From: Bacteroidota bacterium
Lineage (GTDB): Bacteria > Bacteroidota > Bacteroidia > Bacteroidales > SKPS01
Assembly: GCA_022709695.1 (NCBI GenBank)
Contig: JAKLII010000001.1
Coordinates: 460,881 to 524,880, forward strand
Length of the DNA stretch: 64,000 nt
Direction: 5' to 3'
Below, one piece after another: positions 1 through 64,000 of the stretch. Position numbers and translations under genes: made by a program. The notes below the pieces were generated by a model. It was not told the origin of the DNA, did not search any database, and saw nothing but the letters and a program-made list of their open reading frames with translations. The stretch's first letter is position 1. Each line of letters starts with the position of its first letter.

Positions 1-6
1 GATCCG

Positions 7-43
7 CATCTGCCGCACCAGCGGTGCTTTCTTCTCGTGTGGC
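7..43 (+). repeat. 37-bp repeat, left copy (partner at 4985-5021)
   Basis: This 37-base stretch matches 4985-5021 in the same orientation without gaps, at 31 of 37 positions by eye. Each copy contains a small palindrome (GCACC..CGGTGC). The copies bracket the integrase and the cassette-like genes. They could be a dispersed extragenic palindrome or the remains of boundary repeats; the sequence alone does not decide. Confidence 0.5.
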
Positions 44-198
44 CCAGGCAGACATGAATTAAAAGGGTAGCCCCCCTGAGGCCAACTCATTCAAGGTTCA
101 AGGATTAACCCAATTGGCACACGGATAAAACGGATCAGACAGATTTGCACCGGCTTCAAACCCCAAATCACTCATAACTCATAACTCATTCCTCTCCT

Positions 199-229
199 TT
201 TTCCGTGTTTCAATCAACTATACGGAAAA
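199..229 (+). promoter_or_regulatory. Inverted repeat just upstream of the integrase start
   Basis: TTTTCCGT (199-206) and ACGGAAAA (222-229) form an 8-bp inverted repeat ending 9 bases before the integrase start codon. The 11-mer TATACGGAAAA at 219-229 recurs at 1491-1501, just before the cassette insertion point. This could be a recombinase binding site or an autoregulatory operator; that is inference. Confidence 0.35.
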
Positions 230-238
230 GAAACCTCT

Positions 239-1393
239 ATGAAAAAGCTTCCCTGGATTACCTTACGGCGGGGTACAGAGCACCACCGCGACGTAATTAC
301 CATGCATTTCTGGTACCAGCGTGAATTGGTTGAACACCTCAAGAGTTTGGCGATTGCCCGGTACAACACTGACAATAAATACTGGTATACCGATGCAAAA
401 GGATTTGATTACAAAGCTTTTGCCGAGGCCATGAAGCCGGTGGCCATGGTTAACTACCGGGAGTTGCTTCCGTTGCCGAAGCCATTGCAACGCAGATTAT
501 CAGAGCCGGATGCCGGAAAACCGCCAGCCAGAACAAAGCGCAAACCGCTCAGTGCCGATAACCTGAGCCATGTTAAACAATTCCGCATCTGGATGGAGCA
601 CAAGCGGTACAGCGCCTCTACGGTGAAGACGTACACCGATGCCATAGCCGGTTTTTTAGCATTTCTGCAACCCAAACCAGCCGGAGATGCGGTTAATGCC
701 GACATGGTGCGGTACGTTCACGAGTATATCATTGGCAACGGATACAGCTTTGCGATGCAGAACCAGGCGGTGAATGCCATGAAACTGTTTTACAGGGAGA
801 TCATCCGGGCAAGGATTGAAATTGAGAAGCTGGAGCGCCCACGTAGCGAGCACAAACTACCGAATGTGCTAAGCAAAGAGGAGGTAAAGGCGATTCTGGA
901 CGCATTGTCAAACCCAAAGCACAAAGCGATGTTGAGTCTGATCTATGCCTGCGGATTGCGAAGGAGTGAGTTGCTGAACCTGAAGCCAGCGGATGTGGAT
1001 TCGAAACGGGGTTTGCTGATCATCAGGCAGGGCAAAGGGCGAAAGGACCGGGTAGCGCCGTTACCGGAACGGTTGGTGGATATGCTGCGTGAATATTACA
1101 AAGGATACCGCCCGAAGGTTTGGCTATTTGAGGGGCAAAAGCCCGGCATGCAGTATTCTCCAACAAGTCTGCAGGAGGTCTTAAAGACAGGCCTGGAGAA
1201 ATCCGGTGTAAAGCGAAACGCCACGTTACACTGGCTACGACACAGTTACGCGACCCATTTGCTCGAAAACGGAACCGATCTGCGGTACATCCAGGAGCTT
1301 CTCGGGCACAAGAGCAGCAAAACCACTGAAATCTATACCCATGTGACAGATAACAGCCTGAAAAAAATTCGTTCACCGTTTGATGATTTGTAA
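239..1393 (+). CDS. Tyrosine recombinase of an integron-like cassette array
   Basis: Site-specific recombinase of the tyrosine integrase family (384 aa). The catalytic set is visible: Arg241 (GLRRSE), Lys266 (QGKGRKDR), His331 and Arg334 (HWLRHS), His357 (LLGHKS) and nucleophile Tyr366 (IYTHV). A SAM-like DNA-binding domain covers about residues 105-200. In front lies an extra N-terminal domain of about 80 residues rich in aromatic and basic residues. The C-terminus ends in RSPFDDL, reminiscent of the RSPLD tail of integron integrases, but the stretch between GKGRKDR and HWLRHS has XerC/D length and lacks the extra segment that marks IntI. The gene reads toward the small cassette-like genes downstream, the reverse of class 1 integrons. 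Likely role: inserting and excising those cassettes. Alternative: an unrelated solitary Xer-like integrase. Confidence 0.9.
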   Translation: MKKLPWITLRRGTEHHRDVITMHFWYQRELVEHLKSLAIARYNTDNKYWYTDAKGFDYKAFAEAMKPVAMVNYRELLPLPKPLQRRLSEPDAGKPPARTKRKPLSADNLSHVKQFRIWMEHKRYSASTVKTYTDAIAGFLAFLQPKPAGDAVNADMVRYVHEYIIGNGYSFAMQNQAVNAMKLFYREIIRARIEIEKLERPRSEHKLPNVLSKEEVKAILDALSNPKHKAMLSLIYACGLRRSELLNLKPADVDSKRGLLIIRQGKGRKDRVAPLPERLVDMLREYYKGYRPKVWLFEGQKPGMQYSPTSLQEVLKTGLEKSGVKRNATLHWLRHSYATHLLENGTDLRYIQELLGHKSSKTTEIYTHVTDNSLKKIRSPFDDL

Positions 1394-1408
1394 AAGTATC
1401 TATCTTTG
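1379..1408 (+). promoter_or_regulatory. Promoter reading into the cassette array (Pc-like)
   Basis: A Bacteroidota-type promoter with a -33 box TTTG at 1379-1382, an 18-base spacer and a -7 box TATCTTTG at 1401-1408. It overlaps the last codons of the integrase gene and points into the first cassette, like the Pc promoter of integrons. The aroF promoter at 44423-44452 has the same box sequences and spacing. Confidence 0.6.
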
Positions 1409-1490
1409 GGGTGTAGTACCAACCACTTGATCCATGTACAGAAATAAAAACGGCCCGTTTCCTCACAATACTTTCCACAGGTTACAGGTA

Positions 1491-1526
1491 TATACGGAAA
1501 AACCGGGTCTATATACGAGTTATAAC
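1491..1526 (+). other. attI-like insertion point
   Basis: GTTATAAC at 1519-1526 is a palindromic core of the form G^TTRRRY and marks the left edge of the first cassette. The same octamer stands just after that cassette's gene (2190-2197), as expected for the R' and R'' halves of one cassette. TATACGGAAAA at 1491-1501 repeats the 11-mer that precedes the integrase gene and may be a recombinase binding repeat. The assignment is by position and sequence logic only. Confidence 0.5.
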
Positions 1527-2279
1527 TAAGCCGCTGGACAGACCTCGGACAAAAAAGATTTGACATGACAACAGGCATTTCGGCCGACGACATAAAACTT
1601 TATTCGCAACAGTTTGACAATTTAAATCGACTTATAGGCAAGCGCATTGACAAAATTGAGTTTTATCTTAACGACACCGACAAAGACTTTACTGAAGTCG
1701 AAAACAAATATGGAAAAAGCCTTCTCAGTGGTATCGACATCAAAGTTGACAGTATTTATTATTCAATCGGTAATAGGTTCACAAACATCCATTATGGACT
1801 GACCATTACTCCCGGCAAGACAACAGAGTTTGAATTTATTGAAGATGAAAAGAAACCTTTGCCATATCCGTCAAAGCTCATCGGACAAATTATTACAAGC
1901 ATTGACATTTACTGGATGAAAATTCCTTTTGAAGGGACAATAGGTTTTTATCCGCAAGAAATTCTGATTAAGTCAAACGACAAGACCTTCCTCCTATCTT
2001 CAATTGAAATAAATAACGGTGAAGCGAACACTGAATTTACTGACGAACTTTTAATTATTGAAGACGAACATATTGCAAAACAATTAGAACTTGGACATTT
2101 TGGGCTTAACAACGGCAGACTACTTTTTAATACGGTAGACGAATTAATTAACAGCGGACACGGCTAAATCAACTGTGTGCAGCGGCCAAGTTATAACAGC
2201 ACCTACTTGCAATTTTTTGCGTATTAACGCTCAAATGCATAACTTGGACAAGCAAAAAACTGCAAGTAGCTGCAAAACG
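1520..2279 (+). mobile_element. Integron-like gene cassette 1
   Basis: A 760-bp unit running from the second base of GTTATAAC (1519-1526) to the G of GTTGTGAGC (2279-2287). It holds one complete gene in + orientation, followed at once by an attC-like palindrome. This one-gene-plus-recombination-site design defines an integron cassette. R'' after the gene (GTTATAAC) is the exact reverse complement of R' at the cassette's own start, not of the next cassette's start, as expected if the unit once circularised. Confidence 0.6.
1565..2167 (+). CDS. Hypothetical protein, cassette 1 cargo
   Basis: A soluble protein of 200 aa with no signal peptide and no membrane segment. I do not recognise the family. 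It is rich in Asp, Glu, Ile and Lys, is clearly more AT-rich than the housekeeping genes farther along, and looks like alternating beta strands with short helices. The only gene in the first cassette, it starts about 160 bases after the array promoter, so it would be the most strongly expressed cargo. The start ATG follows GATTTGAC without a clear Shine-Dalgarno sequence, usual in Bacteroidota. Base composition differs from the integrase gene, consistent with separate acquisition. Confidence 0.75.
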   Translation: MTTGISADDIKLYSQQFDNLNRLIGKRIDKIEFYLNDTDKDFTEVENKYGKSLLSGIDIKVDSIYYSIGNRFTNIHYGLTITPGKTTEFEFIEDEKKPLPYPSKLIGQIITSIDIYWMKIPFEGTIGFYPQEILIKSNDKTFLLSSIEINNGEANTEFTDELLIIEDEHIAKQLELGHFGLNNGRLLFNTVDELINSGHG

Positions 2280-2287
2280 TTGTGAGC
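2190..2287 (+). repeat. attC-like palindromic recombination site of cassette 1
   Basis: A 98-bp imperfect palindrome between two genes. R'' is GTTATAAC (2190-2197) and the next R' is GTTGTGAGC (2279-2287). The arms CTACTTGCAATTTTTTGC (2203-2220) and GCAAAAAACTGCAAGTAG (2252-2269) pair over 17 of 18 positions, leaving a loop of about 31 bases. CCAAGTTAT (2186-2194) also pairs perfectly with ATAACTTGG (2239-2247), giving an alternative fold. Size, layout and core sites all fit attC. Confidence 0.65.
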
Positions 2288-2810
2288 AATGCAGAAAAAT
2301 ATCACCAGTAAATAGATTTTCAAAATGATAAGAACAGAAAGATTTGCACTTACAAACCAGGAATACTTTAAGATAATATTAACTAGTTATCTGAAAAAAA
2401 GATGGTGGATTATTTCATTATTGCTATTATCTGGACTTTTATTTTCATTAAGGAATGAAAAAGATTCCTTCGAATACTTCCTTATGTTTTTTGCTTTCTT
2501 CTATCCAATAATTGTCCTAATTTCATTTTGGAGGTATTCAAAATCAAAAGATAACAAACTATTTTTGGTTGAGAGGTTTTATGAGATTTCAGTAGATAGT
2601 ATAACTGGGATATTAAGTGATGGCTCTGAAAGTATAATCAAAAAGGATAACTTCATCAAGACTGTTGAGTTAAGAAAATATTATCTTTTATACATTTCTA
2701 AAAACCAATTTGTTATTTTTCCAAAGAAAGCATTCATAAATCAGCAAGATAAGGATTGGTTTATATTGGAGTATATTAAAAAGATCACAAACTAATGCAC
2801 AGCTCACAAT
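2280..2810 (+). mobile_element. Integron-like gene cassette 2 (3' end of its site damaged)
   Basis: The cassette starts at R' GTTGTGAGC (2279-2287) and contains one gene. Seven bases after the stop codon stands GCTCACAAT (2802-2810), the reverse complement of its own R' at 8 of 9 positions, so it reads as the R'' of this cassette. The rest of the expected attC palindrome cannot be found: the following bases hold REP-like palindromes and a transposase remnant, so the right edge is unknown and the site may be disrupted. Confidence 0.5.
2325..2795 (+). CDS. YcxB-like two-helix membrane protein, cassette 2 cargo
   Basis: A 156-aa protein with two adjacent membrane helices (about residues 27-43 and 52-70) joined by a short charged loop, then a cytoplasmic C-terminal domain. 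That domain ends in a pattern (ISKNQFVIFPKKAF) typical of the YcxB-like family, small bacterial membrane proteins of unknown function. The gene is very AT-rich and is the only one in cassette 2. Membrane-anchored small proteins are common integron cargo, so it fits the array. The YcxB-like call is by motif and layout; the biochemical role is unknown. Confidence 0.7.
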   Translation: MIRTERFALTNQEYFKIILTSYLKKRWWIISLLLLSGLLFSLRNEKDSFEYFLMFFAFFYPIIVLISFWRYSKSKDNKLFLVERFYEISVDSITGILSDGSESIIKKDNFIKTVELRKYYLLYISKNQFVIFPKKAFINQQDKDWFILEYIKKITN

Positions 2811-2825
2811 AAATAGGACTCTGAG

Positions 2826-2894
2826 CGGTGCGAAGCCGAGCGTAGCGAGTCCCGACTTGTCGGGAACCCAGTCCCGCACGTGCGGGATTGAACT
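2826..2894. repeat. REP-like extragenic palindromes after cassette 2
   Basis: A cluster of small hairpins: GCGAAGCCGAGCGTAGCGAGTC, CCCGACTTGTCGGG and CCCGCACGTGCGGG. Related elements occur after cassette 3 (about 4585-4650), at 23314-23362 and inside the rhomboid gene (53378-53473). They sit where the rest of the cassette 2 attC would be expected. Confidence 0.6.
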
Positions 2895-3148
2895 ACAACC
2901 CGCCCTTCGGTGGATTTTGAACTATGTACTTTACGACGTTTATGGGTGCTTTTAGAGGAAAAAAATTACCAGCGTTCTTTGAAAACTTGATGTATTATGT
3001 GCTGGATTCAGCTGTTGGCAATGGTTTTCAGGAGGGAGAAGAACGATTTCAGTGAATATTTAGATGCGTTCAGGCATAGAATACCCGGTTCTGCGGTTTG
3101 CGCAAAATGGGCGTACTATGGTATGCCTGTCAGTTCGGTTGTGATTGA

Positions 3149-3484
3149 GTGAGTAACCCGGGAGATCGGATCCGCCAGTCCATTGTTGAACACCCCTACG
3201 GAACTATCAAGCGGCAATGGGGGTTCAGTTACATCATAACAAAGAAGGGAAAAAGCCGGGCAACTGCCGACGTCGGGTTCATGTATACAGCTTACAACCT
3301 TATGAGAATTACCAATATTTTGAGTTTCTGCGGGTTGTTAACAGCTTTATTCACAATGTGTTCGTATCTCTTGCGTCTATTTGCAACTTTTAAGGCTAAA
3401 AACGGCCATTTTGCCACCCTGGAAGTTTTGAAACAAAAATTACCAACCTCATATACTACCTATCTCAAACATGCTTACATTTGA
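3149..3484 (+). pseudogene. C-terminal remnant of a DDE transposase (IS1182/IS5-like)
   Basis: About the first 60 codons match the C-terminal part of DDE transposases: the segment IVEHPYGTIKRQWGF, carrying the last catalytic Glu, and a following TAYNLMRITNILSF helix are typical. The catalytic Asp regions are missing upstream, where 2900-3148 gives no continuous frame, so this is a truncated relic. The last 40-50 codons run into unrelated sequence holding a TACATTTG promoter box. It lies between cassette 2 and cassette 3 and probably records an insertion that damaged the recombination site between them. No terminal inverted repeats were found. Confidence 0.65.
3476..3483 (+). promoter_or_regulatory. 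TAnnTTTG promoter box before cassette 3
   Basis: TACATTTG, a Bacteroidota -7 box, sits 60 bases before the lipoprotein start. It lies within a longer stretch (CCTATCTCAAAC..TACATTTGATCCT) that recurs before the next lipoprotein gene at 5322-5352. No clear -33 TTTG was found at the right spacing. Confidence 0.45.
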
Positions 3485-3525
3485 TCCTCATAACCCCGGA
3501 ATCGAGGTTTTGAGACAAACTGCCG

Positions 3526-4557
3526 TTAGCGGCTATAATATAATGACACGAATATCAATAACCTTATTATCGATTTGTATGCTGACAAGTTGCAACCAAA
3601 ACTTGACAATTAAAGACGTAGTTATAACTGAACGCTTATTTTCACCTGACAGTTCCTATGTTGTATTGACATATTACAAAGACAATGGAGCCATGGGAGA
3701 AAGTTCTTCAATGACTTCAATCTTAAAAACTGAAGACACTTTAGGACAACTTAATAAAAGTATGTTGCCTTGTTTTGACCTATCATTTTATTCTTGTTAT
3801 TATCCAGACCAATGGTTAGATAACAAGACACTACAAGTAAATTTAAATGAAAGACCTTTTGTGAAAGAAGGGATTCCCTTTGACTCTTCAAGCTTTACAA
3901 TCAATGGCATTAACTGTAAAGTAGTTCCTGCCGACTATTCTTATAGTTTAACTCCATTAATTGAGTATTTTAGTTTCGCTAATGACCGAAAAAAAATACT
4001 CGTTGCTTATCGCTATAAGGGAGACTTAAATATTTCTGCTATCAACTACGGAGACGAATTGCCAAGAATTGGAAATGTATTTACAAACACAGAAATTTCC
4101 TTTAATCCTATAAGATATGTTAGATGGAATGAAAACAGCATTGACATGTTTCTTAAGGATGCTGAAATGTATAATACCTCTGATTACGTTAATAAAAAAA
4201 CACCTTACATAGTCAATTTTGTTGACATTAGCCAATTAAAAGAAACCTATAAAAGCAATGACTATTTTGCATACTTTCCTTTATACAAAGACGATCAAAT
4301 TGACAATCTACTCAAGACAAATGGAATAACTACAAAAGCTACTATTACCGAAAGCCAGTGGAGTAAAGACGGTGATAAAAGTCTATTTTATTATCAATAT
4401 GAGTACGAAGTGACCGGACAAAAATATCGTTCGTATTTTAGAATTTTTAAAGATTTTGAGAAAGGAGCTGATTATGAAATCGGAGATTTAATTACAATAA
4501 AATATGACCCGAAGCAACCATTTATTCACAAGCCTGACAAAAATTACAGCCGCTAAT
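3526..4557 (+). mobile_element. Integron-like gene cassette 3
   Basis: R' GTTAGCGGC at 3525-3533 stands 10 bases before the gene start. GCCGCTAAT at 4549-4557, overlapping the stop codon, is its reverse complement at 8 of 9 positions. The single mismatch is the same C-to-T change at the last base that cassette 2 shows. This matched pair identifies a third cassette. Beyond R'' the expected palindrome is replaced by REP-like hairpins, so the right edge is not defined. Confidence 0.5.
3543..4556 (+). CDS. Lipoprotein, cassette 3 cargo
   Basis: A 337-aa predicted lipoprotein. The ATG just before MTRISITLLSIC was chosen because it gives a normal signal peptide with lipobox LTSC; an in-frame start 24 codons upstream would put unrelated residues before the signal. 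After the Cys comes a segment SPDSSYVV..YYKDNGAMGE seen in several uncharacterised Bacteroidota lipoproteins. The last 60 residues resemble a DUF3592-like beta fold ending YEIGDLITIKYDPKQP. The gene is strongly AT-rich, unlike the core genes. Its stop codon lies inside the R'' core of the cassette, so gene and recombination site are tightly packed. Function unknown. Confidence 0.75.
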   Translation: MTRISITLLSICMLTSCNQNLTIKDVVITERLFSPDSSYVVLTYYKDNGAMGESSSMTSILKTEDTLGQLNKSMLPCFDLSFYSCYYPDQWLDNKTLQVNLNERPFVKEGIPFDSSSFTINGINCKVVPADYSYSLTPLIEYFSFANDRKKILVAYRYKGDLNISAINYGDELPRIGNVFTNTEISFNPIRYVRWNENSIDMFLKDAEMYNTSDYVNKKTPYIVNFVDISQLKETYKSNDYFAYFPLYKDDQIDNLLKTNGITTKATITESQWSKDGDKSLFYYQYEYEVTGQKYRSYFRIFKDFEKGADYEIGDLITIKYDPKQPFIHKPDKNYSR

Positions 4558-4984
4558 AGATAAGGCTTCGTGCGTCGCCAGCCAAGCATGAAGTCCCGCA
4601 GATGCGGGATTGCACAGCCTGTCCCGGCTTGCCGGGAAAAGCCCGCTCCCTATTTATGGGGTTTTAATGATTTGAAGAGGATGGAATAGGAAAAATCCGA
4701 AGGGTGAACGCCCGGAAAGCCAAAGAAAAATGGCAGATACAAGCTTAATGGACTTATAATCTACGCTTACATCAATCAATTTCAGGCGGTTGGGCAAAAG
4801 AAATCCGGGTCCCTTACTGGATAAATCGGACTATACTGACCCCCTGAAACGGACGTTCATGGATCACAATAAAAGAATTTGATCCGGGACAAAAACCTGC
4901 CATTCCGGCAGATATTGACCCCCATTATTTGCAAAATTGGGCAAAAAAACGGCGCATGTTGACCCCTTTGAGCCTGGCAATCCC

Positions 4985-5021
4985 CATCTGCCGCACCTAC
5001 GGTGCTTATTTCAGGTGTGGC
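4985..5021 (+). repeat. 37-bp repeat, right copy (partner at 7-43)
   Basis: Same orientation and length as the copy at 7-43, with six differences. Together the copies enclose the integrase, the three cassettes and the transposase remnant. Confidence 0.5.
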
Positions 5022-5321
5022 GCTTTTCTCCGTGGGACGATGTCCCCGGTTTGAATCTGCCTGCCCTCCGGGCATCAGGGCGTTCATCCAGCTATGCGGG
5101 TTAGGGAGCTGCTGCGTAACATCATTTCCCACGGCTGTGATCCGGGGCTGATCCTGTTCAACCCGCTACCGATATTTCGCTCCCTTTGGCAAGGTTCAGG
5201 GAATCGCCTGCAGATCTTCAAATTTCTAAAACCCGGATCCTGGAACATGGAACCCGGATCCTTGATCTTTGATCTTTGACTTTTTGTAGGTAAAAATCTG
5301 CGATCCGGATCAGATTTTTTC

Positions 5322-5352
5322 AACCTATCTCAAACTTTCGTACATTTGATCC
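5322..5352 (+). promoter_or_regulatory. Repeated promoter module with TACATTTG
   Basis: The stretch CCTATCTCAAAC followed by TACATTTGATCCT repeats the one at 3459-3488 with four differences. The -7 box is TACATTTG at 5341-5348. The next start codon is 150 bases downstream, so a long leader or an unseen start is implied. Confidence 0.4.
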
Positions 5353-5497
5353 TTCGATGGACGGAAGAGAAATTCATGTTCGGGTCTGATGCTGACAAAG
5401 ATCAGATGAACGCAGAAAAAACAGAATTAAACAGAATTGTCATAATAATACCGGATACTGTAAAATATATATCAAATATTAATAAAACAAATTTCTC

Positions 5498-5893
5498 ATG
5501 AATAAGACCGTTGTACTTTTTACATTATTGACCTTGTTGTCATTTGGGTGCAAAAAACAGATCCTGGATGAAAACCCTGATTATGAAGGTGTCTGGAAGT
5601 CGGAATGTTTTGGGATGGGATGTGACAGATATACGCTGACGATCAAAAGTGACAATACGGGAGAATATATTGCCAGTGGCCAGGAAATTGAAAATGTGCA
5701 TTACAAGGGAACCGTCCGGATTAAAGACAACACCCTGAAAATAGGACTAAACCATGCTTTTACCGTTAATACCCCACCCACTGAAAAGCATGATACCGTG
5801 ACTTCCTATTGCCAATGCCTTTATGGTGAAGAGATGGTGTATTCCAGGTATCTGACCATAGACAATATCACATTCTATAAGGAGCAGAGATAA
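5498..5893 (+). CDS. Small lipoprotein of unknown function
   Basis: A 131-aa predicted lipoprotein with signal peptide and lipobox LSFGC near residue 18. The mature part starts with an acidic linker and continues as a small beta-rich domain, with a YEGVWKSE opening that resembles lipocalin-like or META-like Bacteroidota domains. Further Cys residues (FGMGC, YCQCL) could form disulfides. I do not recognise a named family. It lies between the cassette block and the UvrA-like gene, preceded by the repeated TACATTTG module, so it may be another acquired unit; no matching R'/R'' pair was found for it. Confidence 0.75.
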   Translation: MNKTVVLFTLLTLLSFGCKKQILDENPDYEGVWKSECFGMGCDRYTLTIKSDNTGEYIASGQEIENVHYKGTVRIKDNTLKIGLNHAFTVNTPPTEKHDTVTSYCQCLYGEEMVYSRYLTIDNITFYKEQR

Positions 5894-5903
5894 TAAACCT
5901 TCG

Positions 5904-5911
5904 TACATTTG
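5904..5911 (+). promoter_or_regulatory. Promoter box before the UvrA-like gene
   Basis: TACATTTG, the third copy of this box ahead of an accessory gene here. It is followed by CGAGGTTTT and then GTTTAGCCTTAT (5947-5958), the same order of elements as before cassette 3. Confidence 0.45.
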
Positions 5912-5996
5912 GCCCTCAGAAGGCCGCAAACGAGGTTTTTCCGTCAGTTTAGCCTTATGCACAGTGGTGAAAACAACAAGAATCTTATAATATGTT

Positions 5997-8252
5997 ATGG
6001 AAAAGAGTTCAATCATAATTCAGAATGCGCATACCAACAATCTCAAGAATATCTCCGTTGAGATCCCCAAGAATAAACTGGTAGTATTTACAGGGGTTTC
6101 AGGATCGGGAAAGTCCTCATTGCTTTTCGACACCCTATACACAGAGGCACAACGACAATTGATTGAAACATTCTCAACCTTTGCCCGCACCCGTATGCCC
6201 AAGCTCTCCCGACCCGATGTGGATGATATTTATAACCTTTCGACAGCCATCGTAATTGATCAGAAAAGAATGGGAAGCAACCTGCGAAGCACCGTGGGAA
6301 CCGCCACCGAAATCAACACCTATCTCAGGCTGCTTTATTCGCGGGTTGGAAAACCTTTTATCGGACCCTCATTTTATTTCTCATTCAATCATCCTGAAGG
6401 AATGTGCCAGCATTGCAAAGGACTCGGAAAGCAAATCAAAGTCGATCTGAATATCTTTCTCGATAAGGAAAAATCGCTGTTCGATGGGGCAATTACTCAT
6501 CCGCATTATAAACCGGGGGGGTTTTTATGGAAAGAACTGATTGCCGTTGAACTGTTTGACAACCATAAGAAACTGAAAGACTTTCCGGAAGAGGAGCTGC
6601 ACAGATTATTGTATTCCGAACCTTTTACCATCAAGGACGCCAAACAAAAACTGACCTATAACCGCAAGTTTGAGGGAATAGCCCGAAAACTTGAAAATGC
6701 AGTATCGGGAAGGGCTGATGACGAATCCTCTGAAGATGACAAAAATGCCTATTCGCGCTATTTCGTTTATAAAACGTGTGATTCATGCCACGGGACAAGG
6801 ATCAGTGAAAGGGCAGAATCGGTGAAAATCAATGATGTTTCCATTGGGCAATTGTGCCAGATGGAACTTACCGACGTATTGGCATTTCTTGGAAACATTA
6901 CCGGTGATTTATCGGTTCCGGTATTGCGCAAAGCCCGATTTGTGTTAGAGCAGCTGATAGAGATCGGCGTTGGCTATTTATCACTGGACAGACCTGTTTC
7001 AACGCTTTCGGGCGGAGAGTCGCAACGTGTAAAAATGGCCCGGCAGCTGGATTGCAACCTCGTTGATTTGCTATATGTACTCGACGAACCAACCATAGGT
7101 TTACACCCCCGCGATACCCAAAAACTGCTCACAATACTCAACCGGCTGAAAATCAAGGGGAACAGCATTTTCGTGGTTGAACACGACCCCGATATGATCG
7201 AAGCAGCTGAATGGATTGTGGACCTCGGTCCCAGGGCAGGGACATTGGGAGGAGAGGTGGTTTACAACGGAACCTTCAGCGATTTTAAAAATGCCCAAAG
7301 CATAACCAGCAAATATCTTTTCAGTTCGCCCAGGCCAGGCCACGTCAGAAAACAGGCGCAGGACTTTTATCTGATCGAAAATGCGAACGCGAACAACCTG
7401 AAAAATCTGAGTGTCAGAATTCCCAAAGGATTATTGACCTGTATTACCGGAGTGGCAGGAAGCGGCAAAAGCAGCCTGATTTTCGATTGTTTTGCCAGAC
7501 AGCATCCGGAGGCGATAGTGATTGACCAGTCAGCGATAGGCAGGTCGTCGAGAGCAAATTCCATGACGTATATCGGGGCATTCGACCTTATCCGGAAGGA
7601 GTTTGCCAGACATACCGGTTCAGAAGCTTCATTGTTCAGTTTTAACTCAAAGGGAGCTTGTCCGAAATGCAATGGTCAGGGTACACTGTCATTTGAAATG
7701 TTTTTTCTCGATGCTGTCAAAACCGTTTGCGATGAATGCGAAGGGAAAAGGTATCATTCCGAAATACTTGAATTGAAATATAAAGGAAAAAATATCGCAG
7801 AAGTATTGGACATGACCGTGCTGCAGGCACTTGATTTCTTTGATGACCATAAACTGCTGAAGATGTTGAAAACCCTGGACGATGTAGGACTTGGGTATTT
7901 AAATCTCGGGCAATCAACAAGTACTTTGTCCGGTGGCGAATCACAAAGGTTGAAGATTGCATCTGAACTGCACAAAGAAAGCAATATCTATATTATGGAC
8001 GAACCGACAACCGGCCTGCATTTGTCAGATATTGACAAATTCTACCGGATCATCAAATCATTGGTGGATAACCATAATACAGTGGTGATCATTGAGCATA
8101 ACCTGGATATTATCAAATACGCCGACTGGATCATTGACCTGGGACCGGAAGGAGGTAAAAACGGCGGAGAGGTTCTATTTGAGGGCACTCCTGAAAATCT
8201 GATCAATTGTGAAAAGTCATACACCGGAAAACATTTATTAAAGAAAATATAA
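5997..8252 (+). CDS. Short UvrA-like ABC ATPase
   Basis: A two-domain ABC ATPase of the UvrA family (751 aa). The first half has Walker [10 protein letters not shown] (33-41), CxxC clusters (CQHC; CDSC), signature LSGGESQR and Walker [11 protein letters not shown]. The second half has Walker [10 protein letters not shown] (about 485), CPKC and CDEC pairs, signature LSGGESQR and [10 protein letters not shown]. True UvrA has about 940 residues; the missing part fits loss of the UvrB-binding region, as in UvrA2-type proteins linked to drug or DNA-damage tolerance. It is therefore probably not the main repair UvrA. Just before it is GTTTAGCCTTAT, and ATAAGGCTA at its stop codon is the exact complement of the last nine bases of that word, a weak hint that it too is a cassette. 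Confidence 0.9.
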
Positions 8253-8319
8253 GGCTATAAATACTTTTACTTAACAGATAAGGCTTCCCTTATAATTGAA
8301 CCATTGTCAGGATAAAACC

Positions 8320-9015
8320 ATGGTAGAAAAATTAAATAAATCAGGAATAAATGCATTCATGGCACCACTTCGCTGGATTATTGTTACAGGAGTGGTTTAT
8401 TTTCTCGCTTCCGGAGAAATTGGTATCCTGAGAGCATGGATCTATATTGGGGTTTATGCTATCGGCGGGCTGATCATTGGTATTATACTCCTGAAAAAAA
8501 CACCACAACTGTTAAATGACAGAGGAAAGATGCAGCAGGGAACAAAACTGTTCGATAAGTATATGATCCTGATATACTTTCTATTTGCAATTGCTGTTAC
8601 CCCGTTTGTTGCAGGAATTGACAGGAGGTTAAATCTTTCTGAATCATTACCCTTCTTCTGCTTATATATCGGGATTATACTGTACATCTTTTCAACAATA
8701 TTCTCCATATGGCCAATGCTTCATAATCCTTTCTTTGAAGGCACAATACGAATACAGAGCGAGAAATCCCATTATGTAATAAATACAGGGCCATATAAAA
8801 TAGTACGTCATCCAGGATACCTTGGAATGCTTCTGGGTTCAGTATCATTACCTTTGGCATTTGGCTCTGTACTTGCATTTATTCCCCTGGCCATTATGAT
8901 TGTTTTAATTCTTATAAGAACATACTATGAGGATGCTACTTTACAGAAAGAATTGACCGGATATTCAGAATATTGCAAAGATGTCAAATATAAACTAATT
9001 CCTTTCATCTGGTAA
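8320..9015 (+). CDS. ICMT/PEMT-type membrane methyltransferase
   Basis: An integral membrane protein of 231 aa with about five helices. The C-terminal pattern GPYKIVRHPGYLG, then RTYYEDATLQKELTGYSEYCKDVKYKLIPFIW-like residues, is the SAM-binding signature of isoprenylcysteine carboxyl methyltransferase and phospholipid methyltransferase relatives. In bacteria these usually methylate lipids or small hydrophobic molecules; the substrate here is unknown. The ATG at MVEK is preferred over an upstream TTG because AGGA lies about 7 bases before it. It follows the UvrA-like gene closely and is 19 bases before the hydrolase, so the three may be co-transcribed. Confidence 0.8.
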   Translation: MVEKLNKSGINAFMAPLRWIIVTGVVYFLASGEIGILRAWIYIGVYAIGGLIIGIILLKKTPQLLNDRGKMQQGTKLFDKYMILIYFLFAIAVTPFVAGIDRRLNLSESLPFFCLYIGIILYIFSTIFSIWPMLHNPFFEGTIRIQSEKSHYVINTGPYKIVRHPGYLGMLLGSVSLPLAFGSVLAFIPLAIMIVLILIRTYYEDATLQKELTGYSEYCKDVKYKLIPFIW

Positions 9016-9034
9016 GTCTGAAATAAATTACGAC

Positions 9035-10207
9035 ATGAACAGGACATATTTGTGGGTAATAACAGGTATTATAATTATTGTATTAGCTTTTGTTTTCCAT
9101 ATTCCGGGATTTTATATTTTTCTGGGTATTGTTCTGATATTGCTTGCCAGAACATTTAATCCGTTCCGGCTTTCCGTTGAGAAAATACCTGAAGGATTCA
9201 TTGAAAAGCAATTCAATACAGGGGCTGTCACCTTAAACTATGTTGAAGGACCGAAAAATGGACCCTCTCTGCTGTTTATTCCCGGCCAGATGGAATTCTG
9301 GCAGGGATACAATCTTGTATTGCCCTATTTCTCCAAAAAATATCATGTGTTTGTTGTGGACGTGAGAGGGCACGGAAAATCAACCTTTACACCCGGGAAA
9401 TATTCATACAACCTTATTGGTGAAGACCTTAAGTTATTTCTCGAACAAGTAATCAAAGAAAGAACCATTGTATCCGGACTTTCTTCGGGTGGAATACTTT
9501 CATTGTGGCTAGCAGCCAATGCTCCTGAATGCGTTTTAACAGCCATCATTGAAGACCCTCCCTATTTTTCTTCCATATATCCAAGGATAAAAGAAGAAAA
9601 ATACATGTATTATCTCTTTAAAACGGCCATAGAAACACTTGGCAATGGCAGGAGAGATATCAGAAGCTTTTTTGCCAGACAGGGTATACCCCTAAAGGAC
9701 AAGGAAAATTTGTTGCTGATGCCTTCTTTTATAGCAAGCTACAGGTCAATAAGCCTTGCGCTGAACAAAAAAATCAGACCGCATAAAAAATACGATTTAC
9801 TGAATGCCCGATTTGACCAACGGGCAGGTCTAAAATTTATCAGCGAGTATGATGTGGATTTCTCGAAAGCAACCATTGACGGGAGATTAACAGAAGGATT
9901 TGATCCGGAAGAAACATTGAAGAAAATCCAGTGCCCTGTTTTATTGATTCATGCTTATTGGTCGAGACATAAAACCTGGGGATTAATAGGTGCCCTTGAT
10001 GATGATGATGTGGAAAAAATCCGTTCGGGGTTGAAGGACCTTAAAGTTGTGAGGGTAGATGCCATACACGATGTTCATTTAGCTAAACCTAAGATATTTA
10101 TCAAGGTTATAAGTGAATACCTGGACAATTTGATGGGGCTCAGGAACAAACTTACACCGTCCGGAATACAGGAACAGCAAATGAACAATTTCCTGATGAT
10201 CCAATAG
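9035..10207 (+). CDS. Membrane-anchored alpha/beta hydrolase
   Basis: A 390-aa alpha/beta hydrolase with two hydrophobic N-terminal segments (about 5-22 and 25-38), probably a membrane hairpin. The core shows the oxyanion-side strand LLFIPGQ (about 80-85), VVDVRGHGKS (108-116) and the nucleophile elbow GLSSGG with Ser150. The catalytic His is probably in the late IHDVHLAKP segment. Substrate unknown; members hydrolyse esters, amides or thioesters. It directly follows the ICMT-type methyltransferase and may act with it on a lipid, but that is inference from proximity. Confidence 0.8.
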   Translation: MNRTYLWVITGIIIIVLAFVFHIPGFYIFLGIVLILLARTFNPFRLSVEKIPEGFIEKQFNTGAVTLNYVEGPKNGPSLLFIPGQMEFWQGYNLVLPYFSKKYHVFVVDVRGHGKSTFTPGKYSYNLIGEDLKLFLEQVIKERTIVSGLSSGGILSLWLAANAPECVLTAIIEDPPYFSSIYPRIKEEKYMYYLFKTAIETLGNGRRDIRSFFARQGIPLKDKENLLLMPSFIASYRSISLALNKKIRPHKKYDLLNARFDQRAGLKFISEYDVDFSKATIDGRLTEGFDPEETLKKIQCPVLLIHAYWSRHKTWGLIGALDDDDVEKIRSGLKDLKVVRVDAIHDVHLAKPKIFIKVISEYLDNLMGLRNKLTPSGIQEQQMNNFLMIQ

Positions 10208-10235
10208 TTCTTCATTGAAAATAACCCATAAATCA

Positions 10236-10916
10236 ATGGTAATGAACATGAAAACAAAAATGGCATTGGTTATCCTGCCCGCCATGATTGGCCTGAGCCT
10301 GATCGCATGTGTCATCAGGCGGAGCAGTGAGGTTAAAGTCCGGGCTGTTGAAACCGGAACATTTGAAGACCCCCGGGATGGCAGGATCTATAAAACCATC
10401 AAAATTGGCAACCAATGGCTTATGTCGGAAAACTTTACCTTTAAGCCACCGGAAGGAAATTATTGGGCCTATGATAACGACCAGGCAAATGTGGCAAAAT
10501 ATGGCTACCTGTACGACTGGGAAACAGCCAGAAGAATCGCTCCCAAAGGCTGGCACCTGCCGACGGAATCAGACTGGAAAACTCTCAGGGCATCCCTGGG
10601 AGGGAAAAGAGAGATTGTAAAAATACTGGGAGGCACCATGGAAATTGTATACAAACAAATGGCGCCCGGAGGTTGCGGCTTCAATGCGCTGATGGCCGGC
10701 ATTCGAACGGGTGGAGGCAGATTCATCCTCCTGGGAGAACGAACTGATTTCTGGAGCTCATCCCCAAGCAGGGATGGGCAATATTTCTATATTCTGGATG
10801 CAAAAACAGAGGGTAAACCCCGTGGGCTTTTGGACAGCAAAGAAGGTACTGCAGCTTTGGCAAAGCAACAGGACCACGCCACATGGGGCAAAAGTGTCCG
10901 CCTTTTTAAAGACTGA
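10236..10916 (+). CDS. FISUMP-domain lipoprotein
   Basis: A predicted lipoprotein of 226 aa carrying a FISUMP (Fibrobacter succinogenes major paralogous) domain. The diagnostic run is visible: FEDPRDGRIYKTIKIGNQWLMSEN, then GYLYDWETA, GWHLPTESDW and a late FWSSSPS segment. These proteins are surface or periplasmic and of unknown biochemical role. Three possible ATGs lie close together (10236, 10242, 10248); the first was taken, giving a signal with Cys in LSLIAC. It starts 28 bases after the hydrolase and is probably in the same operon. Confidence 0.8.
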   Translation: MVMNMKTKMALVILPAMIGLSLIACVIRRSSEVKVRAVETGTFEDPRDGRIYKTIKIGNQWLMSENFTFKPPEGNYWAYDNDQANVAKYGYLYDWETARRIAPKGWHLPTESDWKTLRASLGGKREIVKILGGTMEIVYKQMAPGGCGFNALMAGIRTGGGRFILLGERTDFWSSSPSRDGQYFYILDAKTEGKPRGLLDSKEGTAALAKQQDHATWGKSVRLFKD

Positions 10917-11041
10917 CCAAAAACCCTCACAGCTACCTGCCACCATTTACAGATATAAATGCTCATTCTGCCAACAATTCAGATAAAGAATCAAAGGAAA
11001 TATCCATCCACAGAACAGATGCAAAATACCTGAAACCTGCT

Positions 11042-11049
11042 TACATTTG
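11042..11049 (+). promoter_or_regulatory. Promoter box before the glycosyltransferase gene
   Basis: TACATTTG, again in the context CTTACATTTGA, 76 bases before the start codon. The gap between genes here (10917-11124) holds nothing else I can name. Confidence 0.45.
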
Positions 11050-11124
11050 AACTTCTGAACCCTGAAGCAAGAACCGGCCAAAACCTGCCGGTGACAACAG
11101 ATATCAGTAGAAACATCTGACGCA

Positions 11125-12336
11125 ATGCATAAAAAAAAGATACTCTTTGTTCCTTTTGATTTGCTTGCACATTATCTGAGATGCCTGGAACTGGCCAAAA
11201 GCATCCGGAATGAGGCGGTTGAAATCGTGTTTCTGCAATCTGTCAGGTATAACGATTTCATTCGCAACCATGGGTTCAGATACACCGACGGGGTCTGCGA
11301 GGGGTATAGTCAGGTGGTTATGAAGGCCGGAAAATTTGATTTCTCCTGGATTAACGAAAAGTCGACCCAAAAAACCGTCTGCAGTCTAATGGAGGTGCTG
11401 GAGGATAAAAATCCCGATCTGGTGATAGGTGATACCTATCCCGGGCTCAATATAGCCTGTAACTATCTGAAGATTGAACACATCGCTTTAATCAATGCAT
11501 ACGTAACAAACCATTACACAGGTTTCCGGGATACACCCCATTCCCATCCGGCAAATCTGTTCAGGCGATATGTAAGTCAGGAGAAATGGACAAAAATCGT
11601 CATGCTGGCTGAAGACATGATGCTCAGGAAGGTGCACAGCCCTTACAGGAAAATCCGGGAAAACCTGGGATTGGAACCAAAAGTCAACCTTTTTGATGAA
11701 TTCACCGGGGACACGAATTTCATTGTGGACGACAAGCAGTTATTCCCCACTGAAGGCCTTCCGGACAATTTTATTCAGGAGGGGCCGATCCTGTTCACTT
11801 GCACACAGGCTGAAGAAAGGGTTCATGAATTCCTGCACCAGCACCGCAGCAAACCCACGATTTATGTCAGCACAGGGAGCAGCGGGAAGAATATCGTGCC
11901 TGAAACCATTCATGACTCCAGGCTAACGGGGTTCAACCTGATCATATCGGGCAGCGAAAGGGAGTCTGAGACGGAAAATGCTATTTTCAGAAGGTTCGTA
12001 AATTTTGATGATATAGCTGATAAAGTGGATCTGGTTCTTTGTCACGGCGGGAACGGAACGTTGTACCAGGCGCTGAATGCAGGCAAAAGGATCATTGCAG
12101 TGCCCTACATATTTGAGCAGGAATGGAATGTGCAACGGTTTACCACACTTAATCTGTGCAAAGTGTTTTATCATGATGAGAAGCCGGAAAAGCTCATCAG
12201 GCTGATCAGACAAACGCTGGCTGAACCCCCGGGCACCACCTGCAAGGATGCCTTCTGTGCCGTGCCGGATATCTATAAGGAATTTATTTTCAAAAGCCGG
12301 GTAAGCGATAAAAATGTACTTTTGATAGCAGATTAA
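11125..12336 (+). CDS. Glycosyltransferase, UGT/MGT type (GT1-like)
   Basis: A 403-aa GT-B fold glycosyltransferase. The N-terminus starts with a short strand and LAHYLRCLELAKSI, like macrolide and UDP-glucuronosyl transferases. The C-terminal donor site shows LVLCHGGNGTLYQALNAGKRI, then AVPYIFEQEWN, typical of the GT1 nucleotide-sugar binding motif. It probably glycosylates a lipid or small molecule in the cytoplasm; donor and acceptor cannot be told. A small membrane protein follows after 24 bases and a secreted CotH protein after that, so it may head a short operon. Confidence 0.8.
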   Translation: MHKKKILFVPFDLLAHYLRCLELAKSIRNEAVEIVFLQSVRYNDFIRNHGFRYTDGVCEGYSQVVMKAGKFDFSWINEKSTQKTVCSLMEVLEDKNPDLVIGDTYPGLNIACNYLKIEHIALINAYVTNHYTGFRDTPHSHPANLFRRYVSQEKWTKIVMLAEDMMLRKVHSPYRKIRENLGLEPKVNLFDEFTGDTNFIVDDKQLFPTEGLPDNFIQEGPILFTCTQAEERVHEFLHQHRSKPTIYVSTGSSGKNIVPETIHDSRLTGFNLIISGSERESETENAIFRRFVNFDDIADKVDLVLCHGGNGTLYQALNAGKRIIAVPYIFEQEWNVQRFTTLNLCKVFYHDEKPEKLIRLIRQTLAEPPGTTCKDAFCAVPDIYKEFIFKSRVSDKNVLLIAD

Positions 12337-12360
12337 ATCTTCCATCTTAATACAAAAATC

Positions 12361-12915
12361 ATGAGCATCAGAACATTCTGGTCGATCTTCCTGAAGATTT
12401 TTGGCATCTGGCTGATTCTGGAGAGTTTTTCGGTAATACCCCAGTTTTTTTCGGTGTTTGCAGGGATAGTTCAGTACCCCGATCAGAGGATTTACAGCTT
12501 TCTGGCATTGCTGGGATTTGTGGTGCTGACCACCCTGGTGTACATTGCTTTGATTATAGGCTTCGTTTTCCGCAACGGTTGGATTATTGACAAACTAAAG
12601 CTGGATCAGGGATATGCTGAAGAGAAGCTGGATTTTAATTTCTCGGCCCACTCCGTTCTCCGTACAGTGATCATCATCATAGGTGCCCTGATGGTGGTGG
12701 AGAGCCTGCCGATGTTCCTCAAGCAGCTCTACTACTATTACCAGGGCAAGCACATTTTTCAGCACGAACCTACAGTAGATTGGATCATTTTTTACTTCCT
12801 GAAAGGGGTGATCGGGTATCTGATCGTAAGTTACAACAGGGGCATCGCCCGGTTTATCGAGAAGCAGACGAAAAGTGATGACAACCATGGAAAATCCGAT
12901 CAAATTGATATCTGA
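12361..12915 (+). CDS. Small integral membrane protein
   Basis: A 184-aa protein with about four membrane helices (roughly residues 8-30, 40-65, 98-120 and 138-156). The N-terminus is short and the tail is charged and cytoplasmic in character. I do not recognise a family. The helix-rich sequence and close spacing to the glycosyltransferase before it suggest co-transcription. No catalytic motif was seen. Confidence 0.7.
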   Translation: MSIRTFWSIFLKIFGIWLILESFSVIPQFFSVFAGIVQYPDQRIYSFLALLGFVVLTTLVYIALIIGFVFRNGWIIDKLKLDQGYAEEKLDFNFSAHSVLRTVIIIIGALMVVESLPMFLKQLYYYYQGKHIFQHEPTVDWIIFYFLKGVIGYLIVSYNRGIARFIEKQTKSDDNHGKSDQIDI

Positions 12916-12944
12916 TTAGTTGCGATTCAAACAAACACACTTTT

Positions 12945-15008
12945 ATGTTAAAAACTATTACCCTTTGTTCCATTGTACTGTTATCATTACTGAAAGTTGG
13001 ATCAGCCCAGCAAACCATCCTTTCCGACAGCAATCTGCCGATTCTGGTGATTACCACCGACACGAACCCATCTACGCATCAGCCTTATGTAATTGCAGAT
13101 GAACCCAAGGTTCCTGCAACCCTGAAACTGATTTACAGGCCTGATGGCTCAAGGAACTATCTGACAGACATCACCAATCCGGCTTTTTTGAACTACAATG
13201 GCAAGATCGGCATCGAATTCAGAGGCAGTACTTCACAGACCCTCCCCAAGAAGCCCTACGGATTCTCAACCTACCTTGCGGATAATACCACCAACAATAA
13301 TGTAAGCCTGCTGGGGATGCCTTCCGAAAACGACTGGGTGCTGAACTCCCTGGCTTTTGACCCTTCGATGATCCGTGATTATCTTTCATACACCCTTGCT
13401 GCCAGTACAGGTAACTATGCCCCGCGGGTGAGGTTTGTGGAGGTGATTGTGAATGGTGATTATGTGGGTGTGTATTTTCTGACCGAGAAGATCAAGATTG
13501 ATTCAGACCGGGTAAACCTTGTGAAACTGACCACATCAGATAATACATCTCCCAATGTTACAGGAGGTTATATCATTAAAGCCGACAAGCTCAATTCCGG
13601 CGAAACCGCAGCCTGGACAACCTGGGGTTACCATGGCAACACCGACTACCTGTACGACAGTCCGGAAGCAGAGGATATCACCAGTCAGCAGGGGCTTTAC
13701 ATCAAGAGTGTTTTCACCGATCTGGCCACCAAAACCAACCCGATGAATTCATCCATCACCGACGGATATCCCACCATCATTGACATTCCCAGTTTTGTAG
13801 ATTACATGCTCATTGCAGAGATCTCATCCAATGTGGATGCCTACCAGTTCAGTACCTATTTTCACAAAGACAGAGGCGGAAAACTCAGAGCGGGCCCGGT
13901 GTGGGATTACAACCTCACGTTCGGGAATGACCTGTTTCAATATGGGGTTGACAGAAGCAAGTACAACGTGTGGCAGTTCAACAATACCGACAATACTGGA
14001 TCGAAATTCTGGAGAGACCTGTACAATAACTCCACCTTCAAGTGCTATATGGCCAAGCGGTGGCTGGAGCTTACGGCTTCTGGCAAGCCCTTCAATTATA
14101 CCACCCTGGCAAATCAGATTGATCTGCTTGTACTGCTGCTGTCAGAATCCAAGAACAGGGAGCAGTTAAGGTGGGGTACCGTTGGTACGCAAGCCACCAA
14201 TATTTCCGAGATGAAAACTTGGATTCAGAACAGAATCAACTGGATCACCACCAATATCGGCTCTGCATCCGCCTGTTCGGGAGTACAGGTTCCCGGCCTG
14301 GTCATCAGCAAAATCCATTATCATCCCAAGGATGCCGGCGGATATGACAGTGATGACCTGGAATTTATCGAGATCACCAACCATTCGAACCAGGTGGTTA
14401 CCACCACAGGGTATTATATCAGGGAATTAGGGATTTCGTACCAGTTTCCTGCCGGCACCAGCATTGCGGCCAATCAGAAAATCTATCTCTGCAGCAATGT
14501 AAGTGTATTCAGCAGTTATTACGGGATCACACCTTACGGACAATTCTCCCGGAATCTGAAGAACAGCTCCTATCACATCATTCTTTCAGATGCTTTCGGG
14601 AATACCATCGATGAGGTTTTCTACAGCGACAGTTCCCCATGGCCCACCACACCCGATGGAGATGGCCCCTACCTGCAGCTGATTGACCTCAATTACGACA
14701 ACAGTCTGGCTTCGAGCTGGATAGCAAGTTCACTGCCATTATCTGCAGAGGATCCTGTAATCTATGATCTTGCCGTGGATGTATATCCGAACCCCACCCG
14801 GGGGGTTGTGAATTTCAGTCTGGGATCATTCCGGGGCAAGGAGCTGGATCTGATCATTTTCAATGCTTACGGGCAGCAGGTTGAAGCCTTCAGTATCGGA
14901 CAGGCAAACCTGCAGATCGACCTGAGCAGGCATCCGGCCGGGATGTATTTATACAGCATCAGGGATGGTGGTGTTATTTTGCTGAATGGCAGGTTGATGA
15001 AGGAGTAA
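12945..15008 (+). CDS. Secreted CotH-family protein with lamin-tail and T9SS domains
   Basis: A 687-aa secreted protein with signal peptide ending near VGSAQ. Residues about 70-440 form a CotH kinase-like domain (IEFRGSTSQ, PKKPYGFS, LAFDPSMIRDYL, VNGDYVGVYFLTEKI). CotH proteins are atypical kinases of secreted or spore-coat proteins. A lamin-tail domain follows (about 450-570: VISKIHYHPKD, DLEFIEITNH), then a C-terminal type IX sorting domain (VYPNPTRGVVNF near 615). It should pass the outer membrane through T9SS and stay at the surface. A strong terminator follows at once. Confidence 0.9.
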   Translation: MLKTITLCSIVLLSLLKVGSAQQTILSDSNLPILVITTDTNPSTHQPYVIADEPKVPATLKLIYRPDGSRNYLTDITNPAFLNYNGKIGIEFRGSTSQTLPKKPYGFSTYLADNTTNNNVSLLGMPSENDWVLNSLAFDPSMIRDYLSYTLAASTGNYAPRVRFVEVIVNGDYVGVYFLTEKIKIDSDRVNLVKLTTSDNTSPNVTGGYIIKADKLNSGETAAWTTWGYHGNTDYLYDSPEAEDITSQQGLYIKSVFTDLATKTNPMNSSITDGYPTIIDIPSFVDYMLIAEISSNVDAYQFSTYFHKDRGGKLRAGPVWDYNLTFGNDLFQYGVDRSKYNVWQFNNTDNTGSKFWRDLYNNSTFKCYMAKRWLELTASGKPFNYTTLANQIDLLVLLLSESKNREQLRWGTVGTQATNISEMKTWIQNRINWITTNIGSASACSGVQVPGLVISKIHYHPKDAGGYDSDDLEFIEITNHSNQVVTTTGYYIRELGISYQFPAGTSIAANQKIYLCSNVSVFSSYYGITPYGQFSRNLKNSSYHIILSDAFGNTIDEVFYSDSSPWPTTPDGDGPYLQLIDLNYDNSLASSWIASSLPLSAEDPVIYDLAVDVYPNPTRGVVNFSLGSFRGKELDLIIFNAYGQQVEAFSIGQANLQIDLSRHPAGMYLYSIRDGGVILLNGRLMKE

Positions 15009-15060
15009 TTTTATGCGTTTCGCACGAAGACAAACGCAAAGTATAACAAAATCCCCCGGG

Positions 15061-15095
15061 GAGGGTGTCTCAAAAGAGACGCTCTCTTTTTTTTT
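15061..15095 (+). terminator. Rho-independent terminator after the CotH gene
   Basis: An 11-bp stem (GAGGGTGTCTC / GAGACGCTCTC, two G-U pairs) with an AAAA loop, followed by nine T residues. It lies 53 bases after the stop codon. Confidence 0.85.
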
Positions 15096-15115
15096 CTCCA
15101 CGGCCGTGAGGCCGC

Positions 15116-15230
15116 GTAGCTGCTCCGCGACTGCGCCTGGAGCTTCATTCCTTGCGCCTTCGGCTCAGGAATGATCCCGTTGGACTGTCGTCCACCGGGA
15201 CCGCTCCAGCCAAGGTCGCTCCGCAGCTAC
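15116..15230. repeat. Extragenic palindromic element with nested hairpins
   Basis: The outer arms GTAGCTGC and GCAGCTAC pair, inner arms CTGGAGC and GCTCCAG pair, and between them lie two further hairpins (ATTCCT..AGGAAT and TCCCG.TGGAC..GTCCA.CGGGA). No gene is visible. The form is that of a mobile palindromic element with no transposase of its own. Confidence 0.55.
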
Positions 15231-15341
15231 TGAAAAGTATTGGTTATTGTCCTATATTTTGGGCCACCATTGTTTGCAAGTTATCATTAAAGTTGGATGA
15301 GACAGACTGTTGCATATGTATCTTTTTTTCCGCTCGTCGTA

Positions 15342-15605
15342 CCTGCAAGCAAGCTTGCGGGTTGGGGATTACCTGCGGTGATCCCTGAGGGGGGAGGCTT
15401 CCATCTGAAAAACCCTCCGCCACTCACTTCGTTCGTGGCTTGTTTTTTCATTTCCGAAAACCCTGCAAGCAAGCTTGCGGGTTGGGGATTACCTGCGGTG
15501 ATCCCTGAGGGGGGAGGCTTCCATCTGAAAAACCCTCCGCCACTCACTTCGTTCGTGGCATGTTTTTTCATTTCCAAAAATCCTGCAAGCAAGCTTGCGG
15601 GTTTT
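15342..15605. repeat. 120-bp tandem repeats, two full and one partial
   Basis: Units begin with CCTGCAAGCAAGCTTGCGGG. The first two are 15342-15461 and 15462-15581 with only a few differences; a third breaks off after about 23 bases. Each contains hairpins (GCAAGCAAGCTTGC; CCACTCACTTCGTTCGTGG). The frames that stay open across it are by-products of the repeat and were not called as genes. Confidence 0.85.
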
Positions 15606-15612
15606 CTTCAAT

Positions 15613-15639
15613 GAAAAAACCCGCTCTCGCGGGCTTTTT
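15613..15639. terminator. Bidirectional terminator beside tRNA-Ser
   Basis: Stem CCCGC / GCGGG with loop TCTC, A-run on the left and T-run on the right, so it can work in both directions. On the minus strand it terminates the tRNA-Ser transcript 9 bases after the tRNA ends. Confidence 0.8.
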
Positions 15640-15647
15640 CAGATGGG

Positions 15648-15732
15648 CGGAGAGAGAGGGATTCGAACCCCCGGACCCGTGAAGGTCAACGGTTTTCAAG
15701 ACCGCCGCAATCGACCACTCTGCCATCTCTCC
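15648..15732 (-). tRNA. tRNA-Ser (UGA)
   Basis: An 85-nt cloverleaf on the minus strand. The acceptor stem GGAGAGA pairs with TCTCTCC and the discriminator is G. The anticodon loop CTTGAAA gives anticodon UGA, reading UCA serine codons. The long variable arm expected of tRNA-Ser is present, and the T-arm shows GGTTCGAATCC. No CCA is encoded. Confidence 0.95.
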
Positions 15733-15847
15733 GCTGCAAAAATACACACTTTTTTGCAGCTGCCAAAAGCAGAAGCCAATTTTTGCCTGTTCACCTGCCG
15801 GGGTGATCCGTTACCTGTTTCGATGCTGACATTTTTCAGGGATATTG

Positions 15848-15855
15848 TATCTTTG
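15848..15855 (+). promoter_or_regulatory. Promoter box of the GWxTD gene
   Basis: TATCTTTG, 21 bases before the start codon. Confidence 0.6.
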
Positions 15856-15876
15856 TAGTGTTGAAACTTTACTCTC

Positions 15877-17346
15877 ATGAAAAGACATGCCTTACCAGCA
15901 CTGATGCTTGCATTGATGTTTCCTGCTGTTGCCTGGGCAGTTAACGTAAACGCTGTTTTTAACTATGGCGTATTCAGGAGCCCGCAACAGGGAACCTATA
16001 CCGAAACCTGGCTATCGGTAAATGCGGCTACCGTTGTGTTTAAAAAAGGTACCGACGGCAAGTACCGGGGTGAGGTGGAGATTCTGATGCTGTTCACGCA
16101 ACAGGGCGAGATCAAAAATTTCAAAAAGTACAACCTCAGCAGCCAGGCTGTGGAGGATACCAGCCGGAGAAACTTCAGCTTCCTGGATCAGCAGCGGTTC
16201 CTGCTTGCCGAAGGGGAGTACGATATGGAGCTTTCGGTGCGCGATGTGAACAGCAGCAGCCCTGCAGTGGAGTCGGTAATCAAAGTACTGGTGGATGTAC
16301 CATCCGACAAGGCAGCCCTTTCTTCGCTGATGCTGGTGGAAAGGACCGAACCTGCCACCACCCCTACCCCGCTCACCCGCGCCGGTTACGACCTTTACCC
16401 TGATCTGATCTCTTACTATCCCGAATCGAGGAATGAAATCACCATCTACACCGAAGTATACAACACCCTGGCCACCTGGGGAGAAGATGGGATGTTTCTG
16501 CTTACCTGTTTTATCGAAAGCTTTGAAACCGGGAAGGTGATGAATAACATCAGCTTCTACAAACGGGAAAAAGCAGCGGAGGTGGTGCCATTGCTGCATA
16601 CTTTCGACATCAGCCAGCTCCCTTCGGGAAATTACAACGTGGTAGCAGAGGTGCGCGACAAAGAGAACCAGGTGATTGCTTTCAGAGAAGTGTTTTTTCA
16701 GCGGAGCAATCCCAACATTCAGCTCAGGCTCGAGGACATCGAGGCCATCAATGTGACCGAGGTATTCACCTCCGCTTTCACCCACCCCGACACCCTGGCT
16801 TACTATATCAGGGCATGCATGCCTCTGGCGTCAGACATGGAGCGAACCTTTGGACTAAACCTGATTTCCACACGGAATGTTTTGCACATGCAACAGTACC
16901 TGTATCATTTCTGGTACACCAGGGAAGCTTCGAACCCACAGCTTGCCTGGCTTAATTACAAGGTACAGGTGGATAAAGTGAATATGAACTACAGCACCTT
17001 CATTGAGCCGGGTTTTGAATCCGACCGCGGCGTGATTTTTCTGAAATACGGATCTCCAAACTCCATTTACAAATCAACCCACGAGCCGGAAGCCTATCCC
17101 TATGAAATCTGGCATTACTATAAACTTACCGGAAACCAGACCAACCGTAAGTTTGTATTTATCAGTACCGATCTGGGCAGCACCGATTTTGAACTGGCCC
17201 ATTCCAATGCCACGGGGGAGATGAACGATCCGCAGTGGCATCTGCGGTTGCATGCCCGTCAGGTAGGAGGCACAAACATCGACCGCACCCAGTACGACAC
17301 CAATTACGGCAGCCGGGCACTCGAAATTTTCAATAACCCCTTCTGA
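15877..17346 (+). CDS. GWxTD-domain protein, periplasmic
   Basis: A 489-aa protein with an N-terminal signal peptide (cleavage probably after VAWA). The C-terminal third matches the GWxTD domain, a module of Bacteroidota and related phyla with unknown function: the run SDRGVIFLKYGSPNSIYKS then EPEAYPYEIWHYY is characteristic. The first two-thirds look like beta sandwich domains. The next gene, a lipid-A-type acyltransferase, starts 14 bases after the stop, so the two are probably co-transcribed with the glycosyltransferase beyond. Confidence 0.85.
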   Translation: MKRHALPALMLALMFPAVAWAVNVNAVFNYGVFRSPQQGTYTETWLSVNAATVVFKKGTDGKYRGEVEILMLFTQQGEIKNFKKYNLSSQAVEDTSRRNFSFLDQQRFLLAEGEYDMELSVRDVNSSSPAVESVIKVLVDVPSDKAALSSLMLVERTEPATTPTPLTRAGYDLYPDLISYYPESRNEITIYTEVYNTLATWGEDGMFLLTCFIESFETGKVMNNISFYKREKAAEVVPLLHTFDISQLPSGNYNVVAEVRDKENQVIAFREVFFQRSNPNIQLRLEDIEAINVTEVFTSAFTHPDTLAYYIRACMPLASDMERTFGLNLISTRNVLHMQQYLYHFWYTREASNPQLAWLNYKVQVDKVNMNYSTFIEPGFESDRGVIFLKYGSPNSIYKSTHEPEAYPYEIWHYYKLTGNQTNRKFVFISTDLGSTDFELAHSNATGEMNDPQWHLRLHARQVGGTNIDRTQYDTNYGSRALEIFNNPF

Positions 17347-17359
17347 AACCATTCCGGTC

Positions 17360-18232
17360 TTGAGGTTGCTGCTGGCTCTATACCGAATCTATGCATTCCT
17401 GCTGAGAAATCTGCCGGGCTGTTATATGCGGATGAAGAGCAATGGCGTTGCCTTTTTGATTCTCAGGATATTACGGTACCGGAAAAAAGTAATCCTTGAT
17501 AATCTGAGAAGGGCATTCCCTGAACTTTGCGAACGGGATTACCGGAATATCCACCGGGTTTTTGTACGGAATTTCTCGGATGTATTTCATGAGATCATAC
17601 GATATTCAGGGTTCAGCAGGGAAAAACTTCTTCGTACAATTGTGTACACCAATCCTGATTTGGTGAGGGACTTGTCGGCACAAGGGAAAAACACCATGAT
17701 CCTGGCGGGTCATTTTGCCAACTGGGAATTGCTGGGGCTGACGCTGCCCCTGGTAACAGGATGCAAGACCTTTGCGGCCGCCCGAAAACAGGCAGATCCG
17801 CTCTTCAACGATATCATTAATGCACTTCGTCAGAAACATGGCCTTGAGATCCTGGTGTCGCAGAACCTGTACAGATCGCTGCTAAAGCAACACCAGCACC
17901 CATTTTCGGTATTTCTGCTGGCCGATCAATCCCCTGCCCGCCACGAGGTAGAGCAGTATCTCACCTTTTTGGGCCAGGACACTCCCGTGTACACCGGGCC
18001 GGAGCGTATTGCCAGGGCCATGGGGATGACTGTGATTTTTGCAGAGATGACGCGTACTGCACGGGGCCATTATTCCGTTACCTTTAAAACCATCTCCGGA
18101 TCACCAGATAGTCTGGAACCGTTTGAAATCACACGCAGATACAATGAATTGATGGAGAGCATGATACGCAGGCAGCCCGAAAGCTGGCTGTGGTCGCACA
18201 GAAGATGGAAGCACAGCAGGCAGGATGTCTGA
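17360..18232 (+). CDS. Lipid A biosynthesis-type acyltransferase (LpxL/HtrB family)
   Basis: A 290-aa membrane-associated acyltransferase. The active-site motif HX4E is seen in AGHFANWELLG, and YRKKVILDNLRRAFPE is the typical opening of the family. Members transfer an acyl chain to lipid A or a similar lipid at the inner membrane. The start is a TTG; no ATG gives a full N-terminus and the alignment with relatives begins here. The gene lies between the GWxTD gene and a glycosyltransferase, consistent with envelope synthesis. Confidence 0.85.
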   Translation: MRLLLALYRIYAFLLRNLPGCYMRMKSNGVAFLILRILRYRKKVILDNLRRAFPELCERDYRNIHRVFVRNFSDVFHEIIRYSGFSREKLLRTIVYTNPDLVRDLSAQGKNTMILAGHFANWELLGLTLPLVTGCKTFAAARKQADPLFNDIINALRQKHGLEILVSQNLYRSLLKQHQHPFSVFLLADQSPARHEVEQYLTFLGQDTPVYTGPERIARAMGMTVIFAEMTRTARGHYSVTFKTISGSPDSLEPFEITRRYNELMESMIRRQPESWLWSHRRWKHSRQDV

Positions 18233-18249
18233 TGTTTGGATCGGTTTAT

Positions 18250-18257
18250 TATCTTTG
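18250..18257 (+). promoter_or_regulatory. Promoter box 6 bases before a start codon
   Basis: TATCTTTG ends 6 bases before the ATG of the next gene. Transcription from it would start at or next to the start codon and give a near-leaderless message. Confidence 0.5.
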
Positions 18258-18263
18258 CAATCT

Positions 18264-19301
18264 ATGGCAGAAAGCAACCCCATTCCTGATATTGCCGTGG
18301 TGATTCTGAACTGGAACGGACAGAAGTTCCTCGAGAAATTTCTCCCTTCAGTGCTTGCCCATTCAGATGATGCTGAGGTGATTGTGGCCGATAATGCTTC
18401 GGCAGATCATTCAGTGGAGTGGCTTGCGCACAACCACCCTGAAGTGAGGATCATCAGGAATGGGAGCAACGGCGGTTTTGCCAAAGGATACAACGACGCA
18501 CTGCGCCAGGTGGAAGCGAAGTATTATGTGCTACTCAACTCCGACATCGAGGTGCCGCAAGGCTGGCTCAGGCCCATGAAGGCGCTCATGGATGCCTCGC
18601 CGCAAGTGGCTGCCTGTCAGCCCAGAATCCTCCATTATGACGAGCCGGACCGTTTTGAGTACGCCGGTGCCGCCGGAGGGTTCATTGACCGGTACGGCTA
18701 CCCTTTTTGCCGTGGCCGCATTTTTCAGGATCTGGAAAAGGATACCGGCCAGTACTCTGACGACACCGAGGTATTCTGGGCTACCGGCGCCTGCCTGATG
18801 GTGCGGGCTGCATGTTACCATGCAGTAGGTGGACTGGACGACGATTTTTTCGCCCACATGGAGGAGATCGATCTCTGCTGGAGGCTGAAAAATGCCGGGC
18901 ATAAAATCATGGCCTGCGGGAAATCACACATCCTGCATGTGGGGGGTGGGACCCTGCCCAAACAATCCTCCAAAAAAACCTATCTCAACTTCCGTAACAA
19001 CTTCATCCTGTTGTATAAGAACCTGCCGGCCAGAAGATTGCTGCCTGTATTCCTGCTGCGCATCCTGCTCGACTGGGTAGCAGCGTTAAAGTTCCTGTCA
19101 GAAGGGGGTACCGGTGATTTCAGAGCGGTAATCCGGGCGCACTGGCATTTCATGCTGTCTGTTCGCAGGCACCACCGGAAGCGGATGGCACAACCCACAC
19201 ACATCCTTACTGGGATTTACAACCGCAGCATCGTTGCCGATTATTATCTGCGGAAAAAGAAGAAGTTTTCTGACTTGCCGCAGGAGAATTTTTCGAAATA
19301 A
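18264..19301 (+). CDS. Family 2 glycosyltransferase
   Basis: A 345-aa GT-A fold glycosyltransferase. The opening strand AVVILNWNGQKFLEKFL, the NSDIEV motif (donor and metal binding), ATGACLMVR and HMEEIDLCWRLKNAG are characteristic of GT2 enzymes of the rhamnosyltransferase-like group. It likely adds a sugar to a cell-surface polysaccharide from the cytoplasmic side; a hydrophobic stretch near the C-terminus may bind the membrane. The ATG chosen matches the family N-terminus; a longer frame starts inside the preceding gene. Confidence 0.85.
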   Translation: MAESNPIPDIAVVILNWNGQKFLEKFLPSVLAHSDDAEVIVADNASADHSVEWLAHNHPEVRIIRNGSNGGFAKGYNDALRQVEAKYYVLLNSDIEVPQGWLRPMKALMDASPQVAACQPRILHYDEPDRFEYAGAAGGFIDRYGYPFCRGRIFQDLEKDTGQYSDDTEVFWATGACLMVRAACYHAVGGLDDDFFAHMEEIDLCWRLKNAGHKIMACGKSHILHVGGGTLPKQSSKKTYLNFRNNFILLYKNLPARRLLPVFLLRILLDWVAALKFLSEGGTGDFRAVIRAHWHFMLSVRRHHRKRMAQPTHILTGIYNRSIVADYYLRKKKKFSDLPQENFSK

Positions 19302-19309
19302 TCTACTGA

Positions 19310-19720
19310 ATGAAAAATCTATTTATTACGATTATTCTTATGTCCACAGTTGTTTTCGGATGTAATCAGGTTTCTAAAGACAAAGATTACCCGACAATCA
19401 TGCAGGAAAAAAACATAACCCTAGATCTGTTTGACGACTGTGAAGATGCACTTGATGACTCACTCCATGAATCTGCAATTGGTTATATTGATTCATCGGT
19501 AATTACCCCGACATCCCTTATAGCTTACTTTAAAGTCAAAGAAACATGCTGTAAGGAATTCTTGGGTGATTATCGAATTGAAAATGATACATTGTTTTTT
19601 GAATTTGAACAGGTAAACAATCAGGCTTGTCCCTGCTTGTGCTGGTATCGGTACAAACTTGATATCAAAGAGATAAAGGAAGAATACAAAGGATTTGTAA
19701 TAAGAGAGAGATTTCAATAG
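19310..19720 (+). CDS. Small Cys-rich lipoprotein of unknown function
   Basis: A 136-aa predicted lipoprotein: signal peptide with lipobox VVFGC, then an acidic linker. The mature part holds Cys residues in ETCCKEF and QACPCLCWYRYKLD. It starts 8 bases after the preceding glycosyltransferase. The gene is more AT-rich than its neighbours. I do not recognise a family. Confidence 0.7.
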   Translation: MKNLFITIILMSTVVFGCNQVSKDKDYPTIMQEKNITLDLFDDCEDALDDSLHESAIGYIDSSVITPTSLIAYFKVKETCCKEFLGDYRIENDTLFFEFEQVNNQACPCLCWYRYKLDIKEIKEEYKGFVIRERFQ

Positions 19721-19775
19721 GGAATCTAAAAGCCCAGGCAATCGGAAAGTTATTGACATCCAAGGAATTCCCGTT

Positions 19776-21350
19776 CTACTCCTTTATCACCTTTATTGGG
19801 TGATTATCATCTGTTTGCACGATATAGACTCCGGGTAGCCATGTGAGAGCAGAAATGCTCAGGAATCTGGTGCCTACCACCTCTGACATCAGCATCCCCA
19901 GCGAATTGTACACCCTTACCCTGTGTGGCTGTTGGTCGGGAAATGACAAATACAAACTATGAGTAAATGGGTTTGGGAAAGCAATAAACCTTGCAGTCGG
20001 AATCTCTTCGAGGCCGGGAAAAGGGTCGCAGACCAACCGCTGAACACCACCTGATGTTGCTGTTCCAAAGTTAGATTCAGTGAAATTCAGCCCAAAGGCC
20101 ACTCCTCCGCTGCTATCGGGGAGCTGCCACGCAGAGGTTGCCAGAACCTTTTCGCTGATCATGCAGCAGGAAGCCCCCATGCTGTCGAGCTCGGCTACAA
20201 AATAATCCTCCCGGTAAACGGTATCCATCGGGCTGGTGTAGCCACCCAGCAGGTATCCACTTCCTTTGGGGATGATGTCAATGGGAAAATTCATGAGTCC
20301 ATCACCGTACAACGATGCCCACTGCACCTGGTGGTTCAGGTCGACACACGCCACGAGCATCGAGGAAAAAGCCGGAGCAGCGAGCAACATCCGGTTGCCT
20401 GAAATCGCCAGTCCGGAGATCCGGGAATAGGCAAAATAGGATGTGGGTAATTCCGAGCGTAGCAGAAAGGTACCATTCAGATCAAAATCACACAGCCAGA
20501 TGTGTCCTGCCGGACTGGTGGATGCCAGCAGTGTGTAGCGATTCGGAAGCCTTTCTGTGATGCTTGCCCCCATGTCCTGGCATCCGGGACAATTGTTTCC
20601 GATCCATTTGAACCATAAAAGATTGCCTGAAGAGGAGAACCGGGCCAAAAAAATATCACTGTCTTCAGAGCCGTCGAATTGACGGATCATATCTCCGGTC
20701 AGCAAAAACGAACCATCGGAAGCTTCAACAACATCATATACAGTTCCTGAAAACACCCCCGAAGGAAAACCAAACCGCCTGGCCCATACCACAGAACCGG
20801 TGGCTGTTAATTTGGCGATAAACGGAACAAACGACTGGGATAACCCGCTGAAAAGGGAATCGGAATAGCCTGCCACGATGTAGGAATCATCGGAAGTTGG
20901 GATGATCACTTCGGCATGGTCATTCAGGGGTGTAGCCAGCCCTTTCGACCATACCATAGCACCTCCGGTATCGATCATTACCAGGGCAATATCATAGCCG
21001 CCCTGGTTACCGTACGAAGAACCGGCTACCAGATAGCCGCCGCCATGGGCATTGGCAATGCCATTGCCCTGATCCTCAGCAGGGGTTTGAAACACGGAAG
21101 TCCAGAGAAGATTCAGCGCAGAGTCGAGTTTAATGGTATACATATCACCTGAAAACGGCACGCCTGAACCAGCAAAAGAATAGGATCTGCCAGTTACCAG
21201 ATAATTTCCGGAAGGGTCTTCAATCAGCTGAAAAGCGTATTCTATATCATTTCCTCCAAATCGCCGGCAGGTGGTTTGGGCAAAGATACCGGAGGTCATG
21301 TGCATCACAATCATCACCGACCAAGTAAAAAGCCTTACAATGCGTTTCAT
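19776..21350 (-). CDS. Secreted T9SS protein with propeller-like repeats
   Basis: A 524-aa secreted protein. The second of two in-frame Mets (MKRIVRLF) gives a standard signal peptide ending at FAQ and was taken as the start. The body is built of repeated segments with patterns like GNYLVTGRSYS, GGYLVAGSSYG, DSYIVAGYSDS and GSFLLTGD, as in beta-propeller proteins of Bacteroidota. The C-terminus is a type IX sorting domain (FPNPFTHSLYLSFPD, then LPGVYIVQT). It stands alone between converging and diverging neighbours. Function beyond surface exposure is unknown. Confidence 0.85.
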   Translation of the reverse strand: MKRIVRLFTWSVMIVMHMTSGIFAQTTCRRFGGNDIEYAFQLIEDPSGNYLVTGRSYSFAGSGVPFSGDMYTIKLDSALNLLWTSVFQTPAEDQGNGIANAHGGGYLVAGSSYGNQGGYDIALVMIDTGGAMVWSKGLATPLNDHAEVIIPTSDDSYIVAGYSDSLFSGLSQSFVPFIAKLTATGSVVWARRFGFPSGVFSGTVYDVVEASDGSFLLTGDMIRQFDGSEDSDIFLARFSSSGNLLWFKWIGNNCPGCQDMGASITERLPNRYTLLASTSPAGHIWLCDFDLNGTFLLRSELPTSYFAYSRISGLAISGNRMLLAAPAFSSMLVACVDLNHQVQWASLYGDGLMNFPIDIIPKGSGYLLGGYTSPMDTVYREDYFVAELDSMGASCCMISEKVLATSAWQLPDSSGGVAFGLNFTESNFGTATSGGVQRLVCDPFPGLEEIPTARFIAFPNPFTHSLYLSFPDQQPHRVRVYNSLGMLMSEVVGTRFLSISALTWLPGVYIVQTDDNHPIKVIKE

Positions 21351-21435
21351 CTGAATGAAGTTGATGGCCAAATATCGCATTTAATTTCAATCAACACATA
21401 TATTTTCATCCCATATCATCTAAAAGAATCTTTCC

Positions 21436-21443
21436 TATATTTG
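21436..21443 (+). promoter_or_regulatory. Promoter box of the nitroreductase gene
   Basis: TATATTTG, 72 bases before the start codon. Confidence 0.55.
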
Positions 21444-21515
21444 ATACAGGAAAGATACATTGGCATTCTACAGCGTTTGAATTCCAACCACAAAAGCATC
21501 AACAACCTCAAAACC

Positions 21516-22436
21516 ATGGCAATACCTACCACAAGGACCAGGGAAAACGGTACAATAACCATTGATCCTGAGCTGTGTACCGGATGCGGAAAGTGTATTA
21601 CGGTATGCAAATCGTTTAACATTGTACTCACAGAGGGCAAGGCCACTATTGGAGATCCGACCAGAGGATTTGGCTGTATCGGCTGCGGGCATTGTATGGC
21701 GATTTGTCCCGAAGGGGCCATAGAGATTCATGGCAGGGAGATGTCACCGGCCGACCTATATGAATTGCCCAAAGGGGATACAAAGGCCGGCTACGATCAG
21801 CTTCTGTCGTTGCTGCAACATCGCAGAAGCATTCGTGAATATGCCGACAGGGAGGTTGAGCCGGAAGTCATCGAGAAGATCCTTGAGGCCGCACAAACCG
21901 CCCCAATGGGTTTGCCTCCTTCAGATATTAACGTGCTGGTGATCAGGGGTAAGGAGAAATCACGGGCGTTTGCCAAAGATTTTTCAGCCTACCTGAAGGG
22001 GATGCGATTTATGACATCCGGCTTTTTTCTTGCGATGATGCGTCCTTTCTGGGGCAAGGCAAATGATGAGATGTTCAGAGGGTTTATGAGGCCCCTTTTC
22101 TCAGCCTACACGGATGGAATGGACGAAGGGGAGAACTATATCAATTACGACGCTCCATTGCTGATGTATTTCTACGGATCGCCCTACACCGATCCGGCAG
22201 ATCCCCTCATTGCTGCCACCTATGCCATGATCGCAGCAGAATCGCTTGGACTGGGCACCTGCATGCTCGGAGCGGTTCATCCGTTCATCCAGAAAGGGAA
22301 GAAGGCGGAAAAATTCAGAAAAAGCCACGGGATACGCTACAAAAGCCAGGAAGGGTTGTTTGTGGCTTTCGGGTATCCCGCGGTGCGTTACAGGAAGGGT
22401 ATCAGGAGAACCTTTGCCTCGGTGACAATGGTATAG
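21516..22436 (+). CDS. Ferredoxin-nitroreductase fusion
   Basis: A 306-aa flavoprotein with an N-terminal two-cluster ferredoxin domain (CTGCGKCITVC and CIGCGHCMAIC, within the first 65 residues) fused to an FMN-dependent nitroreductase domain (RRSIREYADREVEPEVIEKIL, then APMGLPPSD). This arrangement is common in anaerobes, where it passes low-potential electrons from ferredoxin to an organic acceptor. A longer upstream frame overlaps the divergent gene; the ATG before AIPTTRTRENG was chosen because it follows the promoter box and gives the normal N-terminus. Acceptor unknown. Confidence 0.9.
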   Translation: MAIPTTRTRENGTITIDPELCTGCGKCITVCKSFNIVLTEGKATIGDPTRGFGCIGCGHCMAICPEGAIEIHGREMSPADLYELPKGDTKAGYDQLLSLLQHRRSIREYADREVEPEVIEKILEAAQTAPMGLPPSDINVLVIRGKEKSRAFAKDFSAYLKGMRFMTSGFFLAMMRPFWGKANDEMFRGFMRPLFSAYTDGMDEGENYINYDAPLLMYFYGSPYTDPADPLIAATYAMIAAESLGLGTCMLGAVHPFIQKGKKAEKFRKSHGIRYKSQEGLFVAFGYPAVRYRKGIRRTFASVTMV

Positions 22437-22473
22437 ATACCCCTGGGTCAGAAACTGGCATGTCAGCCTGCAG

Positions 22474-23253
22474 TCAGTTCACCAGCTTTTTGCCGATAAA
22501 AAAGACATAGCCATAATAGGCGCCGTACTTTTCATACATCAGGGCTTCATTCCGCATCTCTTCCACCAGTGAAGCGGCGTACCCGCTCCCGTTGTAGCGT
22601 TTGAGAAAGTCATCCTGCATGCCTTCCTGAGGCACAAAGAAATGATCGGTCCAGCAATTATCGGGCAGAATGAAAGTTGCCACGGGGATATAGCCCGCAG
22701 CCTGCATCTGTGCTACTTTTACCGGAATGGTACCGATGCCGGGATAGGCATCATTCCAGAATTTATCGATCTCATCCGGGCGAATGTCGGTAAACCAGCA
22801 GGCCTCGGTAACAGCAATGTAGCCCCCGGGTTTGAGGAAATGCCGCCATTCAGACAGCCCTTTTTCGAATCCGATGTTGTAGATAGCTCCTTCGCACCAG
22901 ATCAGGTCGAGGGAATCGGTCTGAAACGGGAGCTCCTCCATATTTCCCGTGATGCCTTTTAGCCGGTTCTGAAGCCCGCACTCAGCAGCGTTTCGGTTGA
23001 ACAATCCGATGAACTGCGGCGACAGATCGATACCGGTGATGGTACCGGGTGTGTGCTGAGCCAACACCATGGTTTGTCCTCCGGTGCCGCATCCAATATC
23101 AGTGATCCGGGCATGTTCAGCAAGAGGATCGATGAAGCTCAGGGCTTTCAGGGTCATCTCCGGACTTCCCGGGCCCTGCCGCTTCAATGCGGAAAAATAG
23201 TCACAGATAATGTTAAAATCGAAATCGTGAATGGTTGTATTTTCGTTACTCAT
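22474..23253 (-). CDS. Class I SAM-dependent methyltransferase
   Basis: A 259-aa methyltransferase. Motif I is [10 protein letters not shown] (about 52-61), followed by the acidic end of strand 2 (ITGIDLSPQ) and a motif IV-like LIWCEGAIY. The C-terminal half ([26 protein letters not shown]) is seen in uncharacterised small-molecule methyltransferases of Bacteroidota. Substrate unknown. Its leader holds six copies of a 7-bp repeat, so expression could vary with repeat number. Confidence 0.85.
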
Positions 23254-23269
23254 GATGGTTTGTTGTATG

Positions 23270-23311
23270 TTGTTTGTTGTTTGTTGTTTGTTGTTTGTTG
23301 TTTGTTGTTTG
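23270..23311. repeat. 7-bp microsatellite (TTGTTTG x6) in the methyltransferase leader
   Basis: Six perfect TTGTTTG units on the + strand with a degraded unit on the gene side. They begin 17 bases upstream of the methyltransferase start codon (minus strand). Slipped-strand changes would alter promoter or leader spacing. Confidence 0.85.
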
Positions 23312-23313
23312 TT

Positions 23314-23362
23314 CCCGAATCGCTGCGCTCCCGGGACTCGCTAAGCTCGGCTTCGCTACGTG
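23314..23362. repeat. REP-like palindrome of the AGCG/CGGGA type
   Basis: Read on the minus strand it contains GCGAAGCCGAGCTTAGCG, then CGGGAGCGCAGCGATTCGGGA. The same family appears after cassette 2 and, in frame, in the rhomboid gene. Confidence 0.55.
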
Positions 23363-23676
23363 TTTGTTGTTCTTTCTGAATCACTTAACTCTCAAGACAT
23401 TAAAAATCAGGTACCAGATGATTGATCAGGAAAACCAAGTCAGGTCAGCGGAAGAGATTCCAGATGAGTTTGGGTAACAGGAATAGCAAACTGATTCGGC
23501 AAAGGATCACCGGAAAAAAAGATGGTGCAACCTCTAAACACGTGGTTAGAAGTTGATTAACGCACAATATCCGAAGCAGTGAGTAACATCCAAAGGTTTT
23601 GGTGGTGCAAAGGTAGTGGTTCTTTCTGATCCTTTGCAAATTTTCCGGCGATTTGCAACACCTTTCACCTGTTCTG

Positions 23677-23806
23677 TCGCCCCTCCGGGGCTTGCGGGGG
23701 TGCAAAGGCCTTTGCCAGGGGCGTTTGCCCCGGGTTAGGTTCTGTTTGCCCTACGGGCAAAAGAACATTGCTGGCTGCCGTCACGAATGGCCAACGGCAA
23801 GCGCCG
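23677..23806 (+). repeat. 130-bp direct repeat, left copy flanking the RAYT
   Basis: The 130 bases match 24996-25125 in the same orientation with one visible difference. The copy contains hairpins (CGCCCCTCCGGGGC; TTTGCCCTACGGGCAAA). The pair encloses the palindrome array and the transposase gene. Confidence 0.85.
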
Positions 23807-24485
23807 TAGGCGCGACAGAGCCTTACCAGGGGCGAAGTCCCTGGCTTGTGGCGCCACAACCTGACCCTTGCCAAACCCCCAGTGCCGGAGGCGCGACAGA
23901 GCCTTACCGGGGGCGAAGTCCCTGGTTCGCAACACTGCACCTGACCCCTGCAAAACCCCCAGCGCCGGAGGCGCGACAGAACCTAACCAGGGGGCAAGTC
24001 CCTGGTTCGCAGCACTGCACCTGACCCCTGCACCCCCCCAGCGCCGGAGGCGCGACAGAGCCTTACCAGGGGCGAAGTCCCTGGTTCGCAGCACTGCACC
24101 TGACCCCTGCACCCCCCCAGCGCCGGAGGCGCGACAGAGCCTTACCAGGGGCGAAGTCCCTGGTTCGCAACACTGCACCTGACGCTTGCAAAACCCCCAG
24201 TTCCGGAGGCGCGACAGAAGCTAACCGGGGGCGTAGTCCCCGGAGCCGAAACAGCGGCCCCCCACCTAGCGCCGTAGGCGCGACAGAGCCTTACCAGGGG
24301 CGAAGTCCCTGGCTTGTGGCGCCACAACCTGACCCTTGCCAAACCCCCAGTGCCGTAGGCGCGGCAGAAGCTGACCAGGGGCGAAGTCCCTGGCTTGCAG
24401 GACCACGTTCCTGGCTTGCGGCGACAGCGTCCCTGACTGCTGACTGCAACGCCCGCCACAAGCGCCGGAGGCGCGACAGAGCCTA
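23801..24485. repeat. Array of about nine REP palindromes
   Basis: Units of about 70-90 bases, each with two short palindromes: GCGCCGGAGGCGC and CCAGGGGCGAAGTCCCTGG. The junction word GCGACAGAGCC or a variant occurs about nine times. It lies directly downstream of the RAYT gene. The open frames through the array come from its regular composition and are not genes. Confidence 0.9.
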
Positions 24486-24938
24486 ATCGCAAAGAAATTC
24501 TGATCTGTAATCAACCTTGTACTTCCTTAAAAGTGTTTCAAACTCCTCCTTGTGAGAAATCTTCCGGTGATGAATCTCCTGGTTATTGATGTACTCTATC
24601 AAACCATCCATTCTTCTGCCATCAACAGTAAATAGCCCATATCCAACCTGCCAATAGAAATTTTTGTATCGAACCGCATCTTTTTGTTTCATCCATTTGC
24701 TTGAGTTAGCTTTCACTTTCTCTACAAATTCTGAAATTGAAATGGTTTTTGGCAGTGTCGACAAAACATGCAGGTGTCCTGTTGTGCCATTGAGAGCAAT
24801 CGGGATTCCCCCAATATTTCTGATTATACCTCCGATATAGCTGCATAAATCAGGCTTGTCTGAAGGAGCAATCAATGGTGCACTCCTTTTCTTCCAGAAA
24901 GTCAAATGAATGTATGCACTCACGTATGAATTTCCCAT
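24483..24938 (-). CDS. REP-associated tyrosine transposase (RAYT, IS200-like Y1)
   Basis: A 151-aa single-domain Y1 transposase. The HUH metal-binding pair is His55 and His57 in GHLHVL, and the likely nucleophile is Tyr100 in FYWQVGYGLF. These enzymes cut and join single-stranded DNA at palindromic hairpins; RAYTs act on REP elements. Here the gene is surrounded by arrays of about nine and two palindromes, the expected substrate. The ATG before GNSYVSAYIHL matches the family; a longer open frame upstream reads through repeat DNA. Domesticated or mobile status is uncertain, as no IS ends were seen. Confidence 0.9.
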   Translation of the reverse strand: MGNSYVSAYIHLTFWKKRSAPLIAPSDKPDLCSYIGGIIRNIGGIPIALNGTTGHLHVLSTLPKTISISEFVEKVKANSSKWMKQKDAVRYKNFYWQVGYGLFTVDGRRMDGLIEYINNQEIHHRKISHKEEFETLLRKYKVDYRSEFLCD

Positions 24939-24995
24939 GTTCTTTTTTTTGCAATAGTTGATTGAGGTCAAAAAAAAGGAGAAAATCAGAATCTT

Positions 24996-25125
24996 TCGCC
25001 CCTCCGGGGCTTGCGGGGGTGCAAAGGCCTTTGCCAGGGGCGTTTGCCCCGGGTTAGGTTCTGTTTGCCATACGGGCAAAAGAACATTGCTGGCTGCCGT
25101 CACGAATGGCCAACGGCAAGCGCCG
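24996..25125 (+). repeat. 130-bp direct repeat, right copy flanking the RAYT
   Basis: Same orientation as the copy at 23677-23806, with one difference (CATACGGG for CCTACGGG). Confidence 0.85.
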
Positions 25126-25225
25126 GAGGCGGGGCAGAAGCCAACCGGGGACGCAGTCCCTGGCTTGTGGCGCCACAACCTGACCCTTGCCAAACCCTCA
25201 GCGCCGGAGGCGCGACAGAAACCTT
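25120..25225. repeat. Two REP palindromes on the right of the RAYT
   Basis: Two further units of the GCGCCGGAGGCGC type, one with a slightly altered palindrome (GCCGGAGGCGGGGC). Together with the left array they make the transposase an island within its own repeats. Confidence 0.8.
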
Positions 25226-25351
25226 TTGCAGCTTTTTGAAATTAAAGCTGCTGAATGTTTGGTGATTTGTTGTAAATTTGTTGGAAATCAGAAGATCAGG
25301 TGATGCAAAATCCCCTGCCAACAACTGTTTCTGTAAACAAATGATACCATA

Positions 25352-25831
25352 ATGAAACCAAGCCTCCGGATCGCCACCACACTGCTCATGATCCTGGTAT
25401 TGTCTTTCATTTTTAGTTGCGAAAAAATTCCCTTTTTAAAAGAGAATTACAGGAAGCAGTATTGCGGAAATTTTTCCTTTACGATGATTACTGCAAACTG
25501 GCGCATGGATACCGGAACCTGGTACGATACCACATACACCGAAGGGGTCGTCAGGCTGTATGAACCGGGTGACAGTGACACTGATCTGTACTCACAGGAA
25601 GAGAGCGGCATGGATGACGATAAAAGGATCACCATAATTGTTGTAGGTGACAATCCCTTCATAACCCCCATGATTGATGAAAACGGACTTTTTTCCCCTT
25701 TGTCGGGTTATCATTACCACCACGAAGGGTTGTTCTCCGATCCGGATCATCTCAATTTTTCTGTTACTGGCCTGGGTGGGCTTGGAGGAGGGTGCAGCTA
25801 CTATGTGCAGGGGGTCAGAAAGAGTCAATAG
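25352..25831 (+). CDS. Hypothetical lipoprotein
   Basis: A 159-aa predicted lipoprotein: hydrophobic signal with lipobox FIFSC near residue 23. The mature part starts with a basic patch (FLKENYRKQYCGNFSF) and continues as a beta-rich domain with a His-rich segment (GYHYHHEG) and a Gly-rich end (GLGGLGGGCSYY). I do not recognise a family. It converges on the oxidoreductase gene, with 2 bases between the stop codons. Confidence 0.7.
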   Translation: MKPSLRIATTLLMILVLSFIFSCEKIPFLKENYRKQYCGNFSFTMITANWRMDTGTWYDTTYTEGVVRLYEPGDSDTDLYSQEESGMDDDKRITIIVVGDNPFITPMIDENGLFSPLSGYHYHHEGLFSDPDHLNFSVTGLGGLGGGCSYYVQGVRKSQ

Positions 25832-25833
25832 AG

Positions 25834-27288
25834 CTATCTAACACTCTGTTTCCGAAGAACACCCATTGCGCAAAGATAACCGCTGAAGATGGCACCGGAG
25901 AATCCGCCTCCGGTCTTGCTCCAGGCGGATGCCACATGGAGGTTTGGCAAAAGCACCGGTGCCTCCTGACGCACCCTGAAAGGAGTCTGGGCAAAGCCAT
26001 ATACAGCGCCTTCGGGGTTCATGGTGTAACGGGCAACGGTTTTGGCTGTTCCAACTTCAGAGTACGCGATATATTCCCTGATACCGGGGATCAGTGTTTC
26101 GAGGCGGGCAATCAGATCTTCGGCAACCTTAGATTTCCTGGCCTTGTAGGCTTCGGGGGCCAAGCCCTCCCAGTCGCTGAGGTAATCGATACAGCAAACT
26201 GCCCCCACACTTTTCCCTTCCGGTGCCAGTCCCGAGTCGATCTGGCTGTAATCCACGAAAGTGAAGCTGCGGGTGGAGAAATCGCTGTGATTGTTTTGCC
26301 GGATGCCAGCCAGGTTTTTTACGGAATCGTCGTATAAAAAGGTTGAATAGAAGTGACTTCCGCAATCGCGCAGGGGTTTGCTAAACCCGAGGTACAGGGT
26401 AAGGAGCGAAGCACCCGGAACCAAACCTTCGAACTGCTTTTCCAGTGGCCGGGCAGCATCGGGGGGTAACAACCCATCAAGCACACCGGGTAGTGCAGCA
26501 TTTGATATGACCTCATCTGCTTCAGCATACATCTTGTTAGAATCCTTTCCCCTGACCGCTTTGCAGTATACACCGGCTGCATTCCCATTCACCACTTTGA
26601 TCCCGGTGACCAGATGATTCAGTAAAACCTCTCCTCCATGGCTTCTGATCTGATCAGCCAGGAAATCGGAAAGTACCTGTGATCCCCCTTTGATAAAATT
26701 CCCCCCTCCCTGGTAATAGCTTCCCTGAGCGGCTGCATAATAATTGAGCGACAGTGAATAAGGGTCGTCGTGAAAATACCCCAGGTTGCCCAACAGGATA
26801 AGTTTCAGATCGTTGTTCTGAATAATTTCATCCATAAACTCACCAACGGATCGTTCGGGCTGAGCAGCCGACTCCTGCGCATTTTTCCGGGCATTCAGCA
26901 CCTGATCGAAATAGGCCGCGATACCAGATTCCTCGTCAGGGAATATCTCCGTAAGAACTGCTGCTGCCATGGCAGGGTCATGAGGGATGGTGACCTGATA
27001 ACGGCTGTTGACAAACCTGTAAAACTCCGGGACCCTCAAAAACTCTACCCGGTCAAATACGCCAAGATCCCGGAAAATCCGGGTTTTCATGTCCCTGGCA
27101 TCCAGGCCATCCATTTCATGAAGCCCCACCTCGAAGGTGAAATCGTGCCGTTTGAAGGTGGTAGCGCATCCTCCGGGCCTGTCGTGCTGTTCAATCAGCA
27201 ACACCTTTTTCCCTTCTTTGGCCAGTTTTGCCCCGGCAGTGAGGCCTCCGAGCCCCCCTCCTATCACGATGACATCGTATTTCATCAA
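25834..27288 (-). CDS. FAD-dependent oxidoreductase, phytoene desaturase/RetSat-like
   Basis: A 484-aa flavoprotein. The dinucleotide-binding motif VIGGGLGGLTAG (8-19) is followed by LLIEQHDRPGGCATTF, the signature of the CrtI, CrtISO and retinol-saturase group. The C-terminal FAD-binding end is NLHVASAWSKTGGGFSGAIFSGYL. Such enzymes saturate or isomerise double bonds in polyprenoid or related chains. No other carotenoid genes are nearby, so the substrate is open. It is the last gene of a minus-strand run starting at GH92, with an acyl-CoA ligase and a GNAT-like protein upstream, so a lipid substrate is plausible. Confidence 0.85.
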   Translation of the reverse strand: MMKYDVIVIGGGLGGLTAGAKLAKEGKKVLLIEQHDRPGGCATTFKRHDFTFEVGLHEMDGLDARDMKTRIFRDLGVFDRVEFLRVPEFYRFVNSRYQVTIPHDPAMAAAVLTEIFPDEESGIAAYFDQVLNARKNAQESAAQPERSVGEFMDEIIQNNDLKLILLGNLGYFHDDPYSLSLNYYAAAQGSYYQGGGNFIKGGSQVLSDFLADQIRSHGGEVLLNHLVTGIKVVNGNAAGVYCKAVRGKDSNKMYAEADEVISNAALPGVLDGLLPPDAARPLEKQFEGLVPGASLLTLYLGFSKPLRDCGSHFYSTFLYDDSVKNLAGIRQNNHSDFSTRSFTFVDYSQIDSGLAPEGKSVGAVCCIDYLSDWEGLAPEAYKARKSKVAEDLIARLETLIPGIREYIAYSEVGTAKTVARYTMNPEGAVYGFAQTPFRVRQEAPVLLPNLHVASAWSKTGGGFSGAIFSGYLCAMGVLRKQSVR

Positions 27289-27306
27289 GGTAGATTTGTA
27301 TTAAAA

Positions 27307-28506
27307 TTATGCTTTGGTCTCCGGGATCGGATACCGTTCAAATGGGGCATTCGGATCGAACAGATACCGGTAGGTGATATAATGTTTTGCCGGTATGCTT
27401 CCCACCGAGATAAAGATCTTCCGCATTTTCGGATTGAAATCACCCACCCACGAAAACTCGATTTCGGTGTAATGCTTCTTTCTGGCCATCACCTCAGCCA
27501 GCTTCATAATAAATGCTGATTCGATGCCAAGATTCTGGTATTCCGGAATCACCCCCATGAGCACTCCACGGGCGCGGGTCATGGTTTTTATCTTTTTAAG
27601 ATACAGGAATTTCAGCTTATTCCAGAGATTCAGCTTGCCATTGAGGTGCTTAAGGATCTGGTTCACATCAGGATACATCAGATAAATCGCAATAGGGCGG
27701 CCATCTTTGTAGGCCAGCCAGATAAACTCCTCTTCCAGAATCACCCTGGCTTTTTTCAGCGTTTTGCGGATATATTCCGGCTGCAGCGGTTTGAAATTTT
27801 TAATAAGGGTAGCCCATGCGATATTGAACACTTCAGCAAAATCCTTTACACATTGCTCCTCCTCTTTCCAGGTGAAGTGCCGGAACTCATATCCTGGTTT
27901 CTGTGCAACCCAGTTTGCAATTTTCAGGAACCGTTCAGGGAGCGGTTTGGTAACATCCAGATGAAAACCCTCCTGCTTGAAATAGGTTTTAAACCCATAG
28001 TTTTCAAACAGTTGCTGGTAATAAGGGGGATTGTAGGCAATTTCAAATGACGGATGTGTGAACCCCTCCACGAGCAAACCCCAGTAGCTGTCGCGCTCCC
28101 CGAAGTTGACCGGGCCATCCATCGCCTGCATCCCCTGCGTTTCGAGCCACGCTTTGGCTGTATCGAACAGCAGGTCGGCAGCCACCTGGTCGTTCACACA
28201 TTCAAAGAAACCCATGCCGCCGGTGGGTTGTTTTTCCGAATGAGCCGTATTGAAATCGATGAATGCTGCGATGCGGCCGGCGAGTTTGCCCTCCCTGGTT
28301 TTCAGCACCCACCTTTCGGCAGTGCCGTGCCCGAAATACACGTTGATGGCCGGGTCAAAAATGGCATCTATATCCTTGTCGAGAGGGCAAACCCACACAG
28401 GGTCATTCCGGTACAATTCCCGGGCAGTATCGGTAAAATCCTGCTTCCCGCGGGCATCCTGAACCTTTATAATCTGATAATCATCAACTTGATCTGAAGT
28501 ATCCAT
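27307..28506 (-). CDS. GNAT-like acyltransferase of unknown substrate
   Basis: A 399-aa protein found widely in Bacteroidota, sometimes mislabelled as GTP cyclohydrolase. The C-terminal part shows a GNAT-like core, with RARGVLMGVIPEYQNLGIESAFI (about 315-337) resembling the acyl-CoA pyrophosphate loop. The N-terminal part has GHGTAERWVLKTREGKLAGRIAAF and GFFECVNDQ, typical first strands of a GNAT fold, so two GNAT-like halves are likely. It sits between the acyl-CoA ligase and the FAD enzyme with short gaps, which suggests it uses or modifies the same acyl product. Confidence 0.65.
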   Translation of the reverse strand: MDTSDQVDDYQIIKVQDARGKQDFTDTARELYRNDPVWVCPLDKDIDAIFDPAINVYFGHGTAERWVLKTREGKLAGRIAAFIDFNTAHSEKQPTGGMGFFECVNDQVAADLLFDTAKAWLETQGMQAMDGPVNFGERDSYWGLLVEGFTHPSFEIAYNPPYYQQLFENYGFKTYFKQEGFHLDVTKPLPERFLKIANWVAQKPGYEFRHFTWKEEEQCVKDFAEVFNIAWATLIKNFKPLQPEYIRKTLKKARVILEEEFIWLAYKDGRPIAIYLMYPDVNQILKHLNGKLNLWNKLKFLYLKKIKTMTRARGVLMGVIPEYQNLGIESAFIMKLAEVMARKKHYTEIEFSWVGDFNPKMRKIFISVGSIPAKHYITYRYLFDPNAPFERYPIPETKA

Positions 28507-28584
28507 ACAAGTATCTCCTTATTTTGATGAACGGGTAACAGACGCCTGTTCTAACCAACAGACATATTCAGGATTAAGGCCCGG

Positions 28585-30363
28585 TCAGTTCTGTTTCGAA
28601 TAGATCTGGTCGATAAGGACCCGGTATTTGGAGGTGACAAAACTCCGTTTCAGTTTTAGCGTCGGGGAGAGCTCGCCGGTTTCGGTGGACCAGGTGTCGG
28701 GCACCAGCCGGAACCTTTTAATCTGTTCAAATTCTGATGTGTTACGGTTGAACCTGGCTACTTCCCGGTTTATCAGTTTCACCAATTGTTCGTCGCGGAT
28801 AAGTTCCTCCTGCCCTTCAAAAGTAATATTGTTCTCTGCGCACCACTCCCTCAGGCTGTTATAGTCGGGAGCGATGAGTGCGCTGGCAAATTTTTCATGT
28901 TCGCCGATCACCATGGCATGTTCGATGAAACATGACTCCTTGAGTTTATTTTCCAGCACCTGGGGTACGATAAATTTCCCTGAGGAGAGCTTGAAAATCT
29001 CCTTTTTGCGATCGGTAACGCGGAGGTATTTTCCCCCTTCCAGTACCCCGATATCCCCGGTGCAGAACCATCCATCGCTATCGAATGCCATCCGGGTCAT
29101 TTCTGGATTTTTATAATAACCCAGCATCACATTGTGCCCTTTGCAGAGGATCTCTCCATCCGGAGCCAGTTTTACTTCAACGCCGTCAATCACAGTACCT
29201 ACAGTACCGAGCTTCAGTTCAGGCTTCTCCTGCCTGTTGATGGTGATCACCGGCGATGTTTCGGTGAGGCCGTACATATTCAGCACCCTGATACCTGCTG
29301 CCCAGAAGACCCTTTCCACACGGGGCGGAAGGGCAGCCCAGCCACACCCCACAAGTTCGATACAGCCTCCGATGGCATCGCGCCACTTCGAAAAGATCAG
29401 CTTGTCGGCCAGTCTCAGCCTGATGCGATAGAACCAGGTGCTTTCATCAGGCGTTTTGTAATGAAGCCCGAGGTTCACCGCCCAGAAAAAGATCGCCTTT
29501 TTGATCCCCTTCAGTTTCCGTCCCTTCGACAGAATGGTATCGAAAATCTTCTCCAGAATTCTGGGCACCGCATCGAAGCCGTGTGGCCTTACCTCCTTCA
29601 TGTCGGCAGCGATAGTGCCCATATTTTCAGGGTAATAGATGGTGCTCCCGCTGTACTGGGTCTGGTAATTCCCCATTCTTCCGCCCACATGGCACAGCGG
29701 CAGGATGTTCATGTACCGGCGTGTTGCATTCAGCCTGAAAATCTCTGCTGCAGCCAGGAAGTTTCCCACCAGATTCCGGTGCGACAGCATCACACCCTTG
29801 GAGCATCCGGTAGTTCCTGACGTATAGATGAGCGTTGCAAAGTCTTCGGACACAATGGATTCCTTGATTTTCTCCAAAGTCTCCATCCATTGCGGCGCCC
29901 TGGTTTTGCCAAGTTCTGCAAGCTCAGTCCAGTGGTTCGTTCCTTCAATCCGGTCGAATGTATATACCCACTCCACTTCAGGGATTTTTTCAGTTACCGG
30001 GGCAATTTTCTTCCATAGCGGGCTGTCGCCGATGAATACCATCCGGGCATCGGAATGCCTGAGGATATACTCGTACTCCTCCTGTGAAAGGGATGTGTAA
30101 AGCGGAACATGTACCACCCCGACCATCGCCATTCCCATATCCACAAAGTTCCATTCGGGCCGGTTGCCAGAGATGGTGGCGATTTTGTCGCCCTTCCTGA
30201 AACCCATTTCCAGCAAGGCAAAGGCAATATGATATGCATAGTCGAGGTACTGCTGTGTGCTGTAACTATACCATTTCCGTTGCAGTTTCACTGCCAGGAT
30301 CTCATCCCGCATAAAATGCTGCCGGTACCGTTCAAGAAGGTCAAAAGTTCTGGTTACTTCCAT
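28585..30363 (-). CDS. Long-chain acyl-CoA synthetase (AMP-forming)
   Basis: A 592-aa adenylate-forming enzyme. The ATP-binding loop is LIYTSGTTGCSKGVMLSH (about 178-195). Downstream are MYGLTETSP (adenylate motif), DGWFCTGDIG and RKKEIFKLSSGKFI with the hinge and catalytic-lysine region of FadD-type enzymes. It activates fatty acids to acyl-CoA at the membrane. It is in the same run as aroQ and GH92 upstream and the GNAT-like protein downstream. Confidence 0.9.
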   Translation of the reverse strand: MEVTRTFDLLERYRQHFMRDEILAVKLQRKWYSYSTQQYLDYAYHIAFALLEMGFRKGDKIATISGNRPEWNFVDMGMAMVGVVHVPLYTSLSQEEYEYILRHSDARMVFIGDSPLWKKIAPVTEKIPEVEWVYTFDRIEGTNHWTELAELGKTRAPQWMETLEKIKESIVSEDFATLIYTSGTTGCSKGVMLSHRNLVGNFLAAAEIFRLNATRRYMNILPLCHVGGRMGNYQTQYSGSTIYYPENMGTIAADMKEVRPHGFDAVPRILEKIFDTILSKGRKLKGIKKAIFFWAVNLGLHYKTPDESTWFYRIRLRLADKLIFSKWRDAIGGCIELVGCGWAALPPRVERVFWAAGIRVLNMYGLTETSPVITINRQEKPELKLGTVGTVIDGVEVKLAPDGEILCKGHNVMLGYYKNPEMTRMAFDSDGWFCTGDIGVLEGGKYLRVTDRKKEIFKLSSGKFIVPQVLENKLKESCFIEHAMVIGEHEKFASALIAPDYNSLREWCAENNITFEGQEELIRDEQLVKLINREVARFNRNTSEFEQIKRFRLVPDTWSTETGELSPTLKLKRSFVTSKYRVLIDQIYSKQN

Positions 30364-30399
30364 AAGAGGGTAAAGATTGGGACTGTAAAATTAGCCTTT

Positions 30400-30840
30400 T
30401 CACGAATGCTGCAACATCAGGTACTCCACTGCCAGGTGGTAACCCTCAATGCCCAGCCCGCTGATGCTCCCACTGCATGCGGGGGCTGTCAGGTTATGAC
30501 GGCGGAATTCCTCACGGGCATAGATATGCGACAGGTGCACCTCTACAGCCGGAATGCCGCAGGCGCGCAGCGCATCGGCAATGGAAATACTGGTATGGGT
30601 AAAAGCACCGGGGTTGATGACGATGCCGGTAATCCCCTGTGCTGCAGCCCGATGCAAAGCATCGACGATATCCCCTTCGTGGTTCGACTGAAACCGACTG
30701 ATTTTCACCTGATATCCGCGATCCAGAAATTTTTTTTCCATGGAATCGGGGGATTCCTGTTCCCTTGCGCCATAGATCTGTTTCTCACGGGTACCGGTAA
30801 GGTTGAGATTAGGACCATCGATGATCAGAATGTGTTGCAT
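30400..30840 (-). CDS. aroQ: Type II 3-dehydroquinate dehydratase
   Basis: A 146-aa type II dehydroquinase, third step of the shikimate pathway. Visible motifs: IIDGPNLNLTG with the following TREKQIYG (active-site Arg and Tyr), INPGAFTHTSISIADAL, and VEVHLSHIYAREEFRRH (catalytic His, substrate-binding Arg). Length and motifs are normal and the protein should be active. It starts 4 bases after the GH92 gene ends, an unusual pairing for a biosynthetic enzyme; aroF, another gene of this pathway, is 14 kb away on the other strand. Confidence 0.92.
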   Translation of the reverse strand: MQHILIIDGPNLNLTGTREKQIYGAREQESPDSMEKKFLDRGYQVKISRFQSNHEGDIVDALHRAAAQGITGIVINPGAFTHTSISIADALRACGIPAVEVHLSHIYAREEFRRHNLTAPACSGSISGLGIEGYHLAVEYLMLQHS

Positions 30841-30844
30841 GGAT

Positions 30845-33145
30845 TCAGAATTTTAAGGTTACGGGTTTTTCGAAAGCTGCCATCTTCCTGTTGGGTTTCG
30901 GGCCCATGGTGAATTCAAGAGTCCCTCCCGACATGATATCCTGGTGGGTGAAGTAGTTTTTGAGGTATTCTTTTCCGTTGAGCATGATTTTCTGGATATA
31001 GATCCGGTCATCGCCGCCATTGTGTGTGGCTATCCTGAATTGCCGGCCATTTTCGAGATGGATCACAGCACCTGCAACCTGCGGAGAACCAAAGCAGTAG
31101 ACGCCATTTGCAGGATTCACGGGATAAAAGCCCATGGCACTGAAGATATACCATGCCGACATCTGGCCGCAGTCCTCATTGCCCGAATAGCCAGACGGGC
31201 TGTCGTTGTATAGCTCCTTCATGATCCGGGCACAATATTGCTGCGTTTTCCAGGGCTCAGCGGTAAAATCATACAGATAGGCGATATGATGGCTGGGCTC
31301 ATTCCCGTGGGCATACTGCCCGATGAAACCGCTGGCATTGCCGTTCACATCAGCAGGTCTGGCTTCGAGGGTAAAGAAGGTGTCGAGTTTCTGCCTGAAA
31401 GGTTGTTCGCCACCAAACAATGCCATAAAAGATGGCACATCCTGGGGAACATACCACAGATATTGCCAGGCATTCCCTTCGGTGAACGGATAGCCTCCAT
31501 TGCCTCCGTATGCCAGAGGATTAAAGGGATCCACCCATTTTCCGTCGCTGTTTTTCGCTCTGAAGAATCCGGTGGCCGGGTCGAAAAGATTGGTAAAGGC
31601 TTTTGCCCTCTGCGAAAAGTATTTATAGTCAGCATCGTGCCCGAGCTTTTTTGCCATCGCCGCCACACACCAGTCGTTGAAAGCGATTTCGAGGGTGATG
31701 GATACCGACTGGCTTTGGAGGTTCTCAGGAAAATAGCCGAAGGTATCCAGCAGTCCCACCGGGGCATTCCGGTGGGACGTGAGGGCCGTGGCCCTGATGG
31801 CCTCGTAAGCTTTTGGATAGTCAACTCCTCCGATCCCCTTGAAGAAAGCGTCCACAATCACCGGGATGGCGTGGTTGCCGATCATGGTATAGGTTTCATA
31901 CCCCCACAGCTGCCAGATGGGCAGATAGCCGTAAGTGTCGTACTGGCGCAGTATGGAATTGATGAAAGCAGCAGTACGTTTCTGTTGTACAATCGTGTAA
32001 AGGGGGTGAGCTGCCCGGTAGGTATCCCAAAGTGAAAAGGTGCTGTAGTGCTTTCCGTCGGAAGCAATCTTCTCAGAAAAATCGGTCGTAAGGTAGGTTC
32101 CATCTACATCCGCAATGTTATTGGGCTGAATAAAAAGGTGGTACAACCCCGTATAGAAGATCCTTTTCTGGATTTCCGAGCCTTCTATATCGATGCAGGA
32201 TAACTCGCGGTTCCACGCCGCTCTGGCTTCGGTATGAACCCTTTCGAAATTAAAATCAGATACCTCAGCACGCAGGTTATACACTGCACCTTCTGCTGAA
32301 ACCGATGAAAGTCCCACCTTTACCAGCAAAGGCAAATGGTTGTTGGTATCGAAATTAAGGATCAGCTTCAGATCAGGATGGTTGGCAACATCAGTGTTGG
32401 TATAGATGTTTTTACCGGCTTTTACCTGCGATGAGGAGAAAGGTCGCGAAAACTCAGCCCTGAAATAGACTTTCCGGAGTTTTGCCCAGCCCGAAATGAT
32501 TCTGTAACCTTCTATGGTGCTGTCGTTGACAATCCTGACCTGGGCGTTGATAATCTTCACATAGCGGTACGGGCTGGTTTTCACGAGGCTGTGCTCCAGG
32601 TCAATCATAAAATGATGGGAACCCGGGTCGCTGAAGGTATACCGGTGCATACCGCAATGTTCCGTAGCGGTGAGTTCTGCAGTGATATTGTAATCGTCGA
32701 GCACCACGCTGTAGTAACCCGGAGAAGCTTTTTCATTCTTATGCTGGTAAGCTGACCGAAAACCAGGTATTTTGCCATCATCGCTTCCTGCATTCCATTG
32801 GATGTCGCCACCATAGGGCATAAACAGAAAGTCATAGAGGTCGGGGCATCCGGTGCCGCTGAGGTGCGTATGGCTAAACCCCAGGATGGTGGGATCGTTG
32901 TAATCGTAACCGCTGCATGGATCATCGGGGTACTCGCGGGTATCAGGGCTAAGCTGAACCATCCCGAACGGGAAACAGGCACCGGGGAAATTGCTGCCCG
33001 AAAGGCTCAGACTGTCGACCGTGCCGGTGCCAATGAAAGGGTTGACAAGTGCTGCATAGTCTTTCACATCAGGGGTAAATTGGGCGACTGAGGATTGACA
33101 CAGCAGGAGTGCTAAGGCACAGGAATAAATGGATAGATTTCTCAT
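30845..33145 (-). CDS. GH92 alpha-mannosidase, secreted
   Basis: A 766-aa glycoside hydrolase family 92 enzyme, calcium-dependent exo-alpha-mannosidases acting on host or fungal N-glycans or mannans. A signal peptide ends at SVAQ. Diagnostic blocks are VNPFIGTGTVDS, FPFGMVQLSPDTR, GFSHTHLSGTG, the late GNEPSHHIAYLYDF and GNEDCGQMSAWYIFSAMGFYPV. No lipobox, so the protein is probably periplasmic. It heads the minus-strand run with aroQ 4 bases behind. No SusCD pair or other glycosidases are close, so this is not a standard polysaccharide utilisation locus. Confidence 0.93.
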   Translation of the reverse strand: MRNLSIYSCALALLLCQSSVAQFTPDVKDYAALVNPFIGTGTVDSLSLSGSNFPGACFPFGMVQLSPDTREYPDDPCSGYDYNDPTILGFSHTHLSGTGCPDLYDFLFMPYGGDIQWNAGSDDGKIPGFRSAYQHKNEKASPGYYSVVLDDYNITAELTATEHCGMHRYTFSDPGSHHFMIDLEHSLVKTSPYRYVKIINAQVRIVNDSTIEGYRIISGWAKLRKVYFRAEFSRPFSSSQVKAGKNIYTNTDVANHPDLKLILNFDTNNHLPLLVKVGLSSVSAEGAVYNLRAEVSDFNFERVHTEARAAWNRELSCIDIEGSEIQKRIFYTGLYHLFIQPNNIADVDGTYLTTDFSEKIASDGKHYSTFSLWDTYRAAHPLYTIVQQKRTAAFINSILRQYDTYGYLPIWQLWGYETYTMIGNHAIPVIVDAFFKGIGGVDYPKAYEAIRATALTSHRNAPVGLLDTFGYFPENLQSQSVSITLEIAFNDWCVAAMAKKLGHDADYKYFSQRAKAFTNLFDPATGFFRAKNSDGKWVDPFNPLAYGGNGGYPFTEGNAWQYLWYVPQDVPSFMALFGGEQPFRQKLDTFFTLEARPADVNGNASGFIGQYAHGNEPSHHIAYLYDFTAEPWKTQQYCARIMKELYNDSPSGYSGNEDCGQMSAWYIFSAMGFYPVNPANGVYCFGSPQVAGAVIHLENGRQFRIATHNGGDDRIYIQKIMLNGKEYLKNYFTHQDIMSGGTLEFTMGPKPNRKMAAFEKPVTLKF

Positions 33146-33185
33146 TTCTGGATGGGTTGAAACAGGTATTGCCGGTTATTGATTT

Positions 33186-33941
33186 TCACTTCTTACGGTA
33201 AAAAAAAGTATAACTGAGGCCAATCCTGACATGAAAGGACTGATAGCGAACCTGCGACAGGTTGATCAGGGCTTTGGAATTGCCCTCATACCAACCAATG
33301 CTATTGATAAAGCAAACCGAAGGCATGAATGCCAGGTGGGTTGTAAGGAAGTACCGGGCATTGATTTCCAGACTGAAACCATCGAACAGGGGGAGAAGCG
33401 AGGCTTCGCGCCATGATTGGGCAACCTCAATATTCCTGGTGCTGATGGTGCTGCCGGATGAATCTTTGATATCCACCACAAATGTGGGTGAATACATTTC
33501 AGTGGTGGTAACCGAGCCAATGCATTTCATTGACAACTTGCCCTGCTTTCCGAAATTTCTGTAGTAATACAAACCGATGTTTCCAACACCAACCTCCCAT
33601 TCGGTTTGGGTTTCATGGATTTTATAGATTAATCCCTGATCAGGTGCCAACCCCCTGTTGTTCATGTTCAGGGACCACTCAAAGGACATAACATCAAAGT
33701 TATGGTACATATAATAATAGTTCATACTGATTCCAAGCCTTTTACCAAGGTTTTGTTCCAGAATGAACTTCAGACCCAGATAATCGCTGGAAGCAAACCC
33801 ATTATTTCCGGCCATAATATCCCTGCTGCGAAAACTACCTACAGGAATTGACGGACCCAATCCCAATCCGATGGTGGTCTGGAAGTTCTTTTCCTGGGCG
33901 CTAACACAATGTATTGATATCAGGACGATTAAGAATTGCAT
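33186..33941 (-). CDS. Outer-membrane beta-barrel protein
   Basis: A 251-aa porin-like protein. The start at MQFLIVLISIHCVSAQ gives a clear signal peptide; a longer in-frame extension lacks one and overlaps the neighbour gene. The mature part has alternating hydrophobic strands with an opening TTIGLGLGPSIPVGSF and a closing FHVRIGLSYTFFYR, typical of small beta-barrels with a C-terminal aromatic. Function unknown; it may be a structural or sensor barrel. It lies between the LamG protein gene and GH92 on the same strand. Confidence 0.75.
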   Translation of the reverse strand: MQFLIVLISIHCVSAQEKNFQTTIGLGLGPSIPVGSFRSRDIMAGNNGFASSDYLGLKFILEQNLGKRLGISMNYYYMYHNFDVMSFEWSLNMNNRGLAPDQGLIYKIHETQTEWEVGVGNIGLYYYRNFGKQGKLSMKCIGSVTTTEMYSPTFVVDIKDSSGSTISTRNIEVAQSWREASLLPLFDGFSLEINARYFLTTHLAFMPSVCFINSIGWYEGNSKALINLSQVRYQSFHVRIGLSYTFFYRKK

Positions 33942-34132
33942 GTAAATTTTTAATCGTCCGGATACGGCCAAACGGAGGAGGAAATTACATACATGCCAAA
34001 ATTTCGGTTTCGCCATTTCCCATATGGCTGACAGGTCCGGCTGCTGGCAGGTGCCTGAATTGTGTACCCCTAAGGGAGGTGCAGGGAAGGTTGTTTTTTC
34101 CCTCATGTGGCGTTTAGTTAATTTCGGCTGCT

Positions 34133-35668
34133 TCAATACAATGATAAAACCATCCTGTGATATTGTCTCCTGCCCTGAGCGCTTACCTCGATGATGTAAA
34201 CACCGGGAACTTCATGAAATTCAAATTTATGCACTGAATCGTTAATATTTGTGGCAGCATACATCAACCGGCCATGCATGTTGAATATCCTGACGGATGC
34301 ATCTTTCATACTCCCCAGGTGAATATTGACAATTCCCTGGTTAGGGTTGGGAAATACCGATACATCGTTCAAAACCTGATGGTCATCCAGGCCAGCCGTT
34401 ACTATGGTAACACACATTGAAGTATCCGTACACCCGTTCTTCGTTACCTTAACCGCATAAGAGCCGTTTGCAGTGGCAGTAAAGACTTGCGAGGTTTTCC
34501 CTGTGATTATAGCGTAACTGTTGTTGCAATCCAGCCACTGGTAGGTTGCACCGGTTTCATTGGCTGTTATTACCGGATCGGCAACGGTTACACTTACATC
34601 CACCGTGTTGATGGTTAAATTGAGTGTGATGACGCTGTCACAACCATCAACAGTGCTTAAGGTATGCGTAGCTGTATTGTTGCTTGATGTGTAAGTGATT
34701 CCGTTGATCCATACAAAGGAGTCACAGGCAGTATGTGTATCAGTACTTGCTGCGCTGTAATGGATCGTCAGGTCCAGGGCAATGATTGAATCACATCCAA
34801 AAACAGAGGTCAGGGTTTTGGTAGCCGTGTTGTTACTGGCGGTATAGGTGATCCCGTCAATCCATGTAACAGAATCACAAGCGGTTATCACATCCGTTGA
34901 ATAAAATGAAGTACTTGGATTTGCCTGATTGATCACAGCAGCAGAGGCCAGCCAGTTTGAACTTGTACCGGATAAGGCAAAATTTATAAGTGTACCATTG
35001 TAACTTGTAGTAAGATCATTTAAGGTAGTAACGGTGGTATTGGTGCCTCCTGCAACTCCCTGGTTAAATTTATAACAGGCCACAAGATTCGTCTGAGCGA
35101 CGGTATATTCAGCATTCATGGAAAGGGTTATTTCGCACTGGTTTCGTGCAACATTCCAGATTCGCAGTTCATCAAGTTCTCCATTAAAATATTGATTACC
35201 GTCGGTCCTGCTCCCGATTGCCATGATATTGCTTGTACCGATTGAGGAGCTTCCCCCACTCGTTGCGGTTTGCAACGCTCCGTTGATATAGATTTTCGCC
35301 TCTGATGTGCTGGCTTTCCAGGTACAAGCCACATGCGACCACTGTCCCAGTGTAAGACTTGTGCTGCTGACAAGTCCAACCGTATTGTTCATGTAAAAGT
35401 ACACCTGCCTGCTGGCTGAAAGGGTCAGGGAAAAAAAACTGGTGGTGCTTGCCTGGGCAAACAGAACCCTGGCAAAAGCACTTCCCTGAGGTTTGATCCA
35501 GGCTTCAACGGTAAAATCGTTGGAAGCAGGGCTCACAAACACTGAGGGGAGAGATGCTGTGACATAATCATTGGTTCCATCAAAATGGAGTGAATTTCCG
35601 GGCGTCTGGCCCTGGATGGAGAATGCCCAAAAAGAAAGGATCGAAATGAACAGAAGGTTCTTTTTCAT
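34133..35668 (-). CDS. Secreted LamG-domain protein with T9SS tail
   Basis: A 511-aa secreted protein. After the signal peptide (ending SIQGQ) comes a laminin-G/concanavalin-like domain (about 25-190: NSLHFDGTNDYVTA, FTVEAWIKPQG, GELDELRIWNVAR). Then follow two near-identical segments of about 50 residues with ACDSVTWIDGITYT and ACDSFVWINGITYT, a repeat seen in many Bacteroidota surface proteins. A type IX sorting domain closes the protein (VFPNPNQGIVNIHLG). It is likely surface-attached, with carbohydrate or adhesin function possible. Confidence 0.88.
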   Translation of the reverse strand: MKKNLLFISILSFWAFSIQGQTPGNSLHFDGTNDYVTASLPSVFVSPASNDFTVEAWIKPQGSAFARVLFAQASTTSFFSLTLSASRQVYFYMNNTVGLVSSTSLTLGQWSHVACTWKASTSEAKIYINGALQTATSGGSSSIGTSNIMAIGSRTDGNQYFNGELDELRIWNVARNQCEITLSMNAEYTVAQTNLVACYKFNQGVAGGTNTTVTTLNDLTTSYNGTLINFALSGTSSNWLASAAVINQANPSTSFYSTDVITACDSVTWIDGITYTASNNTATKTLTSVFGCDSIIALDLTIHYSAASTDTHTACDSFVWINGITYTSSNNTATHTLSTVDGCDSVITLNLTINTVDVSVTVADPVITANETGATYQWLDCNNSYAIITGKTSQVFTATANGSYAVKVTKNGCTDTSMCVTIVTAGLDDHQVLNDVSVFPNPNQGIVNIHLGSMKDASVRIFNMHGRLMYAATNINDSVHKFEFHEVPGVYIIEVSAQGRRQYHRMVLSLY

Positions 35669-35729
35669 GATACCGGATTTTTGGTTATTACCTGATTACT
35701 ATATCACTAAGTGGGTTAATCTTCATCCT

Positions 35730-37040
35730 TTATATGGGCATACTGCAAAGCTGGCGCAGCTTGATTTCTGCCATTCTGGTCTCATATTCGGCAGCAATAA
35801 GCCGGAACTCCGCATTGATCCTGTTGCGCTGTGCTTCCCTTAACTCAAGGGACGAGATTGTACCAAGATTCATCTTTTCGAGGGCGACCTTCAGATTTTC
35901 CTCCGCCACATCCAAATTTTTGCTTTCAGCCTTCAGCAGTTCAGCCCCTTTCAGGTATTCGGCATAAAGGCGGTACAGTTCACTCCTGATTCTGTGGCCT
36001 GTTTGTTCCAGTTCCAGCTCACTGTTGCTGATTTTAAGCCTGGCAATCTGCAGATCCCTGTTTCGGGCAAACCCATTGAAGATCGTCCAGCTGGCTGTAA
36101 GGCCGTAATACACCCCATTGTTCACCCCGTACCGGATGATGCCGATTTCTGAAGTATTTCGCTGATAGTTGTAACCCGAATTGATGTTCAGACTGGGGTA
36201 CAAACCTGAACGCTGCTGTTTGAGCGCTAACCGTTCGACGGCAAGATTGCTTCTGGCAAGCATAATTTCCGGGTTCTGCTCCTGCACAAGGGTTGTCAGT
36301 TTATCGTAGGTCAGGTCATTGCTGCTCTGGATGTTTTCATCCACCACAAATTTCGTATCGGGTTCACGGGCCAGCAGTTCATTGAGCATAGTCCTGGCAT
36401 TGAGCAGATTGTATTCCTGCTGAAGCAAAGCCGAGCTGTCGGTATTCAGATCCACAGTGGCCTGCAGCAGTTCCAGCCCCGAACCGGAGCCGATTTTCTG
36501 TTTCTGCTCAGCGATCATTTTCCTTTCCAGCGAGATCTCAAGAGACTGCCGGATAACCTCCAGCTTCTTCTGCTCCAGGGCAATGGCATAATACAGCATG
36601 ACGGTATTGTAAACGACATCCTCTACCATCAACCGGGCATAGATTTCACCTGCATTCTCCAGCTCAGCCAGTTTTTCTCTGGTAATGAACATATTGAACC
36701 CGTCGAAAATGGTCCACTGAAGCTGAATTCCGGCGTTTACCGCCGACGACTTCACGTTGCTGCCCTGCCGGATATCGCCGCTGTAAAGCTCCTGTTCCGA
36801 GTTGTTGATGTTATTCTGGGTGCTTAATCCCGCTGTAAGATCAGGAAGCAGAAGGGCGTTCCCCGCCCTGGTTTGTTGCCGGGCAATCGTCAGGTTATTC
36901 TTAGCGATCCTGATATCAAAATTGTTGGCCAGTGCTATTTCAACTGCCTGGTTCATGGTAAGCAGTTCCTGGGCGGCACCTGAAAGTCCGACGAACAATA
37001 TCAATATAATTATCAATCTCTTACAGATATTCTTCGTCAT
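35730..37040 (-). CDS. TolC-family outer-membrane efflux protein
   Basis: A 436-aa outer-membrane factor. A signal peptide (ending GLSGAAQ) is followed by two repeated coiled-coil halves, each starting with a motif of the type LTMNQAVEIALANNFDIRIAKNNL or LARSNLAVERLALKQQ. TolC homologues form the exit duct of tripartite pumps. Its start overlaps the end of the RND pump gene by 20 bases, and with the adaptor gene it forms a complete efflux operon. Confidence 0.92.
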   Translation of the reverse strand: MTKNICKRLIIILILFVGLSGAAQELLTMNQAVEIALANNFDIRIAKNNLTIARQQTRAGNALLLPDLTAGLSTQNNINNSEQELYSGDIRQGSNVKSSAVNAGIQLQWTIFDGFNMFITREKLAELENAGEIYARLMVEDVVYNTVMLYYAIALEQKKLEVIRQSLEISLERKMIAEQKQKIGSGSGLELLQATVDLNTDSSALLQQEYNLLNARTMLNELLAREPDTKFVVDENIQSSNDLTYDKLTTLVQEQNPEIMLARSNLAVERLALKQQRSGLYPSLNINSGYNYQRNTSEIGIIRYGVNNGVYYGLTASWTIFNGFARNRDLQIARLKISNSELELEQTGHRIRSELYRLYAEYLKGAELLKAESKNLDVAEENLKVALEKMNLGTISSLELREAQRNRINAEFRLIAAEYETRMAEIKLRQLCSMPI

Positions 37041-40000
37041 GATAGATCTTTTTATTTCCTGACATAAAGGTATAGAGGGCAGGGATCACGAAAAGGGTAA
37101 GAATGAGCGAGAAGAGCAAACCGCCGATGATCGCGATTCCCATGGATACGCGGCTTCCTGCAGCTGCCCCGATGGCAAAAGCGATGGGGGCTGCACCCAG
37201 GATGGTTGCCAGGCTGGTCATCAGGATAGGGCGCAGACGGGAGACAGCTGCCTCCATCACGGCTTCCCGTTTGGGTTTGCCTGCCCTTTGCTTCTGATTG
37301 GCAAATTCCACGATGAGGATTCCGTTTTTGGTAACGATACCGATCAGGACGATGATACCGATCTCGCTGAAGATGTTGAGGGTAGAGCCGGTAATGCCCA
37401 GTGCCAGGATGGCACCTGCGAGGGCCAGCGGTACCGTGAGCATGATAATAAGGGGATCCATAAAGCTTTCGAACTGGGCTGCCAGGATCAGGTACACCAG
37501 GATAAGGGCCAGAATGAAGGCAAACACCAGGGTGGATGAGCTCTCGGCGAAGTCTTTGGAGGCTCCTGAAAGGTCGGTAGAGAAGCTGCTGTCCAGGACC
37601 TCTCCGGCGATCGCCCGCATCTCATTGATCCCCTGCCCCAGGGTTATGCCCGGAACCGTGGATGCCGATACCGTTGCCGCAACAAACCTGTTGTTCCGGT
37701 ACAGCTGCGGCGGGTTGCTGAACTCGCTGATGGTGATCAGGTTGTCGAGCTGTATCTGTTCACCTTTATTGCTCCTTACATACACCGACTGCAGATTTGA
37801 GGGGGTTTCGCGCATCTCCCTGATTGCCTGTCCGATTACCTGATATTGGCGTCCGTTTTTGATGAAGAACCCGAACCTTTGCTCACTGAAATACAGCTGC
37901 AGGGTTTGCGCGATATCGTACACAGATACCCCCAGCGCTTCAGCGCGGTTCCGGTCAATCTGGATCTGCACTTCAGGTTTGTTGAATTTAAGATTTCCAT
38001 CTACCACCTGAAATACGGGGCTTTGTCTGGCCTTCTCAAGAAACAGCGGCAGAACCTCCCTGAGTTTGCTGAAATTGGGAGCCTGAATCACAAACTGTAC
38101 CGGCAGCCCTCCCCTGCGGTCGCCGATCGTCTGCTCCTGGGTAACGATAATGCGTGCTTCGGTCTCATCCTTATACCGGGCCGAGAGTTCATCGGCAATT
38201 TCCATCTGACTTCTTTCCCGCATGCTATTGTCCACAAGGCTGATCCTGACAAATCCGGAGTTCACCGATCCGGCTCCGCCATAACCCGGGGCGGTAACAG
38301 ACATGAGATATTCCTTTTCAGGCAAACCATCCACCTCTTCTATGATCTTGCCAATATAATCCGACATAAAATCAAAAGAAGCACCTTCGGGAGCTGTGGC
38401 CATGATGGTCAGCCGCCCCTTGTCTTCCATGGGGGCCAGCTCTGAGCTGAGGTTCCCCCCGATAAAGAGGATGATCCCCAGGGAAACCAGCATTATAGCG
38501 AGTGCAAGCCATCGGTGACGCATGAAACCGTTCAGCGACTTTTCATATAATCTGTTGATTCCCAAAAAGAATCCTTCTGTTTTCAGAAACAACCTGCCCT
38601 GTCTTGTAACCGGTTTCAGGATTCGGGAGCTCATCATGGGGGTCAGGGTGAGGGAGATGAATGCCGATACCAGCACCGATCCGGCCACCACCACACCGAA
38701 TTCGCGGAAGAGCCGTCCGGTAAGACCCTGCAGAAAGATCACCGGCAGAAAAACTGCTGCCAGGGTGATGGTCGTGGAGATGATGGCAAAGACGATCTCT
38801 TTGGATCCCCTGAAGGCAGCCTCCCTGGGATTCATCCCCTTCTCGATTTTCTGGTAGATATTTTCGAGTACCACAATGGCGTCGTCGACCACCAGTCCGG
38901 TTGCGAGCACAATCCCGAGCAACGTGAGGATATTAATGGAAAAACCGGCCAGGTACATGATGAAAAAACTGCTGATCAGAGAGATCGGAATGGCTATCAC
39001 CGGAATGAGTGTCGACCTCCAGTTTCTGAGGAAGAAGAAGATCACCAGCACAACCAGGATGAATGCGATGAAGATGGTTTCTTCCACTTCGGTGATCGCT
39101 TTCTTAATCCCCTGTGTGGTATCGAGTGCCATACCCAGCACCAGGTCTTCCGGCATTTCCTTTTTGATCTCTTCGAGCCTTTTGTTGAATTCTTCGGCAA
39201 TGGCAATGTAGTTTGAGCCCGGTTGCGGAGTGATGACAATACCGATCATTGGGAGCCCGCCATTCCCCCTCATGAGGGATCGCTCATTTTCAGGGGTGAG
39301 GCGTGCCGTTCCGATTTCGCGGAAATGGATTATCTGTCCCTCTTTCTCTTTGACTATCAGACTATTAAAATCCTCCTCGGTTTCCAGACGACCGAGCGTC
39401 CTGATGGTGAGTTCTGTGTTTTTCCCTTCGATTCTTCCCGATGGCAGTTCCACATTTTGCTGCTGCAGGGCGTTACGCACATCCTGCGGGGTGATTCCCA
39501 TGGCCGACATCCGGGCAGGATCCATGAGGAGGCGCATGGCATATTTCTTTTCCCCCCATATTCTCACCTCACTCACCCCGGGAATGGTCTGAAACCTCTC
39601 TTTGAAAACGTTGTTGCCGATCTCTGTCAGGCTCAGCAGGTCCCTGCTTTCGGACCTGATGGTGAGTGTGATGATGGGATTGGCATTGGCATCCGATTTT
39701 GTAACCGTAGGCGGGTCGATATCGGGCGGAAGGTTGCGCTGGGCTCTGGAAACCCTGTCACGGACATCGTTGGCAGCGGCTTCGAGATCGACACCCAGGT
39801 TGAATTCTACCACGATGGTGCTGCGGCCTTCGCTGCTGGTTGAGGAGATGTTCCTGATCCCGTCGATGCCGTTGATGGACTCTTCCAGCGGCTCGGTGAC
39901 CTGTGATATGATCACGTCGCTGCTGGCACCCGGATAAGAGGCACTAACGGTAATCACCGGAGGATCCACACTCGGATAATCCCTGACCCCAAGAAAAGCG

Positions 40001-40086
40001 AAGCCTATAAACCCGAAAAGGACAATAAGTATTGAGAATACCATTGCCAGCACAGGCTTTTGAATACTGATGGTAGAAAGATTCAC
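37021..40086 (-). CDS. RND efflux permease (AcrB/HAE1 type)
   Basis: A 1021-aa inner-membrane proton-driven exporter. The N-terminus MNLSTISIQKPVLAMVFSIL and twelve predicted helices match the HAE1 branch. The conserved acidic pair in TM4 is in GLVVDDAIVVLENI (proton relay). Large periplasmic loops are present (DYPSVDPPVITVSASYPGAS). It exports drugs, bile acids, solvents or dyes together with the adaptor and TolC. Length is normal and no defect is seen. Confidence 0.95.
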   Translation of the reverse strand: MNLSTISIQKPVLAMVFSILIVLFGFIGFAFLGVRDYPSVDPPVITVSASYPGASSDVIISQVTEPLEESINGIDGIRNISSTSSEGRSTIVVEFNLGVDLEAAANDVRDRVSRAQRNLPPDIDPPTVTKSDANANPIITLTIRSESRDLLSLTEIGNNVFKERFQTIPGVSEVRIWGEKKYAMRLLMDPARMSAMGITPQDVRNALQQQNVELPSGRIEGKNTELTIRTLGRLETEEDFNSLIVKEKEGQIIHFREIGTARLTPENERSLMRGNGGLPMIGIVITPQPGSNYIAIAEEFNKRLEEIKKEMPEDLVLGMALDTTQGIKKAITEVEETIFIAFILVVLVIFFFLRNWRSTLIPVIAIPISLISSFFIMYLAGFSINILTLLGIVLATGLVVDDAIVVLENIYQKIEKGMNPREAAFRGSKEIVFAIISTTITLAAVFLPVIFLQGLTGRLFREFGVVVAGSVLVSAFISLTLTPMMSSRILKPVTRQGRLFLKTEGFFLGINRLYEKSLNGFMRHRWLALAIMLVSLGIILFIGGNLSSELAPMEDKGRLTIMATAPEGASFDFMSDYIGKIIEEVDGLPEKEYLMSVTAPGYGGAGSVNSGFVRISLVDNSMRERSQMEIADELSARYKDETEARIIVTQEQTIGDRRGGLPVQFVIQAPNFSKLREVLPLFLEKARQSPVFQVVDGNLKFNKPEVQIQIDRNRAEALGVSVYDIAQTLQLYFSEQRFGFFIKNGRQYQVIGQAIREMRETPSNLQSVYVRSNKGEQIQLDNLITISEFSNPPQLYRNNRFVAATVSASTVPGITLGQGINEMRAIAGEVLDSSFSTDLSGASKDFAESSSTLVFAFILALILVYLILAAQFESFMDPLIIMLTVPLALAGAILALGITGSTLNIFSEIGIIVLIGIVTKNGILIVEFANQKQRAGKPKREAVMEAAVSRLRPILMTSLATILGAAPIAFAIGAAAGSRVSMGIAIIGGLLFSLILTLFVIPALYTFMSGNKKIYHDEEYL

Positions 40087-40098
40087 GCCTGGTGGGTT

Positions 40099-41160
40099 TT
40101 AGGGGTTAATCGTCACTTTTACAGGCATTCCCGGACGGACCTGCAGTATACCGCTTGTCAGAACCGTATCGCCGGGCTCAACTCCCGACAGGATTTCAAC
40201 GTGGGTTTGGCTTCTGTATCCCGTGATCACCCGGATGTTTTCGGCTTTCCCGCCCCGGAGAACAAACACCTTTACGCCACTGGCATCAGGGATAATGGCC
40301 TGGGAGGGGAGCATTACCGAATTTCTTTTGCCATTGGGGCTAAACCTGACGTTGGCGAAAGCACCCGGGAGCACCTGTCTATTGTTGTTTTTAAACAATG
40401 CCCTCATTTTCAACGTCCTGCTTAAGGGGTCGATCCGGGGTTCAATGGCAAATACCTCAGCAGAAAGCGCTGAATCCATCCCTTCAACCGTAAACCGGAT
40501 CCTGGTTCCAGGTTTTAAATCCCGGCTGTATTTTTCGGGAACAGAAAAATCAAGTTTGAGCGGGTTGATATTCTGCAGGGTTGTGATCACTGTGGAAGGC
40601 GTTATCACAGCACCTTCACTCACATTCCGCAGACCGGCAACACCACTGAAGGGGGCTCTTAGCTCTGTTTTCTCAAGCTGAGCAGTGAGCAGTGTGATTT
40701 GTGCCTTCACCACGTTGAGCGATTTCAGGGCATTGTCATACTCCTCCCGGCTGATGGCATTGATGCTCAGGAGCTGTTTCTGGCGTGCTTCCTTCTCCTG
40801 CAGCAGGTCTTTCTCGTAGCCTGCCTTCTGCAATTCCGACCTTATCTCTTTGTCATAAAGCCTTACCAGCACCTGACCTTTTGTAACACTGCCACCTTCC
40901 TTGAAAAGGATCCCGATGATTCTGCCAGAGATCTCGCTTTTCAGCTCAATGTCGTCGTATGCCAGCACAGTGCCTGTGGCAGTGATCATCTGGTCTGCAG
41001 CCGTAGCGCGGGCAACAACAGCCGTTACTTTCAGGGCTTTGGCATCAGGTTCCTGCTTCTCCTTTCCCTTCCCGGAGCTGCAGGAGGTTTGAAAAGCTGT
41101 AAGAAGCACACAACAAGCCATCCATGGCAACCACGCCATTCCGTATTTGAAAATCAGCAT
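40099..41160 (-). CDS. RND efflux periplasmic adaptor (AcrA type)
   Basis: A 353-aa membrane-fusion protein, likely a lipoprotein (lipobox FQTSC near residue 27). Domains in order: barrel-sandwich hybrid (DIELKSEISGRIIGILFKEGGSVTKGQ), coiled-coil hairpin (about 100-165), a second lipoyl half (LRAPFSGVAGLRNVSEGA) and beta-barrel. It bridges the AcrB-type pump to TolC. It is the first gene of the operon, with a promoter box just upstream. Confidence 0.93.
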   Translation of the reverse strand: MLIFKYGMAWLPWMACCVLLTAFQTSCSSGKGKEKQEPDAKALKVTAVVARATAADQMITATGTVLAYDDIELKSEISGRIIGILFKEGGSVTKGQVLVRLYDKEIRSELQKAGYEKDLLQEKEARQKQLLSINAISREEYDNALKSLNVVKAQITLLTAQLEKTELRAPFSGVAGLRNVSEGAVITPSTVITTLQNINPLKLDFSVPEKYSRDLKPGTRIRFTVEGMDSALSAEVFAIEPRIDPLSRTLKMRALFKNNNRQVLPGAFANVRFSPNGKRNSVMLPSQAIIPDASGVKVFVLRGGKAENIRVITGYRSQTHVEILSGVEPGDTVLTSGILQVRPGMPVKVTINP

Positions 41161-41192
41161 ATAAATAATAGGTTAAAACGATTGAGCGGAGG

Positions 41193-41200
41193 CAAAGATA
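41193..41200 (-). promoter_or_regulatory. Promoter box of the efflux operon
   Basis: CAAAGATA on the + strand reads TATCTTTG on the minus strand, 33 bases before the adaptor start. Confidence 0.6.
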
Positions 41201-41236
41201 GCACAAATCGTTTGCAGGAACCTATAACCGGAGCAC

Positions 41237-41704
41237 CTATTTTGAATCAGGCCGTGGCAGCGGATTCATATTGGCGGTTGATACCTTCCAGAATCCATCC
41301 GGGGTTTTCTCCCATACCATCGTAAAGATTCCGTATGGGCTATACCTCAGAGAGTCATTCACCACAATATCAAGTGCATACATACCGGAATAACCTGCCC
41401 TATCTGGTGTTGCCCATTCCTTCAGCTTCTCCGTTTTCAGGTTTCTTGCATACCTATGATATGGGCTAACCCATTTTTCAGCCATTTCGGCAGCATTCAG
41501 CATCACCAACTCTCCGTCCACCACAATGGCATCCGGAGCAAACATGCTGCAGATCGCTGCAGAATCATTGCTGTTCCAGGCTTTTTCATAGAGGGCAATC
41601 AGGGAATCAACCGGTGAGGTTGCACCCTCATCATTTACATTGGTTTTCTGATTGCATGAAACGAAGATACTCACAAGGGCTAAAGCCAACAGAAACTGTT
41701 TCAT
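41237..41704 (-). CDS. NTF2-like (DUF4440/SnoaL-type) lipoprotein
   Basis: A 155-aa predicted lipoprotein (lipobox VSC near residue 17) with an NTF2-like fold: LIALYEKAWNSNDSAAICSMFAPDAIVVDG is the characteristic first helix and turn. Such proteins are small binding or steroid-isomerase-like domains; many have no known role. It lies upstream of the efflux operon on the same strand, 76 bases away, and has its own promoter box (CAAATATA, 41785-41792), so link to the pump is possible but unproven. Confidence 0.75.
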   Translation of the reverse strand: MKQFLLALALVSIFVSCNQKTNVNDEGATSPVDSLIALYEKAWNSNDSAAICSMFAPDAIVVDGELVMLNAAEMAEKWVSPYHRYARNLKTEKLKEWATPDRAGYSGMYALDIVVNDSLRYSPYGIFTMVWEKTPDGFWKVSTANMNPLPRPDSK

Positions 41705-41835
41705 AATACATGGGTTTGAGGTAAATAAATTGAGGATCAGAATATTTCATCAAAAAATGATTCTTCAGAAACAGGAAAGCCTGACAAATATAGGACATGA
41801 TCCTGTCTGTATCACCACATCGGTAAAAAAAACCC

Positions 41836-41843
41836 TATCTTTG
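41836..41843 (+). promoter_or_regulatory. Promoter box of the riboswitch transcript
   Basis: TATCTTTG, about 12 bases before the first conserved riboswitch bases. Confidence 0.6.
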
Positions 41844-41854
41844 CCTCATCAAGT

Positions 41855-41936
41855 AACAGGGGTGCCCCAATATCACGGGCTGAGATCATACCCATTGAAC
41901 CTGAACCGGGTAGTACCGGCGGAGGGAAGTGTGGTT
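41855..41936 (+). ncRNA. TPP riboswitch (THI element)
   Basis: The conserved core is read directly: AGGGGTGCC, then GGCTGAGATCATACCC, GAACCTGAACCGGGTAGTACC and GGCGGAGGGAAGTGT. These are the thiamine-pyrophosphate-binding helices of the THI element. It controls the TonB receptor gene 65 bases downstream. A stem GAATGGT (41949-41955) / ACCATTC (41967-41973) followed by TTCTTTTT is a likely terminator-type expression platform. Confidence 0.95.
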
Positions 41937-41948
41937 ACGGTAAATTTC

Positions 41949-41981
41949 GAATGGTTTTCCTTGTTCACCATTCTTCTTTTT
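41949..41981 (+). terminator. Possible riboswitch expression platform
   Basis: A 7-bp perfect stem (GAATGGT / ACCATTC, 11-base loop) followed by a T-rich run. When TPP is bound this stem could form and stop transcription before the receptor gene. The competing anti-terminator was not located. Confidence 0.5.
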
Positions 41982-42000
41982 AACCCAAATAAAAGAAGAG

Positions 42001-44412
42001 ATGAAGAGCAGACTTGCATTTTTAACGGCCCTCCTTGCTTTGCAGGGGGTGGTCATGGCACAGGCCCGATTATCGGGCATCATCACCGACCTGCAATCGG
42101 GACAGGTAGTGCAGGGGGCACACATTCAGATGGAAGGGACCCAGCGCACCACCTTCACGGATGCCGGAGGGCAATTCAGTTTTCAGTCGGTTCCTGCAGG
42201 TAAGTATGCATTGCGCATCACACACATCAGCTACAAGACCCTGACAGACACGGTGCACATACAGAAAGAAGCAGTCACCCGTACCTACAGGATGGAAGCT
42301 GCCATCCATCTCTCGGAGGAGCTGGTGGTGAAAGGTGTTCGCAGTGACCAGCAGCTGGCAGGAGCTGCGACAATGGTCACAAAGGAGGATCTGAAACAGC
42401 TGAACCTGGGGCAGGACATGCCAATGCTGCTGGCGATAGCTCCGTCAGTGGTATCGAGCTCGGAAGCGGGTGCAGGCGTTGGCTATACAGGGATGCGCAT
42501 CCGTGGAATCGATCAGAACAGGATCAATGTGACAATCAACGGGGTTCCGCTCAATGATCCTGAATCTCATTCGGTATATTGGGTTGACCTGCCCGACTTT
42601 GCCAGCTCTGCTGAGGACATCCAGATCCAGCGGGGTGTCGGGACCTCCACCAACGGCCCGGGTGCCTTCGGGGGCTCGGTGAACATCCTTACCGGAAAGC
42701 TTGAAAGCAAGCCTTATGCAAATACCGGCACCAGCTATGGATCATTCAGCACCATGCGCCAGAATCTGGGATTTGGAAGCGGACTTCTGGCCAACAGGTT
42801 TGCCTTCGACGGAAGGGTATCGTCAATTCAATCAGACGGTTACATCGACCGGGCTGCCTCTGACCTGTCTTCCTGGTATCTTTCAGGAGGATATTACGGC
42901 CGGAAAACCGTGCTCAAGGGGATCATGATGTCGGGACACGAAGTTACTTACCAGGCATGGGGAGGAGTTCCTTCCGAAGTAATTGATACCAACCGGACGT
43001 ATAATCCCATGGGGCTCTATACCGATGAAAATGGTGTTGTGAGAGCCTATGACAACCAGAAGGATGATTACCTGCAAACCCATTACCAGTTGCATCTGAT
43101 ACAGGAACTGGGGGATGATATCACAGCCAATGCCACCCTCTTCCTTACCAGCGGAAACGGGTTTTATGAAGAGTTTAAGGAATCGCAGGAACTTAAAGGC
43201 TATGGTCTGCCTGATGTGATCCATGGCATTGATACCTTGACAGAAAGCAACCTCATCAGGCAGAAATGGCTTGATAACAGGTTTTATGGCCTTGCCGGTT
43301 CGGTGCGGAAAGGTTTTGCAGGCGGAAGCAGCCTTACGGTGGGCGGATCTGTGAGCCGGTACGATGGCGACCACTTTGGCCGGCTGTTGTGGCTGCAGCA
43401 TCAGGGGAGTGTGGAAAAAGACCATGAATGGTACCGCGGAACCGGCGACAAAAAAGATTTCAACGTTTACACCAAATACCTCTGGTTTGCCGGCCGGAAA
43501 ACGACTTTGTTTGCTGACCTCCAGTTCCGGTATATTGATTATGAAATCACAGGTACCGACGATGACCTGCGCAATATCGCACGGCATGAAACCTATCCGT
43601 TTTTAAATCCGAAAGCAGGCATTTCATACCGGCACAGTGACCGGCATGAGACCTGGGCAATGACCGGCATTGCACACCGTGAACCCAACCGCAGCAATTT
43701 CACCGATGCAAAACCGGGCTCGCCGGTCCCTCAACCCGAACGGCTGTATAACCTCGAAATGGGGCATCGCATCAAAGGTAACCGCTGGTCGGCGGAAGCC
43801 AACGGGTACCTGATGTATTACAGGAATCAGCTGGTAATGACGGGAGAAATCAACGACGTCGGGTCGCCGGTGATGACCAATGTAGACAGCAGCTTCCGTA
43901 TCGGGCTTGAGCTTTCGGGAGGCATCAGGATTTTGCCGCAGGTAATATGGGAGGGGAATGTGACACTCAGCATGAACCGGATTCTGCATTTTACTGAGTA
44001 TGTGGACGATTGGGATACCTGGGGGCAGAGGACTGCGTATCTCGGGACAACGGACCTCTCATTCTCTCCTTCAGTAATAGCGGGAAATTTCGTGCGTATA
44101 ACCCCGTTTAAAGGGGCAATGGTGACGTTGATCAGTCAATACGTCTCCAAACAATACCTCGACAATACCCGCAACAATTCCCGGAAACTTGACCCCTGGT
44201 TCGTTAACCATCTCCTTCTCCAGTACCGAATTGCTCCCCTCCACCTCCGTGAATGTCGCTTCAACCTCATGATTGCCAATATCTTCAATAAAAAATACGA
44301 AAGCAACGGTTGGGTGTACAGCTACTTCGAAAACGGCCAGAGAAAACAGTCGGATGGCTTGTTCCCCCAGGCCGGAATCCACTTCATGGCAGGGATAAAC
44401 CTGGGATTTTAG
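42001..44412 (+). CDS. TonB-dependent receptor, probable thiamine or precursor uptake
   Basis: An 803-aa outer-membrane receptor. After a signal peptide (ending VVMAQ) come a carboxypeptidase-regulatory-like domain (about 23-100: LSGIITDLQSGQVVQGAHIQMEG), a plug domain (GMRIRGIDQNRINVTINGVPLNDPES) and a long beta-barrel ending in aromatic residues (MAGINLGF). The upstream TPP riboswitch shows that expression falls when thiamine is plentiful, so the cargo is likely thiamine, TPP or a precursor. No inner-membrane transporter gene is close, so that partner must lie elsewhere. Confidence 0.92.
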   Translation: MKSRLAFLTALLALQGVVMAQARLSGIITDLQSGQVVQGAHIQMEGTQRTTFTDAGGQFSFQSVPAGKYALRITHISYKTLTDTVHIQKEAVTRTYRMEAAIHLSEELVVKGVRSDQQLAGAATMVTKEDLKQLNLGQDMPMLLAIAPSVVSSSEAGAGVGYTGMRIRGIDQNRINVTINGVPLNDPESHSVYWVDLPDFASSAEDIQIQRGVGTSTNGPGAFGGSVNILTGKLESKPYANTGTSYGSFSTMRQNLGFGSGLLANRFAFDGRVSSIQSDGYIDRAASDLSSWYLSGGYYGRKTVLKGIMMSGHEVTYQAWGGVPSEVIDTNRTYNPMGLYTDENGVVRAYDNQKDDYLQTHYQLHLIQELGDDITANATLFLTSGNGFYEEFKESQELKGYGLPDVIHGIDTLTESNLIRQKWLDNRFYGLAGSVRKGFAGGSSLTVGGSVSRYDGDHFGRLLWLQHQGSVEKDHEWYRGTGDKKDFNVYTKYLWFAGRKTTLFADLQFRYIDYEITGTDDDLRNIARHETYPFLNPKAGISYRHSDRHETWAMTGIAHREPNRSNFTDAKPGSPVPQPERLYNLEMGHRIKGNRWSAEANGYLMYYRNQLVMTGEINDVGSPVMTNVDSSFRIGLELSGGIRILPQVIWEGNVTLSMNRILHFTEYVDDWDTWGQRTAYLGTTDLSFSPSVIAGNFVRITPFKGAMVTLISQYVSKQYLDNTRNNSRKLDPWFVNHLLLQYRIAPLHLRECRFNLMIANIFNKKYESNGWVYSYFENGQRKQSDGLFPQAGIHFMAGINLGF

Positions 44413-44422
44413 AAAGGCAGGT

Positions 44423-44452
44423 TTTGTTTACGCCTGAGGTTGCGTATCTTTG
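44423..44452 (+). promoter_or_regulatory. Promoter of aroF
   Basis: A -33 TTTG at 44423-44426, an 18-base spacer and -7 TATCTTTG at 44445-44452. Boxes and spacing equal those of the cassette-array promoter. The leader is about 95 bases. Confidence 0.65.
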
Positions 44453-44554
44453 CACCAGCAATCCGGATCAGATCAAACATTATCCTCATTGCATTGTTAT
44501 GGGTACAAGGACCATTTCAGTCATACTGAATCCGGGCATAAAGTAGTATCGGCA

Positions 44555-45550
44555 ATGATTATTCGATTGAAACAGGGTGTAGACCCAAACAGTATCAACC
44601 CTCTCCTGGGCGCTCTCCACGCGGTTTTTGTTCCCAATGGTGTTGCAAATCTGGTTGTGACCCCTTCCTCTGTCAGGGATCTGCCTGAAGAATTTGAGCC
44701 ATTCACCGATCAGTACCAGGTATTCGACAACGATATTCAACTGGCTTCGAGCCTCTATAAAGAACGGCGCGAGGTAGAGCTCGGCCCCGCTGTCATCGGT
44801 AGGGACCACCAGAATACAGCCGTTATCATAGGCCCCTGCTCTGTGGAATCCAGGGAGCAGATCCGGAAATCGGCAGAGCTGGTAAAAGACCTCGGACTCT
44901 CAATCCTCCGTGCCGGAAGCTATAAACCCAGAACATCGCCATACTCATTCCAGGGACTGGCTGAAGAAGGACTCAAACTGCTGGAAGAAGTACGCTCAGA
45001 ATTCGGAATCCGCATCATCACGGAAGCACGTGATGCCACCCATATCGACGAGGTGATTGCCTTCTCCGATATCATTCAGATAGGCACCAAAGCCATGTAC
45101 GATCAGGGAATCCTCCGCAAATGCGGCAAAACCACCAAGCCTGTCCTGATCAAGCGGGGCTTTGGCTCCACCCTTCAGGACTTCGTGCAGGCTGCTGAGT
45201 TTGTCCTTTCAGGCGGCAACCCGAATGTGATTCTTTGTGAACGTGGCATCCGTACTTTCGAAACCCGCACCCGGTTTACCCTCGACCTGTGCGGTGTGGC
45301 GTGGCTTAAAGAACATGTCAATCTGCCAGTAGTGCTGGATCCCAGCCATGCCATCGGCATGGCCTACGGGGTACCCGACCTGGCAAGAGCCTGTATGGCC
45401 ATGGGCGTTGAAGGGCTGCTAATTGAGGTGCACCCCGATCCTGCCAATGCCAAATCAGATCCGGCACAACAACTTAACCACCAGCAATTCAGGGAGTTGT
45501 TTGTAACGCTACAGGAGCTGGGCAACGCTTTGGGCCTACGAATCTTCTGA
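44555..45550 (+). CDS. aroF: 3-deoxy-7-phosphoheptulonate synthase
   Basis: First enzyme of the shikimate pathway (331 aa), joining PEP and erythrose-4-phosphate. Residues 1-70 form the ferredoxin-like regulatory domain of the Thermotoga-type enzymes (feedback by aromatic amino acids). The barrel follows: [44 protein letters not shown] and [10 protein letters not shown]. The start at MIIRLKQ matches the family and the leader carries the promoter. Length is normal. Confidence 0.93.
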
Positions 45551-45680
45551 TCTGATAAATTTGATTTTCATCATCTGTACTTAAACAGAAGAATATTGCG
45601 GAAAAAAACCCGCATAAAACATAAAAAACAGTATAAATCCGTACAATCCGTGTGCTATTCCTTTGGGCAGAAAGGAAAAA

Positions 45681-46670
45681 CTATTCAATCCCGGCAAAAT
45701 GCTTCATAAACTGCACACGCTCGTAAGCGGCAGGGTTCTCGGATGCCTTGTAGCTTAACCGCCCCCTGAACTCGGGAATCGTCTGGAACTTGTTCGCTGC
45801 CATCCATTCCTCAAGCTCTTTCAGCATGGAGGCAATCTTTTCAAATCCCTCTTTATATAAAACCGAGGTAACCTGAACGGTAGTAGCGCCTGCCAGCAAC
45901 TGCTTGATCACCGCTTTCCCGTCATGCACCCCTGTGGAAGCCGAAATATCACAGTGGAGGAGATCGCTCAGCATGGCCACCCAGCGCAGGGATATGGCCA
46001 GCTCATCGGGTTGGCTGAAGACGTTTGTGCTGATTACCTTGAAATTGTTTACATCAATGTCAGGAGAGAAGAACCGGTTAAAAAGAACCAGCCCTTTAAT
46101 ACCGGTCCAGCTGAGCTGACGGGTAAATTTGGCAAGCCCTGAGAAATAATAGCTGATCTTCAGCGATACAGGAATGGTAACCTGCTTCAGTACAGATTCC
46201 ACCAGATCAAAATAGACCTTCTCATTCTCTTCTGCACCATGGTTCGGATCCGAAGGAAGAATGAAGACATTGAGCTCAAGGGCATCTGCGCCAGCATCCT
46301 GGATCTTCTTCGCAAAAGAAGTCCACTCAGCAGCTGAAATGCAGTTTATACTGGCAATTACCGGGATAGATACTGCTTTTTTTGCATCCCTGATCAGGTC
46401 CAGATAACTGCTGAGCTTGTGGTTTTTACTGTAATTGCTGATATAGTCTGCCGCTTCCGGATAGGTACTGAATGCCTCATGGTCGGCAGTCAGCGCTTTG
46501 CTTACTTCATAGCGGATCTGCTCTTCGAACAAGGACTTAAGTACTACGGCACCCGCCCCATGCTGTTCAATTTTGAGAATACTGTCAACTGAGTTGGTGA
46601 GCCCTGAGCTGCCAACAATGATCGGGTTCCTGAGGGTGAGCCCCATGTAACGGGTTTCCAGGTTTGCCAT
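45681..46670 (-). CDS. Dihydroorotate dehydrogenase-like FMN protein
   Basis: A 329-aa TIM-barrel flavoprotein close to class 1 dihydroorotate dehydrogenases. The opening TRYMGLTLRNPIIVGSSGLTNS and late AGATTVQVTSVLYKEG (FMN phosphate) are typical. The segment where PyrD has its NxSCPN loop reads LNVFILPSDPNHG instead, so it is probably not the pyrimidine enzyme. This subgroup is widespread in anaerobes and may act with ferredoxin-linked enzymes on an unknown substrate. Confidence 0.82.
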   Translation of the reverse strand: MANLETRYMGLTLRNPIIVGSSGLTNSVDSILKIEQHGAGAVVLKSLFEEQIRYEVSKALTADHEAFSTYPEAADYISNYSKNHKLSSYLDLIRDAKKAVSIPVIASINCISAAEWTSFAKKIQDAGADALELNVFILPSDPNHGAEENEKVYFDLVESVLKQVTIPVSLKISYYFSGLAKFTRQLSWTGIKGLVLFNRFFSPDIDVNNFKVISTNVFSQPDELAISLRWVAMLSDLLHCDISASTGVHDGKAVIKQLLAGATTVQVTSVLYKEGFEKIASMLKELEEWMAANKFQTIPEFRGRLSYKASENPAAYERVQFMKHFAGIE

Positions 46671-46731
46671 GGCTTTTCTCCTTATTGTTGTTTGGTGTTT
46701 CTCGTGAGAATTTATCCTGCTAAAGCAGCCA

Positions 46732-46739
46732 CAAACCTA
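46732..46739 (-). promoter_or_regulatory. Promoter box of the DHOD-like gene
   Basis: CAAACCTA on the + strand reads TAGGTTTG on the minus strand, 62 bases before the start codon. Confidence 0.45.
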
Positions 46740-46781
46740 CAGGTTTTTTACAATTCTGCAAATAGTCATCGGATGATTTGA

Positions 46782-48425
46782 TCAGTTGGTATCCTGAATT
46801 TTATAAAACTCTGATGCTGTTGCATCTTGCATGATCTGCGCGGCCTGTCCGATCAATGGATCGAAGTAACACTGTGCCTGCACCGAAGCCTTGTTTCCGT
46901 AAAGAAGTTTCGCGAAGACCGTTGCCAGCTGTCGCTCAACAGGTAACTGGTTGCGGGTCCAGTCGGTGCGTGCCTCTTCAATGCCCCATGCGGTGGCATA
47001 TCCCCTGAACTGCTCAGTAAGCATATTGCGCTGTTCCTGGGATGCCAGAAATACCTCAACGGCAGGAAATTCCCTGAGGAGTGAATCACGGGAACCGAGC
47101 ACAACAGAGAGGGCAAAGCGGTAAAACAGATTCTTCCTGTTCAATGCGGTGATCAGCGCAGGTGTTTTTGCGGTGTCGGCGGGCACCAGGATATCCGGCA
47201 GAATGCCACCTCCCCCATATACCACCCTGCCGGCCGGGGTAATCCGTTTCAGAGAGTCATGAAGGTTCAGGCTGTCAATATTGGAATAGATCCCCCGCCT
47301 GATCTTTTCGTTCATCTCTTCAAAATACTTGTCGCGCCCTTTGTCATACGGGCGCTGGATGGAGCGACCGGTCGGGGTGAAATACCTGGCAATGGTAAGC
47401 CGAATGGTTGATCCATCCGGAAGGGGATAAGGCTTCTGCACGAGTCCCTTCCCGAAAGACCGGCGTCCCATCACCAGGCCCCTGTCCCAGTCCTGTATGG
47501 CCCCGGTAAGAATCTCACTTGCTGATGCCGAGTTTTCATCAATCAGTACCACCAGCCTCCCCTTGCGGAAATCCCCCCTGCCGGTCGCCCTGTAATCTGT
47601 CCTTGCACTGTTGAGCCCCTGCGTATATACAATCAGCCTGTTGTTTCCCAGAAAATGATCCGCAAGCTGTATGGCCGCATTCATCAGTCCACCGGTATTA
47701 CCCCTGAGATCGAGGATCAGGTTCTCTACATTCTTCTTCTTCAGCTCTTTAAGGGCATCTTCAAACTCCCGGACCGTAGTTCGCATGAAGCGGCTGATTT
47801 TGATATATCCGGTCTGGGAATCAGTCATGTACCAGGTGTCAACACTGTAGGTTGTAATACGGTCGCGGGTAATGGTCAGGAGCAAAGGTTCCCTGATACC
47901 GGGCCGGAGCACGGTAATCTGGACGGGAGTCCCCTTTTCGCCGCGCACCCTTTTTGAAATCCAGCCCGACTCGCTCTTCGGACCAGTGGCATCCTCATTG
48001 CCAATGCGCAGAATCCGGTCTCCTGGCTTCATGCCTGCCCTGGCCGAAGGGCCACCCGAGACCACCAACACCACTACCGCAGTGTCATCAAAGTACTGAA
48101 ATTCAATACCAATACCCTCAAAACTCCCTTCAAGTTCCTCGTTGGCACGCTTGATCTGTTCGGCTGTAAAATACACCGAATGGGGATCCAATTGTTTGAG
48201 CATCGCGATGATGGCCTGCTCGGTTAATGCCCGGTTATTCACCGGATCCACATAATTCTGATTGATGATATCATAAACCCTGGATACCTTTTCCAGACTA
48301 ACCTGCTGCTCAGTCTTTCTGGCAGGAGGTTCAGGCTCAGCGGGCTTTGGCCTCAGAAATCCCTGGGCACCGGCATTCCCGATCGTAATCAGAAGCCAGA
48401 AAATGATAAGGATGGACTTGCGCAT
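46782..48425 (-). CDS. S41 carboxyl-terminal processing protease
   Basis: A 547-aa periplasmic protease of the CtpA/Prc family. The start at MRKSILIIFWLLIT gives a signal peptide; a longer frame begins inside the promoter. A PDZ domain (about 90-180: ARAGMKPGDRILRIGNEDA) is followed by the S41 core with catalytic Ser in DENSASASEI and Lys in RRSFGKGLVQ. These proteases trim C-termini of envelope proteins. The C-terminal extension after about residue 400 is usual for Bacteroidota. Confidence 0.9.
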   Translation of the reverse strand: MRKSILIIFWLLITIGNAGAQGFLRPKPAEPEPPARKTEQQVSLEKVSRVYDIINQNYVDPVNNRALTEQAIIAMLKQLDPHSVYFTAEQIKRANEELEGSFEGIGIEFQYFDDTAVVVLVVSGGPSARAGMKPGDRILRIGNEDATGPKSESGWISKRVRGEKGTPVQITVLRPGIREPLLLTITRDRITTYSVDTWYMTDSQTGYIKISRFMRTTVREFEDALKELKKKNVENLILDLRGNTGGLMNAAIQLADHFLGNNRLIVYTQGLNSARTDYRATGRGDFRKGRLVVLIDENSASASEILTGAIQDWDRGLVMGRRSFGKGLVQKPYPLPDGSTIRLTIARYFTPTGRSIQRPYDKGRDKYFEEMNEKIRRGIYSNIDSLNLHDSLKRITPAGRVVYGGGGILPDILVPADTAKTPALITALNRKNLFYRFALSVVLGSRDSLLREFPAVEVFLASQEQRNMLTEQFRGYATAWGIEEARTDWTRNQLPVERQLATVFAKLLYGNKASVQAQCYFDPLIGQAAQIMQDATASEFYKIQDTN

Positions 48426-48440
48426 AACCTGATATCTGTA

Positions 48441-48448
48441 CAAATATA
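48441..48448 (-). promoter_or_regulatory. Promoter box of the S41 protease gene
   Basis: CAAATATA on the + strand reads TATATTTG on the minus strand, 16 bases before the start codon. Confidence 0.55.
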
Positions 48449-48496
48449 TAACTGTCGAAAAACGGAATTGTTTGCCGGAAACCCAATCGAAGGGCA

Positions 48497-49234
48497 CTAT
48501 GCCGGATGCGCTACAAAATACCACTCGGCATTGCTGCGGAATACCGAAACAAATGCCTCCTCGGTCAATGATCCGTTACCTTTTACATACGATTTAAGAA
48601 ATGAAACCTGATGTCCTGTCTCCTCAGAAAAAAACCTGAACAAAGCCCCCGGATCGGTATCATAAAAATCGCTGGCACCCAATCCGCACTCAAAAATGAT
48701 CACCGGTTTATCTCTGATGATCAGTTCCCTGGATCCCTTCAATACCCCGAACTCCCCGCCTTCTACATCTATCTTGATAAACCCCACCCTGTGATTGGCT
48801 TCAATGATATCATCCAGTCGCTTCACCTCAACCCTGATCACTTCAATATCAGGGTCTTTGATGTCGTAACTCCGCTTTTTCAGTCCGCTGTAGGCAGGAT
48901 CGTTCCTGATGTACTGAAACTCCGATTCCCCGTTGAAGTCAGCCAGGGCAAAAGGCAGCACCCGGGTGCGCCCATTGTAACGGGCGAGCAGTTCATCGTA
49001 CATATCGGGAATGGGTTCGAAGGCGTAGTGTGTTCCGTCCGGAGCAAGTGCAAGGATCAGATCCAGCATCTCCCCCTTATGGCACCCGATATCGATGCAG
49101 TTGGTATCTCTTCCGATGACTTTCCGCATGATGCTGCGGGTCAGCCTGTCATATGCCAGATTCCTTGTAACATCCAGATGCAGAAGGTTCAGGGTTTTTC
49201 GCAGAAGGCTTCTGGGGCTTTTTTTTGTTGGCAT
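48497..49234 (-). CDS. FkbM-family methyltransferase
   Basis: A 245-aa SAM-dependent methyltransferase. Motif I is CIDIGCHKGEMLDLI (about 42-56), the substrate-side motif is GFIKIDVEGGEFGVLKGS, and IIFECGLG follows. FkbM proteins O-methylate sugars or polyketides; in Bacteroidota they are often linked to surface glycans. It shares a divergent promoter region with the PDZ-hydrolase gene. Confidence 0.85.
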   Translation of the reverse strand: MPTKKSPRSLLRKTLNLLHLDVTRNLAYDRLTRSIMRKVIGRDTNCIDIGCHKGEMLDLILALAPDGTHYAFEPIPDMYDELLARYNGRTRVLPFALADFNGESEFQYIRNDPAYSGLKKRSYDIKDPDIEVIRVEVKRLDDIIEANHRVGFIKIDVEGGEFGVLKGSRELIIRDKPVIIFECGLGASDFYDTDPGALFRFFSEETGHQVSFLKSYVKGNGSLTEEAFVSVFRSNAEWYFVAHPA

Positions 49235-49259
49235 TCGGATTTATGATGTAATGCGGGGT

Positions 49260-49284
49260 CAAAGCTACGATTTTTCTACCTTTG
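49260..49284. promoter_or_regulatory. Divergent promoter pair
   Basis: CAAAGCTA (49260-49267, minus-strand TAGCTTTG) points to the FkbM gene and TACCTTTG (49277-49284) to the PDZ-hydrolase gene. The two -7 boxes are back to back with 9 bases between. Confidence 0.55.
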
Positions 49285-49303
49285 CCTGTATAACCAAAGT
49301 GTC

Positions 49304-50659
49304 ATGAAAGCTCAGAAACTTTTCCTGCTGGTGGCAGCAGTACTTTTTATCTGCCATATCGCCCATGCCCAGCCACTTCCGCGCAAAAGCTGGTTCAACG
49401 TGATAGTGCGTGAACTCAACGATTCCCTTAAAACCGCGACAAAAGCCACTGAAGGTCTTTTCGTGGTATCCGTCGGGGAAAAAGGAACCGCCGAAGCGCT
49501 TGGGATCCTTCCCGGCGATGTGCTTCTGACGCTGAACGGACAACCCGTAAAAACAAAAGAGGATCTGAAACCCATCATGACACCCCTCCGCGAAGGGGAT
49601 CCCGTGGGTTGTGAAGTGTGGCGCAAAAAGAAGGTGAAGGCGCTGAAAGGATTTGCAGCTCCGGTGGCCGGAGAGAATCCTGAAGGATATCTGGTTGAAT
49701 ACGAACGCGCTCCGTTTGAAGGAGGAAATCTAAGTGTGATCATAACCCGCCCCGAAGGAGAAGGTCCGTTCCCGGTCATCCTCTTTATTCCGGGATATAT
49801 GTGCTACTCGCTCGACAATATCGGCACCCACCCCTATGGCCGCATTGCCGAGCTGCTCACAAGGCAGGGGTATATGGTGGTGAGGGTAGAGAAATCGGGT
49901 GAGGGCGCCTCGATGGGCACCCCCGATTGCCGCAGCATCGGATTGTACAAGGAGGTAGAAGGATTCAGGGCCGGACTGCGAAAGATTTACACCCTGCCCA
50001 AAGCCGACACCTCAAACGTTTTCATCTTCGGCCACTCGCTGGGCGCCATGCAGGCTCCCATGGTAGCCAAAGGATTCAATGTGAAGGGGATCATCATCGA
50101 AGGCACCAGCGGCGACTCCTGGTTCGAATACATACTGGCCATGTTCCGGTTCCAGAATCCCATCATGGGGATGGATCCGGCAGAAAATGAAGATATGATC
50201 GCCAAAGCTACTCCCCTCCTCTACAACTACCTGGTGCAGAAAGATGACCCTGCGGAGCTGGCAAAGGTCCCCGCCTGGGATTCGATCCTCATGGAAATGA
50301 TGCAGTACGACCACAACGGGCACATCTGGGACCGGCACTACACCTACTGGCAGGAGCTTCAGGACGTGAACCAGCCGGCTGCCTGGCGCGACTGCAGCGC
50401 CCATGTGCTGGTGCTCAGGGGTAGCGGCGACCTCGAAGCTTTCTCCACCGAACAGCACGAAGGGATCGTGCGTACCATCAACCACTACCGGCCCGGAACG
50501 GCCACTTTCGTACTCCTGCCCAACAGCGACCATGCCTTCTGCAAATCCGACACCCCTGAAGAGAGCTACAAAAACGGCCAGGTCAAGGGCTATCACCGTG
50601 AACAGTTTAACGAGAATGTGATCGGGGTGGTGAAGGAATGGATAGATCAGCGGTTGTGA
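49304..50659 (+). CDS. Secreted PDZ plus alpha/beta hydrolase
   Basis: A 451-aa exported protein: signal peptide (ending AHAQ), a PDZ-like domain (about 45-120: GTAEALGILPGDVLLTLNGQPV) and an alpha/beta hydrolase domain. The nucleophile elbow is GHSLGAM, the likely Asp is in RGSGDLEAF and the His in NSDHAFCK. The PDZ part may bind a peptide or steer substrates. Esterase or peptidase activity in the periplasm is likely; the substrate is unknown. Confidence 0.85.
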   Translation: MKAQKLFLLVAAVLFICHIAHAQPLPRKSWFNVIVRELNDSLKTATKATEGLFVVSVGEKGTAEALGILPGDVLLTLNGQPVKTKEDLKPIMTPLREGDPVGCEVWRKKKVKALKGFAAPVAGENPEGYLVEYERAPFEGGNLSVIITRPEGEGPFPVILFIPGYMCYSLDNIGTHPYGRIAELLTRQGYMVVRVEKSGEGASMGTPDCRSIGLYKEVEGFRAGLRKIYTLPKADTSNVFIFGHSLGAMQAPMVAKGFNVKGIIIEGTSGDSWFEYILAMFRFQNPIMGMDPAENEDMIAKATPLLYNYLVQKDDPAELAKVPAWDSILMEMMQYDHNGHIWDRHYTYWQELQDVNQPAAWRDCSAHVLVLRGSGDLEAFSTEQHEGIVRTINHYRPGTATFVLLPNSDHAFCKSDTPEESYKNGQVKGYHREQFNENVIGVVKEWIDQRL

Positions 50660-50841
50660 GCCGGATGACGGTTGGCACACGGGCTGCACATTCGTGATGC
50701 CGGGTACCTGTCAGCACAATCATGCGCCTACGGATCTTAAAAAAATGAATCAGGCATAAACCCAATGGAACCCAGATACCATTAAAAAAAACGGGGCGGA
50801 ACCGAAAAGCCACACGAGTAGGAAAACAAACACAAATTGTA

Positions 50842-51885
50842 ATGAAAAACAGACATGTTTTTTGTGTTTTATTTATCATTTTGGCCTTTAGTATGAATGC
50901 CCAGGATTGCCTTATGTTTGAACAAGGCTACAAGATCAAACTTAACAGCCAGAATTATTTATCCAATATTTCTGCGGTGAAAGGCTGGGCAAAAATGAAA
51001 CCTGAAAAAAAGATCGAGCTGGTGAATGAATTCAATGCCAAAGTCCTGAATGGAACACAGCCGACTTTGAGTTCGAGCTCTTATGACATGTATGTTAAGG
51101 AAGCCGTAAAGGGTAGCCCCGGAAGAATCGTGTGCAGCATGATGGCCGGAGGAGTTGAGTATTCTTTCCCTGCGTATTGCAAAAACGATACAAGCTACTT
51201 CTACAGAACGGTCGGACCGGTGTATTACGCCAGCAACGGAGATACGGTAGGAGCAGGATTTAATGGCGTTCAGATCATCCCGAATTCGCTCAAAGTCGGC
51301 GATATCCTTCCCACGTATGAGGATATGTCTACCCTGGTGATCGCAACCAAAAGCTACGAAGAAAAACAAAGGGTCCTTGACGGTTACAGGGCGATCGAAT
51401 CCATTGAAAGAAACACAACCCACTTGAATCCTCAAACCCTGGAATGGGAAAAAGGAGACTGGACGGTGACAAAATATGAAGAAGTATGGAAGAATATAGA
51501 TGTTAAAGTCCTGGAAAGCACATCCCTGAGTAGTCATGTAATCCATTACGTGAATGCAGTGGTCGACAGGTGTGAGGATGTGGTAATGGATGGAAAAACC
51601 TACAAAGCGTATGTGATAGAGAGTGAAACATGGACCCAGGCCGGGTTTGAAACCTCATTTGCCGCCGACAACGTCAAATGGCTGAAACAGCGTGAGAATT
51701 TTCAGCAGAAGCTGGGTAATAAAGTGGAAAAAAGACTCATCAAGTCCAAGTTTCTTAATCTGGAAGGCTATTATGTCACCTATCTTACCGAATGGTATAT
51801 CCCCGGGATGGCTGTGGTAAAATCCATTACGTACGATTCAGAGGGATGCATCAGTTCGGTCAATACCTGGAACGATGTAAAATGA
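50842..51885 (+). CDS. Exported protein of unknown function
   Basis: A 347-aa protein with signal peptide (ending SMNAQ). I do not recognise the family. The mature part begins FEQGYKIKLNSQNY, continues with an alternating strand pattern and ends in WYIPGMAVVKSITYDSEGCISS. This layout is seen in Bacteroidota TapB-like proteins that include two lobes of beta sheet, but that is only a resemblance. It stands alone, 182 bases after the hydrolase gene. Confidence 0.7.
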   Translation: MKNRHVFCVLFIILAFSMNAQDCLMFEQGYKIKLNSQNYLSNISAVKGWAKMKPEKKIELVNEFNAKVLNGTQPTLSSSSYDMYVKEAVKGSPGRIVCSMMAGGVEYSFPAYCKNDTSYFYRTVGPVYYASNGDTVGAGFNGVQIIPNSLKVGDILPTYEDMSTLVIATKSYEEKQRVLDGYRAIESIERNTTHLNPQTLEWEKGDWTVTKYEEVWKNIDVKVLESTSLSSHVIHYVNAVVDRCEDVVMDGKTYKAYVIESETWTQAGFETSFAADNVKWLKQRENFQQKLGNKVEKRLIKSKFLNLEGYYVTYLTEWYIPGMAVVKSITYDSEGCISSVNTWNDVK

Positions 51886-52141
51886 TCTGGATACAGATCA
51901 GATTCCACGAGTTTCTTGAGCATTGCTTTTGTTGAAAACAGGGAGCAATGATCATGATTTCTGCGTTTTCAGTGTAATTTGATCTCATTTCAGCGTTAAA
52001 AATTTTCTCTCATATAAAAGCGCTGAAATTTCATCGAACAACGCTGAAAGAAATTCTGTGGATTTCTGCGTGCATTCTGCGGATTTCCGCGTGAAAAAAC
52101 ATAAAGACCACCTTATCAACTATTTCGCTTCAGGGTTGTTT

Positions 52142-52714
52142 ATGAAGACGATAAACCATTATTCATCTCTGAACACCACCCCTATGGACGACCTGATACC
52201 GCTTCTGAAGAGCCGTTTTGAACGCCATGTGCACCGCCACCCCGGCCTGGAGTGGGAACAAATACAGGCGCAACTCGAAAGTCATCCCGCGAAAATGCAA
52301 ACGCTGCAATGGATGGAAACCACAGGCGGCGAACCTGATGTAATCGGTTACGATGACGGCACCGGCGAATACCTGTTCGCGGACTGCTCCGCCGAAAGCC
52401 CGAAAGGTCGCCGCAGTGTATGCTACGACCCGGAGGCACTCGAATCGCGAAAGGAGTTCAAACCGCTGCACTCCGCTACCGGCATGGCAGCAGAGATGGG
52501 TGTTGAAATCTTATCGGAAGAACAGTACCGGGCCTTGCAAAAACTGGGTACTTTTGACTGCAAATCCTCGAGCTGGATCCTCACCCCTCCGGCCATCCGG
52601 AACCTTGGCGGCGCGCTCTTCTGCGACCGGCGGTACAACCGGGTGTTCACCTACCACAACGGCGCCGAATCGTATTATGCAGCCAGGGGGTTCAGAGGCA
52701 TGCTCAGGGTTTGA
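52142..52714 (+). CDS. DUF4256 protein
   Basis: A 190-aa cytoplasmic protein of the DUF4256 family, recognised by FERHVHRHPGLEW, METTGGEPDVIGYD, FADCSAESPKGRRSVCYD and SSSWILTPPAIRNLGGALFCDRRY. Function is unknown. The start at MKTINHY is preferred; MDDLIPLLK 14 codons later is possible. It precedes the rhomboid gene by 42 bases on the same strand. Confidence 0.85.
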   Translation: MKTINHYSSLNTTPMDDLIPLLKSRFERHVHRHPGLEWEQIQAQLESHPAKMQTLQWMETTGGEPDVIGYDDGTGEYLFADCSAESPKGRRSVCYDPEALESRKEFKPLHSATGMAAEMGVEILSEEQYRALQKLGTFDCKSSSWILTPPAIRNLGGALFCDRRYNRVFTYHNGAESYYAARGFRGMLRV

Positions 52715-52756
52715 CAAACATCAGCATACAAGTCCGGAAACACGATCATCCTATCT

Positions 52757-53551
52757 ATGTCAACCGCCTATAAACGCCTGAAATACAGCCTAATCATTGC
52801 CTTCCTCCTGCTAATGGCACCCTGGGCCATCGAGATCGCCCACGCGCTGCACTGGGCCGACTGGAACGATTTTGGCATGAGGCCACGTGATCTGTCAGGC
52901 CTTGCCGGGATCTTTACCATGCCTTTCCTGCACGGCGACTTCAAACACCTTCTATCGAACTCCATCCCCTTCCTGGTGCTGGGGAGTGCGCTGTTCTACT
53001 TCTACCGCGAAGCCTCCTGGAAAGTGCTGGGGGGAATCCTGCTGGGAACAGGCATCATCCTCTGGATTATCGGCAAACACGGCACCAACCATATCGGCGC
53101 CAGCGGCATGGTGTACGGACTTGTGGCCTTCCACCTCACAGGCGGTATCATCCGGAAAAACAGGAACCTTATGGCCTTTTCACTGCTGGTGGTGTTCCTG
53201 TACGGGGGATTCATCTGGAGCCTGTTTCCCGATTTCTTCCCCGACCGCAACATCAGCTGGGAAGGTCACCTGGCCGGGCTCATCAGCGGCCTGGTGATGG
53301 CTTTGCTGTGCCGGAAATGTGGCCCGGCCCCGGATCCGGTACTGGTGGATGAGGAAGTTGAGGAGGTTGAGGAGGTTGAGGAAGCGGAGCGAAGCGGAGT
53401 CCCGAGAGCGGAGCGATTCGGGATTGAGGAAGCGGAGCGAAGCGGAGTCCCGAGAGCGGAGCGATTCGGGATTGAAGAAGTTGAGTCTGAAAAATCTCAA
53501 CAGCGAAGCGCTCAAACATTTGGTCAATCATACAACAGTACGCTCACCTGA
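52757..53551 (+). CDS. Rhomboid protease with palindrome-derived C-terminal repeats
   Basis: A 264-aa intramembrane serine protease with six predicted helices. The catalytic Ser is in HIGASGMVYG and the His in EGHLAGLISG. Such enzymes cut membrane proteins within the bilayer. The C-terminal 65 residues are unusual: VEEVEEVEE followed by two exact copies of a 16-residue unit (EEAERSGVPRAERFGI). Those codons match a family of extragenic palindromes in this window, so a repeat element has been taken into the gene in frame and lengthened its tail. Confidence 0.9.
   Translation: MSTAYKRLKYSLIIAFLLLMAPWAIEIAHALHWADWNDFGMRPRDLSGLAGIFTMPFLHGDFKHLLSNSIPFLVLGSALFYFYREASWKVLGGILLGTGIILWIIGKHGTNHIGASGMVYGLVAFHLTGGIIRKNRNLMAFSLLVVFLYGGFIWSLFPDFFPDRNISWEGHLAGLISGLVMALLCRKCGPAPDPVLVDEEVEEVEEVEEAERSGVPRAERFGIEEAERSGVPRAERFGIEEVESEKSQQRSAQTFGQSYNSTLT
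53378..53473. repeat. Two 48-bp palindromic repeats inside the rhomboid gene
   Basis: Exact tandem copies (53378-53425 and 53426-53473) containing AGCGGAGCGAAGCGGAGTC and GAGCGGAGCGATTCGGGA. They are in frame and share words with the extragenic elements at 2826-2894 and 23314-23362. Confidence 0.85.
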
Positions 53552-53571
53552 TTGTAAAGTCGTACCCTCGT

Positions 53572-54015
53572 TCACTCGTGGTACCGGTCGATGTCGCGGG
53601 CTTTGATGGTTTCGCGCTTGTCGTAGAATTTCTTGCCCCGGGCAATGGAGATTTTGATCTTGGCGTACCCGCTGTCGCTGATAAACAGCAACAAAGGGAT
53701 GATCGTCAACCCTTTCTCTACGGTTTTCAGGGTAAGCCGTTTGATCTCCCGCCGCGACAGCAGCAGCTTCCGGTCACGCTTCGGCTCATGGTTGGCATAT
53801 CCCCCGTGGTGGTACTCGCTGATGTGCATATTTCTGATGAACACCTCACCCCGTTCAAGTACACAGTAAGCCTCGGCAATACTGGCCTTCCCCTCGCGCA
53901 CCGATTTGATCTCGCTGCCCGAAAGCACGATGCCGGCCGTGAATTCCTCCAGCAGGAAGTACTCAAATCCTGCCTTCTTGTTTTTGATCTCTATTTTCTT
54001 CTGGGGCTTTGCCAT
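53572..54015 (-). CDS. smpB: SsrA-binding protein
   Basis: A 147-aa tmRNA-binding protein required for trans-translation rescue of stalled ribosomes. Motifs: NKKAGFEYFLLEEFTAGIVLSGSEIKSVR, then AEAYCVLERGEVFIRNMHISEY and the C-terminal KRETIKARDIDR tail that enters the ribosome mRNA path. The start at MAKPQKK is the normal one. The promoter box TACTTTTG (54023-54030, minus strand) ends only 7 bases before the ATG, so the message is nearly leaderless. Confidence 0.95.
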   Translation of the reverse strand: MAKPQKKIEIKNKKAGFEYFLLEEFTAGIVLSGSEIKSVREGKASIAEAYCVLERGEVFIRNMHISEYHHGGYANHEPKRDRKLLLSRREIKRLTLKTVEKGLTIIPLLLFISDSGYAKIKISIARGKKFYDKRETIKARDIDRYHE

Positions 54016-54022
54016 GGCGGGG

Positions 54023-54030
54023 CAAAAGTA
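54023..54030 (-). promoter_or_regulatory. Promoter box of smpB, 7 bases before the start
   Basis: CAAAAGTA on the + strand reads TACTTTTG on the minus strand. The smpB leader would be zero to a few bases. Confidence 0.55.
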
Positions 54031-54062
54031 CAAAGAAAACCGTGGCCTGAAATCGACGATTT

Positions 54063-54146
54063 GTTTCTGTTAACCGAAACTTTTTGAGCTGATTTATTTC
54101 TGTTAACTGAAACTTTTTGGCCTTCTATGTTTCTGTTGACTGAAAC
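54063..54146. promoter_or_regulatory. Three palindromic operators at 33-bp spacing
   Basis: TTTCTGTTAACCGAAA (54064-54079), TTTCTGTTAACTGAAA (54097-54112) and TTTCTGTTGACTGAAA (54130-54145). Each is a near-perfect palindrome of the type TTTCnGTTAACnGAAA, and start-to-start distances are exactly 33, about three helical turns, so all face the same side of the DNA. The last ends 7 bases before the -7 box of the ATPase gene, where a bound protein would block transcription. Confidence 0.8.
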
Positions 54147-54152
54147 TTTTAT

Positions 54153-54160
54153 TACTTTTG
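54153..54160 (+). promoter_or_regulatory. Promoter box of the AAA ATPase gene
   Basis: TACTTTTG, 19 bases before the start codon and directly after the third operator. Confidence 0.6.
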
Positions 54161-54179
54161 CAGCGTTAAATCGGGTGCT

Positions 54180-55478
54180 ATGGACAAGGATAAACTATTT
54201 TACATATTGAATGACTGGAACTTCTGGGACAAACCGGTTCCCGGCTACTTTTCCAGAACAGACTATCAGGAGAAAATATCAAAGTACTCTGCCACAGGAG
54301 AAGTTGTCATCTTTCAGGGGATCAGACGTGCGGGAAAGTCAACCCTCATGACCAACTACATCAGCAACCTTTTTTCAACCGGTATTTCAGCTAAAAGCAT
54401 TTTAATGGTAAATCTGGAAGATCCGAGATTCGAAACAGATCTGACCACAGATCTGCTGGAACAGATATTTCAGGTATACAGGGAGTATATAAACCACGAT
54501 GACCGCTGTTACATCTTTCTGGATGAGGTGCAGAATGTTGAAAAATGGGAGAAGTGGGTGCACATGGGCTATGAACTTAAACGAGGTCAGTTTTACATCA
54601 CCGGTTCATCATCCAAACTTCTCAGCAGGGAGTTTGGGACTGCTTTGGGAGGACGTTATCTGGGGATACATGTATTTCCACTCAGCTTTCAGGAATTCTG
54701 CCGGTTTCGCGGGTTGCCTGAACCAGATCGCGCCAACATGATTACCCAACAATTGATCTTTAAAAAAACTTTTCAAGAATACTTGCAGGAAGGTGGATTT
54801 CCAAAAGTTGCCTCTTTGGATCCCGCGGTGAAAAGACCTGAAATCCTCATGTATTATGAGACCATCATTTTAAAGGACATCGTAGCGCGGCATGGTTTGA
54901 AGAACTTTGAAAATATAACCAGAACCGCCCAATTTCTTTTAACCAACATCGGGAAGCAAACCAATCTCAACAGAATCAGGTTGAATGCAGGGATTTCGCA
55001 TGAACTTGCCGAGAAATATTATGAATACATCAAAGACACCTACCTGCTGTTCGAAGTACTCCCTTACCATGATTCTCTGTCGAAGCAATTCAGCAGCAAC
55101 AGGAAAGTTTACTGTATCGATAACAGCTTTCTGAACTACACTTCATTCAGATTTTCAGAAGATAAGGGCAGGTATCTTGAAAATCTGGTGTGTATCGACT
55201 TGATTCGTCGGGGTAAAGAGGTGTTCTTCCATCAGGGAAAGAAGGAGTGTGACTTTTTGGTGCGTGATGGAATCCATATCACAGAATGCATACAGGTATG
55301 CTATTCTATGACAAATGAAGTCACCCGAAAACGGGAAGTAGATGGTCTGCTGGAAGCCATGGAGGCACATGGAATCAGGGAAGGGCTTATCCTCACTGAG
55401 GATGAAGAGGACACACTCCAAATCAATTCGGTCCGGATTAAAATTCTGCCAGCGTGGAAATGGCTGCTGGAGGGGTGA
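54180..55478 (+). CDS. AAA ATPase with DUF4143 C-terminal domain
   Basis: A 432-aa protein of a family with many copies in Bacteroidota and archaea. The Walker A is GIRRAGKST (about 48-56), Walker B is CYIFLDEVQN (about 113), and a sensor-like YITGSSSKLLS follows. The C-terminal half is DUF4143, with a restriction-endonuclease-like core pattern (RYLENLVCIDLIRRGKEVFFHQGKKECDFLVRD: E, D and K positions present). Role unknown; DNA or stress functions are suspected for the family. It is controlled by three operators in its promoter. Confidence 0.9.
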   Translation: MDKDKLFYILNDWNFWDKPVPGYFSRTDYQEKISKYSATGEVVIFQGIRRAGKSTLMTNYISNLFSTGISAKSILMVNLEDPRFETDLTTDLLEQIFQVYREYINHDDRCYIFLDEVQNVEKWEKWVHMGYELKRGQFYITGSSSKLLSREFGTALGGRYLGIHVFPLSFQEFCRFRGLPEPDRANMITQQLIFKKTFQEYLQEGGFPKVASLDPAVKRPEILMYYETIILKDIVARHGLKNFENITRTAQFLLTNIGKQTNLNRIRLNAGISHELAEKYYEYIKDTYLLFEVLPYHDSLSKQFSSNRKVYCIDNSFLNYTSFRFSEDKGRYLENLVCIDLIRRGKEVFFHQGKKECDFLVRDGIHITECIQVCYSMTNEVTRKREVDGLLEAMEAHGIREGLILTEDEEDTLQINSVRIKILPAWKWLLEG

Positions 55479-55563
55479 AGAAGTATCTGCAACCCTATTC
55501 AATCCGGAAATTGGATATCGAAGAGTTCTTGTCTATTTTTGCCATCTGAAATCCAAATGAAAC

Positions 55564-56082
55564 ATGATAAAAAAAATCGGGGTAATGTACCTGCTTCTGG
55601 TGAGTCAGGTTGTTATATTCCAGGCTTGCAGCTTAAAGACGGAACCATCGGATGATGAGACCAAAACCTTTCGGCTTGCCGACCTGTTCTGGCTGGATGG
55701 AGAGTGGTACCGAACCTCGGATGATGGGGTGTTCACTGAAAAATGGGTGAAACTGAACGACACTGTGATGGAGGGCGAAACCATTGTTATTGAGGGCGCT
55801 GATACCCTGATGACCGAATCGATACTGCTTACGGTTCTGGAAAACAACCTGCTGTACATCCCCTCTGTGAGCGGAGAGAGCGAAGGCAAACCGGTGGCCT
55901 TTGCCTGCACATCCGCAAAAAATGACACCTGGGTTTTTGTCAATCCCACCCACGATTTTCCGCAATTCATCACCTATAAAAAAATCACTCCTGACTCACT
56001 GGTGGCTTCCATTTCGGGGGTAATGAACGGCAAACCGAAAGAGATCCTGTTTCCTATGAAAAGAAAAACCATAACTCCATGA
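55564..56082 (+). CDS. DUF6265-like lipoprotein
   Basis: A 172-aa predicted lipoprotein (signal with lipobox IFQAC, Cys near residue 21). The mature domain shows ADLFWLDGEWY, then FTEKWVKLNDTVMEGE, and the closing WVFVNPTHDFPQFITYKK pattern of DUF6265 proteins, small beta-barrel-like domains of unknown role. Its stop overlaps the start of the thioesterase gene (ATGA), so the two are translationally coupled. Confidence 0.82.
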   Translation: MIKKIGVMYLLLVSQVVIFQACSLKTEPSDDETKTFRLADLFWLDGEWYRTSDDGVFTEKWVKLNDTVMEGETIVIEGADTLMTESILLTVLENNLLYIPSVSGESEGKPVAFACTSAKNDTWVFVNPTHDFPQFITYKKITPDSLVASISGVMNGKPKEILFPMKRKTITP

Positions 56083-56447
56083 AATACAAAGTTAAAGAGC
56101 ATACCACAAAGAGACTGGTCAGGGGAGAGCACCTGAACCACCACGGTTCCCTGTTTGCCGGCATTGCGGCCCAATGGTTTGTAGAATCGGGTTACATAGC
56201 AGCGGTAGAAGTGCTGCCAGCCAAAAACATGGTGTGCGTGAGGATCGACACCCTGTCGTTTAAAAAGCCTGTAAGGGCAGGCGAAGTGGTTTCCTATACC
56301 AGTCGCATCGACAGTGTTGGAAAGAGTTCGGTAAAGACCTACACCAAACTCACCATCGGGGATGAAATACTGGTAGACGGCTATTCGGTGTTTGTGCATG
56401 TGGATGAGAACACACGCCCTACCCCCCATCATCTCGAACTGGAATAG
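56079..56447 (+). CDS. Hotdog-fold acyl-CoA thioesterase
   Basis: A 122-aa thioesterase of the YciA/BACH type. The signature GEHLNHHGSLFAGIAAQWF and later IDTLSFKKPVRAGEVVSY are typical of the hotdog acyl-CoA hydrolases. It releases free acids from acyl-CoA in the cytoplasm. It overlaps the preceding lipoprotein gene by 4 bases and lies just upstream of the aminomutase cluster, where it might balance CoA ester pools, but a separate promoter stands between. Confidence 0.85.
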   Translation: MKYKVKEHTTKRLVRGEHLNHHGSLFAGIAAQWFVESGYIAAVEVLPAKNMVCVRIDTLSFKKPVRAGEVVSYTSRIDSVGKSSVKTYTKLTIGDEILVDGYSVFVHVDENTRPTPHHLELE

Positions 56448-56492
56448 GGAAAAATATTTCCTTTTATCCCTGCCCGATCCGCAAATCCTCCG

Positions 56493-56500
56493 TAATTTTG
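56493..56500 (+). promoter_or_regulatory. Promoter box of the aminomutase cluster
   Basis: TAATTTTG, 62 bases before the aminomutase start codon. Confidence 0.5.
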
Positions 56501-56561
56501 ACCCCCGAAACAGCAAAGGCTGTTGGGGTCAGAAATCATCATTATATAATATTTTACAGAT

Positions 56562-58142
56562 ATGCAATCAGATACAAGAAAAATCGGGCAGGCAGAGATC
56601 CGGAAGATGTACGACAGGTACCAGTTCACAGATGAAGCTGTTCGCATCATCGAACAGGAAAACCTTTTGCCGGTAACCGTGCTGCAGAGACTTCACAACA
56701 ATTTTCCGCACCATTCAGGATTCTTCCGCACCGACGGGGTATTCTTCAGGGACAAGCATCTCTACACCGGGCTGAAGGGCTTCAGGGAAATCGTAGCCGT
56801 GCTGAAGAGCAACGGCATCGAAATCGGACATCTGCCGGAAAGGGAGTTTTTTATTGAGGTGTACCGCTTTATGGCCACCAGACATGTACTCAACACCATC
56901 GACTGGACCAACTTCGAAAACGACACCATGTACCAGCTGGTGTTCCCGCAGCCGGGGATGATCGCCATGGAAGAGGTACAGAAATACATCGATGCCCCCA
57001 CCCCCGAAGCAAAAAAGAAGGTGGTGGAAGCCTACACCGAAAAAACCAATCCCCACGACGGAAAGCAGCTGCTGAACAAACCGTGGTTTACCAACGAAGA
57101 GGGGCACCTGGAAATCCTCCAGGGGTGTCAGCATAAATACCCCCCCATCATGCTCATTTTCGACAAGCAGACCCAGAACTGCTTTGCCTTCTGCACCTAT
57201 TGCTTCAGGCATGCACAGGTGCGCGGCGATCAGGATATGTTCGTGCAGCACGATGTGACCCAGATACACCGCTACCTCAGGATCCACAAGGAAATCAGCG
57301 ATATCCTGATAACCGGTGGTGATGGCGGATACATCACCCGCGACAGGCTGGCAGAATATGTGGATCCGTTGCTGGAAGATCCTGAACTTATCCATATCAA
57401 AACCGTACGGTTCGGATCCAGGGCGCTCACTTTCTATCCGGAACTGATCCTCAGCGAGAAGTTCACCGGAGTGCTGGAACTGATGAAGAAAGCCATCGAC
57501 AACGGCCTGCAGATGGTATGGGTAGCCCACCTCTCGACCCCGCGCGACATCCTGAACCCCGCCACCATCGCAGCAGTGCGCAGACTGAAATCCTACGGCG
57601 TGGCCATCAAAAGCCAGAGCCCCATCATGAACCACATCAGCCTGTGGACTGACGAAAACGGCAAAGTGGATGTGGACAGGTCGGCACAGAACTGGATCGA
57701 TCTGGGCAACATCATCGGGATGCTGGGCATCGGGTTCCACTCGATGTACTGCGCCCGCCCCACCGGCGAACACCACTACTTCACAGCCCCCCTGGCCGAT
57801 ATCCACAAGGTGTTCACCAAAGTGTACGCCTCCCTGTCGTCCATCAACCGCCCTTCACGGTATATCACCATGACCTCCTCGGCCGGGAAAATCTCGCTTA
57901 TCGGCACCACCGAAGTGAACGGGGAAAAAGTTTTTGCCCTGAAGTTCAATGAGGCGCGGAATATGAACTGGCTCGACCAGGTGTACCTTGCCGAATACGA
58001 TGAGCAGCAGAACACCATTGAGAAACTCAAACCTTACCGCGCTGAAAAGAACTTCTTCGATGATGAGCTGAAGGTAATTGAGCAGAAGATGGAGAACGCC
58101 TTATCGAGTGCGATTTACAAGGAAGAGCATTATGGTGAATAA
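56562..58142 (+). CDS. KamA-family radical-SAM aminomutase with altered substrate pocket
   Basis: A 526-aa radical-SAM, PLP-dependent enzyme of the lysine 2,3-aminomutase family, which moves an amino group from C2 to C3. The FeS cysteines are Cys207, Cys211 and Cys214 (CFAFCTYC), the SAM-side GGD is at 252-254, and the likely PLP lysine is Lys443 (SSAGKIS). An N-terminal extension of about 150 residues precedes the core. By hand alignment, the two Asp residues that bind the lysine side chain in the classical enzyme are replaced here: the first by Ala398 next to Arg399 (CARPTG), the second by Thr. The substrate is therefore probably not lysine; an acidic amino acid fits better. It leads a cluster with CoA-transferase, aminotransferase and thiolase. 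Confidence 0.85.
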   Translation: MQSDTRKIGQAEIRKMYDRYQFTDEAVRIIEQENLLPVTVLQRLHNNFPHHSGFFRTDGVFFRDKHLYTGLKGFREIVAVLKSNGIEIGHLPEREFFIEVYRFMATRHVLNTIDWTNFENDTMYQLVFPQPGMIAMEEVQKYIDAPTPEAKKKVVEAYTEKTNPHDGKQLLNKPWFTNEEGHLEILQGCQHKYPPIMLIFDKQTQNCFAFCTYCFRHAQVRGDQDMFVQHDVTQIHRYLRIHKEISDILITGGDGGYITRDRLAEYVDPLLEDPELIHIKTVRFGSRALTFYPELILSEKFTGVLELMKKAIDNGLQMVWVAHLSTPRDILNPATIAAVRRLKSYGVAIKSQSPIMNHISLWTDENGKVDVDRSAQNWIDLGNIIGMLGIGFHSMYCARPTGEHHYFTAPLADIHKVFTKVYASLSSINRPSRYITMTSSAGKISLIGTTEVNGEKVFALKFNEARNMNWLDQVYLAEYDEQQNTIEKLKPYRAEKNFFDDELKVIEQKMENALSSAIYKEEHYGE

Positions 58143-58851
58143 AACTGTGGCATCGGCAGCCGATGCGGTTGCTGATATTTATGATGGCGCCACCATCCTG
58201 ATCGGGGGCTTCGGCGAGGCAGGGAGCCCTATCGAGCTGATCCATGCCCTGATAGACCAGGGCGCGAAGGACCTGACGGTGGTTAGCAACAATACCGGCA
58301 GCGGACAGGTGGGACTGGCCGCCCTGATCGCCAACCGCCAGGTAAGGAAGATGATCTGCTCGTTCCCGAAATCGGCTAACTCGGTGGTATTCCCTGAACT
58401 GTATACCCGTGGAGAGATCGAGCTGGAGCTGGTTCCCCAGGGTACCCTGGCAGAGCGGATCCGCTGCGGCGGCGCCGGAATCCCGGCGTTCTACACCCCG
58501 ACCTCCGTGAACACCCCGCTGGCCGAGGGGAAGGAGATACGCCACTTCAATGGCAATCCCTATGTGATGGAATATGCCATCCGTGGCGATTTTGCGCTGG
58601 TGAAAAGCCTGAAGGCCGACCGCTACGGCAACCTGGTGTACCACAAAACCGCCCGCAACTTCAATCCGGTGATGTGCACCGCCGCCACCACCACCATCGT
58701 GCAGGCAAAACATCTGGTGGAAGTGGGGTCGCTGGACCCGGAGACCGTGATTACCCCGGGAATATTTGTGCAGCGTGTATTGGAAGTGACCCACCCCATG
58801 GAGGAATCGGTATTGGTGGCAGAAAACAGGAGGTACCCGTGGAACAGGTAA
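58132..58851 (+). CDS. 3-oxoacid CoA-transferase subunit A, PcaI-like
   Basis: A 239-aa subunit of a class I CoA-transferase. The run MVNKTV, DGATILIGGFGEAGSPIELIHAL, LTVVSNNTGSGQVGLAAL, ADRYGNLVYHKTARNFNP and VITPGIFVQRVLEV is much closer to 3-oxoadipate CoA-transferase alpha (PcaI) than to the acetoacetate enzymes as I remember them. It moves CoA from succinyl-CoA to a 3-oxo acid. The gene starts 11 bases before the aminomutase ends (overlap), so translation is coupled. Confidence 0.88.
   Translation: MVNKTVASAADAVADIYDGATILIGGFGEAGSPIELIHALIDQGAKDLTVVSNNTGSGQVGLAALIANRQVRKMICSFPKSANSVVFPELYTRGEIELELVPQGTLAERIRCGGAGIPAFYTPTSVNTPLAEGKEIRHFNGNPYVMEYAIRGDFALVKSLKADRYGNLVYHKTARNFNPVMCTAATTTIVQAKHLVEVGSLDPETVITPGIFVQRVLEVTHPMEESVLVAENRRYPWNR
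58828..58833 (+). promoter_or_regulatory. Strong Shine-Dalgarno deciding a GTG start
   Basis: AGGAGG ends 5 bases before GTG 58839. Such clear sites are rare here and it fixes the start of the CoA-transferase B gene inside the end of subunit A. Confidence 0.65.
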
Positions 58852-59489
58852 AAAAAGGATGGGAAATGGCTGAAGTGGCACAGAAAGTCGCCGCCGACAT
58901 CCCCGATGCATCATACGTGAACCTGGGCATTGGCATCCCGGAAATGGTTGCCGGCTTTGTCCCCGAAGGGCGCGAGCTCATCTACCATACCGAAAACGGC
59001 CTGCTGGGAATGGGCCCGACCCCGGTGCCGGGGCACGAAGACCCTGAACTGATCAACGCAGGGAAAAAATGTGTGACCGCCATCCCGGGTGCCAGCTTCT
59101 TTCATCATGCCGACAGCTTCATGATGATCCGCGGCGGCCATATCGACTACTGCGTACTGGGAGCCTTCCAGGTGTCGCAGGAGGGCGACCTGGCCAACTG
59201 GTCGACCGGCGAAACCAATGCAATACCCGCAGTTGGAGGCGCCATGGACCTGGTGGCCGGCGTGAAGAATATCTTTGTCATCACCCAGCACACCACCAAA
59301 ACCGGTGAACCCAAGATCGTGCAGCAATGTACCTATCCCCTTACCGGAAAACAGGTGGTAACCCGGATCTATACCAACTACGCCATCATCGACATCAGGG
59401 ACAAGAAACTGTATATCAGGGAGCTGGCACCGGGCATCGAAATGGAATTCCTTCAGCAGGTGACCGGAGCCCCCTTACATCAGGACTGA
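58839..59489 (+). CDS. 3-oxoacid CoA-transferase subunit B, PcaJ-like
   Basis: A 216-aa partner of the preceding subunit. The catalytic Glu is in HTENGLLGMGP. The runs GHEDPELINAGKKCVT, FFHHADSFMMIRGGHIDYCVLGAFQVS and ANWSTGETNAIPAVGGAMDLV match PcaJ closely. The GTG start with strong Shine-Dalgarno was chosen; it overlaps subunit A by 13 bases. An ATG 9 codons later is possible. Together A and B should form 3-oxoacyl-CoA from the product of the aminotransferase. Confidence 0.88.
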   Translation: MEQVKKGWEMAEVAQKVAADIPDASYVNLGIGIPEMVAGFVPEGRELIYHTENGLLGMGPTPVPGHEDPELINAGKKCVTAIPGASFFHHADSFMMIRGGHIDYCVLGAFQVSQEGDLANWSTGETNAIPAVGGAMDLVAGVKNIFVITQHTTKTGEPKIVQQCTYPLTGKQVVTRIYTNYAIIDIRDKKLYIRELAPGIEMEFLQQVTGAPLHQD

Positions 59490-59512
59490 AATCAATTTTA
59501 ACCAACCCCATT

Positions 59513-60844
59513 ATGGAACATCAGCAAAGTGAAGCCATCTACCGGCGCGCCCTGGAGGTGCTGCCCGGAGGGATCAGCAGAAATACCATCTTCCGCAAGC
59601 CTTTCCCGAATTACGTGGAGGCAGCCAGGGGATGTAAAATCACCGACGTGGAAGGCGTCACCCGGATCGATTTCGCCAACAACATGGCCTCCCTGATCCA
59701 TGGCCATTCCTTCCAGCCTGTTGTTGAGGCTGTTACGGAGCAAATCACCAAAGGTACGGCCTACACCATGGCCTCGGCCATCGAAGTGGCGTATGCCGAG
59801 TTGCTGTGCCACCGCGTTCCCGGGTTCGATAAGATCCGGTTCATGAACTCGGGTACCGAAGCGGTGATGGCGATGATCAAAGCGGCCCGCGCCTTCACCG
59901 GCAGGCCTAAGATCGCCAAGGCCGAGGGTGCATACCACGGCACCTACGACTACGCCGAAGTGAGCCAGACCGCCGCCCCCGCCAACTGGGGCAGCATCGA
60001 CCATCCCAACAGCACCCCGGTGGTGCAGGGAACCCCGCAGGGGGTGCTTAATGATGTGGTGGTTTTCCCGTTTAATGATATTGAGAGGACCCTTGCGATT
60101 CTTGACCGGCAAGCCGGAGAAATCGCCTGCGTGCTGGTGGATCCCGTACCCCACCGCGTGGGGCTGCTGCAGGCCCATTCGGAATTCATCGAAGCCCTGT
60201 ACCATTGGACCCGGAAAAACGGCGCCCTGCTGGTGTTTGATGAGGTGGTGACCTTCAGGGTGCACTACACCGGCGCCCAGGAGAAGTATCCCATCCGCCC
60301 CGACCTCACCGCACTGGGGAAAATCATCGGCGGAGGGTTTCCTGTGGGGGCACTCGCCGGCCATGCCGACGTGATGCAGATGCTGGACCCGAGAGAATCG
60401 CCGCTGCGGTTTCCACATTCGGGAACCTTCTCGGCAAACCCCGTAACCATGACCGCAGGATTCGTGGCCATGAGCCATTTCGACCAGGAAGCTGTATTGA
60501 AAATCAATGCGATAACCCAAAAGGCCAAAGACCAGATCGCTGAAGCCGCCGCCCTGGCAGGGGTGCCGCTTTCGATTACCGGAGCCGGTTCCATGTTCAG
60601 GATGCACTTCAGGAGCACCCCTCCGCAAACCTACCGCGAAGCCTACCAGCCGAAAGAGCGGGCAGCCGTGATGAACGCCTTTATCGACCACCTGTACTAC
60701 CAGGGGAAGATCCTGACCACCAACACCTGCTCCTGCATGTTCTCCACCGCCATCACCCAGACCGAAGTGGATCAGCTGACAGAAGCGATGCTGAATGGGT
60801 TCAGGGCGCTTAAGGGAGAAATCCTCGCAGCTGCTAATGAATAG
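59513..60844 (+). CDS. Class III aminotransferase, likely beta-amino-acid transaminase
   Basis: A 443-aa PLP enzyme close to glutamate-1-semialdehyde aminomutase in form. Visible: FMNSGTEAVMAMIKAAR, AYHGTYDY, VFDEVVTFR (the Asp that holds the PLP nitrogen) and the PLP lysine in LGKIIGGGFPVGA. Several enzymes of this subgroup and length are transaminases of beta-amino acids. It starts 23 bases after CoA-transferase B. In this setting it would turn the beta-amino acid made by the aminomutase into a 3-oxo acid. A heme-pathway aminomutase is less likely, as no heme genes are near. Confidence 0.82.
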   Translation: MEHQQSEAIYRRALEVLPGGISRNTIFRKPFPNYVEAARGCKITDVEGVTRIDFANNMASLIHGHSFQPVVEAVTEQITKGTAYTMASAIEVAYAELLCHRVPGFDKIRFMNSGTEAVMAMIKAARAFTGRPKIAKAEGAYHGTYDYAEVSQTAAPANWGSIDHPNSTPVVQGTPQGVLNDVVVFPFNDIERTLAILDRQAGEIACVLVDPVPHRVGLLQAHSEFIEALYHWTRKNGALLVFDEVVTFRVHYTGAQEKYPIRPDLTALGKIIGGGFPVGALAGHADVMQMLDPRESPLRFPHSGTFSANPVTMTAGFVAMSHFDQEAVLKINAITQKAKDQIAEAAALAGVPLSITGAGSMFRMHFRSTPPQTYREAYQPKERAAVMNAFIDHLYYQGKILTTNTCSCMFSTAITQTEVDQLTEAMLNGFRALKGEILAAANE

Positions 60845-60921
60845 AAAATTTTGTTTTAAACGCCATATCCTCAATCCCTTCAATGAATATTTTTAACCAT
60901 ATTTTTTCCCATTCCCTTAAC

Positions 60922-61023
60922 CACCTCACCCCCAACCCCTCTCCTGAAGGAGAGGGGTGTATAACACCATAAATCGCATTGATCTCCCCTTCTCCTTGAG
61001 GAGAAGGGGCCGGGGGATGAGGT
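60922..61023. repeat. Paired palindromes between aminotransferase and thiolase genes
   Basis: CCCCTCTCCTGAAGGAGAGGGG and CCCCTTCTCCTTGAGGAGAAGGGG-type hairpins, flanked by CCTCACCCCC and its near complement GGGGGATGAGG, so the whole element is one large inverted repeat with two hairpins. It is a common extragenic element type. It could end transcription of the upstream cluster or only dampen it; the rest of 60845-61168 holds nothing else I can name. Confidence 0.75.
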
Positions 61024-61168
61024 AAAAATGAAATCATGCAAATATTAGCCAAATTGTTTTACCCAATTTTCCTGAGCATTGGAATTTACGTTCCTTTCTG
61101 CGGATTTCAGCGTAATTTCAGCGCATTTCTGCGAGAAAAAGTAAAAGCATAATACCCGACACAAACCC

Positions 61169-62371
61169 ATGAACAAAGTATTCATCTGTGATGCAAAAAG
61201 AACCCCCGTCGGCAGATACGGCGGAGCCCTTTCACCGGTAAGGCCGGATGATCTCGCAGCCAGGGTGATCGCCGAACTGCTTGCCCGGAATCCTGGAGTG
61301 GATCCTTCGAAAGTGGACGATGTGATCCTGGGCTGCGCCAACCAGGCCGGTGAAGACAACCGCAACGTCGCCCGCATGGCGCTGCTGCTGGCCGGACTGC
61401 CGGTTGAGGTCCCCGGAGTGACAGTGAACCGGCTGTGCGGATCGGGGATGGATGCCATCGCCATGGCGGCACGCACAATCGCCACCGGCGACGCCGACCT
61501 GATGATTGCCGGCGGCGTGGAGAGCATGTCGCGCGCACCGCTGGTGATGGACAAAGCCTCCGAAGCCTTTGCCCGCAACGTGAGACTCTTCGATACCACC
61601 ATTGGCTGGCGGTTCATCAACCCATTGATGGACAGGCTCTACGGCACCGACTCGATGATGCAGACTGCAGAAAACCTGGCCACAGAGATGCAGATCTCAC
61701 GAGAGGACCAGGATCTGTTCGCCTTCAGAAGCCAGGAGAAAGCCGCTGCAGCACAGCAGGATGGCTCATTCAATACCGAAATCGTCCCAGTGAAACTGCC
61801 GGCCCTGAAAGGGGTGCAACTTTCGGTCGAAAAAGACGAACACCCCCGCGCCACCACCCCTGAAAAACTCGCATCGCTCAAACCCCTCACCCACCCTTCA
61901 GGCACCATCACCGCAGGCAACTCCTCCGGCATCAACGACGGCGCCGCTGCCCTGCTGCTGGCCGCCGAAAGTGCGGTAAAAAGGTTTGGACTGACCCCCC
62001 TGGCCGTCGTGAAAGGGGCTGCCGTGGCAGGAGTGCCACCCCGTGTCATGGGAATCGGTCCCGTGCCGGCCACCCTGAAACTGCTGGCCAGGCTCAACCT
62101 CACACTCAGCGATTTCGACCTCATCGAACTCAACGAAGCCTTTGCTGCCCAGTCCCTTGCATGCATCCGGCAGCTGGGATTGAAGGACGATGACCCCCGC
62201 ATCAACCCCCTTGGGGGTGCCATCGCCCTCGGACATCCGCTGGGGATGAGCGGCGCACGGTTGGTGACTACCGCCACGCATCAGCTTCAGAAGTCGGGCG
62301 GGAAGCTGGCACTCTGCACCATGTGCATCGGCGTTGGACAAGGCATCGCCATGGTGATTGAGCGGATTTAA
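61169..62371 (+). CDS. 3-oxoadipyl-CoA/acetyl-CoA thiolase, PcaF-like
   Basis: A 400-aa thiolase with all catalytic residues: Cys90 (VNRLCGSGMDA), His356 (ALGHPLGMSGAR) and Cys386 (CTMCIGVGQG). The stretches LGCANQAGEDNRNVARMALLLAGLP, VESMSRAP and DTTIGWRFINPLM are near-diagnostic of the beta-ketoadipyl-CoA thiolase group (PcaF/PaaJ). It would split 3-oxoadipyl-CoA to succinyl-CoA and acetyl-CoA, or an analogous 3-oxoacyl-CoA. It follows the aminotransferase after a 324-base gap with palindromes and may have its own promoter. Confidence 0.88.
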   Translation: MNKVFICDAKRTPVGRYGGALSPVRPDDLAARVIAELLARNPGVDPSKVDDVILGCANQAGEDNRNVARMALLLAGLPVEVPGVTVNRLCGSGMDAIAMAARTIATGDADLMIAGGVESMSRAPLVMDKASEAFARNVRLFDTTIGWRFINPLMDRLYGTDSMMQTAENLATEMQISREDQDLFAFRSQEKAAAAQQDGSFNTEIVPVKLPALKGVQLSVEKDEHPRATTPEKLASLKPLTHPSGTITAGNSSGINDGAAALLLAAESAVKRFGLTPLAVVKGAAVAGVPPRVMGIGPVPATLKLLARLNLTLSDFDLIELNEAFAAQSLACIRQLGLKDDDPRINPLGGAIALGHPLGMSGARLVTTATHQLQKSGGKLALCTMCIGVGQGIAMVIERI

Positions 62372-62375
62372 TCCG

Positions 62376-62383
62376 TATATTTG
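62376..62383 (+). promoter_or_regulatory. Promoter box of the following lipoprotein gene
   Basis: TATATTTG, 36 bases before the start codon, 4 bases after the thiolase stop. Confidence 0.55.
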
Positions 62384-62419
62384 CATCAGGGGACCATTCC
62401 CCTCACCAAGAACATTTCT

Positions 62420-63649
62420 ATGAAACGCATCTTTAGGTTTGCCGTGATCTGCTGCCTGGCATTCGCCGTATCGTGCGGTGAGGGTCAGCTTTTTCAGAGG
62501 AAAGTGAAAATTAAGGGGGTAATCGACAAGAATGCCAAAATGAAAAAGGGGTACAAAGGCCCCATGCTCAAAGATGCGAAAAAGGTGCTGATCTTCTACG
62601 GCATCGATTACGACCTGGCCAGCATCGGAAATGATGGGAGTTTCACCGGAAAGGCACCCCTGGGGAGCGCCACCGTGGTGGCATTCCTCACCGACAATAA
62701 CGAATTCATCGGCAACCTGTTCATCAGCGGGCTCAACTTCCTCCCCCTTAATGTAGCCGGCAGCAACGTGAGCACCATCGACCTGTCGACCCTCACCCAG
62801 GACAGCACCCGCATCATTCCGGCAAACGACCCCATCGGGTCGCAAATCATCCTGTCGCAGGAGGAACTGGAATTCATGCAGCAGGTGGGATCTTACTACG
62901 AAGCTCTCGCGAAGAATATCGATATGAACAACGATGGCCAGCCCGACATCCTGCAAAGTGGCATCATCAGGGTGAACACCATGCAGATGTTCGATGCAGG
63001 AATCTTCGGTATCAATTCCGTGGGGCCGGTGCAAAAACCCGACAGCACGATCGTGAACACCTACCAGATCCATGTAGTGGGCGACAACGGCTGGATCTCC
63101 AATACGTCAAACGCAACGGCAGAAAATGCCACGCTGACGGGCCCTGCAGGCAACCCCTACAACGACCTGCACAATGCAGGGAACAGCTACATCAACAACA
63201 AGGAATTCAAACTCAACTTCAGCCGGGGCAACGGCTGGGGCGGCCCCCCCTTTGGACCGGGAGAGTACACGCTTGGCCTTGACAACCAAATATTTACATT
63301 CAACTACAGCAACATCACCATGGACCAGTACACCGTGCTGGCGATACCTACCCTGCAAACCGATGCCTCCGGGATCATCACCCATGTGAACCTGGAATAC
63401 AAAATGCGGAACGGCACCACGGTGAATCCGAGGTTCCTGATGACCTCCACCATCAAGGTATGCTTCGGAAATGCCAGCGGATCAGGATTGTACGAGCTGC
63501 GTAATGATGATGGGGTGCCCCCGGAGAGTTACAACCTCTATTCCATCGCCATCCCCGAACCCTTCAACATTACGGCGGTGCAGAATGTCTCAATCAGCTA
63601 TTTCGACCTCTTCGGCAATGAAATCATCTGCGGATGGAGTAAAAACTAA
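62420..63649 (+). CDS. Lipoprotein of unknown function
   Basis: A 409-aa predicted lipoprotein (signal with lipobox FAVSC). The ATG at MKRIFRFAVICC gives a normal signal. The mature part has a carboxypeptidase-like or transthyretin-like opening (GVIDKNAKMKKGYKGPML), an EF-hand-like MNNDGQPDILQ loop near the middle and Asn/Gly-rich beta segments. I do not recognise a family. The next gene starts inside its last codons. Confidence 0.78.
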   Translation: MKRIFRFAVICCLAFAVSCGEGQLFQRKVKIKGVIDKNAKMKKGYKGPMLKDAKKVLIFYGIDYDLASIGNDGSFTGKAPLGSATVVAFLTDNNEFIGNLFISGLNFLPLNVAGSNVSTIDLSTLTQDSTRIIPANDPIGSQIILSQEELEFMQQVGSYYEALAKNIDMNNDGQPDILQSGIIRVNTMQMFDAGIFGINSVGPVQKPDSTIVNTYQIHVVGDNGWISNTSNATAENATLTGPAGNPYNDLHNAGNSYINNKEFKLNFSRGNGWGGPPFGPGEYTLGLDNQIFTFNYSNITMDQYTVLAIPTLQTDASGIITHVNLEYKMRNGTTVNPRFLMTSTIKVCFGNASGSGLYELRNDDGVPPESYNLYSIAIPEPFNITAVQNVSISYFDLFGNEIICGWSKN

Positions 63650-64000
63650 CATCAGGGTATGCATCCCTGCGTTGGATGAGCTGGAATGGCTGCCCCGTAC
63701 CCTCGGATCGTTTGCGCAGCAAACCTGTGATTCGTTCTGCGTGGTGGTATGCATAAATCAGCCCGAAAGCTGGCGCAGCGATCCCGGAAAAAGGGAGATT
63801 TGCGCAAACAACGACAAGACCCTGAAGCTGGCAGCCCGGATGGCCCGTGACCTCCCCTACCCGCTGCACTTGGTGGACCGGTGCTCGCCGGGCAGGGGCT
63901 GGAAACCGCGACAGGGGGGCGCGGGGGCTGCCCGGAGGGAGGCCATGGATTTTGCCATGAAGCTGGGGGGGGAGGATATCCTGCTGGTATCGGCTGATGC
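63618..64000 (+). CDS. Glycosyltransferase family 2-like, truncated by the window end
   Basis: A frame open to the window edge (127 codons), starting at an ATG 32 bases before the previous gene ends. It begins with NIRVCIPALDELEWLPRTL, then VVVCINQPESW and RCSPGRGWKPRQGGAGAARREAM, then the DILLVSADA strand, as in GT-A fold glycosyltransferases. The gene continues beyond the window. The long overlap is odd and the start could be a later codon. Confidence 0.7.
   Translation, partial: MKSSADGVKTNIRVCIPALDELEWLPRTLGSFAQQTCDSFCVVVCINQPESWRSDPGKREICANNDKTLKLAARMARDLPYPLHLVDRCSPGRGWKPRQGGAGAARREAMDFAMKLGGEDILLVSAD

Follow-up and report, generated by a model that had tools for sequence, protein, structure and literature searches.

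The segment that is specific to IntI is treated as both the hallmark of integron integrases and indispensable to them, and it serves as the search key of standard software. The locus described here raises the question of whether a tyrosine recombinase without this segment can head a genuine cassette-capture system. The window, a 64,000-nucleotide stretch of a Bacteroidota genome (G000), carries in succession a recombinase gene, a promoter, an attI-like site, a first cassette, an attC-like hairpin and a decayed second cassette. Judging from comparisons of sequence, we assign a probability of about 0.9 to a cassette-capture platform with the anatomy of an integron, in which the recombinase at 239-1393 would act at attI on attC hairpins and captured genes would be expressed from a promoter. 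The features of the locus are as follows.

239-1393, + strand: tyrosine recombinase, integron-integrase-like, 384 aa, IntI-specific insertion absent
239-472, + strand: N-terminal HARP-like domain, residues 1-78, from profile, Pfam, AF2 and Foldseek comparisons
1379-1408, + strand: candidate cassette promoter, TTTG-N18-TATCTTTG, of the Bacteroidota -33/-7 type
1489-1521, + strand: attI-like site with direct repeat TATATACG at 1489-1496 and 1510-1517; exchange point G^TT at 1519/1520
1520-2279, + strand: cassette 1, ORF 1565-2167 (200 aa); R' GTTATAAC at 1519 matches R'' GTTATAAC at 2190
2195-2281, + strand: attC-like hairpin, AAC ... GTT; covariance model R1, 47.1 bits, E 6.6e-8
2280-2810, + strand: cassette 2 with decayed 3' end; ORF 2325-2795 (YcxB-like, 156 aa); degenerate R'' at 2802-2810
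3320-3527, + strand: promoter module outside the array, TACATTTG at 3476-3483; 93% identical to the C21 copy, about 12 in the genome
3525-4557, + strand: single cassette-like gene for a DUF3592-type protein, bounded by GTTAGCGGC and GCCGCTAAT, following the dispersed module

The initial annotation read this locus as an array of three cassettes, and its first two core pairs are present: GTTATAAC occurs at 1519 and 2190, with complementarity that reaches 22 nt at 86%, and GTTGTGAGC at 2279 pairs with GCTCACAAT at 2802. The palindrome proposed between these genes has arms at 2199-2220 and 2252-2273 that are 91% complementary, and it is found at 2195-2281 (47 bits) by covariance model R1, which was trained on sites from other genomes and one C21 site with the window site excluded. 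A search of window positions 1-10000 against Rfam returned no match, and no Pfam family was found for the cassette 1 ORF. The end of cassette 2 is degenerate, with AAT in place of AAC, and R1 detects no hairpin behind this cassette. The pair GTTAGCGGC at 3525 and GCCGCTAAT at 4549 also exists in the sequence, but the gene it bounds is part of a dispersed promoter module distinct from the array, which has two cassettes and not three. About 700 bp of repeats (2811-3527), copies of which lie elsewhere in the genome, interrupt the array before this gene. The 214-bp module that precedes the gene carries the motif TACATTTGATCCTC, with about 12 occurrences in the genome, and the covariance scan beyond 4557 finds no attC. 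A single array of all three genes was rejected on the comparison with the C21 copy of the module and on the covariance model. In the window the array is short and its end decayed. The genome encodes the recombinase a second time, at the head of a longer array that begins with a cassette carrying a complete type IV CBASS.

The promoter predicted at the integrase 3' end is exact, with TTTG at 1379-1382, an N18 spacer and TATCTTTG at 1401-1408. Among related loci, TAnnTTTG falls between -30 and +60 of the recombinase stop in 21 of 46 cases (1.8 expected), mostly at +11. A candidate promoter reading into the array is present at the level of the consensus. It is kept in two copies that have no integrase. 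Loci L005 and L006 were considered as sources of a further integrase and rejected, being remnants of promoter and attI without one. As in integrons, attI lies next to the recombinase and holds a G^TT exchange point.

The related arrays define the attC sites more fully. Their hairpins are about 121 nt long with fixed AAC/GTT ends, and the stem covaries at nearly every pair (0.716 versus 0.160 shuffled; 278 double-changed cells versus 89) except for one conserved A.C mismatch, carried by 43 of the 44 sites at the same stem pair. On the top strand, A.C mismatches number 145 and G.T mismatches 54; of 93 sites, 67 have a bottom strand that folds better. This mismatch asymmetry and the folding energies lend indirect support to recombination of a folded, single-stranded bottom strand. 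No canonical extrahelical (bulged) bases for strand choice align in these sites; the conserved A.C mismatch and a spacer asymmetry of 1 versus 5 nt are present instead. Cassette cores match across the gene and not across the hairpin: in 84 R'/R'' pairs taken within cassettes, the mean agreement is 5.13 of 8 positions versus 2.62 after permutation (maximum 3.14 in 2000), far above permutation and in keeping with the proposed cores around cargo. The sites therefore have the structured imperfect palindrome, the AAC...GTT ends and the matching R' and R'' of one cassette that characterize integron attC sites. Downstream of the recombinase, hairpin hits on the same strand number 57, versus 2 antisense and 4 in shuffled sequence (497 kb), and 164 of 168 R1 matches lie on the recombinase strand.

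The recombinase (cut-off E<=1e-40) occurs in 120 of 395 Bacteroidota genomes, and the proposed scan for attC sites returned them in 185 of the 395. R1 matches are found in 104 of the 120 genomes with the recombinase versus 81 of the 275 others (p 3e-27, a value that overstates independence because sites and genomes share descent) and in 38 of the 39 genomes of the closest clade. No match was obtained in 308 kb of non-Bacteroidota loci. The 81 genomes with attC matches but no recombinase above the cut-off fit an alternative in which these are ordinary integron cassettes of the integrase-less CALIN type that a canonical IntI mobilizes in trans, and the neighboring recombinase is an unrelated mobile-element integrase. 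A canonical IntI does exceed its family cut-off in 2 of 15 array genomes, but none does so in the window's own genome or in 12 of the 14 others. R1 also gives no match at Vibrio, IntI1-like or IntI2 loci, and dozens of genomes have attI directly after this recombinase, with the arrays beginning there. We regard this alternative as improbable.

The protein encoded at 239-1393 is a tyrosine recombinase, as proposed (Phage_integrase, E 4e-39), and all six catalytic residues (R241, K266, H331, R334, H357 and Y366) are present and invariant in 29 homologs. The description of this protein as free of the IntI insertion stands: only about 19 of its residues lie opposite IntI4 182-242, and the spacing between motifs measures 67-68 residues in 112 of the homologs versus 109 in three canonical IntIs. 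The same description missed a HARP-like N-terminal domain. The integron integrase model TIGR02249 gives 209 bits, below its cut-off of 265. In a quick tree with IntI, XerC and XerD, the six IntIs that bear the insertion make up a clade to themselves (SH-aLRT 99) and the window protein falls in a separate group of 122 rows; both stand apart from XerC/XerD, as expected of a branch different from canonical IntI. The best structural relatives are archaeal XerA proteins, with 5hxy and 4a8e the closest solved catalytic cores, and the insertion is absent from both. The score with the NCBI model XerA_Arch is marginally over the cut-off (221.3 versus 220), and XerC and XerD models score far under their cut-offs. 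These likenesses, and the position of the hairpins behind genes, would suit a Xer/XerA-type dimer-resolution enzyme beside terminators or REP-like repeats. However, separate XerC and XerD genes are present in the same genome, the hairpins have the length, ends and gene-spanning cores given above, and related loci break at G^TT, which makes this reading very unlikely. XerA resolves chromosome or plasmid dimers and has neither the HARP-like domain nor cassettes.

Homologous loci do carry variable cassettes, and they break exactly at the attI G^TT. Near-identical loci align through the recombinase and attI (94% identity) up to ...AAAGGAG^TT, and other pairs stop at ...CTAG^TT (79%) and ...AAG^TT (93%), with different cassettes beyond each point. 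The same cassette start, shared over about 60 nt beginning at G^TT, lies behind an attC in L051 and behind two distinct attI sites in L069 and L130. Comparison across genomes thus reveals gain, loss or reuse of cassettes at attI and attC. An integrase of the transposon or phage type, next to genes that were replaced through ordinary recombination or IS activity and have only the look of an array, would account for the repeats at 2811-3527, but several independent pairs break precisely at G^TT and one start is reused behind three different sites, which leaves this reading hardly any probability.

At the level of sequence comparison, the platform has attI/attC anatomy, G^TT boundaries, matched R'/R'' cores, exchange of first cassettes at attI and cassette reuse. 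The proposal of Bacteroidota cassette capture on a different recombinase branch is supported, and the checks on variable cassettes, attC sites and conserved cores failed to overturn it. In the mechanism we favor, circular gene cassettes carrying attC hairpins would be inserted behind the promoter at the recombinase 3' end and expressed from it. The recombinase itself would probably catalyze recombination between its own downstream attI (G^TT at 1519) and attC, with the folded bottom strand as the likely substrate.

The HARP-like domain may perform the structure reading that the missing insertion performs in IntI. A profile of the N-terminus from 26 homologs matches the SMARCAL1 HARP domain (4o66) with E 6e-4, and Pfam HARP (PF07443) reaches 5.8e-5 in the best member, with the window protein at 15.4 bits, under the gathering score of 25. 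The AF2 model of the domain (pLDDT 92) has 4o66 as its top Foldseek match (E 0.15, prob 0.72). VIA gives Z of about 5 to the XPB domain, tied with eIF1 folds, and 4o66 is not among the best 50 VIA-align rows. The fold order b-b-a-b-b-a-b and the profile similarity are shared with SMARCAL1 HARP and the XPB damage-recognition domain, which belong to eukaryotic/archaeal repair helicases. The full-length AF2 model has a per-residue pLDDT of 83 and a pTM of 0.52, so that domain placement is uncertain. A strict association of HARP with attC was rejected: Fisher's test gives p 3e-4, but the tree offers no more than 3 independent contrasts. The finder detects no array at some distant homologs with the domain. 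To our knowledge, no other recombinase carries such a domain.

Integrons (IntI/attI/attC/Pc; class 1-3 and sedentary chromosomal) likewise combine a tyrosine recombinase, an adjacent attI with G^TT and a cassette promoter. Also shared are co-oriented, mostly single-gene cassettes that each terminate in an imperfect R''-L''-L'-R' palindrome bounded by AAC...GTT, attI as a point of exchange, and a cargo that includes defense genes. In contrast, this recombinase lacks the IntI insertion, lies on another branch and has a HARP-like N-terminus; its gene is co-oriented with the cassettes, with a promoter of the Bacteroidota type at its 3' end; and its sites have a GTTRGC-type R' consensus and the conserved A.C mismatch at its fixed place in the stem. 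The platform would function like an integron but is not recognized as one by the IntI test. That test, which uses two profiles, is described in PMC9024848 and PMC9668308, where only In0 elements and one Salinibacter ruber integron are reported for Bacteroidetes. Bacteroidota attC clusters without a recognized IntI would fall into the CALIN class of IntegronFinder (CALIN/In0), whereas here a dedicated recombinase exists that is invisible to the test. In their passages on the 'integron-like' subgroup, Smyshlyaev et al. 2021 (PMC8138268) regard the insertion as indispensable for integrons to function and describe no platform or sites for members without it. Searches of open-licence papers other than preprints turned up no account of the platform.

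Since the recombinase has no IntI segment, standard integron searches would class its cassettes as integrase-less. A dedicated platform of this kind, whose recombinase has homologs in about one third of the Bacteroidota genomes sampled, would alter estimates of how integrons are distributed and would provide the recombinase that many orphan attC clusters lack. A broader and tentative reading, to which we give slightly less than even odds, takes the platform as a second integron class that spans the phylum, with folded attC read by the HARP-like domain in place of the IntI insertion and with many Bacteroidota CALIN among its members. Cassette capture would then either have evolved on two occasions from Xer-like recombinases or be older than the insertion. 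It has been speculated that cassette capture began when a Xer-like ancestor acquired the insertion (PMC4792948), and the platform would make this origin directly testable. Its cargo includes the anti-phage systems type IV CBASS, a retron type VI reverse transcriptase, AriAB and GmrSD-type genes, and for this reason the platform may be a defense reservoir for a large phylum.

The 3.39-Mb Bacteroidota source genome (21 contigs) carries in the window, positions 460881-524880 of contig C1, a tyrosine recombinase gene at the position assigned to it in the initial annotation, which had also located correctly the core pairs of genes 1 and 2 and the palindrome between those two genes. The proposed promoter matches the window sequence exactly. 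The attI candidate contains a direct repeat whose second copy stops two bases short of the exchange point.

Features of the window locus
239-1393, + strand: tyrosine recombinase, 384 aa
1379-1382 and 1401-1408: candidate cassette promoter, TTTG, N18, TATCTTTG
1489-1496 and 1510-1517: attI candidate, direct repeat TATATACG, exchange point G^TT at 1519

The six catalytic residues of the recombinase are invariant across 29 homologues. The segment said to be missing from it is indeed absent, as residues 182-242 of IntI4 are skipped in the alignment with the window protein. In a quick tree of 141 rows, six insertion-bearing integrases form one clade (SH-aLRT 99) and the window protein falls in a separate group of 122 rows, both being apart from XerC and XerD. 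No canonical IntI above the family cut-off is present in the source genome, and two of 15 array genomes, both Bacteroidota, have one beside the new type (loci L082 and L083, genomes G284 and G006). Four loci of one genus (L044-L047) encode a recombinase of ~484 aa, ~100 aa longer than that of the window; several species carry near-identical copies of it.

Residues 1-78 have a confident predicted fold, b-b-a-b-b-a-b. A profile of this N-terminal domain from 26 homologues gave the SMARCAL1 HARP domain as its sole significant PDB match (E 6e-4), and several members match Pfam HARP and DUF5710. Foldseek also ranked HARP first, weakly. VIA-align placed the XPB N-terminal domain near the top (Z ~5), level with eIF1 folds. 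Domains of the HARP type bind DNA that is forked or structured, and the one proposed here may contribute to reading folded attC. Arrays are more frequent in rows with the HARP-like domain, a comparison for which the tree gives only three independent contrasts.

Homologues of the recombinase (E<=1e-40) occur in 120 of 395 Bacteroidota genomes. A hairpin finder using the pattern AAC, stem, stem, AACGTT was applied to 40 loci, all oriented to the recombinase strand, and returned 57 sense hits versus two antisense and four shuffled. In a second set of 62 loci that included many distant homologues (among them Flavobacterium psychrophilum DSM 3660, Algoriphagus ornithinivorans, Arundinibacter roseus and Algibacter onchidii), 31 hits lay downstream and 3 upstream, with 7 on the antisense strand and 13 in shuffled sequence. 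Most closer-clade loci have an attI-like ATATAAAC-RAG^TT ~100 nt past the recombinase stop.

A covariance model of the attC hairpin (R1), built from 32 sites, matches 185 of the 395 genomes, comprising 104/120 with the recombinase versus 81/275 without (odds ratio 15.6, p 3e-27), and 38 of 39 closest-clade genomes. Across 57 loci, 164 of 168 matches lie on the recombinase strand, and three of the other four are the same palindromic site in reverse. The model found no match in 308 kb surrounding 21 outgroup-control homologues, nearly all non-Bacteroidota, or in Vibrio, IntI1-like or IntI2 loci. Outside Bacteroidota, a Deltaproteobacteria MAG (contig PFIF01000184.1) has a recombinase of the same type, an attI-like site and one hairpin, which could reflect transfer or mis-binning.

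The 19-bp attC stem covaries among 44 distinct sites, with 278 cells changed on both sides versus 89 when shuffled and a score of 0.716 versus 0.160 (slid partners <=0.126); only one fixed pair departs from this, being an A.C mismatch in 43 of the 44. Top-strand mismatches are A.C in 145 cases and G.T in 54. Folding favours the bottom strand in 67 of 93 sites. Because canonical integrons use the bottom strand (PMC4792948), this asymmetry and folding bias are consistent with bottom-strand recombination of attC. The sites are related to one another, so their p-values do not count independent events.

The start core of a true cassette must match its own end core because both derive from one circle. 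Over 84 start/end pairs the two cores agree on average at 5.13 of 8 bases, versus 2.62 with permuted partners (permutation maximum 3.14, n=2000), in line with the matched cores predicted around cargo; where present, the match is typically GTT plus six to seven bases. The source genome has a second recombinase copy on contig C21, 87% identical to that of the window, followed by consecutive cassettes whose own start and end cores match, with R1 attC sites at every junction. The first (2768-6506 of the oriented locus L009) is a single multi-gene cassette encoding QueC, TGT, an oligonucleotide cyclase, a 2TM effector and OGG, and is a complete type IV CBASS. On contigs C12 and C15, a promoter and attI are retained and followed by a cassette without a recombinase. 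These two sites are 76-78% identical to that of the window; they are decayed integrons, and may still act in trans.

Other copies in the source genome
C21, cassette start and end cores: GTTAGCCA..TGGCTAAC; GTTGTGCAAC..GTTGCACAAC; GTTATAGGGC..CCCTATAAC
C12 near 487400, - strand (L005): integrase-less promoter and attI, cassette behind, remnant of recombinase 3' end
C15 near 323900, + strand (L006): integrase-less promoter and attI, cassette behind

Close relatives differ in their cassettes, as had been expected. Near-identical recombinases occur in G311, G284, G303, G098 and G117, five genomes that belong to the same genus. The alignment of G311 with G284, 94% across the recombinase, stops exactly at AAAGGAGTT; past that point the genes differ. 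The alignments of loci L067 with L068 and L043 with L048 likewise stop at G^TT. One cassette start, identical for ~60 nt counted from the G in G^TT, follows an attC in L051 and two differing attI sites in L069 and L130; its gene, at 73% identity, again takes the first position in L059. Further cassette genes are common to different families in changed positions. The genes carried encode, among other products, a retron-like reverse transcriptase of type VI, an AriAB-like protein, proteins resembling GmrSD and a pterin-binding enzyme.

Pterin-binding cargo
L059 8746-9549, - strand: dihydropteroate-synthase-type gene, inside the array region

The gene at 3525-4557 had been entered as the third cassette of the window array. 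Its core pair (3525/4549) is real, but the gene belongs elsewhere. The stretch 3320-3533 shares 93% identity with part of C21, up to just beyond a common CAAACTGCCGTT, past which the genes differ. At <=3 mismatches the source genome contains 12 occurrences of the motif TACATTTGATCCTCAGAAGGC from this module and none of its backwards control. The copies have promoter and leader in common, followed by unrelated single genes, and two of them (the window and L099) show matching core pairs at gene start and end. This dispersed module may represent another type of solo insertion platform. About 12 copies of the form TACATTTGATCCTCAG...GAGGTTTTTAGACAAACTGCCG lie at window 3320-3527 and L094-L105, on contigs C1, C15, C19 and C21. 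Two near-identical isochorismatase-like genes in one array region (L009 oriented 11661-12158 and 14544-15041) each sit 3' of one module copy.

Surveys define IntI by its additional domain (PMC2426708, PMC9668308), which a Xer-like ancestor has been speculated to have acquired as an I2-like domain (PMC4792948); PMC8138268 describes an integron-like subgroup in which the insertion is incompletely conserved, yet terms it essential. For Bacteroidetes, IntegronFinder 2 reported only In0 plus one Salinibacter ruber integron (PMC9024848), and a search of open-licence papers found no description of the present platform. The platform shares every sequence-testable part of IntI integrons, whereas its recombinase lacks the defining integrase segment, and it is therefore placed outside the IntI family. 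Judged from these parts, it works like an integron.
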